Shown piece after piece: positions 1 to 49,999 of a stretch of 49,999 nt of DNA. A program made the position numbers and the translations under genes. Numbering within the stretch: the stretch's first letter is position 1; each line of letters begins with the position of its first letter. The stretch comes from a virus. Location: the IMG/VR virus record IMGVR_UViG_3300008050_000061, positions 1 to 49,999 of that record; one strand, written 5' to 3'. The notes beneath the pieces are model-generated. The model did not search any database. It saw only the letters and a list, made by a program, of their open reading frames with translations, and was not told where the DNA came from.

Positions 1-262
1 CGATCTCCGCCGCGCGCGCCGGGTGGACGCCCAGGACGTAGGCTACCAGCGCGGTCGGCCTCCAGCCCGCGAACCCGCACACCCAGCACTGCCAGCACTT
101 CCGGCGCACGTTCAGGGCCAGCTTGACGCGGCTACAGCGCGGGCACTCGACGATCCACTCGTCGCTCCCCTGGGTCAGGACCGTCAGATGTCCCGCGACC
201 CAGGACCCAAAGTCGAATCGCCGCTCGTCAGGAGACAAAGCGAACGGGCGACCCTTCTTCAC
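1..262 (-). CDS. DNA primase, N-terminal zinc-binding domain (3' end outside window)
   Basis: The visible 87 residues are the start of a primase that runs off the left edge. A zinc finger is visible: ECPRC, then 15 residues, then CWVC, with one extra Cys in KCWQC. The C-x2-C-x15-C-x2-C spacing is that of the T7 gp4 primase zinc domain; cellular DnaG has C-x2-H in the first pair. In this family the zinc domain reads the primase recognition trinucleotide on template DNA. The gene starts at GTG 262 and overlaps the upstream helicase stop by GTGA, so the two are probably translationally coupled. Whether a TOPRIM or archaeo-eukaryotic polymerase domain follows cannot be seen. A non-primase zinc-finger protein is possible but less likely beside a DnaB-type helicase. 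Confidence 0.72.
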   Translation of the reverse strand, partial: MKKGRPFALSPDERRFDFGSWVAGHLTVLTQGSDEWIVECPRCSRVKLALNVRRKCWQCWVCGFAGWRPTALVAYVLGVHPARAAEI

Positions 263-1605
263 GCGCCGACCTTGGGTGGCGGCGGGGGCGGTTCGTCGAT
301 GCCGACCACGCAGAACTGCCCGTGCGCGTAGTTCGTCCGCACCCGGACGAGGCACCCGTCCTCGCTGTGCCGGTACTTGCCAAGGTAGACGCGAGCCATG
401 TTTGTCTCCTTCTCCCGGTTGGTCCGATTCAGGCTCAGGATGATGTCGGCCACGCGCACCTTTTCGTAGCAGTCCGCGACCTGCTGGGGCTTCAAGACGT
501 GCTCGCGCTCGTCAGCGTTCGGGCTGGGCCGCTGGGCCTGCGTGGGGCTCACCACCATGTAGCCCCGGTGGCCGCGGTACTCCTGCCGCTCCGACAGGGC
601 CTTCAACTGCCGGAACGCGACCTTCTGCCGGTCCACCTCTTTGTCTCCCGGCGCACGCATCAGGTCGCCGTAGTCCACGACGATCAGGTCAGGCACCCAG
701 CCCTTGGACCGCCGTAGCTCGCCCAACTCGCCCAGGATGTCCTCGTAGCCCGCCGCCCACGCGTCCCGGTCACCGAACCCCCGGATCACCAGCCGGTCCT
801 TGAGGGCCATGTACTCGCGGTGCATGGCCGCGACCACCTCCGCCTCGATGTCGCCGCGCCGCACGGCGTTGAACAGCGTCTCTGCGAAGTAGGAGTCGTA
901 GCGGTCCTCGACCGTCGAGCGCCCGCCTTCCAGGGGGACGTGTAGGACCTTCAGCCGGAGCCGGGAGGCCAGGGCCCCGCGCTGGACGCACCAGAAGCTC
1001 TTTCCGATGCCGGAGTACGCCATCACGACTTCAAGCTCCCCGCGCCGGAGCCCGCCGCCCATCGCCTTGTCGAGCTTGGACACGCCCACCGGGAGACAAT
1101 CCCAGTCCCCGTCGATCGAGCGCCTGTACTGCCGATCCCCGAACCCGGTGAAGAACCACGAGCGGTCGGCCACCTCCAGCCGGATCGCCTGCATCTCCTC
1201 CATCCGCGCCATCATGCGGTCGTAGGCCGTGTTCACGTCGCCGCTGTTCCAGGCGTCCCGGGCCTCTTCAAAGCCCGCCAGGAAGGTCTGTTTCCGGGCC
1301 CATTCGGTGACCTCGCCGCGAACGTGCTCATTGTCTCTCACGTCGTCGAGGCGTAGCAGTTCGTCCGCGCCACCTTGAGCCGGGTCGTCCGCCGCCAGCC
1401 GCCGCCGGGCCGTCTCCAGCATCAGCCGGGTCGGGTGCTCCTCCTGCCGGATGACCTGCCATGCCCACAGGCTCGTGGGGTCGGTCCACCCGATCTGCCC
1501 GCCATCCAAGTAGCGGGTCAGGAGCGCCCGGAGCCCGGGATCGTCCATGCAGGTCCGAACGAGCACGCGCTGGAACGCAGCGCCGAACGCATCAGCACCT
1601 TTCAC
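259..1605 (-). CDS. DnaB-like replicative DNA helicase
   Basis: RecA-fold replicative helicase expected to unwind the phage fork ahead of the primase encoded just downstream. Walker A is VVMAYSGIGKSFW near residue 195. Walker B is DLIVVDYGDLM near residue 308. A conserved Gln-containing segment, VVSPTQAQRP, follows, then ILSLNRTNREKE and VYLGKYRHSEDG, which match the DnaB H4 region and arginine finger. A helical N-terminal region of about 150 residues precedes the motor. The frame is open to an ATG at 1665; GTG 1605 was chosen because it gives only a 14-base overlap with the upstream gene, but the start is uncertain. The C-terminus ends in a run of six prolines. Length is typical of phage DnaB proteins. 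Confidence 0.85.
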   Translation of the reverse strand: MKGADAFGAAFQRVLVRTCMDDPGLRALLTRYLDGGQIGWTDPTSLWAWQVIRQEEHPTRLMLETARRRLAADDPAQGGADELLRLDDVRDNEHVRGEVTEWARKQTFLAGFEEARDAWNSGDVNTAYDRMMARMEEMQAIRLEVADRSWFFTGFGDRQYRRSIDGDWDCLPVGVSKLDKAMGGGLRRGELEVVMAYSGIGKSFWCVQRGALASRLRLKVLHVPLEGGRSTVEDRYDSYFAETLFNAVRRGDIEAEVVAAMHREYMALKDRLVIRGFGDRDAWAAGYEDILGELGELRRSKGWVPDLIVVDYGDLMRAPGDKEVDRQKVAFRQLKALSERQEYRGHRGYMVVSPTQAQRPSPNADEREHVLKPQQVADCYEKVRVADIILSLNRTNREKETNMARVYLGKYRHSEDGCLVRVRTNYAHGQFCVVGIDEPPPPPPKVGA

Positions 1606-2113
1606 GGCGCACTCGCACGGCGTGGGGGAGCGCGGCCTTGCAGCCCGCCGCACGGGGACAATCACCGCACCAGCGGCTGCGAGGGTGCCAGCCGCCGGTC
1701 AGGGCGCGGCTGCTCCCTTGGCAGACCTCGCGGACGGAGACAAACACGGCCTTGGCCTGCTCATAGAGCGGGATGACCTCGGTCGTCCTGTCGTCGTCGT
1801 CCTCGCACGCGGAGACAAACCGCTCCTGCTGGATCTCGCCAGCCTGCCGATCGTCTCCCCACGACTGGAAGTTCTCCATGAACCGCGGGGTGCTCCGCGT
1901 CAGGTGGGTCAGCTTCACGCGGAAGCGCCAGCCGATGGCGTCGTGCTTGGCCCGCACCCAGCGCTCTGGGTCGATGCCGTGGGCCGCGCAGAAGGTCAGC
2001 ACGTCGGCCGACTCCCGCAGCGCCTTGGTGCTGGCCTGCCGCACCCAGGTCTGACGGGTGACGCCTTCCTGGGTCACGCGGTTGTAGACACGCAGGAAGG
2101 TAGCTGGGGTCAT
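1592..2113 (-). CDS. Hypothetical protein in the replication cluster with Cys-rich C-terminus
   Basis: About 173 residues, starting at ATG 2113, which overlaps the upstream stop (ATGA). I do not recognise the family. The N-terminal 110 residues look helical and basic-aromatic (RWVRAKHDAIGWRFRVKLTH). The C-terminal 45 residues contain VCQG, WCGDCPRAAGC and a terminal RERC, a C-x2-C-x5-C arrangement suggesting a zinc or iron-sulfur site. Its place directly before the DnaB-like helicase suggests a replication accessory role such as helicase loading or single-strand binding; that is inference from position only. Confidence 0.6.
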   Translation of the reverse strand: MTPATFLRVYNRVTQEGVTRQTWVRQASTKALRESADVLTFCAAHGIDPERWVRAKHDAIGWRFRVKLTHLTRSTPRFMENFQSWGDDRQAGEIQQERFVSACEDDDDRTTEVIPLYEQAKAVFVSVREVCQGSSRALTGGWHPRSRWCGDCPRAAGCKAALPHAVRVRRERC

Positions 2114-2589
2114 CCGTTGGGGTCCCGGCGGAGCCTGGGCAGCAGGTCCGGACTCCGGGTGTTTGTCCCCTCGCCACCGACGAACACGTCGAGGTCGGCG
2201 TAGTCGGGCAAGGGAGCCACGTCGTCGGCGTGGCACTGCTCCTCGTACGCGGCCAGGAACTCTTGGAACCGCGGCGCGAGGGGGCCCGCCATCGCGCGGC
2301 ACGCCTGGGGTGCGCGGAGGAGCAGGAAGCGGTGCCCCTTGCCGTCCCAGAAGCGCTCCAGTCCCTCACTGGTGAGCACGGGGATCCCGTTGTCGCCGGG
2401 ACCGGGCCAGACCACCTTGGTCCCCGCAGGATCGATGCGGGGCGGGACCTCGTGACCGCGCCAGCCGATCTCGTAGAGGCGGGTCAGGACCCCCGCGAGC
2501 AGCGCCTCGGGGCTACCGCCGTTGGGCGTCTTCATCAGGTAGTCCCAGTTCTCCGGGGTCAGCCGCCGCTTCCACGCATCTGGTCCCAT
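2110..2589 (-). CDS. Hypothetical protein, replication cluster
   Basis: About 159 residues, start ATG 2589, chosen because a strong Shine-Dalgarno AGGAGGTG sits seven bases upstream; the frame extends further but would run into the upstream helicase gene. No family recognised. It contains WDYLMKTPNGGSPEALLAGV near the start and an acidic stretch with several Asp-Tyr-Ala residues near the end. It overlaps the next gene by ATGA, so it belongs to the same transcription unit as the helicase and primase genes. Confidence 0.6.
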   Translation of the reverse strand: MGPDAWKRRLTPENWDYLMKTPNGGSPEALLAGVLTRLYEIGWRGHEVPPRIDPAGTKVVWPGPGDNGIPVLTSEGLERFWDGKGHRFLLLRAPQACRAMAGPLAPRFQEFLAAYEEQCHADDVAPLPDYADLDVFVGGEGTNTRSPDLLPRLRRDPNG

Positions 2590-2626
2590 ACAGGCACCTC
2601 CTGGGATCGCCATACCCGCCACGTCG

Positions 2627-4180
2627 TCAGGCTCCACCGATGAAGGCTTCCGGCTCCATGATCTCCACCTTGAAGCACCCTTCGCTCCTGTAGAGCCGCA
2701 GGCGGTGGGCCGCATGCTCGGTCAGGCGCTCGTGGTGTAGGTCGGCCATGTCTACGACGATCCCCTCGGCCTTGCCCGGCGACGCGGTGAGGACCCGGAA
2801 GTAGTCCTGCTTCACCTTGACCCGCGACTTGCCCCCCGCAGCGTAGACCAAGGCGTCCGCGGCGGGCACGTCACGGCCCTCCCCGATCACGCTGGTGCCG
2901 ACCACGCAGCGGATCCGGCCCTCCGCGAGTTGCTTGAGCCGGATGTCCACCTCGTCGTTGTCCTTGCCGGAGACAAACACCGCACCGGGGATTGTCTCCG
3001 TCAACTTCTCCCCGTGGGCGATCTGCTTCACGAGCACCAGCACACGCTTGCCTTGGGCGATCAAGGCCCTCGCCGCGCCCGCCGCCACCCGGTTGCGCTC
3101 CGGGTAGTGGACGACCCCATCCGGGTACACGTCGTGCGACGTGGCCGGGTTGCAGGTCCCCCGGACGCGGAGCATGACGATCCGCGCAGGCACCAGCCGC
3201 TTCAGGCCCACCATGTCGCTCACGGAGCGGCGGAACGCGGCGCGGCCCAGGATCGCGCACATCTCCATGTCTTTGCCGTCCGCACGGTAGTGCGTCCCGG
3301 TCAGCCCCAGGCGGTAGTAGGCGTTCGGGAGCGCGTCGCACGCGGCCTGCCACGTCGAGGCGGCGGCGTGGTGGAACTCGTCGATGACGAGGGCTTCCCG
3401 GGTGTGCAGGTTGGGCAGCTTCGCGGCCGTCTGCGGCGTCGTCACCCAGACCAGCGCCCGCTGGAGCGCCATCAGGTTCTTCCGGGTGCGCTGGCCTCCC
3501 GTCACCGACTGGACCTGCCAGGGCTCGTAGAACTCGTGGAACGCCGCCGCGGTCTGCTTCGCCAGACCGACGCCCGGCACCATGTAGAGCGTCGGGACGC
3601 CCAGCCGCGCGATGGCGCTCATGGCGATCCGGGTCTTCCCCGACCGGGGTGGCAGGTCGATCACGCCGCGGGTGGCGGAGACAAACGCGTCCACCGCCTC
3701 CTGCTGGTACCCGAACAGCGGGATCGGGGGGATCGGGTGCGCGTGCCGTGAGAACGGGACCGGGACCTCGCGATTGTCTCTTAGCTCGCACACCTCCCGG
3801 CCGTGCAGCTTGACCGCCCGGACCACGTTGGTGAGCAGCCCTGTCGGGAAGACTCCGGCGCGGTTGACCATCCGCTTCCAGCCATCCCAGTGGCCACGCT
3901 GCCGGAGGACGTGTCCCAGCATCACCGGGGTCAGGTCCTCCCGGGACAGCCCGGCGTATTCCAACTGGTCGGCCAGGGTCCGGTTCATCCAGACCTGCGC
4001 CACGTCGGCCGCGCCCCCCAGCCGAACGGCCTTCCTGAAGAACGCCTTGATCAACTGCTGGGCCTCGACCGTGGGCAGCACCATGTCCTGATAGGCCACC
4101 GACCGCCGGACAGCCGCCATGGTCCCGGGACCCTCGTCGCGGAGGCGGCTGGCGACGTTGCCGATCTCGATGACCGCCAT
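2627..4180 (-). CDS. Superfamily 2 DNA helicase (UvsW/DEAD-like)
   Basis: 517-residue SF2 helicase. The Q-like motif is PLFGYQQEAVDAF. Motif I is LPPRSGKTRIAM near residue 180. Motif II is VIDEFHHAAAS near residue 265, followed by motif III LGLTGTHYR. The second RecA-like domain carries VFVSGKDNDEVD and VVGTSVIGEGRDVP (motif V). The order and spacing resemble UvsW/XPB-type helicases that branch-migrate or rewind DNA in phage replication and recombination. The N-terminal 150 residues are lineage-specific. Start ATG 4180 overlaps the stop of the winged-helix gene by one base (TGATG). The intact motifs argue for an active ATPase; the exact substrate is not determinable. Confidence 0.85.
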   Translation of the reverse strand: MAVIEIGNVASRLRDEGPGTMAAVRRSVAYQDMVLPTVEAQQLIKAFFRKAVRLGGAADVAQVWMNRTLADQLEYAGLSREDLTPVMLGHVLRQRGHWDGWKRMVNRAGVFPTGLLTNVVRAVKLHGREVCELRDNREVPVPFSRHAHPIPPIPLFGYQQEAVDAFVSATRGVIDLPPRSGKTRIAMSAIARLGVPTLYMVPGVGLAKQTAAAFHEFYEPWQVQSVTGGQRTRKNLMALQRALVWVTTPQTAAKLPNLHTREALVIDEFHHAAASTWQAACDALPNAYYRLGLTGTHYRADGKDMEMCAILGRAAFRRSVSDMVGLKRLVPARIVMLRVRGTCNPATSHDVYPDGVVHYPERNRVAAGAARALIAQGKRVLVLVKQIAHGEKLTETIPGAVFVSGKDNDEVDIRLKQLAEGRIRCVVGTSVIGEGRDVPAADALVYAAGGKSRVKVKQDYFRVLTASPGKAEGIVVDMADLHHERLTEHAAHRLRLYRSEGCFKVEIMEPEAFIGGA

Positions 4181-4536
4181 CAGGCCCAGACCTCGTGATC
4201 CGGGTCCTCCCACGCTGGGTGGTCGGGATCGAGCACGATGTAAAGGTTCACGCGGCGGCTCTTGGACAGGTGCTTCTTGGAGCGGCCCAGGAACTGCGCT
4301 GCCTCCAGTTGGCTCAGGGCCCTGAACGCGGTGCGCTCCGACACCCCGTTGAGCGCGGCGAGCTTCTTGACCTTGACCCAGGCTCGGCCAGTGTCCCGGC
4401 CCAGGAAGGTCAGCAGGGTGAAGTAGACGCACCGCGTGGATGGAGACAAAGCCCGGAAGTCGTCTCGGTCCACGTCCGCATGATGGATGACGCCGAACCG
4501 GGCTCTACGCCCGTCCACCACGCGCACCTCGCCCAT
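4180..4536 (-). CDS. Winged-helix DNA-binding protein (replication initiator or regulator type)
   Basis: 118 residues with a clear helix-turn-helix core: CVYFTLLTFLGRDTG, then VKVKKLAALNGVSERTAFRA, then LSQLEAAQFLGR, followed by a beta wing. This layout is seen in the N-terminal domain of replication initiators and DnaD-like proteins. Start ATG 4536 is preceded by GGAGGT. It is first in the replication cluster and overlaps the SF2 helicase gene by TGATG, so it may act in origin recognition or as a transcription switch between late and replication genes. It would be one candidate reader of the dispersed motif described in the findings. Confidence 0.7.
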   Translation of the reverse strand: MGEVRVVDGRRARFGVIHHADVDRDDFRALSPSTRCVYFTLLTFLGRDTGRAWVKVKKLAALNGVSERTAFRALSQLEAAQFLGRSKKHLSKSRRVNLYIVLDPDHPAWEDPDHEVWA

Positions 4537-4578
4537 GCGGACCTCCGGCCTCGCACATACCCGGCAGGGGCGGAGGCT

Positions 4579-4872
4579 CTACAGGCTGTCGCTGTCGATG
4601 TCGTTGGGCTTGGCGTCGATCACCATCTTGGGCACGACCTCCTCGACCCCAGGCTTCATCACCTGGGTCACGAGCCCCTGGAGCATGCTGCCGCCCTGGG
4701 TGCCGCGGATGGACTTGCCCAGGATCAGCGCCATCGTCACGTACATGGCGTTGGTCATGTGCTCCTCGGGCAGGCCCAGATCGTAGGCGCTGTCCGCGAT
4801 CAGCAGGGCGAGGAACGCCAGGAAGGCCCAGAGGCGGTCGCTGACGAGCTTGGCGAGGGCTTCTTGTAGCAT
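4579..4872 (-). CDS. Small membrane protein, holin candidate
   Basis: 97 residues. A hydrophobic span LWAFLAFLALLIADSAY (about residues 14-30) and a weaker second one around TNAMYVTMALILG suggest one or two membrane passes. The C-terminus is charged and ends in Asp/Ser. Start ATG 4872 follows the motif-type ribosome site GGAGACAATAAATG. Its position between the fibre genes and the replication genes suits a lysis gene, but no endolysin is visible next to it. A membrane protein of other function is equally possible. Confidence 0.55.
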   Translation of the reverse strand: MLQEALAKLVSDRLWAFLAFLALLIADSAYDLGLPEEHMTNAMYVTMALILGKSIRGTQGGSMLQGLVTQVMKPGVEEVVPKMVIDAKPNDIDSDSL

Positions 4873-4888
4873 TTATTGTCTCCTGCGC

Positions 4889-6445
4889 TCAGGGCGCGAT
4901 GTACTTGGCCTTGCCACCCAGGGTCATCCCGTAGGCAGCGGCGCTGTCCAGTACGTTTCCGGCGTCGTGCTTCAGGACGATCCTCAACGCGTACTCGTAG
5001 GCGTAGGACAGCGTCCGCGACGACGCGCCCACACCAGAGATGTCGAGCGACTCCTGTGTGGGGGAGGTGCTCAGCGCAGCGCCCGTGAACGTCCCGCTGG
5101 CGAGCGTGGTGAAGCTGGAGCCTCCGATCGCGCGCCGGGAGAAGTACCAACTGAACGCGTCGGTGATCGTGCCGTCGTACCCGCTCGGCTTGGCGAGCGT
5201 CAGGTCGATTGTCTCCAGCAGGAAGCCGTCCGTCGCCAACCCATGGCCGTCGAACTGCTCGTTCAGGGAGATCGACCAGTAGCCGTAGGCCGACCCTGCG
5301 GCGCTGTCCACCTTCATCAGCGAGTAGTTGTGGACCACGTCGCCGCTCGTGGTCGGGGCGTCGAGGGTCCACGAGTTCGGGGAGACAATCCGGTAGGTGT
5401 CGCGCCCAGACGCGATGTCGGTGTCGAACTTGGGGAGGTTGTTCAGGCCCGAACCGGTGAGGACGATGTTGTCTTGGAACTCGGCCTCGTCTTGGAACTC
5501 CGACGTGGTCGTGCAGGTCAGCACGCCGTTGAAGGTCGAAGCCCCGTTGAAGGTAGCCACGTCGGCCACCGTGAGGTCGTCGTTGACGACCACATCCTCG
5601 GCGGTCACGGTCCCGGTCCACGTCGGGCTGGCGCTGTGCGGGTCGGTGACCTTGTCTACGTGGTCCCGGCAGTAGGTCAGGTCCACCGCGGCACCCGGGG
5701 CCTCGACCGCCGTCACCGGGATGGCCGTGTACCACTTGGCTCCGATGATGTCGGCCAACTGCCGCCGGGACGCCCCCAGCCAGTCCGTCAGGTTGGTGAT
5801 CCCGTAGAGATGGCGATCGGCGTTCCGGTCGTTGACCCCATCGCCCCACAGGTACGCCGCGTGCGCGCCGCCTGCGATTGTCCCCTCGAAAAGCCGGAAG
5901 GCGGAGTCCGTCACGACGAGCACGGATCCGACCTTCACCACCAGCGCGATCAGGTGGTACTCGTCACCCGGGTGCGCCGCAGCCAACAACTGGTAGATGA
6001 CCTTCCAGCCCGCCTTGTACCGGGTATTGATCGTGTCGATTGTCTCCGCCGACGTACCCGCGTCCCAGAAGGCCCGCGCGCCCAACTCGCCCGCGCTGAA
6101 GTCGGAACGGAGGTACACGGCGTAGCTGGCGTCGGCCTCGCCCGTGAAGTCGAGCACCTGGGAGGCGTCGCCATCCGACCCGGTGGGCACACCGGACTCG
6201 ACCGTCCCGTCTGCGAGCTTCTCGCCCGTGATCGAGATGCCCGCGGTGCAAGTCAACTCCAGCCCGGAGTCCGTGAAGATCCACCCACCCAGGCTGGCGT
6301 TCTTGTAGGTGGGGTTCCCGCCGAACACCAGCGTGTCCAGCATCATCCGCGAGGCAGAACGGTCGTTGCGCTGCATCGCCTCAAAGTCGGGCAGGTCCAC
6401 CCGCTCTGCGGCTTCCAGGCGAACAAGGCTGCGGTCGGCGGGCAT
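4889..6445 (-). CDS. Tail fibre or receptor-binding structural protein
   Basis: 518 residues, rich in Ser, Thr, Gly and Asp with beta-type periodicity. The centre has repetitive short strands (NDDLTVADVATFNGASTFNG, then two EFQD repeats) of the kind found in trimeric fibre shafts. The N-terminus (RLEAAERVDLPDFEAMQRND) could anchor to the baseplate. It is the last gene of the tail module and starts at ATG 6445 overlapping the preceding stop (TGATG). The receptor is not deducible. Confidence 0.65.
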   Translation of the reverse strand: MPADRSLVRLEAAERVDLPDFEAMQRNDRSASRMMLDTLVFGGNPTYKNASLGGWIFTDSGLELTCTAGISITGEKLADGTVESGVPTGSDGDASQVLDFTGEADASYAVYLRSDFSAGELGARAFWDAGTSAETIDTINTRYKAGWKVIYQLLAAAHPGDEYHLIALVVKVGSVLVVTDSAFRLFEGTIAGGAHAAYLWGDGVNDRNADRHLYGITNLTDWLGASRRQLADIIGAKWYTAIPVTAVEAPGAAVDLTYCRDHVDKVTDPHSASPTWTGTVTAEDVVVNDDLTVADVATFNGASTFNGVLTCTTTSEFQDEAEFQDNIVLTGSGLNNLPKFDTDIASGRDTYRIVSPNSWTLDAPTTSGDVVHNYSLMKVDSAAGSAYGYWSISLNEQFDGHGLATDGFLLETIDLTLAKPSGYDGTITDAFSWYFSRRAIGGSSFTTLASGTFTGAALSTSPTQESLDISGVGASSRTLSYAYEYALRIVLKHDAGNVLDSAAAYGMTLGGKAKYIAP

Positions 6446-7794
6446 CAGGATGTCTCCACGACAGGAGTAACGCCCGCGACGGTGATCAGGTCAAGGACCG
6501 CCTGGACGATGGCTGTCTCGTCGAACAGGTAGAACGGGTAGTCGTCGGTCCCGTCTGCGAACTGATCAACCTGCGCTTGGGCGCTGGGGATGGTGGTGTA
6601 GTCCACCAAAACGTTCGCGGGCAGGTCCACAGGGGTGGTCACGGTGTTGCCGCTCCACGTCGCCCGGGGGAGTTGGGCGCTCGTACCCGTCGAGGTGTAG
6701 TCGGGCACAAGCTCCCAGACCACGTCTGTCTCGGAGACAAACGCCGCTCCCAGGAGGCGCACCCGCCACGGCGTGACCACCTCCGCGATCTCGTAGGCCC
6801 CACCGTTCACGGAGGAGACAATCACCACGTCGTGGCCGACCATCCAGTCCGCGAACACGTCCTGATCGACGGTGATGACATCGGGCAAGCCCCCGTTCAG
6901 GGTGCCGTCGCTGCGCTGGTCGAGCCCCAGCTTCACCGTGTGCGGGTCCAAGTAGGACCGCACCTTCCAGTGGTCGTCGAGGGTGGTGAAGCTGACGGGC
7001 TGGCCCTCGTCCGTCGCCGTCAGATCGGGCCCCACCGTGGTGAACCACGACCCCAACAGGGTGCCGTTCACCGGCTCCATGACGTAGTTCGTCCCGGTGC
7101 GCGGGATGTCGAGCACGGTGTAGATCCCGTAGACCAGCGTCGGGTCCTCGTCCAGATCCACCGTCCGTAGGGTCACGCGGGGCTGCGACTCGGCCCCGAT
7201 CAGGTAGCTCTTGCCCTGGTAGGTCGAGGACGGGATCGGGTCGATCTCGATGTAGACCTTGTGGTCGTCGCCGGGCAGCTTCTCGTAGATCGTGTAGGTG
7301 CCCGCGCCACGTAGGGCGTCGAGGATCTTCTCGATGGCGTAGATCGTCCCAGCGTCGAGGTAGATCCAGACCTTCAGGACCGCGCGGTAGGTGTCGTCGT
7401 CGAGGCCCCGGGTGCGGAACAGCCCGTAGTTCCGACCCAGGGTGTCGAGGTCCACGCCGTCCGCGTACTCCACCAAGAAGGCGCGGCGGAGCAGGTCCAT
7501 GCTCGTCTGGTCCTTGGACCAGCACATCGCGGGGGCCCCCTCGGGCACCGCGGTCGCCAGCGAAGGAGACAAACCCGTGAAGCTGCCGTTGGTGGAGCCG
7601 CTGTAGGTGTACGTCTCTCCAGCGACGGCGATTGTCCCCGTGGCGGGCCACCGGTCGGTGCTCTCCACGATCAGGGTCGTGTCCCCCACCGCGGCGACGG
7701 CGGCGACGCGGACGACGAGGAACCCCGACATCTCGTAGAGCGTGTCCGCGAGCGCCGTAGCCAGCGCACGCCAGAGCCCGACCTTGGCACCCAT
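6445..7794 (-). CDS. Baseplate or tail-tip protein
   Basis: 449 residues. A segment near residues 110-150 (LDTLGRNYGLFRTRG, then DDDTYRAVLKVWIYLDAG) resembles baseplate wedge and tail protein I type proteins that attach fibres to the baseplate. An N-terminal beta-rich part contains GTIAVAGETYTYSG. It lies between baseplate J and the terminal fibre gene, as expected for a wedge/fibre connector. Start ATG 7794 overlaps the upstream stop by one base. Confidence 0.6.
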   Translation of the reverse strand: MGAKVGLWRALATALADTLYEMSGFLVVRVAAVAAVGDTTLIVESTDRWPATGTIAVAGETYTYSGSTNGSFTGLSPSLATAVPEGAPAMCWSKDQTSMDLLRRAFLVEYADGVDLDTLGRNYGLFRTRGLDDDTYRAVLKVWIYLDAGTIYAIEKILDALRGAGTYTIYEKLPGDDHKVYIEIDPIPSSTYQGKSYLIGAESQPRVTLRTVDLDEDPTLVYGIYTVLDIPRTGTNYVMEPVNGTLLGSWFTTVGPDLTATDEGQPVSFTTLDDHWKVRSYLDPHTVKLGLDQRSDGTLNGGLPDVITVDQDVFADWMVGHDVVIVSSVNGGAYEIAEVVTPWRVRLLGAAFVSETDVVWELVPDYTSTGTSAQLPRATWSGNTVTTPVDLPANVLVDYTTIPSAQAQVDQFADGTDDYPFYLFDETAIVQAVLDLITVAGVTPVVETS

Positions 7795-8264
7795 CAGTCC
7801 TCTCCGGCGAGGTCGTAGGGACCCACGTCACGAGGCGGGGGCCACGCCGACCGCAGGCTGTAGAGGTTGGTCGTGAAGCTGCGGTGGATGACCGTCAAGG
7901 CGTCTTCCAGGGTGTCTGAGAGCACCCCGTCCGCATCTTCCACGTACACGTCGTAGGGCCCACCGATGGGCAGCGGTGGGACCGCAAACTGGATGGTGGT
8001 GGAGTCCTCCGACACCGACCCGGACCCGTTGCCCACCACGCCGCTGTAGCAGACCTCGTCGAGCCCCGACGCTGTGTCCTTGATGCTGAAGGTCCACACC
8101 AGCCACGACGGGAAGAACCCGGTAGCCGTGATCAGGACACCACCGTCGTCTCCGATGGTCGCCTCGTCGATGGAGACAATCGACACCCCCTCCGTCAGGT
8201 CGGAGAGGAGCCCGTCTGTCGAGAGGCCCAGCGAGGAGCCCCATCCGGTCAGCGGCATCAGCAC
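7794..8264 (-). CDS. Small structural protein with IPT/TIG-like beta domain
   Basis: 156 residues. The centre (IDEATIGDDGGVLITATGFF, later YDVYVEDADGV) has the pattern of an IPT/TIG or Ig-like fold, common in virion appendages. The start is taken as GTG 8264; an ATG at 8258 is an alternative. It sits among baseplate and fibre genes and overlaps the next gene by TGATG. It is probably a minor tail or fibre-associated protein. Confidence 0.5.
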   Translation of the reverse strand: MLMPLTGWGSSLGLSTDGLLSDLTEGVSIVSIDEATIGDDGGVLITATGFFPSWLVWTFSIKDTASGLDEVCYSGVVGNGSGSVSEDSTTIQFAVPPLPIGGPYDVYVEDADGVLSDTLEDALTVIHRSFTTNLYSLRSAWPPPRDVGPYDLAGED

Positions 8265-8267
8265 AGG

Positions 8268-9380
8268 TTAGCTCTCTTTGGTGCTCGTGTACTCGGTCGG
8301 CTGGAGCGAGCCGTTGAAGGCCGCGTCCACCTCGTACTTGCCGGTCGCGAGGGGGTACGGCGCGCTGTCCGCCTCCAAGTCGGCCTTGGACGCGTAGACG
8401 TAGACGTAGCCGTGGGTCGGCTGGTTGGCGCTGTTCCATGTGTCGTAGATCACGCGCACGTTGTGCTGCCGGAGCGACAGCATCCGGCGGACGTAGTCCC
8501 CGAACGTCCCGTCCGTCGTGTGCGCCGCCATGGGCTCCGACATGATCTCGTCGGCGGAGGGGTCCTGCACGTTCAAGATGCGGAGATTGTCTCCGATGCC
8601 GGTGCCCCCGGAGATGGCCGTGCCGTCGAGCAGCCGGATGTCGAAGTACAGGTCGCCGCTGTCCGACCCGATGCCCAGGACACGCACGAGGGTCTGCTCG
8701 CCGCCGGACGGCACGTAGACCGCCAGCATCCCGGCGTAGGCGTCCGACCGCGGCGTGGGCGGCACGTTGGGGCCGTAGAACCGCGTGCCCGGTACGTGGG
8801 CGGCGTCGGCGGTGTGCTCGTCGGTGGCCCCCTCGTGGCGCATCAGCGCGGCGTAGATCCGCTGAACCGCCCGGCCCAGGGTGCCCGCGCTGTCGTGCCC
8901 GGCCTGCGACTCGTCCCAGACCCCGTCCGCGATCTCGTCCACGGCGGAGGTCGCCAGTGCAGCCGCGTCCACGGCATCGGCAGCGAGCTTGACGCCCTCT
9001 CCGAACGAGCCGCCTGCGACGTGGTCCCCACGGGCGTCGTCCCAGGGGTTCCCCTCCGCCTGATCGACCTGCACGTACTCCAGCACGTTGCGGGACGCCT
9101 CCATCAGCTTGACCCGGTACCCCTCGCCCCCGACGCTGAAGGCGAGGTTGGGCTCGGAGATGATGAAGTCATAGAGCCCCGGCTGGTTGGTAGCGTCCGG
9201 CTCGTTCATGGCGACTGCGATGTAGCCCACGACCCAGGCACCCACGCCGTTCCACCAGTACCCGTCCGACAGGCGCTGCACGGCGTAGGTCGGGGCCAGC
9301 CCGGGAGCCCCCACGCCAGCGGCGACGATCTCCAGGCTGACGCGGAAGCGGTCCCACGGGTCGAGAGTCTGGTGTCGCAC
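8268..9380 (-). CDS. Tail appendage or fibre-linking structural protein
   Basis: 370 residues. It contains a repeat often seen in phage appendage proteins: VDEIADGVWDESQAGHDSAG near residue 150, with a weaker second copy (DEIMSEPMAAHTTDG) near residue 300. The N-terminal 110 residues are beta-rich. The start is GTG 9380, placed seven bases after GGAG in the motif copy GGAGACAAACGTG, which decides the start. Its position after baseplate J supports a baseplate-attached structural role. Confidence 0.55.
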   Translation of the reverse strand: MRHQTLDPWDRFRVSLEIVAAGVGAPGLAPTYAVQRLSDGYWWNGVGAWVVGYIAVAMNEPDATNQPGLYDFIISEPNLAFSVGGEGYRVKLMEASRNVLEYVQVDQAEGNPWDDARGDHVAGGSFGEGVKLAADAVDAAALATSAVDEIADGVWDESQAGHDSAGTLGRAVQRIYAALMRHEGATDEHTADAAHVPGTRFYGPNVPPTPRSDAYAGMLAVYVPSGGEQTLVRVLGIGSDSGDLYFDIRLLDGTAISGGTGIGDNLRILNVQDPSADEIMSEPMAAHTTDGTFGDYVRRMLSLRQHNVRVIYDTWNSANQPTHGYVYVYASKADLEADSAPYPLATGKYEVDAAFNGSLQPTEYTSTKES

Positions 9381-9389
9381 GTTTGTCTC

Positions 9390-9752
9390 CTACGCTGCCG
9401 GGCGGATGACGATCTGGACCTTCAGGTCGGTGCTGTTGGTCGCGTCGTCGGTCTTGACCCGGAGTCGGATGTCGTTCTGGGAGGTGTTGCAAGTGTAGTG
9501 GAACGGGCCCACCGGCTCGCTCATGTCGAGCGGCTTGCTGTCGAGGGAGGTGAGGGTCAGCGTCGCCACACCGACCTGCTGTAGCTCCACGTCGCACTGG
9601 GTGCCCGGCCCGGACACGTTCAGCACGCGGATCTCCTCGACCTGCCCCGACCAGAAGGGGGCGTTGATGTCCTCGTCGAACACCGCGTTCACGAACGACG
9701 TGCCGACGCCGCTCAGGGTCTTGCTGAAGATGGTGGGTCCACGTTCGTTCAT
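9390..9752 (-). CDS. Small tail-associated structural protein
   Basis: 120 residues, starting at ATG 9752, preceded by GAGAGACAA, which overlaps the stop of the baseplate J gene. The sequence is beta-rich (VGVATLTLTSLDSKPLDMSE). I do not recognise the family. A start further upstream is possible but would overlap baseplate J by about 50 bases. Context suggests a baseplate accessory protein. Confidence 0.5.
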   Translation of the reverse strand: MNERGPTIFSKTLSGVGTSFVNAVFDEDINAPFWSGQVEEIRVLNVSGPGTQCDVELQQVGVATLTLTSLDSKPLDMSEPVGPFHYTCNTSQNDIRLRVKTDDATNSTDLKVQIVIRPAA

Positions 9753-9759
9753 TTGTCTC

Positions 9760-11169
9760 TCAAGCGCCGGAGAGGTCGATGTTGCCGGACTCGACGCGGG
9801 CGAGTTCACCCGTGCCGATCACGACGTTGGCGAGGGGAGCGGTGTACGACACGTCGTACACGCCCGGAATGGCTTGCACCTGATACACCAACTCCGACAC
9901 GACCACGTCGGCGTTGATCCCCAGCCCATTGATGTATCGGTTGATCGCGGCCTTGGCGTCGGCCACCACGGTGGTCGCGCTGTAGCCGTCCTCCAGCACG
10001 ATTGTCCCCGTCACGATCTGCTGGTACACGGTCGGCGGCAGCACGGTGACATGCGTCCCCGCGGCCCGGTAGCCGGGGTAGGTGTTGCGGTCGGAGGCGT
10101 CGCCGTCGATGGTCTTCTGGACCTCGGGGATCAGGCCCAGGTAGTAGGTGTACTCGGCGGTGACACCGTCCGTGGGCTGGAGCCCGCCGCTCGGGATGCC
10201 CGCGGGCCCGCCGGGGATCAAGGTGATCTGGCCGGTGGCGTAGTTCAGCGTGTAGTCGGTGCCCTCGGTGAGCACGTGCGAAGACGAGGCCACGGAGTCG
10301 AGCCACGTCACCGTGAGGGTCGCGCCGACCTTCACCGGAGCGTTGGCGAGGCTCACCCGGATCTCACCGCCCGTGGCCGACGAGACGACCGTCTCCGCGC
10401 TGCCGTAGTTGTCGGAGATCCGGTTGACCGTGCCTGCGCCGTCGTCGATGTAGACCTCGACCTTGCCTAGGTCGGCCCCGGCAAGCTCGACCACCTCCGC
10501 GGCCTTCACGCTCCCGTAATCGGTGACCGTGACCGACAGGGCCGCGTACTTCAGCGCGTCGGGCGTCCCGCGGCTCAGGGAGCGCAGGTAGGTCTTGATC
10601 CGCTCGCGCAACTGCGGGTCCGTCTCGGCGTCCTGCCCGCCCGTGCAGGCGGCGTCGTTGGTCACCGTCTCGATGCCCGCGATGGCTCCCATCTCAGTGA
10701 TGGTGTCCGCGTCGGCGTTCCCCGCGTCTCCGGCCTCGATCGCCTGGATGGGGACGGACGGGCTGTCGGTGTCGCCGTCGCTGATCGAGCTTGCGGCGGC
10801 GGTGGCGTACTCCGCGCCTCCGTCCGGCACGTTGATCTTCGACCCGGAGGGGATGACCACCGCCCCGGTGTTGCCGGTGCGGCTGAACACCGCCGTGCCC
10901 GCGGCCTTGGCGGCGGACTTGCGGGTGATCTCGTCGGGGTTCACGTCCTTGGCGCGCTCGTCGAGGTCGTCGCCGGTCGCCGTGTCCAGATCCCAGATCC
11001 GCATCAGTTGGACCTGCTGGTAGCTCAGGTCGTCCAGTTCCCGGGCCACGCCCGCGAGGACCGTGTGCAGGACGCCGCCTTCCTCCAGATCCGTGAGGTC
11101 CGTCCGCGCGACGACCCGGTACGCCATCCGGGTCAACTGGTCCGTGAAGGTGCGCGGCTGGAAGGGCAT
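9760..11169 (-). CDS. Baseplate J-like wedge protein
   Basis: 469 residues matching the baseplate J family (P2 gpJ/Mu gp47 type). Visible hallmarks are an N-terminal DLTDLEEGGVLHTVLAGVA, then LDDLSYQQVQLM, ATGDDLDERAKD, and the central AGDAGNADADTIT with GGQDAETDPQLRERI. In contractile tails this protein forms the wedge that transmits the sheath contraction signal. It follows the LysM baseplate gene and precedes the appendage genes, the usual order. Confidence 0.9.
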   Translation of the reverse strand: MPFQPRTFTDQLTRMAYRVVARTDLTDLEEGGVLHTVLAGVARELDDLSYQQVQLMRIWDLDTATGDDLDERAKDVNPDEITRKSAAKAAGTAVFSRTGNTGAVVIPSGSKINVPDGGAEYATAAASSISDGDTDSPSVPIQAIEAGDAGNADADTITEMGAIAGIETVTNDAACTGGQDAETDPQLRERIKTYLRSLSRGTPDALKYAALSVTVTDYGSVKAAEVVELAGADLGKVEVYIDDGAGTVNRISDNYGSAETVVSSATGGEIRVSLANAPVKVGATLTVTWLDSVASSSHVLTEGTDYTLNYATGQITLIPGGPAGIPSGGLQPTDGVTAEYTYYLGLIPEVQKTIDGDASDRNTYPGYRAAGTHVTVLPPTVYQQIVTGTIVLEDGYSATTVVADAKAAINRYINGLGINADVVVSELVYQVQAIPGVYDVSYTAPLANVVIGTGELARVESGNIDLSGA

Positions 11170-11181
11170 GGACCGGTCCTA

Positions 11182-12963
11182 TCAGGTGAGGGCGGTGCTG
11201 ACCGACGTGGCGGAGGTGCTTCCGACAGGCAGCACGTCCACGTCGAACTCCACCGTATCGCTGTCGATTGTCGCCTGCATCCGCAGGACCCGATCGACCC
11301 GGGAGTCCTGCCGGAGAGTGCCTCGGAGCGCGGTCTTGAGGGCGGTGACGTTGGAGTCGCGGTTGCCGAACCCGACCATCCGGGGGAGCCCGTAGGTGGG
11401 GCTCGTGGGCATCGACCCGCGGAGGGTCCACGTCCGCATCTGGGTGGCCTGGACGAGGTTGGGGACGCCCTCGATCAAGGCCGCGTCCCGCATGGTGCGG
11501 CGGTCCAAGGTGATGTCCACCGACGCCCGGCCGGGCCTGGAACCGTTTGTCTCGTAGAGACGGAAGTCCCGGCCCAGCAGTTCGGCCTGCGTGGTCCCGG
11601 CTGCGGCCGACGACACCGCCGACGCCTTGACGGCCTTCAGGCTGGGCACGGCGATGGTGTCTCCGGGGGCGACCGTCCCCGGGGCCCCGGTCTTGGAGAT
11701 GTAGGGCGACTTCAGCCCGTTCATCAGCGCGATGTCGTACCACTTGGCCCCGTCGCGGAGGAACTTGGCCGCGATGCTCGGCAGGGTGTCCGTGCGCTGG
11801 ATCACGTAGCTGACGACGCCCGGGTAGTTGCTGTAGGCCCGCGTCGCGGGCAGCGCGCCCGCGTTCTGCAAGGTCTTGGTGCTCACCGGCACGTTGGCGT
11901 TCGCCATGTCCGCCGACGACGACGGCGACCCCCCGTCCGCCGCCGTCTGCGCGTCGGTGGTGCTGGTCTTGCTGAGCCCGGCAGACGCCGCGGAGTCCAC
12001 CGCTGCGTCCTCGTCGTAGGAGCGCCCGAACGCCGCAAGCTGCGCCGCCATGGCGTCGAGGCCGTCCACCATGTTGCGGTACTGCGCGGTCACGTCGTAG
12101 GGCACGTCCGCAGCCGCCTCCAGCGTCTCCAACACCTCGTCGAGGAGCGCGGTGATCGACGCGATGAAGCTCGCCCCGAACGCCGCGGTGCGGGCTCCGC
12201 CGTTGATCACGTCCTGCGCGGCGGAGACAATCCGGGTCACGTCGTCGATCAGACTGTCGATCGTGGCCGCGAAGTAGCGGACCTCCCCCAGGAAGCCGCT
12301 GACCTCTTGCAGGGCCCCCTGGACGATGGCGAGGCCCTTGGCGATGGCCGCGATCACGTCCTTGACCTTGCTCAGGAAGTTGGACGCCGACTCGCCGGGC
12401 TCGTCGATCGCGTCCGCGTCGCCGATCGACTTGAACTTGAGCGTGAAGGGGTACATCAGCCGGGTGGCGATGGACCGTTCCAAGTCCACGACCTCGGGTA
12501 CCACGACGTAGTGCTCCTCGGTGCGGAAGTCGTGCCAGACGAGGTAGGTCGCCGCGCCCTTGGTCGGGTCGGCCTTCAACTCGCCGTACCGCTCGATGAA
12601 GTTGCGGAGCAGCCGCATCGTCCACATCGGGCCGGACAGCTTGTCGGTCGGGTTGTGGGGCGCGTAGGGCCCGAACTTGCTCGTGTCGCTCCCGGCGCGA
12701 GGAGACAAACCAAAGTTCGCCTTGACCGTGATCGTCTTCCAGAGGAGGCCCTGCTCCTCCGCGATCAGCCCGCCCATGGTCGGCGTGACTGCCTGTCGCA
12801 TGACCCGGCTCGTCGTCACCGCCTGGGGCCCCAAGGGGAAGACGAACACGGCGTCCTCTTCCGGGGACACCAGTTGGAGCGCGTAGGGCTTCTCCAACTG
12901 GTACCAGCCGTCATCCAGCCGCTCCTGACGGCTCTCCTCTCGTAGCTGGTCGATGGCGCTCAT
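11182..12963 (-). CDS. LysM-domain baseplate/tail protein
   Basis: 593 residues. A LysM module is visible around residues 383-440: SYVIQRTDTLPSIAAKFLRD, then WYDIALMNGLKSP, then GTVAPGDTIAVPS. LysM domains bind peptidoglycan or stabilise baseplate joints, as in XkdP-like proteins. The N-terminal region includes YALQLVSPEEDAVFVFPLG. A helical middle (about residues 170-320) is followed by the LysM and a C-terminal beta region with FDVDVLPVGS. It lies next to the gpV-like spike and baseplate J, so a hub/wedge bridging role is likely. Confidence 0.75.
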   Translation of the reverse strand: MSAIDQLREESRQERLDDGWYQLEKPYALQLVSPEEDAVFVFPLGPQAVTTSRVMRQAVTPTMGGLIAEEQGLLWKTITVKANFGLSPRAGSDTSKFGPYAPHNPTDKLSGPMWTMRLLRNFIERYGELKADPTKGAATYLVWHDFRTEEHYVVVPEVVDLERSIATRLMYPFTLKFKSIGDADAIDEPGESASNFLSKVKDVIAAIAKGLAIVQGALQEVSGFLGEVRYFAATIDSLIDDVTRIVSAAQDVINGGARTAAFGASFIASITALLDEVLETLEAAADVPYDVTAQYRNMVDGLDAMAAQLAAFGRSYDEDAAVDSAASAGLSKTSTTDAQTAADGGSPSSSADMANANVPVSTKTLQNAGALPATRAYSNYPGVVSYVIQRTDTLPSIAAKFLRDGAKWYDIALMNGLKSPYISKTGAPGTVAPGDTIAVPSLKAVKASAVSSAAAGTTQAELLGRDFRLYETNGSRPGRASVDITLDRRTMRDAALIEGVPNLVQATQMRTWTLRGSMPTSPTYGLPRMVGFGNRDSNVTALKTALRGTLRQDSRVDRVLRMQATIDSDTVEFDVDVLPVGSTSATSVSTALT

Positions 12964-12973
12964 GGCGGCGATC

Positions 12974-13933
12974 CTACTCCGACTTCAGGTGATCAGCGAG
13001 GTACGTCCCATCGCCAGTCCGCGTGATCATCGTCGTAATGCCCGACGAGGACAGGAAAGCCGACGCCGCGGAGACAATCGCCGTCTGGCCACTGTCGGTT
13101 CCCGTGACCGCCTCGCCGCCCGCTGTAGCCCCGGACACCACCGACACCGCCGCGGACATCGCGGTCACCAGCGTCTGGAGCGAAGTGAGGAGGGTGTTCA
13201 GGTCGCTCTGGAGCGTCTCGCCCTGGAGGACCTTCTCCGTCGTGCCGCCGCTGGTCTTGACCTCGACGGCCTTGGCGCTGTCCACGGTGACGGTGACGTT
13301 GGCCCCGTCCTCGATCAGGACCTCGCCACCGTCCGCGAGCGTGACCTTGATCGAGCCGTCCCCGGTGTTTGTCTCCGACCCGTCCGTGTCGATGGTCCCG
13401 GCCCCGGCGTCGGACAGGTCCACCTCGACGCCACCCGTGTCGGTGACCGCGAACTTGATCCCGCTGACCCAACGGGCCATCCGGTATTTGTCTCCGTCGT
13501 TGGTGGACATCGCCCGGAGCGTCCGGGGGTGCGGCAACTGGCCTACGATGATCGGCCGGTGGATGTCGGCGTCGAGGAAGTCCACGACCACGAGATCGCC
13601 GTCGAGGTCGGACATCGACGTGTAGCTGCCCTCCGTCCCCGACACCTTGCCCCCGGTCACGTTGACCGACCCAGCGCGGGGCACCCACGTCTCCAGATCC
13701 CAGATCCCCCCAGACCGGGTCAGGATCGGCACCTGCCGCAGCACACCGCGCCAGCCGGGCTCGGTCAACTGCACGTCGCAGAGGATCCCCGGGACCTTGT
13801 CGCTGAAGGTGGGGGCGCTGGGGTGGTCCTCGTCGGGCCGGTAGACCGCCACGACGTAGCCCCGGACAGGGCCTTTCGCCCGCCGGGGGGTCGGGCGATG
13901 GCGGACGTGCCGGAGTGCGGAAGGCTCGTGCAT
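12974..13933 (-). CDS. Baseplate spike/assembly protein, gpV-like
   Basis: 319 residues. The OB-fold region has the family signature: GDLVVVDFLDADIHRPIIVG followed by QLPHPRTLRAM. The C-terminal part contains repetitive short beta strands (ADGGEVLIEDGANVTVTVDS), as in the beta-helical shaft of membrane-puncturing spikes. Start ATG 13933 overlaps the hub gene stop by one base. It should form the central trimeric spike below the tail tube. The last 100 residues are Ala/Ser/Thr-rich and of unknown role. Confidence 0.8.
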   Translation of the reverse strand: MHEPSALRHVRHRPTPRRAKGPVRGYVVAVYRPDEDHPSAPTFSDKVPGILCDVQLTEPGWRGVLRQVPILTRSGGIWDLETWVPRAGSVNVTGGKVSGTEGSYTSMSDLDGDLVVVDFLDADIHRPIIVGQLPHPRTLRAMSTNDGDKYRMARWVSGIKFAVTDTGGVEVDLSDAGAGTIDTDGSETNTGDGSIKVTLADGGEVLIEDGANVTVTVDSAKAVEVKTSGGTTEKVLQGETLQSDLNTLLTSLQTLVTAMSAAVSVVSGATAGGEAVTGTDSGQTAIVSAASAFLSSSGITTMITRTGDGTYLADHLKSE

Positions 13934-15471
13934 CAGGTGTACCCCTGGTCCTTCATCTGCTCGGCGAGGTTGTCGGACTCGTCGTCCCAGACCTCGATGA
14001 TGCCCCCGACGTTGACCGACGCGCCCGACAACTCGTTGGTGTACTTCTGCGCGGCCCCGACCACCGCTTCCACCCGCCGCGACTCCGCGTAGCCCCGCGA
14101 GAGCAGGACCTGGGTGTCTACTTGCGGGACCTGTCCCGCGGCCCACGAGTGCTGAACGCCCTCGACGTAGAAGGTCAGGTCCTCGGGGTACGCCGTGTGG
14201 CCGGACGGCGTGTAGGAGGTCGGTGGGCCTCCTGTCAGGGCGATCTTCTGGCCGATGCGGATCTCCGGGGCGAGTTCCCCGAACCCAGCGACGCCGCTCA
14301 GGTAGTCCGCGTTCAAGACGTTCCACGAGAGCACCAGGGCTTGCCACTCCAGGGACTCGGTGTAGAACGCGTCAGCGCCGCCCTCGTCGCTGAGCGCCAT
14401 GTACGGCGTGCGTTCCTCCAACCGGCGGAGCCCGTACCGGCCCACGCTGTCGAGGTCCACCAGGGGCGGGAACAGGAAGTAGGCGTCTTGGCTCATGGTC
14501 GAGGGCATCTCACCGATCACCATGACGTGGTTCACCCGGTCGCGCCCCTTAGAGAGAGACAAACGCGTCAGCCGGGAGTAGGGCACGTCGTGGGTCTTCA
14601 GGTCGAACCACGGGGAGTACGTCGTGTCCGCGGCGTTGACGAACGGCTTCTCGCGGAACACGAGGTAGCCCTTCCTGGGCGCTTCCACGTCCTGAAAGCG
14701 CGTTTCCAGCCACATCTCGTTCATCGTCGGGTTCTGGTAGGCCCGCGCGAACTGCCAGACCGGATTGGCTCCTGGGGACTGTAGGACTTGCGGGATGTGG
14801 ACGAACCCGCGTAGCTCCTGCACGTAGCTCTCAACGTCGATGTGCTGGGCCCAGGGGGTCTTTGTCTCCTTCGCCCAGACCCCCGCCGGGACCATGTGCT
14901 GCTGGCCGAACGAGCCCCCGGCCTTGAGGAAGTCGAGGAGGAGCGCGGGCACCACCGCGCTGGGCCTGCCGGAGAAGGTCGTCAAGATCGACGCCATCGC
15001 TACACCAGCCACGTTGCTGTGCGCGGGGTCGTAGGGGTTGAAGTAGACCGGCACGTCGAGCGCGGCAGCGGTGAGATCCCGGCCGGAGAGGGTGACCTGC
15101 TGCTCTATGGCTCCACGTCCGCTGACGCCGACCGACATGCCCACGGTGTCGATGCGTCCGACCATCAGGTGGCTCTCGACGCCGTTCTTGACCGCGTTGA
15201 TCGTGATCCAGTCCCCGTCCTTGATCAAGGTCGCCAGGGGCCTGCCGTCGTGGGGTCCGCCGACCATGTAGTGCTTGGCCGCGATCTGGAAGGACCCGGC
15301 CCCCTCGCCCAGCATCTTGCGGACGGTCACCCGCCGAAGCGGCCCGGTCAGGTCGGTGTTCCACGCGGCCCAGCCCGCCTTGCTGGAGGCGGAGCTACCG
15401 GAGACAAACAGCGGGATGTCCCCGTTGTCGAACGTGTGGGCCGTCGCCTTGATCCAAGTCGTGTTCAGCAT
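13933..15471 (-). CDS. Baseplate hub protein (gpD/XkdQ-like)
   Basis: 512 residues. DLTGPLRRVTVRKMLGEGAG and the DWITINAVKNG and LMVGRIDTVGMS strands resemble the late-control gpD/XkdQ hub family that caps the tail tube. A C-terminal tract (LAPEIRIGQKIALTGG, YVEGVQHSWAAG) fits the second hub fold. It sits between the tape measure and the gpV-like spike, as in other contractile phages, and overlaps both by TGATG. Confidence 0.75.
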   Translation of the reverse strand: MLNTTWIKATAHTFDNGDIPLFVSGSSASSKAGWAAWNTDLTGPLRRVTVRKMLGEGAGSFQIAAKHYMVGGPHDGRPLATLIKDGDWITINAVKNGVESHLMVGRIDTVGMSVGVSGRGAIEQQVTLSGRDLTAAALDVPVYFNPYDPAHSNVAGVAMASILTTFSGRPSAVVPALLLDFLKAGGSFGQQHMVPAGVWAKETKTPWAQHIDVESYVQELRGFVHIPQVLQSPGANPVWQFARAYQNPTMNEMWLETRFQDVEAPRKGYLVFREKPFVNAADTTYSPWFDLKTHDVPYSRLTRLSLSKGRDRVNHVMVIGEMPSTMSQDAYFLFPPLVDLDSVGRYGLRRLEERTPYMALSDEGGADAFYTESLEWQALVLSWNVLNADYLSGVAGFGELAPEIRIGQKIALTGGPPTSYTPSGHTAYPEDLTFYVEGVQHSWAAGQVPQVDTQVLLSRGYAESRRVEAVVGAAQKYTNELSGASVNVGGIIEVWDDESDNLAEQMKDQGYT

Positions 15472-17366
15472 CAGCCGCCACCCACCCCGGAGCCATCAGG
15501 CCGGTACGCGGACACGTCGCGTACCTTGGACGTGAGGTCGTCGAGGATGGGCCCCAGGCCCGTCTGGATGCCGTCTGCGAGGTTGATCAGAGCCTCGTTC
15601 AGGGCCGTGACCTGCTGGGCGGCGCGGTAGCCCGCCTCGATGCGCTTGCCCTCCAGCCCCGCCTCGACCTGGGTGAGTCCGGCGACCGTGGACACACCAG
15701 CGCGGCCCGCGTCGATGATCCCGCCCGCGGTCATGCCACCGCTTGCCGCTCCGGCGAGGGGGATCCCTCCAGCCAAGGCTCTGGCCGTCGTCGCTCCGAC
15801 CCCGCCCTTGTCGCTCAGCGCCCGCTGAACAAGGAGCGCACGCATGTTCGGGCCCAGGCCCGAAGCCCCGGTGAAGTTCTGGAGGTACCCGGGCATCGTT
15901 GCCGTGGCCGCGCCGAACTCCTGCAAGTCGAGCATGTACTTGGCGTACTCCTCGGGTCCGCCCTCCCCGGTGTAGCCAGCCGCTCGGAGCAGCATGAACT
16001 GGTCAGCGGTGTCACCACCGCCCGACGCCATCATCCCGGTGACGGCCTGCCCGTACCCTTGGGTGACCTTCCCGGCCATGTAGCCACCGACCACCGTCTG
16101 AAGGCGGCGCTCCATGTTCATCATCCCCTCCAACGAGGACACGTCCTGCCCAAGCTCCATTTGTCTCCGCAGGATGCCCTGGATGCCGGAGAGGTACTCC
16201 GCGATCTCCGACCCCTCCAGACCGGCGGCGACCGCCGACCCGATCAGGCGGGCGACCACGTCCTCGCCGCCGCTACCCGCGCCACGACCCATCGTGCGGC
16301 CGGTGGACCGCAGCATCTGCCCGGTCTGGCCGACGCCGACGCCGAACGCCGTCTGAGCGGCGCGGGCGAAGTCGTAGGTCCCGGCACCCGCGCGGTACCC
16401 GATGCCCTGCGACAACTGCGACGCCTCCTGAAGGGCTTGTGACGGCGCAACGCCGTAGGCTGCGCCCACCGCCTCCAGATCGACAGGGCGGGTGGCCCCT
16501 GCCGCCGCGATAGCCGCTCGGCGCGCCTCGGCGCGCTTTGTCTCCAACGTCCGCGCCTTGTCGGTCGCTGCCGCCTGATCGTAGCCCCGCTGCCTCTGGA
16601 ACTTGCGGCCCTCGCTGCGGTCGATCTCTCGTGCCTCGGAAGCCGTGACCCCGCTGGTCTTGATCCCCAGGTTCGCCTGAGCCGCCGTGAGGCTACCCGC
16701 CCCGCCGGTCAGGGCGCTGTGTTCGCCCTCCCAGCGGCGGTAGAGATCCCGGTCCTGTACAGACCCCAGGTCATCGGCACTGAGGCTCGTGCCCCGGGCG
16801 CGCCGTAGCCCTCCGGCCAGCCCGGCCTTCTGGGCCACGGTCCCGCCCAAGTAGGCGTAGGTGTCGCGCCGCGTCTGCGCGTGCCGCAGCGCCGACGAGT
16901 ACATGGAGTAGGAGGCCAGCACTCCGCCCGCGGCCAAGGGCCCTGCCAGCGGGATCGCGCTCAGGCCGGAAGCCAAGGCCCCCGCGGTGGGCATCGGTAC
17001 ATGGGCCCGGCCCATGCCCCCCCAGGATCCACCACCGCCACCCCCGCGCCCACGCCCGCCGCCTCTACGGGCTCCGCCGTCCAGTTCCTTCTGGAGCCGT
17101 GCGGCCTCGACCCGTGCCTTGCGGAGGTCGGCGGCGAGGTCGCGGTACGCCTTGGAGGACTTGTCCGTGCGAGACAAAGAGGTGTGGAGCTTCTCCGTCA
17201 GCCGGATCAGCGCCTGCATCCCCCGGCTGACCTCGTCCATCGCCTTGTTGAAGCCGCGCATCCGGCCGGACTTGAATGTCTCCTTCAGCTTCTTGTCGAG
17301 CTTGTTCACGTCCCGGCCATCGGCCTTCAACTGGAGGGTGACCTGTGACCGTGCGTTGGTGGACAT
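15471..17366 (-). CDS. Tail tape measure protein
   Basis: 631 residues. The N-terminal 110 residues are strongly helical and charged (DVNKLDKKLKETFKSG, YRDLAADLRKARVEAARLQK), followed by a Gly/Arg-rich linker and long Ala/Gly-rich hydrophobic helices. This is typical of tape measures that fix tail length and are ejected. At about 1.5 angstrom per helical residue the length suggests a tail on the order of 90-100 nm. It lies directly after the chaperone pair, the usual order. Start ATG 17366 overlaps the upstream stop. Confidence 0.85.
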   Translation of the reverse strand: MSTNARSQVTLQLKADGRDVNKLDKKLKETFKSGRMRGFNKAMDEVSRGMQALIRLTEKLHTSLSRTDKSSKAYRDLAADLRKARVEAARLQKELDGGARRGGGRGRGGGGGGSWGGMGRAHVPMPTAGALASGLSAIPLAGPLAAGGVLASYSMYSSALRHAQTRRDTYAYLGGTVAQKAGLAGGLRRARGTSLSADDLGSVQDRDLYRRWEGEHSALTGGAGSLTAAQANLGIKTSGVTASEAREIDRSEGRKFQRQRGYDQAAATDKARTLETKRAEARRAAIAAAGATRPVDLEAVGAAYGVAPSQALQEASQLSQGIGYRAGAGTYDFARAAQTAFGVGVGQTGQMLRSTGRTMGRGAGSGGEDVVARLIGSAVAAGLEGSEIAEYLSGIQGILRRQMELGQDVSSLEGMMNMERRLQTVVGGYMAGKVTQGYGQAVTGMMASGGGDTADQFMLLRAAGYTGEGGPEEYAKYMLDLQEFGAATATMPGYLQNFTGASGLGPNMRALLVQRALSDKGGVGATTARALAGGIPLAGAASGGMTAGGIIDAGRAGVSTVAGLTQVEAGLEGKRIEAGYRAAQQVTALNEALINLADGIQTGLGPILDDLTSKVRDVSAYRPDGSGVGGG

Positions 17367-17698
17367 CAGGACCTCCAGATTGAGCGACGAGCCGTAGGCT
17401 TCAAGCTGAAGTCAGGGGTACGCCCGGCAGCGATCTGCCGCTCCCACTCGTCTACCACGGGGTCGCCCGTCAGGATAGGATCCTCCCAGCGCCGGGAAGT
17501 GCGCGCCGCAGGGGGTCCCCTAACTGGTGACCCAAGCGTCGTGGGGGCCAGCGACGGCGCACGCGTCTTGATGCTGTCGCCCAGGTGCAGTAGGAACGCC
17601 TGTAGGGTCAACGGTTGGAACTCGTTGAACGCTTTGGGCGGTGTGCCCGTGGACTTGAACCACGAGTAGCGCAGGAGCCAGTCAAGGTCACCAGCCAT
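17366..17698 (-). CDS. Tail assembly chaperone, C-terminal (T) part, probably made by frameshift
   Basis: 110 residues from ATG 17698, but no Shine-Dalgarno precedes that ATG. The frame is open upstream through the end of the preceding chaperone gene and reads GAQHAEDLARWMAGDLDWLL, a continuous amphipathic helix. It is offset +1 (equivalently -2) from the upstream gene. As in lambda G-GT and Mu-like phages, it is therefore probably translated as an extension of the 17715-18173 product. It overlaps the tape measure start, its expected client. Confidence 0.65.
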   Translation of the reverse strand: MAGDLDWLLRYSWFKSTGTPPKAFNEFQPLTLQAFLLHLGDSIKTRAPSLAPTTLGSPVRGPPAARTSRRWEDPILTGDPVVDEWERQIAAGRTPDFSLKPTARRSIWRS

Positions 17699-17714
17699 CC
17701 AGCGCGCGAGGTCT

Positions 17715-18173
17715 TCAGCGTGTTGCGCCCCAAAATCGCGCCTCGTGCTCGGACACCTCCTTGTAGATGGCGGCGATCAACCCGACATCGTGGAAGTCCG
17801 ACAGCTTCTCGGCCCAGTCCGGGCCCTCTTCCAGCACGACCGCGAGGTGTGCCTGCATCTCCAGCAGGTCGAGCGTGTCGCCGTCCAGCACGGCAGGAGA
17901 CAAACCCCCTGCGAGGCGAGCCCGGGTCAGGCCGACCTGCACCCGGTCCCTGATCGTGAGCGCCCGGCAGCGGAACTCGCCGCGCCAGACGTGCCCGCGG
18001 CTGTCCGTGTAGTCCAACGCGAACAGGTGGTCGGGGCCCACGCCTCCGACGCCCTGGGAGTCGTTGCTGGGTCCGTCGATCGCCTTGGCCGCTGCCTCCA
18101 TCGTGGGGGGCTCGACCGGGTCGATGTCCGTGACCTTCTTCTTGCGGCGGGCCGTAGCCCCGATGTCAGCCAT
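17715..18173 (-). CDS. Tail assembly chaperone, N-terminal (G) part
   Basis: 152 residues between the tail tube and tape measure genes, the standard place of the tape-measure chaperone. The N-terminus is basic-acidic (RRKKKVTDIDPVEPP); the core (RGEFRCRALTIRDRVQVGLT) resembles chaperones that bind the tape measure during tube assembly. The start ATG 18173 lies in the motif-type site GGAGACAATGG. The gene ends ARFWGATR with the run TTTTGGGG just before the stop, a likely slip site. Confidence 0.7.
   Translation of the reverse strand: MADIGATARRKKKVTDIDPVEPPTMEAAAKAIDGPSNDSQGVGGVGPDHLFALDYTDSRGHVWRGEFRCRALTIRDRVQVGLTRARLAGGLSPAVLDGDTLDLLEMQAHLAVVLEEGPDWAEKLSDFHDVGLIAAIYKEVSEHEARFWGATR
17728..17735 (-). 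promoter_or_regulatory. Candidate programmed ribosomal frameshift site
   Basis: The minus-strand run TTTTGGGG lies 10 bases before the stop of the chaperone gene. In frame it is CGA TTT TGG GGC GCA. A +1 slip of the Phe tRNA (TTT to TTT) or a -2 slip of the Gly tRNA (GGC to GGG) both enter the downstream frame without meeting a stop. Direction cannot be settled from sequence alone. Confidence 0.5.
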
Positions 18174-18208
18174 TGTCTCCTAAGCCTCCGTGCTCAGGTT
18201 GGTGACCA

Positions 18209-18223
18209 GATCCCAGCGGGATC
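18209..18223 (-). other. Perfect short hairpin at the tail tube gene stop
   Basis: GATCCC, loop of three, GGGATC. The stem overlaps the stop codon of the tube gene and lies in the 48-base gap before the chaperone gene. No T-run follows in the transcribed direction, so it is not a canonical terminator. It could reduce read-through from the abundant tube message to the low-level chaperone message. Confidence 0.4.
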
Positions 18224-18665
18224 AGGTCAGGTCGCTCTCGTCCCGGGCGAGCCGGGCGACGAACGACACGTTGGTGGACACGACGCCACGGGCGAGCACG
18301 TTGATGCTGCGCTCGGAGAGCTTCACGCCCTCGACGGTCGCGACGATGTCGCCGGTCTGGTTGTCTTCCAGGGTCATCACGAGTTCGCCGCTGGCGATGA
18401 CGTTCGCCAGGAAGTCGGCGTTGCTCTTGCCCTGCTGCGGGAACCAGCCCTTGCTCTTGATCGTCTCACCGACGACGCGGACCATGTCGGCGGAGCCGGA
18501 CACGTCGTAGTCGGTGGGCTCGTGCGACTTGGCGACGATGTCGTCCATCACCTTGATCGCCTCGTAGGTGATCAACTCGCGGAGGGAGACGCCACTGGCG
18601 TAGCCGACCTGTACGCCGTTGAAGCTCAGACGGGCTCGTGCGCCGGTCAGGATCTGGTCAGCCAT
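18222..18665 (-). CDS. Tail tube protein
   Basis: 147 residues. LTGARARLSFNGVQVGYASG at the N-terminus and GELVMTLEDNQTGDIVATVE in the second half fit the XkdM-type tail tube fold, which polymerises into the inner tube of contractile tails. It lies directly downstream of the sheath gene, the usual partner order. Start ATG 18665 follows GAGAGAGACAA. Confidence 0.8.
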   Translation of the reverse strand: MADQILTGARARLSFNGVQVGYASGVSLRELITYEAIKVMDDIVAKSHEPTDYDVSGSADMVRVVGETIKSKGWFPQQGKSNADFLANVIASGELVMTLEDNQTGDIVATVEGVKLSERSINVLARGVVSTNVSFVARLARDESDLT

Positions 18666-18686
18666 TTGTCTCTCTCCTCGCTGGAA

Positions 18687-20930
18687 CTACGCGGCGGCGC
18701 TGAAGCTGCTCGACACGAGGTGGATGGTGTTCTTGACGAAGTTGACGGGGACCACCGGAGCGATCTCCACATCCACGGTCATCACGTCACTGGCGATGGT
18801 GATCGTGAGGTTCTTCCACGAGGTGAGGGCACCCGCGGCCACGAGTTCGCCCAGGATGCCGGTGGCAACGCCCAGGGCGGCGTTGACGGTCCCCGCGAAC
18901 CCCTTCTTGCCGACCGCCGTCTCCAGCTTGGTCCGGAACTCGTAGGTGGCGTAGTTCACCGCCTCGTTCACCGATCCTTCGATGTAGGCGATGTTGTTGT
19001 CGATCAGGTAGGTCGTGACGTTGCGGAGCCACCGGAAGCCGATGTTCGGGACCTCCTCGATCATCAGGAGCCCCGCCTGGATCATGGCGTCGGCGTCGTC
19101 CTGAAGCACGACCGTGGCGTCCTGCTCCACGTCGATCACGTTCATGTACTTGAACGTGAGGCTGGTGCCGACCTCGCTCCCGGCCTGCATCCCGGCTGCG
19201 ACGCAGGCGGTGAAGAACGGGGCGAATGTCTCCTTGGTGCCGTCGCTGTTGTAGCGGATCACGTCCTGCCCGCAGAGGCGAGCGTGGCGGGTGTTCAGCG
19301 CGACAGCGCGGGCCTTCAACTCGGTCAGCGTCTCGCTGGAGTCGGCTCCCAGGATGCAGTCCCGCTCCGACCGGCCAGCGCCCGCCATGTAGACGCAGTG
19401 CGCGAGGACCGCGGCGTGGACCGCCTCGTCCTCGGTGAGGACCACGATGGTGTTCACCCGCACGTCGCGGAGCAGGTCGAGTGCCGCCTGCCAGTTGCTG
19501 AACGCGGTGGTGCCCTCGACGCCGCCGCTCAGGAACTGGGGCGTGGAGGTGTTGTCGGGGACGCCGGTCGCCCCGGAAGCGGCGGCGGCGGTGACCATCG
19601 CGCTCGCGGCGTTGATCCGCTCGACCACGCGGAAGAGGTCCGCGTAGTAGCTGATCGTCGCGGCCTGCACGTCGGAGGCCGCGGTCTTGTCCATGTCGCT
19701 GACCGCGAACGTCGCCGCGTCGGTGATCTTCTCCGTGAAGGTGAAGCCGGTCTGCGTGTCGAAGTAGTCGGCCACGTCCTCGATGGTGGCGTAGGTCGCC
19801 ACGGCGAGGGTGAACATCCCGCCCGCGATGGTCACGGTGCGAGCGGCCTCGACGTAGCCGACCGCGACGGCGCTGATCGACTCCCAGTCGTCGGTGGTGG
19901 TCACGACCGGCGTGGTGCCGGAGAGGGTGACCTCCTCCAAGGTGGCGGCTCCACCCGCGGTGCCGATGAGGATCAGCTTCTGGGTGGTCGCGGCGTCCGC
20001 CGTGATGGACAGGGTGCTGCTGTTGACGGTGAGCGCGGTCGAGTAGACCTCGACCCCCACCTCGGTGCCAGCCGCCGCGAGGTCGAACAACTGGGTCGAG
20101 GTCGTCGCGTCGCTCAGGGTGACGACACCCGCGGCCACGGCGTCGAGGACGAACCCGTGGACCGCGCTCCACACGGTGGTGCCAGTCACGTCGGTCGTCC
20201 CGTTGAGAGACAAATCCTCGCTGGCCGGGAGGCCGGTGCCGGAGTCCACCCCGTAGACCGTGACGGTCTGCGTGGTGTCGGCCGCGTCGGTGGACACCAC
20301 CTTGACGGCGTTGCCGGACCCCACGTTGGCGTCCTTGTCTCCGTCCTGCCCGACCTCGTTGTGGGTGAACGTCGTGGTCACGCCCACGGCGGGATCCACG
20401 GCGACGTTGACCACGGTCTGCTCACCACTGAACGCCAGGGTGAAGATCGCGTCGCCGCCGATGTCGTCGAGGACCTCCTCGGTCGATCCCAGCTTCAAGG
20501 TCACCGCGGTGCCCTGGTTGGTGCCCGCGGCTACGTCCACGCTGATCTGCGTGGTGAAGAGGCCGTAGTCCTCGCTGGTCAGCGTGATGGCGTCGCCGTC
20601 GCTGTTGTCGAGCGTGATCGCGGACTGGAGCGCCGGGTTGACCTTGACGAACTTGACCTCCTGCGCGCCTCCCGGGATGTCCGGGTCCTTGCTGGGGTCG
20701 AACAGGATCAGCCCGGCTTCCTTCAGGTCGCCGTCGCGGAAGGTCTTGGACACCTTGCCGGGGTTGGTGACGGAGATGATGGACTGGGGCTTGCCGCCCT
20801 CCGCCTCTCCGATGCAGGCCACGATCCCGGTCGCACCCAGACCGACCTTGGCGAGCCCGGAGGCGTCCACCTCGGAGTAGGAGCCGGGAATGTGGGTGAG
20901 TCGCCCGTTGAAGTAGATCGAGGTCGCCAT
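18687..20930 (-). CDS. Tail sheath protein
   Basis: 747 residues. The N-terminus (IYFNGRLTHIPGSYSEVDAS) is the sheath-type extended arm, and GATGIVACIGEAEGGKPQSI follows. The C-terminal half holds VLTEDEAVHAAVLAHCVYMA and IGFRWLRNVTTYLIDNNIAY, typical of sheath polymerisation domains. It is longer than a minimal sheath (about 400-500 residues); residues of roughly 150-450 look like beta-rich inserted domains facing outward. It contracts around the tube on host binding. Ribosome site: GGAGACAAACCCGATG. Confidence 0.9.
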   Translation of the reverse strand: MATSIYFNGRLTHIPGSYSEVDASGLAKVGLGATGIVACIGEAEGGKPQSIISVTNPGKVSKTFRDGDLKEAGLILFDPSKDPDIPGGAQEVKFVKVNPALQSAITLDNSDGDAITLTSEDYGLFTTQISVDVAAGTNQGTAVTLKLGSTEEVLDDIGGDAIFTLAFSGEQTVVNVAVDPAVGVTTTFTHNEVGQDGDKDANVGSGNAVKVVSTDAADTTQTVTVYGVDSGTGLPASEDLSLNGTTDVTGTTVWSAVHGFVLDAVAAGVVTLSDATTSTQLFDLAAAGTEVGVEVYSTALTVNSSTLSITADAATTQKLILIGTAGGAATLEEVTLSGTTPVVTTTDDWESISAVAVGYVEAARTVTIAGGMFTLAVATYATIEDVADYFDTQTGFTFTEKITDAATFAVSDMDKTAASDVQAATISYYADLFRVVERINAASAMVTAAAASGATGVPDNTSTPQFLSGGVEGTTAFSNWQAALDLLRDVRVNTIVVLTEDEAVHAAVLAHCVYMAGAGRSERDCILGADSSETLTELKARAVALNTRHARLCGQDVIRYNSDGTKETFAPFFTACVAAGMQAGSEVGTSLTFKYMNVIDVEQDATVVLQDDADAMIQAGLLMIEEVPNIGFRWLRNVTTYLIDNNIAYIEGSVNEAVNYATYEFRTKLETAVGKKGFAGTVNAALGVATGILGELVAAGALTSWKNLTITIASDVMTVDVEIAPVVPVNFVKNTIHLVSSSFSAAA

Positions 20931-20942
20931 CGGGTTTGTCTC

Positions 20943-21275
20943 CTACCGCTTGTGCAGGGCGTTGGTGCGGTGGTTCCCGCCGTCCTTGCCCCGGCGGTGA
21001 CCGTGGATCGGACGAGCGGCGAACTCCTGCATGAGGCTGTCCCACTCGGCCGCGGTGCGGCGCTCGCGAGGAGCGATGCCCTGCTTCTCGCACCACCGTG
21101 CGAACGCGGGCCCACCCTTGAGGAAGTGCGCGGACGCCTCTCCTGCCTGGGTGGCGCGGAGCTTGACCTTGCTGGGGTCGGGCTGTCGCCGGGGGAGGGA
21201 CACGCCCTCGCCGCGAGCGACAGGCGTGACCGGGGGCTTCTTGGACTTGCTGCCGTTGCCGTTCCGTCGCGCCAT
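20943..21275 (-). CDS. Small basic hypothetical protein
   Basis: 110 residues, start ATG 21275 in the site GTGAGACAAATG. The N-terminus is very basic (ARRNGNGSKSKK) and the centre has ARWCEKQGIAPRERRTAAEW. No family recognised. It lies between the tail terminator-like gene and the sheath gene, so it may be a tail assembly factor. Confidence 0.5.
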   Translation of the reverse strand: MARRNGNGSKSKKPPVTPVARGEGVSLPRRQPDPSKVKLRATQAGEASAHFLKGGPAFARWCEKQGIAPRERRTAAEWDSLMQEFAARPIHGHRRGKDGGNHRTNALHKR

Positions 21276-21280
21276 TTGTC

Positions 21281-21949
21281 TCACTCCGTGTAGGGAGAGA
21301 CGCTGCCGCCAGCGTCCTCGTGGGCGATATCCAGATCGCCGTCGCTTGTCAGGTACTCCTCCGCGATGGGGAGCAGCGCAACTGCCAGGGCATCCTGATC
21401 CCGCCAGCGCTCCTCGTACTCGACTTGCAACGTCAACCGCCTCGTGAACAGGTTCTCGGGAGTATAGCGCGGGTCGGGCGCAAGCTCGGTCCCGACGAGC
21501 ATCGGGTCGTTGAGCCCCTTGTCGATCAGCCACTCGTGGCCGACGTTCAGGATCCTACGGAGGACGCGGTACCACCACGAGCAGAGATCCGGGTGCTCGG
21601 CGTAGACGAACAGGCCGAACTGGCCTTGGACCCGGCGCTTGGAGACATTGCCGTCCTTGACGCCACCGCCGATGTAGGCTTCTTCGCCCATCCCGACGTA
21701 GTCCCCGATGATTGTCTCGTTCATCAGCACGATGGCCCAGACCGGGAACGGCATGTTGGTCCGGGCGTAGCCACTGACCACGGACGGCGGGTTGGAGGCC
21801 CAGCGAGCCTTGGCCGTCGTGAGGTCGTTGGCCGACAGGTCCCCCAGGATGTCGTCGAGGACCGTCCCGTCGTCGTTGATCGCGGTGATCCCCGCCTTCA
21901 TCAGGGCAGCGATCACCTGTTCGGGCACGGTCGGGGTGGAGATCGCCAT
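21281..21949 (-). CDS. Tail completion/terminator-type protein
   Basis: 222 residues, start ATG 21949 overlapping the upstream stop. VIAALMKAGITAINDDG is an N-terminal helix, and RRLTLQVEYEERWRDQDALA is the kind of strand-helix found in tail terminator proteins. Its place between connector genes and the sheath supports joining tail to head. The family assignment is by context more than sequence. Confidence 0.5.
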   Translation of the reverse strand: MAISTPTVPEQVIAALMKAGITAINDDGTVLDDILGDLSANDLTTAKARWASNPPSVVSGYARTNMPFPVWAIVLMNETIIGDYVGMGEEAYIGGGVKDGNVSKRRVQGQFGLFVYAEHPDLCSWWYRVLRRILNVGHEWLIDKGLNDPMLVGTELAPDPRYTPENLFTRRLTLQVEYEERWRDQDALAVALLPIAEEYLTSDGDLDIAHEDAGGSVSPYTE

Positions 21950-22785
21950 CAGGGCCCCCGCATCGCGCCGCGGACGGCGTTGCCGACGATGAACCCGGCG
22001 ATCTTGTCCACCCGCTTGGCCGCGCGATCGAAGAAGTGACGCCCCGTGATCCCGGGGTGCATCCACGCGGCGGGGTCGGAGTTGTCGGACACCCGCCGGA
22101 AGGTCATGTACGACGACTGGGTCGCCTTGCGGTAGGTCTTCTCCTTCCGCACCATCCCCTCGTGGATGTCGCCCTTGTGGTGGCTGCGGAGCAACCCTGC
22201 GCCGCCGACACCGCCCCGGAGACGGTCGCCCCAGGTGGTACCGCCGGAAGCGTGCGAGGTCGTGGCCTGGAGCTTCTTGGCCTCGCGGTGGACCGTCCGG
22301 CCCAGCTTCTCGGCGTCAGCGCGGGTCATGGGTCCGCCTGAGCTACGAGACAAACCCCCGCGACCGGGCCCGTAGGCCGATCCCATCGTCTGGCCGCTGC
22401 GGCCCGTCGAACCGGGCGTGAAGTGCCGGTAGGGCACCGTGTTGTAGCGGGTGCCGTCCTCGCTCACCTTAGCGTTGCGGCCCTGAAGCAGGGCCTCCTT
22501 CATGTCGCCGCCTTCCCAGCCCACCTCGACCATGTTCGGGACCTGCCCGACGAGCACGATGGACGCGAACTCCCGCGCCCCAGACCGGAGGTTCTGCGGA
22601 GACAAAGGAACATGGAGTAGCTGGAGGCCCTGGACGTAGTCCTCGCCCGTGGTGTGTAGTTCGCGCTGTGCGTAGGAGACAATCTCGTTCCGGACGGCCT
22701 CCGCGATCTCGGGCAGGACGCGCCGGAGCACCTCGGGCAGCACCGTGAGCCCCGGTGGAGCCTGGATGTCTACGACGTGGATCAC
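21949..22785 (-). CDS. Head-tail connector or tail completion protein (HK97 gp10-like)
   Basis: 278 residues, start GTG 22785 sharing GTGA with the upstream stop. The N-terminal helix (VLRRVLPEIAEAVRNEIVSY) followed by YVQGLQ and the EVGWEGGD turn is reminiscent of HK97 gp10-type proteins. The C-terminal half is basic and Gly-rich, with HPGITGRHFFDRAAKRVDKI near the end; such proteins usually form a neck ring. Confidence rests partly on gene order. Confidence 0.5.
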   Translation of the reverse strand: MIHVVDIQAPPGLTVLPEVLRRVLPEIAEAVRNEIVSYAQRELHTTGEDYVQGLQLLHVPLSPQNLRSGAREFASIVLVGQVPNMVEVGWEGGDMKEALLQGRNAKVSEDGTRYNTVPYRHFTPGSTGRSGQTMGSAYGPGRGGLSRSSGGPMTRADAEKLGRTVHREAKKLQATTSHASGGTTWGDRLRGGVGGAGLLRSHHKGDIHEGMVRKEKTYRKATQSSYMTFRRVSDNSDPAAWMHPGITGRHFFDRAAKRVDKIAGFIVGNAVRGAMRGP

Positions 22786-23588
22786 GAGCCCCTCGCTTGC
22801 GTCAGGAAGTCGAGCCGGACCTTGAAGGTCGTCGGCAGCGAGCGCGGGGCCAGGGTACCCGACAGGGGGCCCGGAGTCGCCTGCGCTGCCTGGATCGCAA
22901 AGCTCGCGGACTCGACGATCCATACGGGTCGGCAGACGTAGTGGACGGTGTACGCCTTGCCCTCTGCGGGACCCTTGCCGGTCTTCCACACCATCTTGGT
23001 GGGCTCCGTCCGGGTCGCCGGGCGCATGCCGTAGTCCGTTTGTCCCCAGTAGACCGTCTCGTCCTCGTCCTCGACGTAGTTGACCCGCACCGGTTCGTAC
23101 CGCATCGCGGTGGTCTGGGCCGCAGTGGTCCGGCCCGTCTTGCCGATCGGAACGACCCGGTCGGCCCCGCGGCTCAGGACCTCGGTCCAGGGCATCTCCT
23201 GATCGAGCCCGATGAAGCGATCGCGGAAGCCCACCCGCATCGGCTGCTGCACCGTCAAGAGCGCGTCGCTGAACATGAACCCGCCGAACTGCTGGAACAG
23301 GTCCATGTTCAGGGCCACCTGGGCGAACAGGCACCGCACTTGGAGGTAGTCACGGGCGTGGTGCCGCTCGTCGCGGATGTTCGGGTTGATGTACTTCCAG
23401 CCGTCGCCACCGCACGAGGCGCACGAGGGCTTCCACTGGTCGGTGCCCTCCAGGCGGCAGGGGCACTCCACCGCCCGACTCCACCGGAAGTCGAGCCCCT
23501 GTCCCTGGATCGCCTTGGCGAACTCGTCGGGGACAAACGCCGCAGTCGGCGTCTTCCCCTGCTGGTTCGGCTTGTCGTGGCGCGGCAT
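22782..23588 (-). CDS. Neck/head-completion structural protein with zinc ribbon
   Basis: 268 residues. A zinc-ribbon-like knuckle lies at residues 41-65 (VECPC and, after about 12 residues, PSCASCGGDGW). The rest is beta-rich (RYEPVRVNYVEDEDETVYWG). It sits between the adaptor-like gene and the gp10-like gene, where neck proteins are found. No specific family recognised. The zinc site may be structural. Confidence 0.5.
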   Translation of the reverse strand: MPRHDKPNQQGKTPTAAFVPDEFAKAIQGQGLDFRWSRAVECPCRLEGTDQWKPSCASCGGDGWKYINPNIRDERHHARDYLQVRCLFAQVALNMDLFQQFGGFMFSDALLTVQQPMRVGFRDRFIGLDQEMPWTEVLSRGADRVVPIGKTGRTTAAQTTAMRYEPVRVNYVEDEDETVYWGQTDYGMRPATRTEPTKMVWKTGKGPAEGKAYTVHYVCRPVWIVESASFAIQAAQATPGPLSGTLAPRSLPTTFKVRLDFLTQARGS

Positions 23589-23591
23589 GGG

Positions 23592-24935
23592 CTACACCAC
23601 GACCAAGCGGGTGCCCTTGCCGTAGTACCGCTGGAGGTTGGGGATCAGGTCCTTCAACTCCTTCTGGTACTCGATGATCCGCGCGCCGTAGCCGCTGTTT
23701 GTCGCACTCGACGTGGTCCCGATGGACTGCGACAGGCCCGGCAGGCTCACGCTCTTGGTGGCGATGCCCGCGCCCGCCACGAGGTCGCCTGCGATGTTCA
23801 GGACGCCGATGCTCGCCATCATGCCGATGGCGTGCTTGAGGTCAGCGGGGAGGGCTCCGATCTCAAAGCCGCTGCGGTAGTCGAACCGCCAGACGCCGGG
23901 GACGCGGCCCGTGCGCCCGCTCCAGATCGGCATGAGCGAGCCGGGGATCAGGAGCACGTCTGCGATGTTGCCCTGCCCGGGGACAATCTGGACGACGCCG
24001 CTCGCGCCGCCCTCGGTGAGGACCGTCCAGTCGAGGCTGATCTCGACCCCATCCGTCATGGACGGGTACTTGAACAGCACCTTGCGGAGCTTGATCACCG
24101 GGTAGCGGTCCAACTGGAAGTAGCCCCAGCGGCCGTAGTCCCGGGCGTAGTGGTCCTGCACCTCGCTGACGTGCTCCGTGGGAGACAAGTCGATGTCGAG
24201 CTTCTTGGCGAGCCAGTCCGTCGCCGCTGCGAGGTAGTGCTCGTAGATCCGGCGGGGGAACGGGTTGCCGTCGTCGTCGGTCAGGTCTGCCCCGAACAGG
24301 TACAGCGTCTTCAACTCCTCGGGAGACAAATGGAGTTCTTCCGGCTTGGAGTACTCCGCCGCGACGATGTCGCTGTAGGGACTGAGGTCGGTCGCCTTCT
24401 TGTACCGGGCCCGGTAGAACCGGGTGGACGACGAGAGGTCCTCCTCCGTGTAGTCGTAGAAGGTGATCCCTGCGATCAGGTCCCACTCCTTGATGGAGGC
24501 GTAGACCCCGCCCAGCGTGTCGGACGCCTCCAGCACCAGCGTGGTGAAGCGCTCCCGCACCGTGCGCTCGTGGTCCACCTTGATCTTGATCAGGGCGCTG
24601 GTGTCGCCGTCCTCGGCCACCGCGGTGGCCGCGCCCTCGATCGTTGGCTCCAGACCCAGGAGGTGGAACTCCGTGTCGTCCGTGGGACAAACGAACACGC
24701 GGTCGAAGCCGATCGCGTCGATCGTCAGCCGGTACCGGAACCCCTCGGTGAGGTCCATGGAGAACACGCCCGTGTCGTCCGTGAGGACCTCGACGGGTTC
24801 CGCAAGAAGGCCGACGCCCGCGGACGCCTGCGCGGCGTTGACCGCGGCGGGCTCCGGGCGAATGAGACAAACGACGTTCTCGACCGCTTGGCCGATGGCG
24901 TCCTTGATCGTTCCGGTGATGGCGCTGGTTGCCAT
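23592..24935 (-). CDS. Head-tail adaptor-like protein with N-terminal Ig/FN3-type domains
   Basis: 447 residues. Residues 1-85 look like a carboxypeptidase-regulatory-like beta sandwich (ITGTIKDAIGQAVENVV, DDTGVFSMDLTEGFRYRLTI). Residues about 115-200 look like a fibronectin type III domain (LIAGITFYDYTEEDLSSSTR, FYRARYKK). The C-terminal 240 residues have the helical LYLFGADLTDD and DWLAKKLDIDLSP segments of an adaptor. It may form the connector below the portal with decorating beta domains. Start ATG 24935 has a good AGGAGG site. Confidence 0.5.
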   Translation of the reverse strand: MATSAITGTIKDAIGQAVENVVCLIRPEPAAVNAAQASAGVGLLAEPVEVLTDDTGVFSMDLTEGFRYRLTIDAIGFDRVFVCPTDDTEFHLLGLEPTIEGAATAVAEDGDTSALIKIKVDHERTVRERFTTLVLEASDTLGGVYASIKEWDLIAGITFYDYTEEDLSSSTRFYRARYKKATDLSPYSDIVAAEYSKPEELHLSPEELKTLYLFGADLTDDDGNPFPRRIYEHYLAAATDWLAKKLDIDLSPTEHVSEVQDHYARDYGRWGYFQLDRYPVIKLRKVLFKYPSMTDGVEISLDWTVLTEGGASGVVQIVPGQGNIADVLLIPGSLMPIWSGRTGRVPGVWRFDYRSGFEIGALPADLKHAIGMMASIGVLNIAGDLVAGAGIATKSVSLPGLSQSIGTTSSATNSGYGARIIEYQKELKDLIPNLQRYYGKGTRLVVV

Positions 24936-24953
24936 GGAGAACCCCTCCTGGGG

Positions 24954-25427
24954 CTACATGGCGAGCATACGCCGAACGCCCCGCAGTACGCACCGGCCAT
25001 CGGTGCCATCGGTGTCGGCGTAGGGCTTGAAGCGCATGTAGTGCCCGTCTGCCCACATCTTGAACATGAACCGACCGGTGGCCCCGTCGAACTCCAGGGG
25101 CGTCCCCAGGGCGATCGAGTTGTCACCCGCGACGTTCGCCTCGATGGTCCGATCGTACCAAGACGCGTCCTGCGTGGATTTGTCTCCTGACACCTGAACC
25201 GCGATCCGGAGCGTGCCGCCAGCGGGCTTGGTGTAGTCCACGAACAGTTCGATCTGCTCCCAGCCCCGCACGTTGATCGGCGCAGACCACTCGGCGTTGG
25301 CCGGGTCTGTCTCCAGATCGGTGTCGTCGTAGTCGCTGTGGATCAGGAAGCCCTCGTCCACGTCGTCACGATTCAGCTTGCGCTGGTCGTGAACGCGGAG
25401 GGTGGGGCTGCTGTTGGTACCGCCCAC
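24954..25427 (-). CDS. Hypothetical structural protein
   Basis: 157 residues, start GTG 25427 after GGGAG. The centre (GWEQIELFVDYTKPAGGTLR) and RFMFKMWADGHYMRFKPYAD form beta strands like a jelly-roll or carbohydrate-binding fold. No family recognised. It lies between head and connector genes, so it may decorate the capsid or neck. Confidence 0.45.
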   Translation of the reverse strand: MGGTNSSPTLRVHDQRKLNRDDVDEGFLIHSDYDDTDLETDPANAEWSAPINVRGWEQIELFVDYTKPAGGTLRIAVQVSGDKSTQDASWYDRTIEANVAGDNSIALGTPLEFDGATGRFMFKMWADGHYMRFKPYADTDGTDGRCVLRGVRRMLAM

Positions 25428-25436
25428 GCGGACTCC

Positions 25437-25775
25437 CTACGCCTGGGCGACGATGATCGCGACCGCGAGGTCCGCGCCGGGGTCCTGATCGACGGTCACG
25501 GTCAGGGTGCCCGACCCGTCCCACTCGACGCTCTTGACGTAGAGGGCGCTGGATCCGGCCGTCGCGATGCTGGCGGTGGCGGGCATGCCGTCCCACGCGC
25601 TGCCGACCACGACGGCGACGGTGGTGTCCCCGTCGTCGATCTGCTCGACGGACGACCAGAACTTGGCGTTGAGCTTGCCAGCGAGGTCCACGCCGGGGGC
25701 GCGGTCGGAGAAGGTCGGCTCGGTGTCACGGATGACCCGAACTTCCTCGTCGTTGAACAGGGGGGTGCGAGCCAT
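25437..25775 (-). CDS. Hypothetical small head-associated protein
   Basis: 112 residues with an AAGGAG site before ATG 25775. A conserved-looking N-terminus (ARTPLFNDEEVRVIRDTEP) is followed by beta strands (TVAVVVGSAWDGM, GTLTVTVDQDPGADLAV). Two genes downstream of the capsid gene; a capsid decoration or cement role is possible but not shown. Confidence 0.45.
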   Translation of the reverse strand: MARTPLFNDEEVRVIRDTEPTFSDRAPGVDLAGKLNAKFWSSVEQIDDGDTTVAVVVGSAWDGMPATASIATAGSSALYVKSVEWDGSGTLTVTVDQDPGADLAVAIIVAQA

Positions 25776-25781
25776 GGTGGG

Positions 25782-26198
25782 CTACTCCTTGAGGTCGTCG
25801 ATGCGATCTTGGATGGCGTCCACGGCGGTCTTGCGGGACTTGCCCGCCGACTCCTCCGCGGCCATGAGGTCGAGGAGCAGGTCGTCGTGCTCGCCCTGGG
25901 CGAGGACCTCCCGCATCTCCGCGACGGTGAGCTTGATGAAGTTCGCGATCCGCGAGTCCGCCTTGGGGGCGACCACGGGGGGTGCCGGAGGAGGCGGCGT
26001 CGGCTTCTTGGGAGCCTTGGGCCTCCGGACGCGGAAGGTCGCGGGGAAGCGGGCTGCTTCCTCCACGCCTGCGGCATCCGGATCGGGTGACAGGAAGCCG
26101 AACGCATCGACGGTGTAGAGCTTCCCGCAGAGGGCCACCTTGGACCCACGCGAGTGCTCGTGCCGGTGTTCGACCCTGACCACGCCTTTGTCTCCCAT
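25782..26198 (-). CDS. Hypothetical protein downstream of the capsid gene
   Basis: 138 residues. The N-terminal 50 residues are beta-type (KVALCGKLYTVDAFGFLSPD), then a Pro-rich linker (PTPPPPAPP), then a helical C-terminus (AEMREVLAQGEHDDLLLDLM) resembling a small DNA- or protein-binding helical bundle. No family recognised. An upstream GGAGG site precedes ATG 26198. Confidence 0.45.
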   Translation of the reverse strand: MGDKGVVRVEHRHEHSRGSKVALCGKLYTVDAFGFLSPDPDAAGVEEAARFPATFRVRRPKAPKKPTPPPPAPPVVAPKADSRIANFIKLTVAEMREVLAQGEHDDLLLDLMAAEESAGKSRKTAVDAIQDRIDDLKE

Positions 26199-26235
26199 GA
26201 TGCCGCCTCCGTGCAGCTACCGGTGTCTGCCTGAC

Positions 26236-27729
26236 CTACGCGTTCGCGCCGGTCGCCAGCTTGCCGATGTTGATGAACATGCCGTTGTAGCCGGGCTTCA
26301 TCACCTGAAGCGCGCCGTAGAGGACCTGGGCCCAGCGGATGCTGGTGTCGATCGTCGCGAGCGGGATCTTGGTGAAGGGGGCCAACTGCTTCCACTTCAG
26401 GACCTCGCTGCTCTGCGAGAGCATGTAGCCCTTGGAGCAGTTCGGCAGGAAGCGGTTCACGTCCACGAAGGTCTGCGACGCGCCGGAGCGGACCACCTTC
26501 ATGATCATGCGGCAGGTCGTGGCCGCGCCGTCCTTGTCGGAGCGGTAGACCTCGTAGTACGAGGTGTCCGGCCCGGCATCGGTGATGAGGAACTGCACCT
26601 GATCGTCGGCGGAGACGGCGATCTGGGCGGAGGTCGCCGGGGCGCTCTTGCCGTAGCGCGAGCAGGCGATCACCTTGTAGTAGTACGAGCCCGCGTCGTC
26701 GGAGGTCCAGTAGGCCGTGTTCGACCCGGCGTAGGCCGGGCTGGTCGGGGTACCCAGGGTGGGCGTGCCCGGCCGGAGAGCGGCCTTGCCGACAGCGGCG
26801 GAGCCCGCCTTGATGCTGTCGGGGATGAAGATGTCCGGGTTGAGCGCGATGTCACCGAACGGCGTCGCGACGCCCCGGATGGAGATGCCCGCCAGACCAC
26901 CGCGGGGGGCCGGGAGGTCGTAGCGCTCCTTGGGGTACAGGATCTTGCTCAGGTCCTTGACCGGGCCCGTGGGGAGCCAGAGGTCGGACGGCGAACCGTA
27001 GTTGGGACTCGCGATCAGGCGCTCGGCCATGTCCGCGATGTGGTCCTCGGTCAGCGGCTTGCCGCGGAGGTCGATGACGTTGTCCGCCTCGTAGCCGCTG
27101 ACGTAGCCGTCATCGAGGGCGGTGGAGCCCCACGCGGTGGTGAGGAGCTTCTCCAGGCCGTCGAACTGCTCACCGACGAGGTCCTCGTCGCCGTCGAACA
27201 GCGACTGCTCCAACTGCTTCAGCAGCCAGAGGGTGCCGTTCGCCGTCTCGCGGGCGACGGCGTCGCCGTGCGCGGTGCGGAGGAGGCTCAGGACATGGGT
27301 CACGCGGCGCGTGGTACCCATGAACTTGATCTTGGTGTACTCGCGGCTGTACGTCGAGTCGTCCTCGACCGGGAGGTCACCCTCACCGATGAACGCAGCC
27401 ACCCCGGAGCCGTAGCTGCTCAGGCGGTTGTACTCCTCGACGGTGTTGTAGGCGGCGTCCTTGTAGAGGGCCTTCCAGAACTTGACGTGCTCCGCCCGGT
27501 ACGTGACGTTGAACAGGGTCTTGTCGAGCGACTCCACACGAAGTGGGAATCCCTCGCCCGCGCTGGAGCCCGGGTTGTCCACGTCGGCACCCGCGGTGAG
27601 CGCCTTGTTCAGGAGCATCACGTCTTCCTCGGAGGTCAGACCTCCGATCAGCGAGTTCCCGTCGCCACCAACCATGCCCTGGTTGGCGAGCCCCTCGTAG
27701 TCACGCCACGTCACCATGTCGCCAGCCAT
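26236..27729 (-). CDS. Major capsid protein
   Basis: 497 residues. The N-terminal arm and E-loop region (GEGFPLRVESLDKTLFNVTY, HVKFWKALYKDAAYNTVEEY) is typical of an HK97-fold capsid family. SYGSGVAAFIGEGDLPVEDD and REYTKIKFMGTTRRVTHVLS follow. Residues of about 318-430 (SYYYKVIACSRYGKSAPATS, TSYYEVYRSDKDGAATT) look like an inserted fibronectin-like beta domain that would project from the capsid. A candidate protease cut (LLNK before ALTAG) would remove the first 42 residues. Start ATG 27729 with GGGAGAGAGACAATG. Confidence 0.88.
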   Translation of the reverse strand: MAGDMVTWRDYEGLANQGMVGGDGNSLIGGLTSEEDVMLLNKALTAGADVDNPGSSAGEGFPLRVESLDKTLFNVTYRAEHVKFWKALYKDAAYNTVEEYNRLSSYGSGVAAFIGEGDLPVEDDSTYSREYTKIKFMGTTRRVTHVLSLLRTAHGDAVARETANGTLWLLKQLEQSLFDGDEDLVGEQFDGLEKLLTTAWGSTALDDGYVSGYEADNVIDLRGKPLTEDHIADMAERLIASPNYGSPSDLWLPTGPVKDLSKILYPKERYDLPAPRGGLAGISIRGVATPFGDIALNPDIFIPDSIKAGSAAVGKAALRPGTPTLGTPTSPAYAGSNTAYWTSDDAGSYYYKVIACSRYGKSAPATSAQIAVSADDQVQFLITDAGPDTSYYEVYRSDKDGAATTCRMIMKVVRSGASQTFVDVNRFLPNCSKGYMLSQSSEVLKWKQLAPFTKIPLATIDTSIRWAQVLYGALQVMKPGYNGMFINIGKLATGANA

Positions 27730-27754
27730 TGTCTCTCTCCCTCTGGGGAATCAG

Positions 27755-27767
27755 GGGCCTCCGGCCC
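27755..27767 (-). other. Hairpin in the leader before the capsid gene
   Basis: GGGCC, a three-base loop, GGCCC, in the 55-base gap between the scaffold-like gene and the capsid gene. It lies upstream of the capsid ribosome site. It may be an RNA processing or stabilising element for the capsid message; no terminator T-run follows. Confidence 0.3.
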
Positions 27768-27784
27768 GGTGGAATCGTCTTGCT

Positions 27785-28744
27785 CTACGCCAGCACGGCG
27801 CGGATCGCCTGCATGGTCTGCGGGCGGATCTGCTTGGCACTCTCCCAGAGCGCCGTCGCGTGCTCGACGCGCCGCATCGCGGCCTCGTCCTTGGCCCCGT
27901 GTGCCTTCTCCATCAGGAGGGTGAGGCCACGGTTCACGTCGGACTTGGTCAGGTCGGTGCTCCCGCCGCCATCGACGGCGGACTTGGACAGCGCGCGGGT
28001 ACGCACCCGCCGCTGGTCGGCGGTGACCGCCCGGGGGGCCGCGGGAGTCCCCTCGACCGTCTCGACGCGGTCGAGCAGGGACTTGATCAGCTTGCCCTGT
28101 CGGTCGGCCACGTAGGCGAGCGACTTGACGAGCCCGCCCTGGGCCTTCAGGAGTTCGCGGGTGGCGCGGCCTTCGCGGGACACCTCGCCCACGACCTCGT
28201 CCATCCGGGCGTCCACACCGTCCACGAGGGACTTGAGGAAGCTGGAGGCGTTCACCAGGGAAGCGGCGTCGTCGTCCTCGTCCATCATCTCCATGACGGA
28301 CTTGGAGAGGTAGCCACCTGTGGTCACTGCCCCCGACTCGGTGCCCAGCCAGAGGTGGGCGAGTTCGGCGCGCTCGGACTTGTCGATGGTCCCTGCGTCG
28401 AGCCGCGCCTTGAGGTACGTCTCGCGGCTGGTGCCAGCCTCGGTCACCGCCGCCTCGACGTTGTCGTAGTCGTCGAGCGCCTTCAGGAGGTCCGCGCTGT
28501 CCACGACGGGCTCGTCGTCGTTCCCGTCCAGCGACTTGGCGCTGTCGTCGTCGGCGTCGTCGGGCTCGCCGTCGTCGTCGTCGTCGTCCGCGTCCGCGTC
28601 CTCGTCGTCGTCGTCCTCGCCCTCGACGGGCAGGGCCTTGAACATCGTCTCGTCGATCGCGTCGAGGCCCTTCATGGCCGCGAGCGACTTGTAGACGCCG
28701 TAGTCGAGCCCGTGGGGCCGCGAGTCCAGAACGAAGGTCGCCAT
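27785..28744 (-). CDS. Acidic scaffold-like head protein
   Basis: 319 residues directly before the capsid gene, the common scaffold position. A very acidic tract (residues about 42-68, mostly Asp) is followed by coiled-coil-like helices (MDEVVGEVSREGRATRELLK, LIKSLLDRVETVEG). Many Lys-Ser and Lys-Ala pairs in hydrophobic context (YLSKS, ALSKS, DLTKS, FLKSL) could be protease cut sites that clear the scaffold during maturation. Scaffold identity is inferred from position and composition. Confidence 0.6.
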   Translation of the reverse strand: MATFVLDSRPHGLDYGVYKSLAAMKGLDAIDETMFKALPVEGEDDDDEDADADDDDDDGEPDDADDDSAKSLDGNDDEPVVDSADLLKALDDYDNVEAAVTEAGTSRETYLKARLDAGTIDKSERAELAHLWLGTESGAVTTGGYLSKSVMEMMDEDDDAASLVNASSFLKSLVDGVDARMDEVVGEVSREGRATRELLKAQGGLVKSLAYVADRQGKLIKSLLDRVETVEGTPAAPRAVTADQRRVRTRALSKSAVDGGGSTDLTKSDVNRGLTLLMEKAHGAKDEAAMRRVEHATALWESAKQIRPQTMQAIRAVLA

Positions 28745-29619
28745 CAGAGTCCTCCTGCCGCCTGTTGTACCACGCGGTCAATCGCGGCGGCGTCCAAGTG
28801 GGGGTAACGGGCTCGCACGATCAGCGCCGCCTCCGACTTGTTCAGTCGGCGGTCGCTGGGTGCGAACGAAGCCAGGGTGTCAGCCCACGCCTCGATGTGT
28901 TCGATTTCGGAGACAAACGGGATCGAGCCGCCGCCGTGGTCGCTCTTGGCGATCGGTGCGTTCGCGGACGACAGCGCCGCGATCTCCTCGTCCTCGTCGG
29001 GCTCGTCGGTCGTGGACGGTTTGTCTCCGTCCATCGACTCCTGCCGGAGTGCGAACCCCTCGCCGGGGCTCACCGGGGGAGCATCGACAGCAGATCCGGC
29101 GGTCATCGCCTTGGCGAGGACGTGCAGTTCCGTGTCGGTGTTCACCGGGCAGTGGGTCACAGCGACGTGCTTGACCTGGGCCCGGAGGATCGTCGAGGGG
29201 TCCTTGGCGTCGCGCTTGCTGACCTTGCCCTCGATCGAGAAGCCAAGCTGGCGCCCGCCCTCGGTCTTCTGGACCGCGGTGGCGATCTCGTACAACTCCC
29301 GGCCCTTCTTGGTGTCGAGGAGGTAGCCATCCGCCCACCAGCCGTTGTGGGTGCTCGCCTGTCCGTTCGGGAGGATGTCTCCCTTCTTCACGCGTGTCGC
29401 ACCGCTCGGGTAGCCGACGACGCCGCTCGACGAGCGCGAGTGGTTGTCGTTGAACCAGCCGCTGGTCAGGAAGGGGGAGAAGTCCAGCCCGTCCTGCACG
29501 ATCCGCTCGGACTGCTTGTCGAGCGCGTCCGTGGAGACAATCCCGCCGATCCGCATGGGGTGCTCGCTGCCGGACTTCTCCCAGACGGTGAGCGGCATGT
29601 GGAAGCGGAAGTTGCTCAT
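28744..29619 (-). CDS. Prohead maturation protease
   Basis: 291 residues, start ATG 29619 in the site GGAGACAATG. Family features: IGGIVSTDALDKQSERIVQD, then WFNDNHSRS with candidate catalytic His60, then GGRQLGFSIEGK with candidate Ser128. This is the pattern of HK97-type (U35/S78-like) prohead proteases that trim scaffold and capsid subunits. The C-terminal 120 residues go beyond the protease core and include a segment (residues 169-197) nearly identical in pattern to the capsid N-terminus. First gene after the candidate promoter. Confidence 0.8.
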   Translation of the reverse strand: MSNFRFHMPLTVWEKSGSEHPMRIGGIVSTDALDKQSERIVQDGLDFSPFLTSGWFNDNHSRSSSGVVGYPSGATRVKKGDILPNGQASTHNGWWADGYLLDTKKGRELYEIATAVQKTEGGRQLGFSIEGKVSKRDAKDPSTILRAQVKHVAVTHCPVNTDTELHVLAKAMTAGSAVDAPPVSPGEGFALRQESMDGDKPSTTDEPDEDEEIAALSSANAPIAKSDHGGGSIPFVSEIEHIEAWADTLASFAPSDRRLNKSEAALIVRARYPHLDAAAIDRVVQQAAGGL

Positions 29620-29636
29620 TGTCTCCAACCAAGAAA

Positions 29637-29674
29637 GGGCGAGGACCTGACACCAGTGTGCCGGGTTCTCGCCC
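29637..29674 (-). other. Leader hairpin before the capsid-protease operon
   Basis: An 11-pair stem (seven pairs GGGCGAG with CTCGCCC, then four more with one wobble) closes a loop that itself contains CAC/GTG pairing. On the transcribed strand it is followed by CCCTTTCTT, a weak T-rich run. It may be a terminator for genes upstream, an attenuator, or an mRNA-stabilising leader for the protease-scaffold-capsid transcript. Confidence 0.5.
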
Positions 29675-29705
29675 CTCTGCCGACTCGCGGCGGGCCTTGA
29701 CGCCA

Positions 29706-29734
29706 ATCCTTACCGGGAGGGCCGCGCGTGTCAA
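29706..29734 (-). promoter_or_regulatory. Candidate sigma-70-type promoter for head genes
   Basis: Minus strand: perfect -35 TTGACA (29734-29729), 17-base spacer, AAGGAT as a weak -10 (29711-29706, three of six consensus bases). It sits in the only intergenic gap of about 110 bases near the head genes and its -35 overlaps the stop codon of the zinc-ribbon gene. Transcription would begin near 29699 and run through the leader hairpin into the protease gene. Confidence 0.5.
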
Positions 29735-29961
29735 CCCTTCCGCACGCGAACTCCGGGGACAAGTCGGGGAGCCGCGTGCAGGCTCTTGCTCAGGGTGCCG
29801 CCGTCCACGAGGTCCACGTCGCCCTTGCAGAAGGGGCAGGGCCCGTGGACACGGCCGGTTCCCTCGTCGATCAGGACGATCCCGACGCGCACGCGGAGTC
29901 CGCCGTCGTTGGCCGGGCCACCCAGCGACTTCCGGCAGTGCGGGCACCGGATCTTGCCCAT
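29731..29961 (-). CDS. Com-like zinc-ribbon protein
   Basis: 76 residues, start ATG 29961 overlapping the upstream stop. Two CPxC knuckles (IRCPHCRKSL and GPCPFCKGDVDLV) about 36 residues apart. The N-terminal knuckle resembles the Com zinc-ribbon family, best known from Mu Com, which binds mRNA to activate translation of mom. The spacing is wider than in Com, so a general zinc-ribbon function is also possible. It is the last gene before the candidate promoter. Confidence 0.55.
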   Translation of the reverse strand: MGKIRCPHCRKSLGGPANDGGLRVRVGIVLIDEGTGRVHGPCPFCKGDVDLVDGGTLSKSLHAAPRLVPGVRVRKG

Positions 29962-30275
29962 CAGACCTGTTCCAGGCCCATCGCCCCGGCGACGCCGTAG
30001 ATCCTGCGCCCCATCGGGACGCGGTGGTGGGCGGCGGCGCGTGCGATCCCCTCCAGCACGCGGCCACTGCCGTCGAAGCCGTGGTGCCGGATCAAGTAGG
30101 TGATTGTCGCCTGCGGCTCCACCCAGTCCACGAGCCACCGCACGTCAGCGGGGGTGGTCGTCTCCGCAAGGCGGTCGAACCCGGCGAGGTTGGGCAGCGG
30201 CTCGTCGAGGTTCCGCCAGCCACTCAGAACGTGCTCCAGGGTCCAGCCGTCCGGTAGATCGAGGTGATCAGCCAT
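29961..30275 (-). CDS. Hypothetical protein
   Basis: 104 residues, start ATG 30275 after GGAGGGGACAA, overlapping the end of the giant helicase gene by ATGGCTGA. Sequence is helical (PADVRWLVDWVEPQATITYL, VLEGIARAAAHHRVPMGR). No family recognised. Same overlap geometry as 38103-38405 after the other giant gene. Confidence 0.5.
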   Translation of the reverse strand: MADHLDLPDGWTLEHVLSGWRNLDEPLPNLAGFDRLAETTTPADVRWLVDWVEPQATITYLIRHHGFDGSGRVLEGIARAAAHHRVPMGRRIYGVAGAMGLEQV

Positions 30276-33200
30276 TTGTCCCCTCCGTATCGAGCGCGTA
30301 GAGGTCGAAGACCAGCGACAGGGCCTTCTGAACGCCGGTCGAGGAGATGCGGCCCAGGGCGACGCCGCTCATGTCGGAGTAGCTGCCGGGCGGGTGGTAG
30401 TCCACGCCGTTCTGGATCTGGTGGACGATCTGCTCGTGGGTCAGCGTGCGGGCGAGCCCCATGACCCGGGTGGCGACCTCGGTCTTCACCGGGCGCTCCC
30501 TCTCAAAGCCGGTGAAGACCTTGGCCGTCGCACGCTGGCGCTTCTCGTTGCCCTCGTCGTCGTAGACGCGCTTGTCGTAGCGGTACTTCTGGGTCTGGCC
30601 CACGTTCGCCGCGACGCCAACCTTGGTGACGTTCACGAGGTACTTGACCGTCTTCATCACCGCCCGTTCCTGGGGCGTGAGCATCTCGATCAGGCGGTTC
30701 GACACGTCGTTGTCGGTGACGAGCCCGCCGCCGGGCAGGGCACGCATCGACGCGGCTACCTTGCCCCGCTCGGTGTCCATCCAGCCCAGGATCTCCTGCG
30801 CGCGGAGAGACAAATACAACTGCGCCGGGTCGGCGGTGTCTCCGTGCTTGTAGCCCGCCCCCATCAGTTCAGCGCGCGACTGCGCGGGAAGCTGATCAAT
30901 CGCGTCGCGGAGTGCGGCCTCCTGCGGCGCACACGACACCTCGTCGTAGGTCCCGGCCTCGGGCGGGGTCCAGTCCCACGCGCCCACCTTGTTGCGGAGG
31001 GTGGCGATTGTCTCCGTCCCACCGGGCTCCGGCGTCTGGGTGAGTTCCTCCAGCAACTCGCGGGCGGTCGTTCCCCCGATGATCGCCGCGGAGCGGCACC
31101 GGTTGGCGACCGACTGCCACTGGTCTGCGATCTGGTTCAGGTGCCGCCTGGACCCGGCCTCCTTGTCGAGGCCCTCGGCCAGGAGGCCCTCGATCCCGTC
31201 GATCTGCTTCTCGGCGTGGGCCTTGACCGCGTTCAGGGCCTGCCGGAACGACGCCCGGCCCGTGGCCTTGCCTCCGATCTCGTAGCCGGTCACCGTGCCG
31301 GAGTGCTGGCCGCGGGCTCCCGCCTTGAGGAGCGACCCGACCTTCTCCATCTTCTTCAGCTTGGTGATCGGCCCGTCGTCCACGGAGCGCCAGCCGCCGC
31401 GGGCCTTCTCGTACCCCTTGGCGCGCGCGTCGTCGGCGTTGAGGAACGTCTCCTTGGGGACTTTGTCTCCCTTCTTCCGTTCCAGTGCGGCCTTGATCGG
31501 CTCCGGCAGGATGCGCGCCGACCGCGTGATCCGCTGGGCCTCCAGCATCGGGCTCGCGAGCGTGTCGTACTGGATCTGCTCCGCGGCGCTGGGGAGGTTC
31601 ATGCCGACTTGCGCGGCGTCGGAGGCCACGAGGAGGTCGCAGTTGTTGAAGACGTTGATCTGCGTCTTGGTGAGGGCCTGCTTGCTCACGGCCTTGCGCT
31701 GCGCGACGATCTTGTAGCGCTCCTTCAGCTTGCGGATCTCCGTGCGGGTCGCCGCTGCGGCCTTGCTGTCGGACATCTTGGTGGGGTCACCCAGCCGCGT
31801 GATCTTCCGGAGGATCGCCCGGGACTCGGACGTGCCGTAGAAGGGCTTCCGGACGGCCTTCCCGCGCTCCTGCACGTCCACCCAGGACTCCGGGGCGGTG
31901 ACGTTGAACTGGCGCTTGATCTGCTTCCGCTGGTCGGCGGTCCACTGACTCATGTGGACCCCCTGCGTCTCGGGGCCGATGTCACCGCGGTACGACGCCC
32001 AGTCGATCTTGACCTTGCGCTTCACGCCGTTCTCGGTCACGACCTGCTTGGTGGGCCTCTTGGGGTTCAGGCACTTGGAGACAAACAGGCTGGTGTCGGT
32101 GTCGCGGTTCAACCCGTCCTTCACCTTCTGGAAGATGGACACGTTCAGCGCACGGTCGCCCGTGTACGTCGCACCGATGTAGGTGACGAAGTAGCGGCCG
32201 TTCGGGGACTGCCCCGACTTGGACAGGAACGGATCGGTCGGGTCGTAGTGGGGCGATCCCTTGATCACCTCGTTCACGTCCCGGTACCCCATCATCCGCA
32301 GCTTGGCCTCGATGGTCCGGCACCCGTCGAGGATGCCGTTGGCGAAGATCGCCGTCTGCCTGGGCCCGCCTGCGCCGTGGTTCAACTCCTCGATCCGGTG
32401 GCCCATGAAGTCGGCCTTAGCGTTGCCGTGGGTCGCCAGGATGTCGGCCCGGAGGCGCTCCTCTCGACGGCCCGGGTCCATCAGGCTGGGGCGCGGGAAG
32501 GCCACGTCGCCCGTCTGCACGAGGACGATCGTGCCATCGTCCGACCGGACGAGGCGGAGGCTGTCGCCGGTCATCGGCGGATCCGCCACGCTGAACGCGG
32601 GGCGCTCGTCCCAGTCGGCCATCTTGGTGCCGCGCGGGGGCTTGATCTTCAACCGCTTCAGCGCCTTGTCGCTCACCTCCGCGAGGTCGCCGGGCTTGGC
32701 GTCCGCGAGCTTCCGCGTCACCGTCTTGGGACGGTTGGCCTTGAAGTCCCAGTCGCGGGCGGCGAACAGGAGGTGGCGGCTCCCCGTCTTGTCGGAGACA
32801 AACAGGTTCGACTTGGCGAAGTCGTCGCCAGGACGGAACTTGTCGATCGTGATTGTCTCCCCGCGGTAGCGGTAGCGGATCACGTCGGAGTACACGACCG
32901 GGTCGGGGTTCACCGACAGGAGCGCCGCCGCCTCGGTGTAGGTCATGCCCATGTGGGCGGCGACCACTTCCAGCACGTCCTCCGGCTCGGGCCGCGGGAT
33001 CTTGTCTCCCGTGTCCGGGTCCTTCTGGACCCCCTTGGCCCCTTCCGCGGTGAGCGCATCGCGGAACTCGCGCTGGAGCCGCTGGGCGAGGACGATCTGG
33101 ATCTCCCGCTCCTGCTTCTCCATGATGAGGCGCTGCTTGGCCTGCCCCTTGGCGCGGGCGATCTTCTCGTCCTGCACGACGAACCACGGACGGGCGTCGC

Positions 33201-36200
33201 CGCGGCAGATCAGCCCCAGCGGCCCCGCGTTGGGGTTGTCGATCTTCTTGCCGCCGTCCACCCAGCCTGCGGCCTTCATGCGCTTGATCGCAGCGCGCTT
33301 GCGTGCGGCAGCGGTCTTCCCTTCCACGCCCCAGCCAATCGGCTTGCCCGCAAGCTCCTCGTAGGGCATGCCCAGCACGTCCTGACAGTAGAGGTTGTAG
33401 ATCGCCAGGGTGTCGAGGACCTGCCCCTCTTCCCCGGAGTCACCCCGGGCCGCACGCTGCGCCTCCGCGAGGCTCTTGCCGGACAGCGCGTTCAACTCCT
33501 CGATCCGCGGCCACTTGCCCGCGGCAGAACCCCGCGTCTTCTTGTCGAACAGCACGTTCACGTCGAACGTCTTGAAGACCTGTTCGACCACCGTGCGCTT
33601 GCCCTTGTCGTCGATCTGCACGATCGTCTGCATCACGTTGGGCTCGTCGCCACCCAGCCGGTACGCCGGGCAGTTGGAGATCGCCTTGGCGGCGTTGACC
33701 ATCCGGCGCTGGCGGGCGTTCAGGGACTGCTCGTCCACGATGTCGCCCAGGTCGCTGGCGAGGGCTCCCAGGTAGTAGCTGTAGAGCACCGACTGGATGC
33801 CCCGCATGTCGGCCTGCTCCTGATCCGACGCGTAGGTCGCGGGCAGCACCTTGCCGCGCACGTCCTTGGGCAGCGCGATGTGCATCCACTGGCCCAGGAT
33901 GGCCGCAAGCTCGGCCCGCTTGGTGGGCTTCACCTGTAGCTTGGGCCCGGCCTTACGAGACAAACCCGACTCGGTCGGAACCGGGCTCGGCTGGAGGTAC
34001 TCCTCCTTGAACTGCTTGGCGTTCATGTCGGCCCACTGCTCGCCCGTGGACAGCAGCCGCACGTACTCGACGAAGTCGTCAGGAGACACCGTCATGGGCG
34101 TCCCCGTGAGCAGCATCATCATCTTGAGGTCGTCGTTCCACGCACGGATCTTCTTGTTCCGCTCGGCCGACTCGTTCTTGATCCCCTGGTGAGCCTCGTC
34201 CACGATCAGGCCGTCGAACCCGGCCTTCTTCAACTCGTCGGCGTGCTGCGTGAAGTATTGGGGCCCGACGATGACGAAGTCAGCGCCCTCGTAGGGCGCG
34301 GCCCCGACCACCTTCCCGTTCTTGGTCGGGGGTGCCATGAAGTCCTTGATCGACTGCATGTTGGAGCCCGCGCCGACGATGGTGCCGCCGTCGTCGAACA
34401 TCTCTGCGGCGTCCTTCCACTGCTCCACGGTGTTGAGCGGGGCGACGACGAGGATCTTCTTGGGATTGTCTCCTGCCTTGACACGCACCTTCTCGCCGTT
34501 CCCGTCGAGCTTCCACTGGCGCTTCATCATCAGCTTGGCGGCAGCGATGGCGGACACGGTCTTGCCGGTCCCCATGTAGTGTGCCGCCAGCACGCGGCCG
34601 TCGTTGTCGAGCAGCTTCTGGATCAACTCCTGCTGGTGCGGAGCCAGTCGGAACCGCGCGCCATCAGGCAGCGTCTCGTTCAGGGCCACACCCAGGTTCT
34701 GCCGCAGGTACGCCGGATCGATCTGCTTCACGTCCATCGCGTGGCCGGTCTGCTCGGCCTTCTTGGCCGCTTCCGCCTTGGTCCGCAGGGTCGCCTGGAG
34801 AAGCTGGTCGGCTTCCTCCGTCAAGCTCACGCCACCGGCCACCTTGCGGAACGCCGGGAAGGCGTCGCTGGAAAGCGTGTAGTGCCCCAGGGCCTTGTCC
34901 CACTTCAGCCCCGGCAGACCGGGGGGCATCCCCTCCAAGTTGTTGGGAGGCACGACGATGAACCGGGTGTCCACGACCGCCCCTGACCGGGGGTCGAGGA
35001 CCTCCTGCGCGTGTACGAGCATCTGGTCTTCCAGCGGGGCGACCATCGGGGAGACAATCGGCCACGCGAACCCGGAGTCGATCGCCTTGCCCGTGCGGGT
35101 GAAGACCTTCCGCCCGCCGCCACCGCCGCTCTCGCCAGCGTAGATGAACTGCTCCGGCCACTCCTTGGCCGCTTCCTCGTCCTTGGTGGCCTGCCAGTTG
35201 GCGTATTCGGGCTTGAACAGGGTATCGAACCACTCCCGCTGGACCGGCGTCCCCGTGTACCACTTGGGGAGGTGGCCCCACTTCTTGTGGCGGGCTTCCT
35301 CGGGCGTGAGGCGCTGCGCGTTGTCCTTCACGTACTTGCGCTGTTCCTTGTTCAGCTTGTCCGGGTCGAACCCTGCGAACTTGCCGACGCGGAAATCCAT
35401 CTCCTCGATGAGGTTGTCCAAGCCTGCGTCCCACCGCGGAGGTGGCGGCGTGACGCCCTTCTTCTTGGCGGGGATGACCTGCACGAGGCGGGCGACGACC
35501 TTCTTGTCGTTGTGCCAGTATTCGCCTGCGGGAGAGTCGAGCACCACACGGTCGCCCACCACGGGACGGGCTCCGGTCTTGCGCGGCTCCACCTCCTCCC
35601 AGTGGACCTGCTCGGCTTCCACCACGGGCCGGATGTTGGGCTTGAACCGCGACAGCACCGGGTCCGTGCGGAGCAGGTCGTCGAGGCGAGGCTGATCCTT
35701 GCCCGTGCGGTTCTTCCACTCGGAGCCCAGGACCTTGGGAGGTCCGCGGCCGTCGAACTCGACCTGCACATGGATGTAGTGGGCGGTGTCGCCGCGGGCC
35801 TCGACTTCCTTGCTGCTCAGGCGTACCGGGTCCGTCTTGATCGACACCCAGGTCCGCCGCCGCTCGGTCGCCGCGGTCTTGCAGAAGAGGTCCAACTCCT
35901 CGGCGCTCCGCACCGGCTGGTCCACCGGGGTCAGCAGCGCCCGCCACATCGGGTCCTCGATGTAGAACGCGCCGTCGTCGCCCTTGGCGGTGCGGATGAT
36001 CGTCTGGGTGCCGTCCGGGTTCTCGTGGATGAAGTCCTTCCGCTTCAACAGGGGCACGGGGTTCCCGGTGGTCGGGTCCGGCACGAGGATCGGCTGCTGG
36101 GGCTGGAAGTGGCCCTTCTTGTTGCGGGTCCGCTCGGTCAACTCGACGGAGCCCGGGTTCTTGTCCCAGAAGGCCCGCGCGAGGCGGTCGCGCTCCTTGG

Positions 36201-38106
36201 GGTCGGTCGTGTGGGCGAGCTTGGCGTACTCGCCCTGCCCGATTGTCTCCCACTGATCGAACGCGTAGGTGCCGCTGCGCTGGCGGAAGTCCTTGAAGCT
36301 GATCTCCTGCGGGAGCATCTCGTGCGCCGCCTGCCACATCTCCCCGTACTGGGCCTGCGTGAGGTCCTTGGTGGTCTTGCTCCCGTCGTGCAGCCACGCG
36401 TCGCCAGGACGCCCAGAGCGCTTGGCCTCGGCGGTGTTGCCCAGCGTGGTGATCTGGCGGAGGAAGTGCTTGCCCTGGTCGTAGGCGAACTGTCCGATCG
36501 CCTGATCGTGCTTGAAGCGCGTCCGATCCTCGGGAGACAAACGCTTCAACTGCCCTGCCGTCAGCGACTTGGGCGTCGAGAGGCCGTCGCGTGCAGCGAG
36601 GATCCGCTCCGGGGTCACCGGCTTGTTCCCGAACTTGCTGCCGTCGCGACCCAGGACCTGCCCCTCGCTGACGTGGTCCTGCAACAGCCACCACTTGATG
36701 TGGTTGCGGTCGAGCGGGAGGCCGTTCTCGTCGTAGACCTCCTTCACGTTGTCCATGTTCAGCGGATTCTTGGACCCGCTTGTCTCCTTCGACGACGGAT
36801 CCCAGGTCACCAGATCGGCATCGCGAGAGGTCGGCCCCACCCGCAGGAACACCGACCGCCCCTGGTACGACATCTCGTAGAACCGGTCGTAGGCCCCCTG
36901 GTCCCCGATTGTCTCCGGGTCTGGCGGCGTCAGGAACGTGTCGTCCCCCGGCTCGTAGAAGGGCCGGGCCACCGTGTCCATGACCGTCTGCATCGTGGTG
37001 TGCGGAGCCCGGTGCTTGTACGACACGCGGGGGTCGTCGGGCGGGATCTCAAAGATCCCGGTCTGCTGGTCGAGCAGCTTGCGGAGGCGGGTCTTGTCCT
37101 CCTGCGAGTTGGACGCGACGATCTCCTTCTGGATCTCGCGGATGCGCTTGTGGTCCGTCTCCAGGGGCGGAACGGCGTCCTCGCCCAGGAAGCGCCGGAA
37201 GAACTCGTAGACCTCCGGCGAGGTCAACGCCACCTCACGCGGGGTCAGGATCATCGCGGCGTAGTGCTCCGCGAACCCCTCGGACGTGTTCTTGCCCGCG
37301 TAGTTGCTGATCCGCTGGGCGTCGCGGCCCTTGCACGTCTTGGCCCACAGGCGCTGCCACTCGGCCCAGGTCGGGCCGTCGTAGTCCTGCAGGTACTTCT
37401 GGCGCTTGCGGAGGCGGTACTCCACGCAGTGCCCCATCTCGTGGAACAGCGTCTCGACGTGGTAGCCCCCCGACCAGAAGTGCTCGGACTGCGTACGCCT
37501 CGACGCCGCGTTGATCTCGTCCCAGTAGAGGGTGATCTTGCCGGAGCCGTCGTCGTTGTTGTGGGCCCAGCCCACCGCCCTCTTGGACCCCTTGAGGCGT
37601 GGGGTCGTCTCACGGTCGGTGAAGGTGATCGACGAGACGACGGAGTCGAACTCGCGCTTGATCTTGGGTGGCGTGAGGGCGGCGAGCAGGTCCAGGGCCC
37701 GCTCGGGGCTGATCGTCTTCCCGTGGACCTCGTACTCGTGGCCGCGCTCCTCCGCGTCGGGTGTAGGGGTTTGGCCGCTGACCACGATCTTGGGCTGACG
37801 TTCCCAGCCCAAAGGAGACAAAGCGTTGTCGAGGGTCAACGCCTCGCCACTGCGTGCGCGAGACTGGAGCGTGCCGTAGTCCTCGCGCCAGTCCTTCATC
37901 AGGCCGTAGCGGTAGTCGAGGTTCTTCTCGCCGCGCTTCTTGGCCGCGCGCTTCTCGCGAACGAGGTCCTTGGGGTCCTCGTAGAAGTACCTGTACGTCA
38001 TCTTCCCCCGGTAGAGGACCCGGACGCGTCGGATGTACTTGTGGCCCGGCTTGGGGCCGCGGGTGAACGCCTTCTCGACCTTGTCGAGGTGGATCCCCAG
38101 CTTCAC
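30268..38106 (-). CDS. Giant polyvalent protein: zincin metalloprotease plus SNF2-type helicase
   Basis: 2612 residues. An adaptor motif lies at residues 5-45 (HKYIRRVRVLYRG then YRYFY). A zincin domain follows, with LFHEMGHCVEYRL near residue 222 and the third zinc ligand candidate in SEGFAEHYAAM near 275. An SF2/SNF2 motor begins near residue 1170: motif I HYMGTGKTVSA, motif II LIVDEAHQG near 1300, motif III LLTGTPMT near 1333. Its second half is far downstream (VASDAAQVGMNLPS near 2160 and QRITRSAR near 2190), so about 800 residues are inserted between the two lobes. The design recalls P1 DarB-like and other virion-injected proteins that act on host defence or DNA. GTG start overlaps the upstream stop by GTGA. 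Confidence 0.82.
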   Translation of the reverse strand: MKLGIHLDKVEKAFTRGPKPGHKYIRRVRVLYRGKMTYRYFYEDPKDLVREKRAAKKRGEKNLDYRYGLMKDWREDYGTLQSRARSGEALTLDNALSPLGWERQPKIVVSGQTPTPDAEERGHEYEVHGKTISPERALDLLAALTPPKIKREFDSVVSSITFTDRETTPRLKGSKRAVGWAHNNDDGSGKITLYWDEINAASRRTQSEHFWSGGYHVETLFHEMGHCVEYRLRKRQKYLQDYDGPTWAEWQRLWAKTCKGRDAQRISNYAGKNTSEGFAEHYAAMILTPREVALTSPEVYEFFRRFLGEDAVPPLETDHKRIREIQKEIVASNSQEDKTRLRKLLDQQTGIFEIPPDDPRVSYKHRAPHTTMQTVMDTVARPFYEPGDDTFLTPPDPETIGDQGAYDRFYEMSYQGRSVFLRVGPTSRDADLVTWDPSSKETSGSKNPLNMDNVKEVYDENGLPLDRNHIKWWLLQDHVSEGQVLGRDGSKFGNKPVTPERILAARDGLSTPKSLTAGQLKRLSPEDRTRFKHDQAIGQFAYDQGKHFLRQITTLGNTAEAKRSGRPGDAWLHDGSKTTKDLTQAQYGEMWQAAHEMLPQEISFKDFRQRSGTYAFDQWETIGQGEYAKLAHTTDPKERDRLARAFWDKNPGSVELTERTRNKKGHFQPQQPILVPDPTTGNPVPLLKRKDFIHENPDGTQTIIRTAKGDDGAFYIEDPMWRALLTPVDQPVRSAEELDLFCKTAATERRRTWVSIKTDPVRLSSKEVEARGDTAHYIHVQVEFDGRGPPKVLGSEWKNRTGKDQPRLDDLLRTDPVLSRFKPNIRPVVEAEQVHWEEVEPRKTGARPVVGDRVVLDSPAGEYWHNDKKVVARLVQVIPAKKKGVTPPPPRWDAGLDNLIEEMDFRVGKFAGFDPDKLNKEQRKYVKDNAQRLTPEEARHKKWGHLPKWYTGTPVQREWFDTLFKPEYANWQATKDEEAAKEWPEQFIYAGESGGGGGRKVFTRTGKAIDSGFAWPIVSPMVAPLEDQMLVHAQEVLDPRSGAVVDTRFIVVPPNNLEGMPPGLPGLKWDKALGHYTLSSDAFPAFRKVAGGVSLTEEADQLLQATLRTKAEAAKKAEQTGHAMDVKQIDPAYLRQNLGVALNETLPDGARFRLAPHQQELIQKLLDNDGRVLAAHYMGTGKTVSAIAAAKLMMKRQWKLDGNGEKVRVKAGDNPKKILVVAPLNTVEQWKDAAEMFDDGGTIVGAGSNMQSIKDFMAPPTKNGKVVGAAPYEGADFVIVGPQYFTQHADELKKAGFDGLIVDEAHQGIKNESAERNKKIRAWNDDLKMMMLLTGTPMTVSPDDFVEYVRLLSTGEQWADMNAKQFKEEYLQPSPVPTESGLSRKAGPKLQVKPTKRAELAAILGQWMHIALPKDVRGKVLPATYASDQEQADMRGIQSVLYSYYLGALASDLGDIVDEQSLNARQRRMVNAAKAISNCPAYRLGGDEPNVMQTIVQIDDKGKRTVVEQVFKTFDVNVLFDKKTRGSAAGKWPRIEELNALSGKSLAEAQRAARGDSGEEGQVLDTLAIYNLYCQDVLGMPYEELAGKPIGWGVEGKTAAARKRAAIKRMKAAGWVDGGKKIDNPNAGPLGLICRGDARPWFVVQDEKIARAKGQAKQRLIMEKQEREIQIVLAQRLQREFRDALTAEGAKGVQKDPDTGDKIPRPEPEDVLEVVAAHMGMTYTEAAALLSVNPDPVVYSDVIRYRYRGETITIDKFRPGDDFAKSNLFVSDKTGSRHLLFAARDWDFKANRPKTVTRKLADAKPGDLAEVSDKALKRLKIKPPRGTKMADWDERPAFSVADPPMTGDSLRLVRSDDGTIVLVQTGDVAFPRPSLMDPGRREERLRADILATHGNAKADFMGHRIEELNHGAGGPRQTAIFANGILDGCRTIEAKLRMMGYRDVNEVIKGSPHYDPTDPFLSKSGQSPNGRYFVTYIGATYTGDRALNVSIFQKVKDGLNRDTDTSLFVSKCLNPKRPTKQVVTENGVKRKVKIDWASYRGDIGPETQGVHMSQWTADQRKQIKRQFNVTAPESWVDVQERGKAVRKPFYGTSESRAILRKITRLGDPTKMSDSKAAAATRTEIRKLKERYKIVAQRKAVSKQALTKTQINVFNNCDLLVASDAAQVGMNLPSAAEQIQYDTLASPMLEAQRITRSARILPEPIKAALERKKGDKVPKETFLNADDARAKGYEKARGGWRSVDDGPITKLKKMEKVGSLLKAGARGQHSGTVTGYEIGGKATGRASFRQALNAVKAHAEKQIDGIEGLLAEGLDKEAGSRRHLNQIADQWQSVANRCRSAAIIGGTTARELLEELTQTPEPGGTETIATLRNKVGAWDWTPPEAGTYDEVSCAPQEAALRDAIDQLPAQSRAELMGAGYKHGDTADPAQLYLSLRAQEILGWMDTERGKVAASMRALPGGGLVTDNDVSNRLIEMLTPQERAVMKTVKYLVNVTKVGVAANVGQTQKYRYDKRVYDDEGNEKRQRATAKVFTGFERERPVKTEVATRVMGLARTLTHEQIVHQIQNGVDYHPPGSYSDMSGVALGRISSTGVQKALSLVFDLYALDTEGTNG

Positions 38107-38397
38107 GCGGGCCTCCCCAGCGGGCGACGGTGGATGCCGGAGAGCGCGCCGATCGCTGTCTCCAAGTGCCCGTCTTCCCCCGGATGGCGGGTGACGAGTT
38201 CGTCCGCGTAGCCCTCACCGTCGCCGCCGATGGTGGTGTGCGCCATCGTCGCAGTCCGGTGGAGGAGGGTGTGGAACAGCGTGTCGGCCACCCGGGGGTC
38301 GTGCTCGACCACGCGGAAGCCCTCGCCCTCCACCTCGATGCTCGCCGCGTAGCGGCTGAACGGAGGGACCGGGTAGTCCCTCCACAGGTGCCAGACC

Positions 38398-38405
<8 letters not shown>
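38103..38405 (-). CDS. Small hypothetical protein between the two giant genes
   Basis: 100 residues, start ATG 38405 after GGGAGACAAGCG, overlapping the preceding giant gene by eight bases. It contains VADTLFHTLLHRTATMAHTT and HPGEDGHLETAIGALSGIHR with many His residues. No family recognised. It could be a partner of either adjacent cargo protein. Confidence 0.5.
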
Positions 38406-42455
<4,050 letters not shown>

Positions 42456-42459
<4 letters not shown>

Positions 42460-43466
42460 GGGATCACGAGCCTGCCGTTGGAGCCTACCACCGTGGGTGC
42501 GGCCTCTCCGGGCCTCCAGCCACGAGGCATGTCGATGTAACGCGGGAGTCGGACGAGAGCGCAGCCACACCAGGGGTGCGTCGAGCCCACCACGGCACGC
42601 CAGTCGTTGGCCTTCCGGCCGACGTTGGTGCCGTGCGTCTCCAAGTCGTCGAGGATGAAGATCCGGGGATTGTCTCCGTCGAGGTGGAGACGTAGGCAGT
42701 GCTTGCACGCCCCCGGGCGCGGGATCTTGTAGACCTTGAGCGCGTCGGGAGCCCGCTCCTGCCGCTTGGCGGCGCGCTCCTCCTGGGCCTTCCACGACTC
42801 CTTCAGGCCCTCGCTCACCGCCGTGTGCCCCTCGGTCTGGGCGATGCGATGGAGGTCCCTGGACCAGTCGTCCGTGAGGTGGCCGATGTCGCTGACCATC
42901 CGCTGGACGGTGCCTCGGAACTCGTCGTCGAAGAACTCGTCGTCGAGGTCCTTGTCGATGCCCGCGAGCTTGAGGCGGGACAGTGCGTCGTCGTCCCCGA
43001 ACCGGGCGGCGACCACGTCGCGCACCGTCCGCCGGAGCTTGCGGTCGAGAGCGCGGTCGGACTCGATCAAGGTGGAGCCCACCTTGGCCCCCACGCGGTT
43101 GCCCAGGCCCACGATGTGTTGGGCGGCGGCGCGGGAGACAAACGCCGCAGCGCGCTCCTCCGTCTCCGTCCGGGCCACAGGGTGCTTCGCCACCGCGGCC
43201 AGGAACTCGTCTCCGGTGGTCCCGTAGCGCTCCTTGGCCTGCCCAGCCTCCTCGACGTGGCCCAGGAAGGCCCCGAACAGGTAGAGGTCGTGGAGCTTGC
43301 CCTGTCGGCTGTCGTTGGGGTCCACGAGCCCCAGATCGACGGCGAGCTTCCACGCGTCAGGGCTGACCGCGTCTTCCCCGGTGATCGCCACAGCGACGGC
43401 GGTGTGCCACTTCTCCAAGATCGCGGCAGCTTGCCGCGCCACGTCCGGAGTAATGAGCACGGCCAT
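42456..43466 (-). CDS. MuF-like minor head protein
   Basis: 336 residues. The C-terminal half has the MuF signature: DWSRDLHRIAQTEGHTAVSE, then YKIPRPGACKHCLRLHLDGD and the final STHPWCGCALVRLP. MuF-type proteins sit by the portal, are few per virion, and often accompany injected effectors. The N-terminal half is helical. It lies between the portal region and the sigma-bearing polyvalent gene, sharing GTGA with it. Confidence 0.82.
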
Positions 43467-43472
43467 CGGGGC

Positions 43473-43781
43473 TCACGGCGTCGCGTAGGCGGACTTGTCT
43501 CCCTCGACACCGTCGAGGAGTTCGCGGATCTCGTCGAGCGCTCCCTGGATCGCTCGTTCGTAGAGGTCCATGATCTCCTCCAGCCGGTCGTCGATCACGG
43601 CGTACCGCGGTTCCTTCACCACGGGCACCGCGAGCGTCACCACGCCCTTGGCGGAGAGAGCCTTGGCGAGCCACTCGCTGGGCTCGACACCCTCCGCCTT
43701 GGCGATGGCGAGGAGCGCGTCGAGCGCGGCGTCGGGGTGGTCTGCGACCGCCCCGCGAGGTGCCTCGACTGCGATCCGCAT
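43473..43781 (-). CDS. Hypothetical small head-region protein
   Basis: 102 residues, start ATG 43781 overlapping the upstream stop by one base. Helical; EIMDLYERAIQGALDEIREL near the C-terminus is a likely coiled coil. No family recognised. It lies between the 185-residue head protein and MuF genes. Confidence 0.5.
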   Translation of the reverse strand: MRIAVEAPRGAVADHPDAALDALLAIAKAEGVEPSEWLAKALSAKGVVTLAVPVVKEPRYAVIDDRLEEIMDLYERAIQGALDEIRELLDGVEGDKSAYATP

Positions 43782-44338
43782 CAGCCGCTCTGGTAGGCGC
43801 TCTCGGTCGTGGCGAGGTTGCCGGAGTAGGCGGTCACGCTCGGACGAACGGTGTTGTCGATGGTCACGGTCACGGCCGTGTCACCCGTGCGCTGGAGCGT
43901 CACGTTGGCGAGACGGACCCAGTGCGCGTGGCTCAGGTCGGTGTCGATCTCGGCGTCGGTCGGGGCGACCTCGCTGCCATCGGCGGCGACGGCACCCGCG
44001 ATGCCCTTGATCGCCGGGGTGTCGTTGTCGGTGCCCGTCTCCAGCACGACCGCGAAGATGCACGAGAAGCCGGAGGTGGCCCCGAAGTCCACGCCGTCAC
44101 CAGCATCGGAGTCGGCGTCGGTCTGGGCGACCAGTTCGCAGGCAACACCGTCGCAGACACCGACGAGCGCGGACACGTCCACGTCGAAGTTCGGCGCGGC
44201 GGACACGCCAGTCGGCTGGGTCGTGCCACCATCGGTGACGAGCCCGCCCTCGGCGTGGTTGTAGTGCCACGCGGCGAGCGCGTTCAGCAGCGAGAGGACC
44301 AGACCGGACTGTCCGGCCAGCAGGGAGGGAGCGCCCAT
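43781..44338 (-). CDS. Hypothetical head structural protein
   Basis: 185 residues after the site GGAGACAAACGACATG. Beta-rich in its second half (GDTAVTVTIDNTVRPSVTAY) with an Ala/Leu-rich helix near the start (SLLAGQSGLVLSLLNALAAW). Position directly downstream of the portal suggests a head structural or decoration protein. No family recognised. Confidence 0.5.
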   Translation of the reverse strand: MGAPSLLAGQSGLVLSLLNALAAWHYNHAEGGLVTDGGTTQPTGVSAAPNFDVDVSALVGVCDGVACELVAQTDADSDAGDGVDFGATSGFSCIFAVVLETGTDNDTPAIKGIAGAVAADGSEVAPTDAEIDTDLSHAHWVRLANVTLQRTGDTAVTVTIDNTVRPSVTAYSGNLATTESAYQSG

Positions 44339-44369
44339 GTCGTTTGTCTCCAGGGGAGGGGGACGGTAT

Positions 44370-46130
44370 CTACAGGTCGAGGTTGTAGCGCACGACCTGC
44401 GGTGACGCCAACTCTACTCCGGTGCGATCCGACTTGGCAACCTGCGGGAGCTTCTCCGCGGCCTTGTCAGCACCGTCGCCGTCGTCGTCGCCGTCACCGG
44501 ACTCGTCGTCCGCTTCCATGTCGTTGCCGTCCTCGTCCTCGATGCCGAACGTGGAGCCATCCCGCTCCTCGTCGTCACCACCGAACGGATCACCGCCGGG
44601 GCCTCCCTCCTGATCCGCGAACTCCTTGGCCTGCGCCCACTGGAGCCACGTCGGATCGAGGAGACATTCGCCCTTGCCGTCTGCCAGGGGTTCCAGGCCG
44701 ACGTGCTCGCGAGCCTCGTCCACCGTCAGGAAGACGTGCGTCTGCTTCTGGAGCAGTTCGGCTTCTGCGTCAGGCCCGCGGTCGTCGAGGCCCACGGGGA
44801 CCGCTTCAAAGTCCGGGTCGATCCGCTGGAGGTAGTACTGGTTCATGCAGTTGAAGAAGAACTGCACGAGCGGGCGGAGCCCCAGGTCCTTGGACGCCTT
44901 GAGCTTCTCCTCGGTGGAGGTCCCGCCCATCGCCGCGGCCTGCCCGGTGTTGCCGTAGGAGAAGTTGACTTCTTCCGGGGCGATCTGGAACCGCGCGCAG
45001 CAGACCTTGATCAGGAAGTCCATCCACGAGCCGTACTCCATGTCCCGGTTGGACATCTGGAGGTTGATCCACTGGAGTTCTTCGGCGTTGGTGATCGGCG
45101 TGCGCCACGCGTTGTGGACGCCGGACACCATCGCGTACCACTGGCGTCGGAAGGCGCGAAGGTGCTTGTCGGGGATTGTCCCCTTGAAGTTCAGGATGCC
45201 CTTGGTCGTCGAGCCCTGCGAGAAGAACCGGCGGTTGTACTCGATGCCCCAGAGGAACCCGGTGATCTCGCGCACGAGCGTCTCGATCTCGCTCATGCCG
45301 TAGCCCCAAGACCGGATGCCGGAGCGGGGGTTCCGCACACAGAAGGCCAGTTCGTCCTGGGTGAAGTCGGACACCAGCGACCCGTTGATGACCTGCACGG
45401 CGAACGGGTCACCGTCCTCGCGGAGCATCGGGTCGAGCAGGCGGATCGTCGAGGGGTCCACCATGACGAAGTACGAGGGTCGGCCCTTCCGGTCGGGTAC
45501 CACTTCAAAGCACGCTTGGTCGAACACCAACGTGTCGCGGACGAACATCTTGGCGAACGTCGTCAGGCTGATCGCGTCCTGCGGCTTCTCGGGGTCGAAG
45601 TACCCCGTGTTCAGGAGGTTGTCCTCCAACTCCTGGGCCCGTTTCTCGGTCGCCGCGGTGGGCGTCGCGTTCTGGTCCCGCAGGCGCACCTTGAAGCCCG
45701 GCGAGTGACGACCGTCGGGCCGGGTGGTGAAGGCGCATACCTGGGTGGTGCGGACGCGGATGATGTCCGCGATGACCGGCACACCGTTGCCGATGCCCTC
45801 CATCGCGCCGTAGGCGAGGCTGGTCGGCCGCTCCCGCCAGCCCATCATCGCCACGATGTCGAACGGGTCGAAGTGGAGGGCCTTGGGGTCGCGAACCGGG
45901 TTGTGCTTCCCGTCGTCCTTGGTGGGGACAATCACGTGGTTACCGTCGTTCCCGTCCGCCTCGGCTTCCTGCGCCGCCTTGGCGAGGCGCTGGTCGAGGT
46001 CCCGCATGCGGGAGTCGGTCTGCACCGACTCGACGTAGTCGTCCATCACGCCGCGGGACTGGCGGACGAACGTCGCACCAGCGCTCCGCGCCGACCGGAG
46101 AGACTCTCGTAGCTCGTCGCGGAGCCCCAC
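44370..46130 (-). CDS. Portal protein
   Basis: 586 residues. Portal hallmarks: VPVIADIIRVRTTQVCAFTT, VDPSTIRLLDPMLREDGD, NPRSGIRSWGYGMSEIETLV, FFSQGSTTKGILNFKG, and VCCARFQIAPEEVNFSYGN. The dodecameric portal is the DNA entry channel of the head. The C-terminus is acidic and ends with LPQVAKSDRTGVEL, a possible protease cut site. Start GTG 46130 is preceded by GGAGACAATCC. Confidence 0.9.
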   Translation of the reverse strand: MGLRDELRESLRSARSAGATFVRQSRGVMDDYVESVQTDSRMRDLDQRLAKAAQEAEADGNDGNHVIVPTKDDGKHNPVRDPKALHFDPFDIVAMMGWRERPTSLAYGAMEGIGNGVPVIADIIRVRTTQVCAFTTRPDGRHSPGFKVRLRDQNATPTAATEKRAQELEDNLLNTGYFDPEKPQDAISLTTFAKMFVRDTLVFDQACFEVVPDRKGRPSYFVMVDPSTIRLLDPMLREDGDPFAVQVINGSLVSDFTQDELAFCVRNPRSGIRSWGYGMSEIETLVREITGFLWGIEYNRRFFSQGSTTKGILNFKGTIPDKHLRAFRRQWYAMVSGVHNAWRTPITNAEELQWINLQMSNRDMEYGSWMDFLIKVCCARFQIAPEEVNFSYGNTGQAAAMGGTSTEEKLKASKDLGLRPLVQFFFNCMNQYYLQRIDPDFEAVPVGLDDRGPDAEAELLQKQTHVFLTVDEAREHVGLEPLADGKGECLLDPTWLQWAQAKEFADQEGGPGGDPFGGDDEERDGSTFGIEDEDGNDMEADDESGDGDDDGDGADKAAEKLPQVAKSDRTGVELASPQVVRYNLDL

Positions 46131-46140
46131 GGATTGTCTC

Positions 46141-48132
46141 CTACTGCGGCGGCTTCAGGTTGGTGCGAGGATCGCGCAGCGTCCCGTCATGGTAGCGGGG
46201 CAGGTCGGCCGGGTCGAGGAAGGGATCGTCACCGCGGTCGAACACGGGCGGCTCGGCCTTCCGCACGAGGCCCTTGCGCCGGAGCGTCTGGGGCGTGTGG
46301 GCGATGGGGGCCTCGTGGTAGGTCACAGACCCCATCCGGAAGGTCTGGGGGCGCGTGGAGGCGCTCTTGGCGATCTCCACGGGGGTCCGGGGGTCCGGCT
46401 GCGTCACGTCCATCAGGCGGGCAGTCAGGCTCTTGGCGACCAACATCCGCGTGGCGTCGTCGAACGCGTGCAGCGCGGTGCCGTGGTGCTTGGCCCCGAA
46501 CCGGCGGCGGTAGCTCACCGACGCGGTGTCCGCGAGCGCCTTGAACAGACGCGTGGCCTGCTCGGGGTCGATCTCGTCGGTGAAGCCCAGCGCCTTGACC
46601 ACCAGCCCGTGCTGGTGCTCCTCAGCGTGGTCGATGTGCAGGAGGAGGTCACGCGCGGCGTGATTGTCTCCCTCGGCCTTGACCAGGGTGGTGGCGGGCG
46701 CTTCCGGCTGGAAGCGGGTGTGCCCGCCCTTCAGGATGGCGAGCGGATCGACGGTGTTCATGCTGTCCTCACTGCGGTAGATACCGTTCGCATCGGTCGT
46801 CCCCCAGGTCTTGCCGACCTCGGTCAAGCCGTCCGTGCTGGCGCGGTTCCGACGCCAATGGTGCTTGTCCCCGTAGTGGGTCGTACTCGTACCTCCAGCG
46901 GCACCGACAGACAACACCCGTCCGGTCTTGGGGTCACCCCAGTAGTCGAAGTTGCTCCGTGAACCCAGGAAGGCCGTGTAGGTCTGGGCGAGGTGGCGGG
47001 CTTCCAGCGAGGTGTGAGCCTGCCCCTGCGACCCGGTACCCTCACCAGGGCGCTTGCGGGGCTTCACGGCCTGCCCCTTGGGCTCGTCGTAGGTGTAGAC
47101 CCACTTGCCGTTGGGCCCACGTCGGCGGCTCTTGTACTTGTGGGGGCCTGCCTTGGTCAACGCGTCGAACTCGGTCACGGTGTCCGACTTTTTGGCCTCA
47201 CCCTTGAGCTTGGCCTTTGTCTCCTTGCTCGCCTTCTTGTAGGGCAGGTCGAGGGGAGTGTCCTTGGGGACGATCTTGTCCTGCAAGTCCGCGCGGAACA
47301 CGCCGGGCTGCTTGAACGACCGGTCCAAGAAGTCCTTCATCGGCATGTCCACGCGGATGACGTTCATCTTGGCATCGGGGTTCGCCGCGAGCAGCGACGA
47401 GTACCGGTGGTGGCCGTCGAGGATGTGGTTGTCGCTGGAGATGACGATCGGCTTCTTGCCCGGGTTCCACTCACCCTTGAGGTAGCCCTCCGCGAACTTG
47501 TAGGTCTTCTTGGCCTTGATCTCCCGCTGGGTGGCCTTGAGCTTGCCCACGGCGATCTGGCCGGGCTTCACGTCGGTACCTTCCTTCTTGAGGTCATCCA
47601 GAAGTTGGTCCATGACCGACTGTCCGTTCGGGTCCGCACCCGCCTCGACCGCCGCCTTGCCCTTGGTCCGGTCGTCGGGGTCGTCGGACGCGAGCAGTTC
47701 CTTGACCGTCTTGTCCATCACCTGGGGCATGGACGAGCGGGGGACGCCCAGGTTGCCGCTGCACACAGGAGGCTGCATCTGGCATACGTCCGCGGACTTG
47801 CCGATCCCGGCGGCGAGCTTCTCCTTGATCTCCTTGGCCCGCGCGAGATCCTTGCGCGTGACCTTGCCGTCCGGCCCGGCGACCACCTGAAGGTTGTAGC
47901 CCTTCAACTCGCCGTCGAAAGCGAGCTTGACCTGCTCGGGAGACAAGAACGCCTCCCCGCCGTTTGTCTCCTTCTTCTCCGCCTTGCCGCCGGGGCCCCT
48001 GCTGCTGCTCCCGTCCGCGTAGAAGTAGCGGTAGTTCCCGGGCCCGCCCTCACGCCGGATGTACTTGTGGGGCGCGGACTTGGTCAACGCGTTGTCCCAC
48101 GCGGATGCTGCCTCGGAAAGGTTCGCGCTCAC
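46141..48132 (-). CDS. Polyvalent cargo protein with ParB-like domain and two adaptor motifs
   Basis: 663 residues, GTG start sharing GTGA with the upstream gene. Residues 15-45 carry the adaptor (ALTKSAPHKYIRRE then YRYFY). Near residues 200-270 is a ParB/sulfiredoxin-like fold: VGKLKATQREIKAKKTY, VISSDNHILDGHHRYSSLLA, MNVIRVDMPMKDFLD. A second adaptor (ALTKAGPHKYKSRR then WVYTY) lies near 320-345. The last 330 residues are unknown and contain several Lys-Ser/Lys-Ala sites. ParB-like domains of this type occur in virion-borne polyvalent proteins. Position next to the portal gene agrees with packaging in the head. Confidence 0.72.
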   Translation of the reverse strand: MSANLSEAASAWDNALTKSAPHKYIRREGGPGNYRYFYADGSSSRGPGGKAEKKETNGGEAFLSPEQVKLAFDGELKGYNLQVVAGPDGKVTRKDLARAKEIKEKLAAGIGKSADVCQMQPPVCSGNLGVPRSSMPQVMDKTVKELLASDDPDDRTKGKAAVEAGADPNGQSVMDQLLDDLKKEGTDVKPGQIAVGKLKATQREIKAKKTYKFAEGYLKGEWNPGKKPIVISSDNHILDGHHRYSSLLAANPDAKMNVIRVDMPMKDFLDRSFKQPGVFRADLQDKIVPKDTPLDLPYKKASKETKAKLKGEAKKSDTVTEFDALTKAGPHKYKSRRRGPNGKWVYTYDEPKGQAVKPRKRPGEGTGSQGQAHTSLEARHLAQTYTAFLGSRSNFDYWGDPKTGRVLSVGAAGGTSTTHYGDKHHWRRNRASTDGLTEVGKTWGTTDANGIYRSEDSMNTVDPLAILKGGHTRFQPEAPATTLVKAEGDNHAARDLLLHIDHAEEHQHGLVVKALGFTDEIDPEQATRLFKALADTASVSYRRRFGAKHHGTALHAFDDATRMLVAKSLTARLMDVTQPDPRTPVEIAKSASTRPQTFRMGSVTYHEAPIAHTPQTLRRKGLVRKAEPPVFDRGDDPFLDPADLPRYHDGTLRDPRTNLKPPQ

Positions 48133-48308
48133 GGTTCAGGCTCCTCGGCTTCGGGCAGGTCCGCGCCATCATAGCTCGTTTCTGCCTTGACCACGTCCCC
48201 CTGTAGCTCGTCCCAGACATCCCACAGGCCCTTGGGGACCGGGTACCACTCTACGTCGAGGTTCCCCTCGTCGTCGTAGTCGGGAGACAAACGGGTGAAG
48301 TCGTCCAT
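48129..48308 (-). CDS. Small acidic hypothetical protein
   Basis: 59 residues, start ATG 48308 in the site GTGAGACAAATG. Very acidic (YDDEGNLDVEWYPVP, then DLPEAEEPEP). No family recognised. It lies between two polyvalent genes and shares GTGA with the next, so it is likely co-translated with the ParB-like cargo. Confidence 0.5.
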   Translation of the reverse strand: MDDFTRLSPDYDDEGNLDVEWYPVPKGLWDVWDELQGDVVKAETSYDGADLPEAEEPEP

Positions 48309-48313
48309 TTGTC

Positions 48314-49999
48314 TCACTCCACGTCGAGAAGGGCCGGGTCTGCCCCGCAACGGTCGATGGCCCACTCGCGGAACACGTCGGGGTGGACGTAGCTCGTCCG
48401 GGCGACCGCCGCCGTGTTGTTGAGCTTGGTGGCGACTGCCTTGCTTGCCTGGAGCATCGCCTTAGCCAACAGGCGCTTGTCCTTCCGTTTGTCTCCGGTC
48501 AGGGGCGGAGGCTTGATCACACGGTCGAGGACCTTCATCGCCGTCTCGGTCCCGATGATCGTGCGGCAGTCCTTGAGGTGCAACCCCTCGGGCAACGCCT
48601 CGCGGGCCTGCGGAAGGGCACTCCTCGCGAACAAGCGCTGGCCCTTCTTTGTCCCCTTCATGTAGCCCCGGAGAGCGTCGGCCACCGCCTTGTTGGTGAA
48701 CGCGGCGGTGTTCTCCTTGCCGCCCTTGCCGGTGAAGTCCAGCGACACCCGGTTGCCCTTGACGCTGACGTGTTCCTTCTGGATGGTCGCGATGCCGACG
48801 CGGCCCTTGAGGGACTGGTGTGATCCTGGGCGGAGCCCAGTCAGCGCGATCATCATCGCCACCGTGAGCCCCTGGTGCTCCGGAGTGCCGGGCTCGGCCC
48901 GCTTCAAGTCGCGGGTCATCTTGCGCTTGATCGCCGGAAAGTCCTTCCGGTACTTCATCACCCGGGCCCACTTCTTGGCGGCGTTGCGCTTGTGGAACTC
49001 CGGCGTGTACGCCGACTGCGGGCGACCGCTGCCGTCCCGCCACTTCAACACGGCACGATCGTGGATGCCACGCGGAGACAGGTTGACCTCGATCTCCGAC
49101 GCCGGGATCGTGGCCTGGGGTAGCTTGCTGACCCCCAGCTTCACCAGCTTGGCGAGTGCGGCTGGAGGAAGCTGCGATCCGGGCGGGCCATCCGCCTTGG
49201 CGAAGAACTGCGCCAGCATCTCCGCGGCGCGGACCTCCCCGGTGCGGCTGTCGCTGCCCCGGCTGTAGAGCGCCGACACCTCTCCGATCGCGGCGTCGAG
49301 CAGCTTGATCCGCTTGTCCGCACGGTAGCCGTAGCCAGTGGCACGCTTCTCGATGTCCTCGACGACCTCGGACGCCTTCAGGCCGTCGCCGATCTCGGCG
49401 GCGACCTCCTTGGCGGCGGCGGAGACAAACGCCTGGACCCGGCCCGCGTTGGGCTTGTTGCCCAGCGCGGCGCGGAGGTACTTAGGCGAGAGGGAGACGT
49501 TGAACCCGAACGACGTGATCGCGCCACCGCCGGGCTTGTGGCTCACGGAGGTGCTGTGAATCTGGAGCCCAACGCGTTCGGCGGCGGCGGTCATCCGGGC
49601 CTCGTACTCCTCGTCGCTGGCGATCTGCTCGACCTTCTTGGCGCGCTTCTTGGGCGCGGCCTTCTTCCGGGCCTTTGGCTCCTTCCACGCGATGGTGCGG
49701 CGGGGATCAGCCCACTTCCCACCGCGGGGGCCGATGAAGGGTCCAGCTTTAGAGATGGAACCCAGTGCTCTGTGGGCAGCGATAACCGACTTTGCTTGCT
49801 TCGGAGCGTGCCCGTGAAAGCCCACAGCATCACCCGCAATAATGTGAACAAACGCCTCTGCGAACTGTTCGCTCGGATCACCTGCTGCCGCATACTGGGA
49901 ACCTGACGGTTGCTCTGCGCCCCAGCCTGCCTCGTGCATCCAGCCCTCGGGTGCAGCTTCTTCTAAAGCGTGTCCGATCTCGTGGAGCAACGTGCCCGC
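48314..49999 (-). CDS. Polyvalent protein: zincin protease plus DNA topoisomerase IB domain (5' end outside window)
   Basis: At least 561 residues; the N-terminus lies beyond the right edge. At the edge is LLHEIGHALEEAAPE, an HExxH zincin site, with SEQFAEAFVHI supplying a third ligand. An adaptor follows (ISKAGPFIGPRGGKWADP). The C-terminal 230 residues match topoisomerase IB: RVMKYRKDFPAIKRKMTRDL, MIALTGLRPGS (Arg), LDFTGKGGKENT (Lys), LKDCRTIIGT (Arg), and LNNTAAVARTSYVHP with Asn nine residues before the catalytic Tyr, as in bacterial IB enzymes. All five catalytic positions appear present. Likely relaxes DNA after delivery or during packaging; the delivery idea is inferred. Confidence 0.8.
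   Translation of the reverse strand, partial: AGTLLHEIGHALEEAAPEGWMHEAGWGAEQPSGSQYAAAGDPSEQFAEAFVHIIAGDAVGFHGHAPKQAKSVIAAHRALGSISKAGPFIGPRGGKWADPRRTIAWKEPKARKKAAPKKRAKKVEQIASDEEYEARMTAAAERVGLQIHSTSVSHKPGGGAITSFGFNVSLSPKYLRAALGNKPNAGRVQAFVSAAAKEVAAEIGDGLKASEVVEDIEKRATGYGYRADKRIKLLDAAIGEVSALYSRGSDSRTGEVRAAEMLAQFFAKADGPPGSQLPPAALAKLVKLGVSKLPQATIPASEIEVNLSPRGIHDRAVLKWRDGSGRPQSAYTPEFHKRNAAKKWARVMKYRKDFPAIKRKMTRDLKRAEPGTPEHQGLTVAMMIALTGLRPGSHQSLKGRVGIATIQKEHVSVKGNRVSLDFTGKGGKENTAAFTNKAVADALRGYMKGTKKGQRLFARSALPQAREALPEGLHLKDCRTIIGTETAMKVLDRVIKPPPLTGDKRKDKRLLAKAMLQASKAVATKLNNTAAVARTSYVHPDVFREWAIDRCGADPALLDVE

Follow-up and report, generated by a model that had tools for sequence, protein, structure and literature searches.

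The window analysed here is a stretch of 49,999 nucleotides from a virus (IMG/VR record IMGVR_UViG_3300008050_000061) that carries a head gene module on its minus strand. The prohead (head maturation) protease (291 aa, phrog_1028) occupies positions 28744..29619, with its ATG at 29619 and its stop at 28744. The head scaffolding protein (319 aa; phrog_15087, E 5e-6) lies at 27785..28744 and the major capsid protein (497 aa; phrog_752, E 1.8e-80) at 26236..27729, both on the minus strand. This gene order, protease - scaffold - capsid, is the same as in SPO1. The module also holds adaptor-type proteins and a tail sheath on the same strand, as are the portal (phrog_12; 44370-46130) and a very large helicase-like protein (30268-38106). 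The head proteins share only about 22-37% identity with those of SPO1, K, 812 and A511, and the window phage is a separate environmental lineage, distinct from these members of the Herelleviridae.

The protease tail contains a segment that resembles the N-terminal region of the capsid protein of the same phage. In a gapless alignment, protease residues 168-197 (LAKAMTAGSAVDAPPVSPGEGFALRQESMD; 29029..29118, read from nt 29118 to 29029 on the minus strand) and capsid residues 40-69 (LNKALTAGADVDNPGSSAGEGFPLRVESLD; 27523..27612, read from nt 27612 to 27523 on the minus strand) were identical at 19 of 30 positions. When the capsid protein was used as a tblastn query against the whole window, the protease tail was matched with an E-value of 4e-6. 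With the protease tail as the query, the capsid gene was matched at 27520-27633 (E 1e-7, 50% over 38 aa). The initial annotation had reported a match between these two regions, which is borne out, and its residue numbers (capsid 41-70 and protease 169-197) and end coordinates were correct. The sequence type of the window segment, GEGFPLRVESLD, is its own and unlike those of SPO1, K, 812 and A511. When 12,352 ORFs from the window and related loci were scanned with a profile, the segment was detected in proteases and capsid proteins only; of the matches outside these classes, two strong ones were truncated capsid proteins and two weak ones were Thermus proteases that escaped the protease profile. 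A general tag of all head proteins was thereby ruled out.

The protease was recognized by the profile of phrog_1028, the SPO1 gp3.2-like head maturation protease (E 2.7e-37, residues 30-227 of the TTG-numbered ORF). The Pfam model Peptidase_S78 (PF04586) gave 14 bits, below its curated cut-off of 21, and the protease is not placed in S78. The catalytic domain, about residues 20-168 (29116..29562, minus strand), was modeled by AlphaFold2 mostly with high confidence (mean-pLDDT blocks of 84-98). The top five Foldseek matches of the model were herpesvirus proteases, those of EBV, pseudorabies virus and VZV among them, with probabilities of 0.96-1.00, E-values of about 1e-3 to 2e-2 and TM-scores of 0.3-0.4. 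The model thus points, at modest E-values, to a herpesvirus-type (assemblin) fold. H60 and S128 were invariant across 52 relatives and, judged from conservation and fold, are probably the catalytic residues.

Sites of the form hydrophobic-x-K-[AS] were found in the protease at K15, at K170 and at two positions farther along the tail. Lys15 (29575..29577, minus strand), in the motif WEK↓S (the arrow marks the putative cut), is almost invariant in the 52 relatives and is a candidate N-terminal self-cleavage site. Lys170 (29110..29112, minus strand) belongs to the predicted self-cleavage site LAK↓A, where the catalytic domain ends; the lysine is invariant in the 52 proteases and aligned with K42 of the capsid protein. 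The site between the catalytic domain and the tail therefore has the same pattern as the capsid site K42↓A43. The tail ends in a helical mini-domain, residues about 238-288 (28756..28908, minus strand), with helices at 238-252, 261-271 and 277-288 in the AlphaFold2 model, and its K-x-EA...R-x-P...A pattern is present in the consensus of the protease family. In the AlphaFold2 model of the protease alone, the tail was not confidently placed. The shared segment was flexible there, with low pLDDT, and it was disordered in both single-chain models.

The capsid protein matched the SPO1 capsid 9vel in Foldseek with an E-value of 4e-40; 5lii was also matched, and the Pfam score for SU10_MCP (23.9) was just under the cut-off of 24.1. 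Its predicted propeptide comprises residues 1-42 (27604..27729, minus strand), which would be removed at LNK42↓A43. In the record of Listeria phage A511, the annotated mature capsid protein (Cps) begins at S24, after K23 of DALK↓SFTTGYG. The capsid chain of phage 812 in 9row has 439 aa, equal to the 463-residue precursor cut after K24, and up to 445 residues are modeled in 9vel of SPO1, equal to 468 minus 23. The position was thus taken directly from the mat_peptide annotation in A511 and derived from chain lengths in 812 and SPO1. Since all three place the cut at the initial K↓[A/S] of the segment, the segment consists of the maturation site and the first ~27 residues of the N-arm of the mature protein. 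Because the SPO1 model covers as many as all 445 residues predicted for the mature protein, the SPO1 arm appears to be ordered in the shell. K42, A43, L44, G47, G60, S67 and L68 were invariant in 50 capsid proteins, and the same positions were conserved in the protease.

The same motif was frequent in the scaffold. The window scaffold has 13 hydrophobic-x-K-[AS] sites, against 0.96 expected (p 2e-4), SPO1 gp3.3 has 11 against 1.1, and the phage K scaffold has 7 against 1.3. Most other scaffolds tested were likewise enriched; A511 ORF2 and the small scaffold candidate of DAC19 were not, and neither were the sheath and the helicase. From these sequence patterns, we infer that hydrophobic-x-K↓[A/S] is the specificity of the protease and that the scaffold is probably shredded by it. 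In the profile scan, no arm sequence was found in the scaffold despite its many predicted cut sites, indicating that the arm is not required merely for being cut.

We then examined the segment in relatives. The nearest isolates are Herelleviridae, including SPO1, phage K, A511 and Brochothrix phage A9, and in all Herelleviridae examined the segment was present in both proteins, with its own sequence in each phage. The SPO1 type is K[SA]LEAG..V.P..[ML]EGG..FR.ESL, the A511 type is KS[WF]TTG[HY]G.TPDTQ...GALRRE, and the A9 type is KSMTTGYxHGGTDQ...ALRRQSL. The segment was also found in phages of Bordetella, Pseudomonas, Aeromonas and Enterobacter and in Thermus phage Cumys. The A511 protease segment as query matched 1,105 places in 564 phage records, so that about 540 phages, mostly of Staphylococcus, Bacillus, Enterococcus and Listeria, hold the segment twice.

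By contrast, the protease mimic was absent from Bacteroides phages DAC19/SJC03, gut phage MT835500 and Chryseobacterium phage MA9V-3. DAC19/SJC03 and MT835500 lack it although their protease and scaffold are separate genes, indicating that the mimic is dispensable in some relatives. The protease ORF of MA9V-3 is much longer (532 aa), has the capsid gene directly after it, contains 18 K-[AS] motifs and no arm, and resembles a protease-scaffold fusion. Further fused relatives were sought and none was found; as a general cause of mimic loss, fusion is thus represented by one lineage, and unfused lineages lack the mimic as well. The initial annotation had regarded relatives without the match in the protease tail as a sign of chance; most relatives have the match, and the Bacteroidota-type phages are clear exceptions. 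A large clade retains chiefly G-x-G...L..ES[L/M]E, its mimic being degraded in the first half. In many lineages, a linker of about 7-36 residues separates the conserved K-[AS] at the catalytic end from the arm. In some, R, N, S or another residue stands in place of the arm's own P1 lysine, and Morganella phage Mecenats66 has lost this lysine and retained the arm.

Protease-capsid pairs were collected from 103 loci, of which 74 were left once truncated and near-duplicate loci had been removed. The score of a protease tail against the capsid N-terminus of its own phage exceeded all 300 shuffles in 48 of the 74 loci and reached a shuffle p of ≤0.05 in 63, and it was higher than that of both control regions in 63. 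For the window, the own-pair local score was 92, compared with a mean of 25 and a 99.9th percentile of 47 for shuffles over all loci. The mean own-pair score across the 74 loci was 71.9, against 48.1 for permuted pairs, and the highest of 5,000 permutations reached 56.0. Because relatedness could inflate this score, the comparison was also made among 11 lineages that are <50% identical in the catalytic domain. Here, the own pair scored 75.2, other capsids 40.5 and the tails of other proteases 36.3 (permutation p ≤5e-5). A protease tail is thus closer, on average, to its own capsid protein than to the tails of its orthologues. In addition, per-position conservation (entropy) in 52 proteases and 50 capsid proteins was correlated at zero shift (Spearman 0.78), whereas the coefficient at all other shifts tested was ≤0.20. 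The co-constrained pairs of capsid and protease positions are K42/K170, G47/G175, G60/G188 and S67/S195.

At the DNA level, 398 of the 961 identical residues across 46 loci were encoded by identical codons, against 418 expected from codon usage (z -1.4). As there was no excess in the window or in the 46 loci, recent duplication and gene conversion were rejected. The randomized codons, together with the same constraint on both proteins, indicate that the resemblance is old at the DNA level and has been kept by selection at the protein level. Of the fusion or duplication that the initial annotation offered as its alternative, the recent form is thus ruled out, and an ancient duplication is possible as the origin. 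The mimic is real and conserved; selection acts on it at the protein level, and it follows the capsid protein of the same phage. The proposal that the protease carries a mimic of its substrate is strengthened by this conservation, by the tracking of its own capsid, by the shared constrained positions and by the start at the maturation site; the two roles suggested with it, self-processing and co-assembly, are not divided by these features.

The reading we favor, at a probability of roughly 0.5, is that the protease has a self-cleavable tail in which the capsid-arm mimic docks the enzyme in the assembling shell and the cut at K170 frees it. The tail would run from the self-cleavage site LAK170↓A through the arm mimic (171-197) to the small helical domain. 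Before maturation, the mimic may fill a site of the capsid N-arms in the assembling shell, and the protease would thereby be built in among the capsid subunits. A cut at K170, and possibly also at K15, would release the catalytic domain, which could then process the capsid protein at K42↓A43, removing its propeptide, and break up the scaffold at the numerous K-[AS] sites there. The role of the arm goes beyond that of a cleavage site, because linkers separate the site from the arm and the arm survives the loss of its lysine. Given that the copy in the capsid protein serves the shell as a structural arm, docking at the capsid arm sites is the most economical reading. This separability of site and arm leans toward docking or co-assembly. 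A stronger form, to which we give somewhat less than an even chance, is that the protease acts as a pseudo-capsid subunit whose tail docks at the lattice site of the arm and is then self-cut, with the pair of sequences forming a phage-specific code that matches the protease to its shell.

Rather unlikely, in our view, is a pseudosubstrate, in which the tail copies the capsid substrate, fills the cleft or an exosite of the protease itself and keeps it inactive until assembly, when it is self-cleaved; its removal is likened to the release site of herpesvirus maturational proteases. The match begins at the capsid cleavage site and covers P3, P1 and P1' (L, K and A), K170 is invariant, the fold of the enzyme is that of herpesvirus proteases, and the model shows a flexible segment, as would be expected of a substrate. 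Covariation of the two arms would also be expected if an exosite of the enzyme recognizes both, so that this explanation accounts for it as well as docking does, and the separability evidence is the sole difference. A pseudosubstrate fits poorly, however, with the about 27 conserved residues beyond the cut, which are absent at the many predicted sites of the scaffold. Nor does it fit with the persistence of the arm where its lysine has been lost or exchanged for another residue and where a linker parts it from the site at the catalytic end.

Covariation would likewise be expected if a third partner binds both arms. The capsid arm and the protease tail might both bind the scaffold (or the portal), which would bring the two proteins into the procapsid; we consider this improbable. 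Capsid propeptide, scaffold and protease are produced together and act together, and the fusion-like MA9V-3 protease, adjoined by its capsid gene, has no arm. However, unfused relatives without the arm also exist, and the mature capsid still carries the conserved part of the arm once the scaffold has disappeared. Since the arm outlasts the scaffold, its main constraint should be a capsid-capsid contact.

A relic passively left by duplication, fusion or gene conversion, and now lacking any function, is very improbable. The genes of protease, scaffold and capsid are neighbors, the match is collinear, and an ancient duplication could be its origin, but the codon counts, the same position-specific constraint in both proteins and the persistence of the resemblance across lineages all speak against it. 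Chance resemblance of short low-complexity stretches, which might be suspected from the 11 of 74 loci where the match alone was not significant (shuffle p above 0.05), is excluded for practical purposes by the two tblastn E-values, the shuffles and the control regions.

How a dangerous protease is loaded into each procapsid in a few dozen copies and switched on only there is poorly understood outside a few models. Under docking through the mimic, a tail that imitates the capsid arm would be a concrete answer for phages of the SPO1/K/A511 type, among which are much-studied phages of staphylococci and Listeria, as well as for many of their uncultured relatives. The predicted rule hydrophobic-x-K↓[A/S] flags scaffolds and other processed head proteins, and the arm peptide might serve to load cargo into such shells.

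Among known systems, SPO1 (gp3.2/gp3.3/gp6.1), K/812 and A511 have the same gene order, homologous protease and capsid proteins and the same segment in both. In its proposed function, the tail would be similar to the self-cleaved C-terminal propeptides of the prohead proteases SPN3US gp245 and T4 gp21. Self-cleavage removes a 64-residue propeptide from the C-terminus of gp245, and because no truncated active form was detected in SPN3US proheads, the authors proposed that the propeptide is a packaging signal (PMC7411985, PMC10052503). The gp245 protease cuts after A-x-E, whereas K↓[A/S] is predicted for the window protease, and the passages on gp245 in these two reports do not mention a resemblance between its propeptide and the capsid N-arm (PMC7411985, PMC10052503). 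A literature search that covered few subscription papers yielded no report of a protease tail that copies a capsid arm. C-terminal protease propeptides have thus already been proposed as packaging signals, and mimicry of the capsid arm is apparently new.

The herpesvirus maturational proteases (UL26/UL80 type), which have the same fold by Foldseek, have a self-cleavage site where the catalytic domain ends, a layout like that of the window protease. The herpesvirus protease is fused to the scaffold, however, and the tail described here copies the capsid protein instead. In encapsulins, cargo-loading peptides, short tails of the enzymes, recruit the enzymes into a shell of the HK97 fold. The comparison concerns the way of working only; these peptides neither mimic an arm of the shell protein itself nor are released by self-cleavage. 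The functional domains and encapsidation of the HK97 gp4 protease were reportedly studied by Duda, Oh and Hendrix in 2013 (cited in PMC12749128). In HK97, protease and capsid protein are packaged together into the prohead, and the protease acts on an N-terminal domain of the capsid protein. HK97 has its scaffold within the capsid protein itself (PMC12749128), unlike the window phage with its separate scaffold.

The window encodes, adjoining the portal gene on the minus strand, a 663-aa protein of phrog_2859, a family of unknown function (46141-48132). In this protein, the hydrophobic-x-K-[AS] pattern, the inferred cleavage pattern of the window prohead protease, was counted 10 times against 2.2 expected (p = 0.001), and the protein is possibly a further head protein cut by this protease. 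In the protease itself, the lysine of an [FW]EK[SA] motif near the N-terminus (29575-29577, minus strand) was nearly invariant in the window and its relatives. This lysine looks like a candidate for a second self-cleavage site.

Upstream of the protease, the same strand encodes a protein of 2,612 aa in which SNF2/ResIII helicase domains are present (30268-38106). Its N-terminus showed a weak metallopeptidase-like resemblance, and a large helicase was also observed at the corresponding place in Bordetella PHB04, Thermus Cumys, and Morganella Mecenats66.

In MT835500 (locus L125), whose protease lacks the capsid-arm mimic (the protease segment resembling the capsid), an ORF that starts near 1342, upstream of the protease, encodes 675 aa and includes a NUDIX-like domain. 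Within its product, a short stretch, LQRESLDGETKN, has a possible resemblance to the arm end, which is GLKVESLD in the MT835500 capsid. The record of the Thermus phage Lalka27b annotates, at L013:7626-9705 and a short way past the capsid gene, a CRISPR repeat region together with a TnpB-family gene.

The protease ORF of Chryseobacterium phage MA9V-3 (L009:3336-4934), directly followed by the capsid gene, is 532 aa long. The capsid-arm mimic was absent from this ORF, and many K-[AS] sites were found in it. The ORF thereby looks like a protease-scaffold fusion of the herpesvirus kind.
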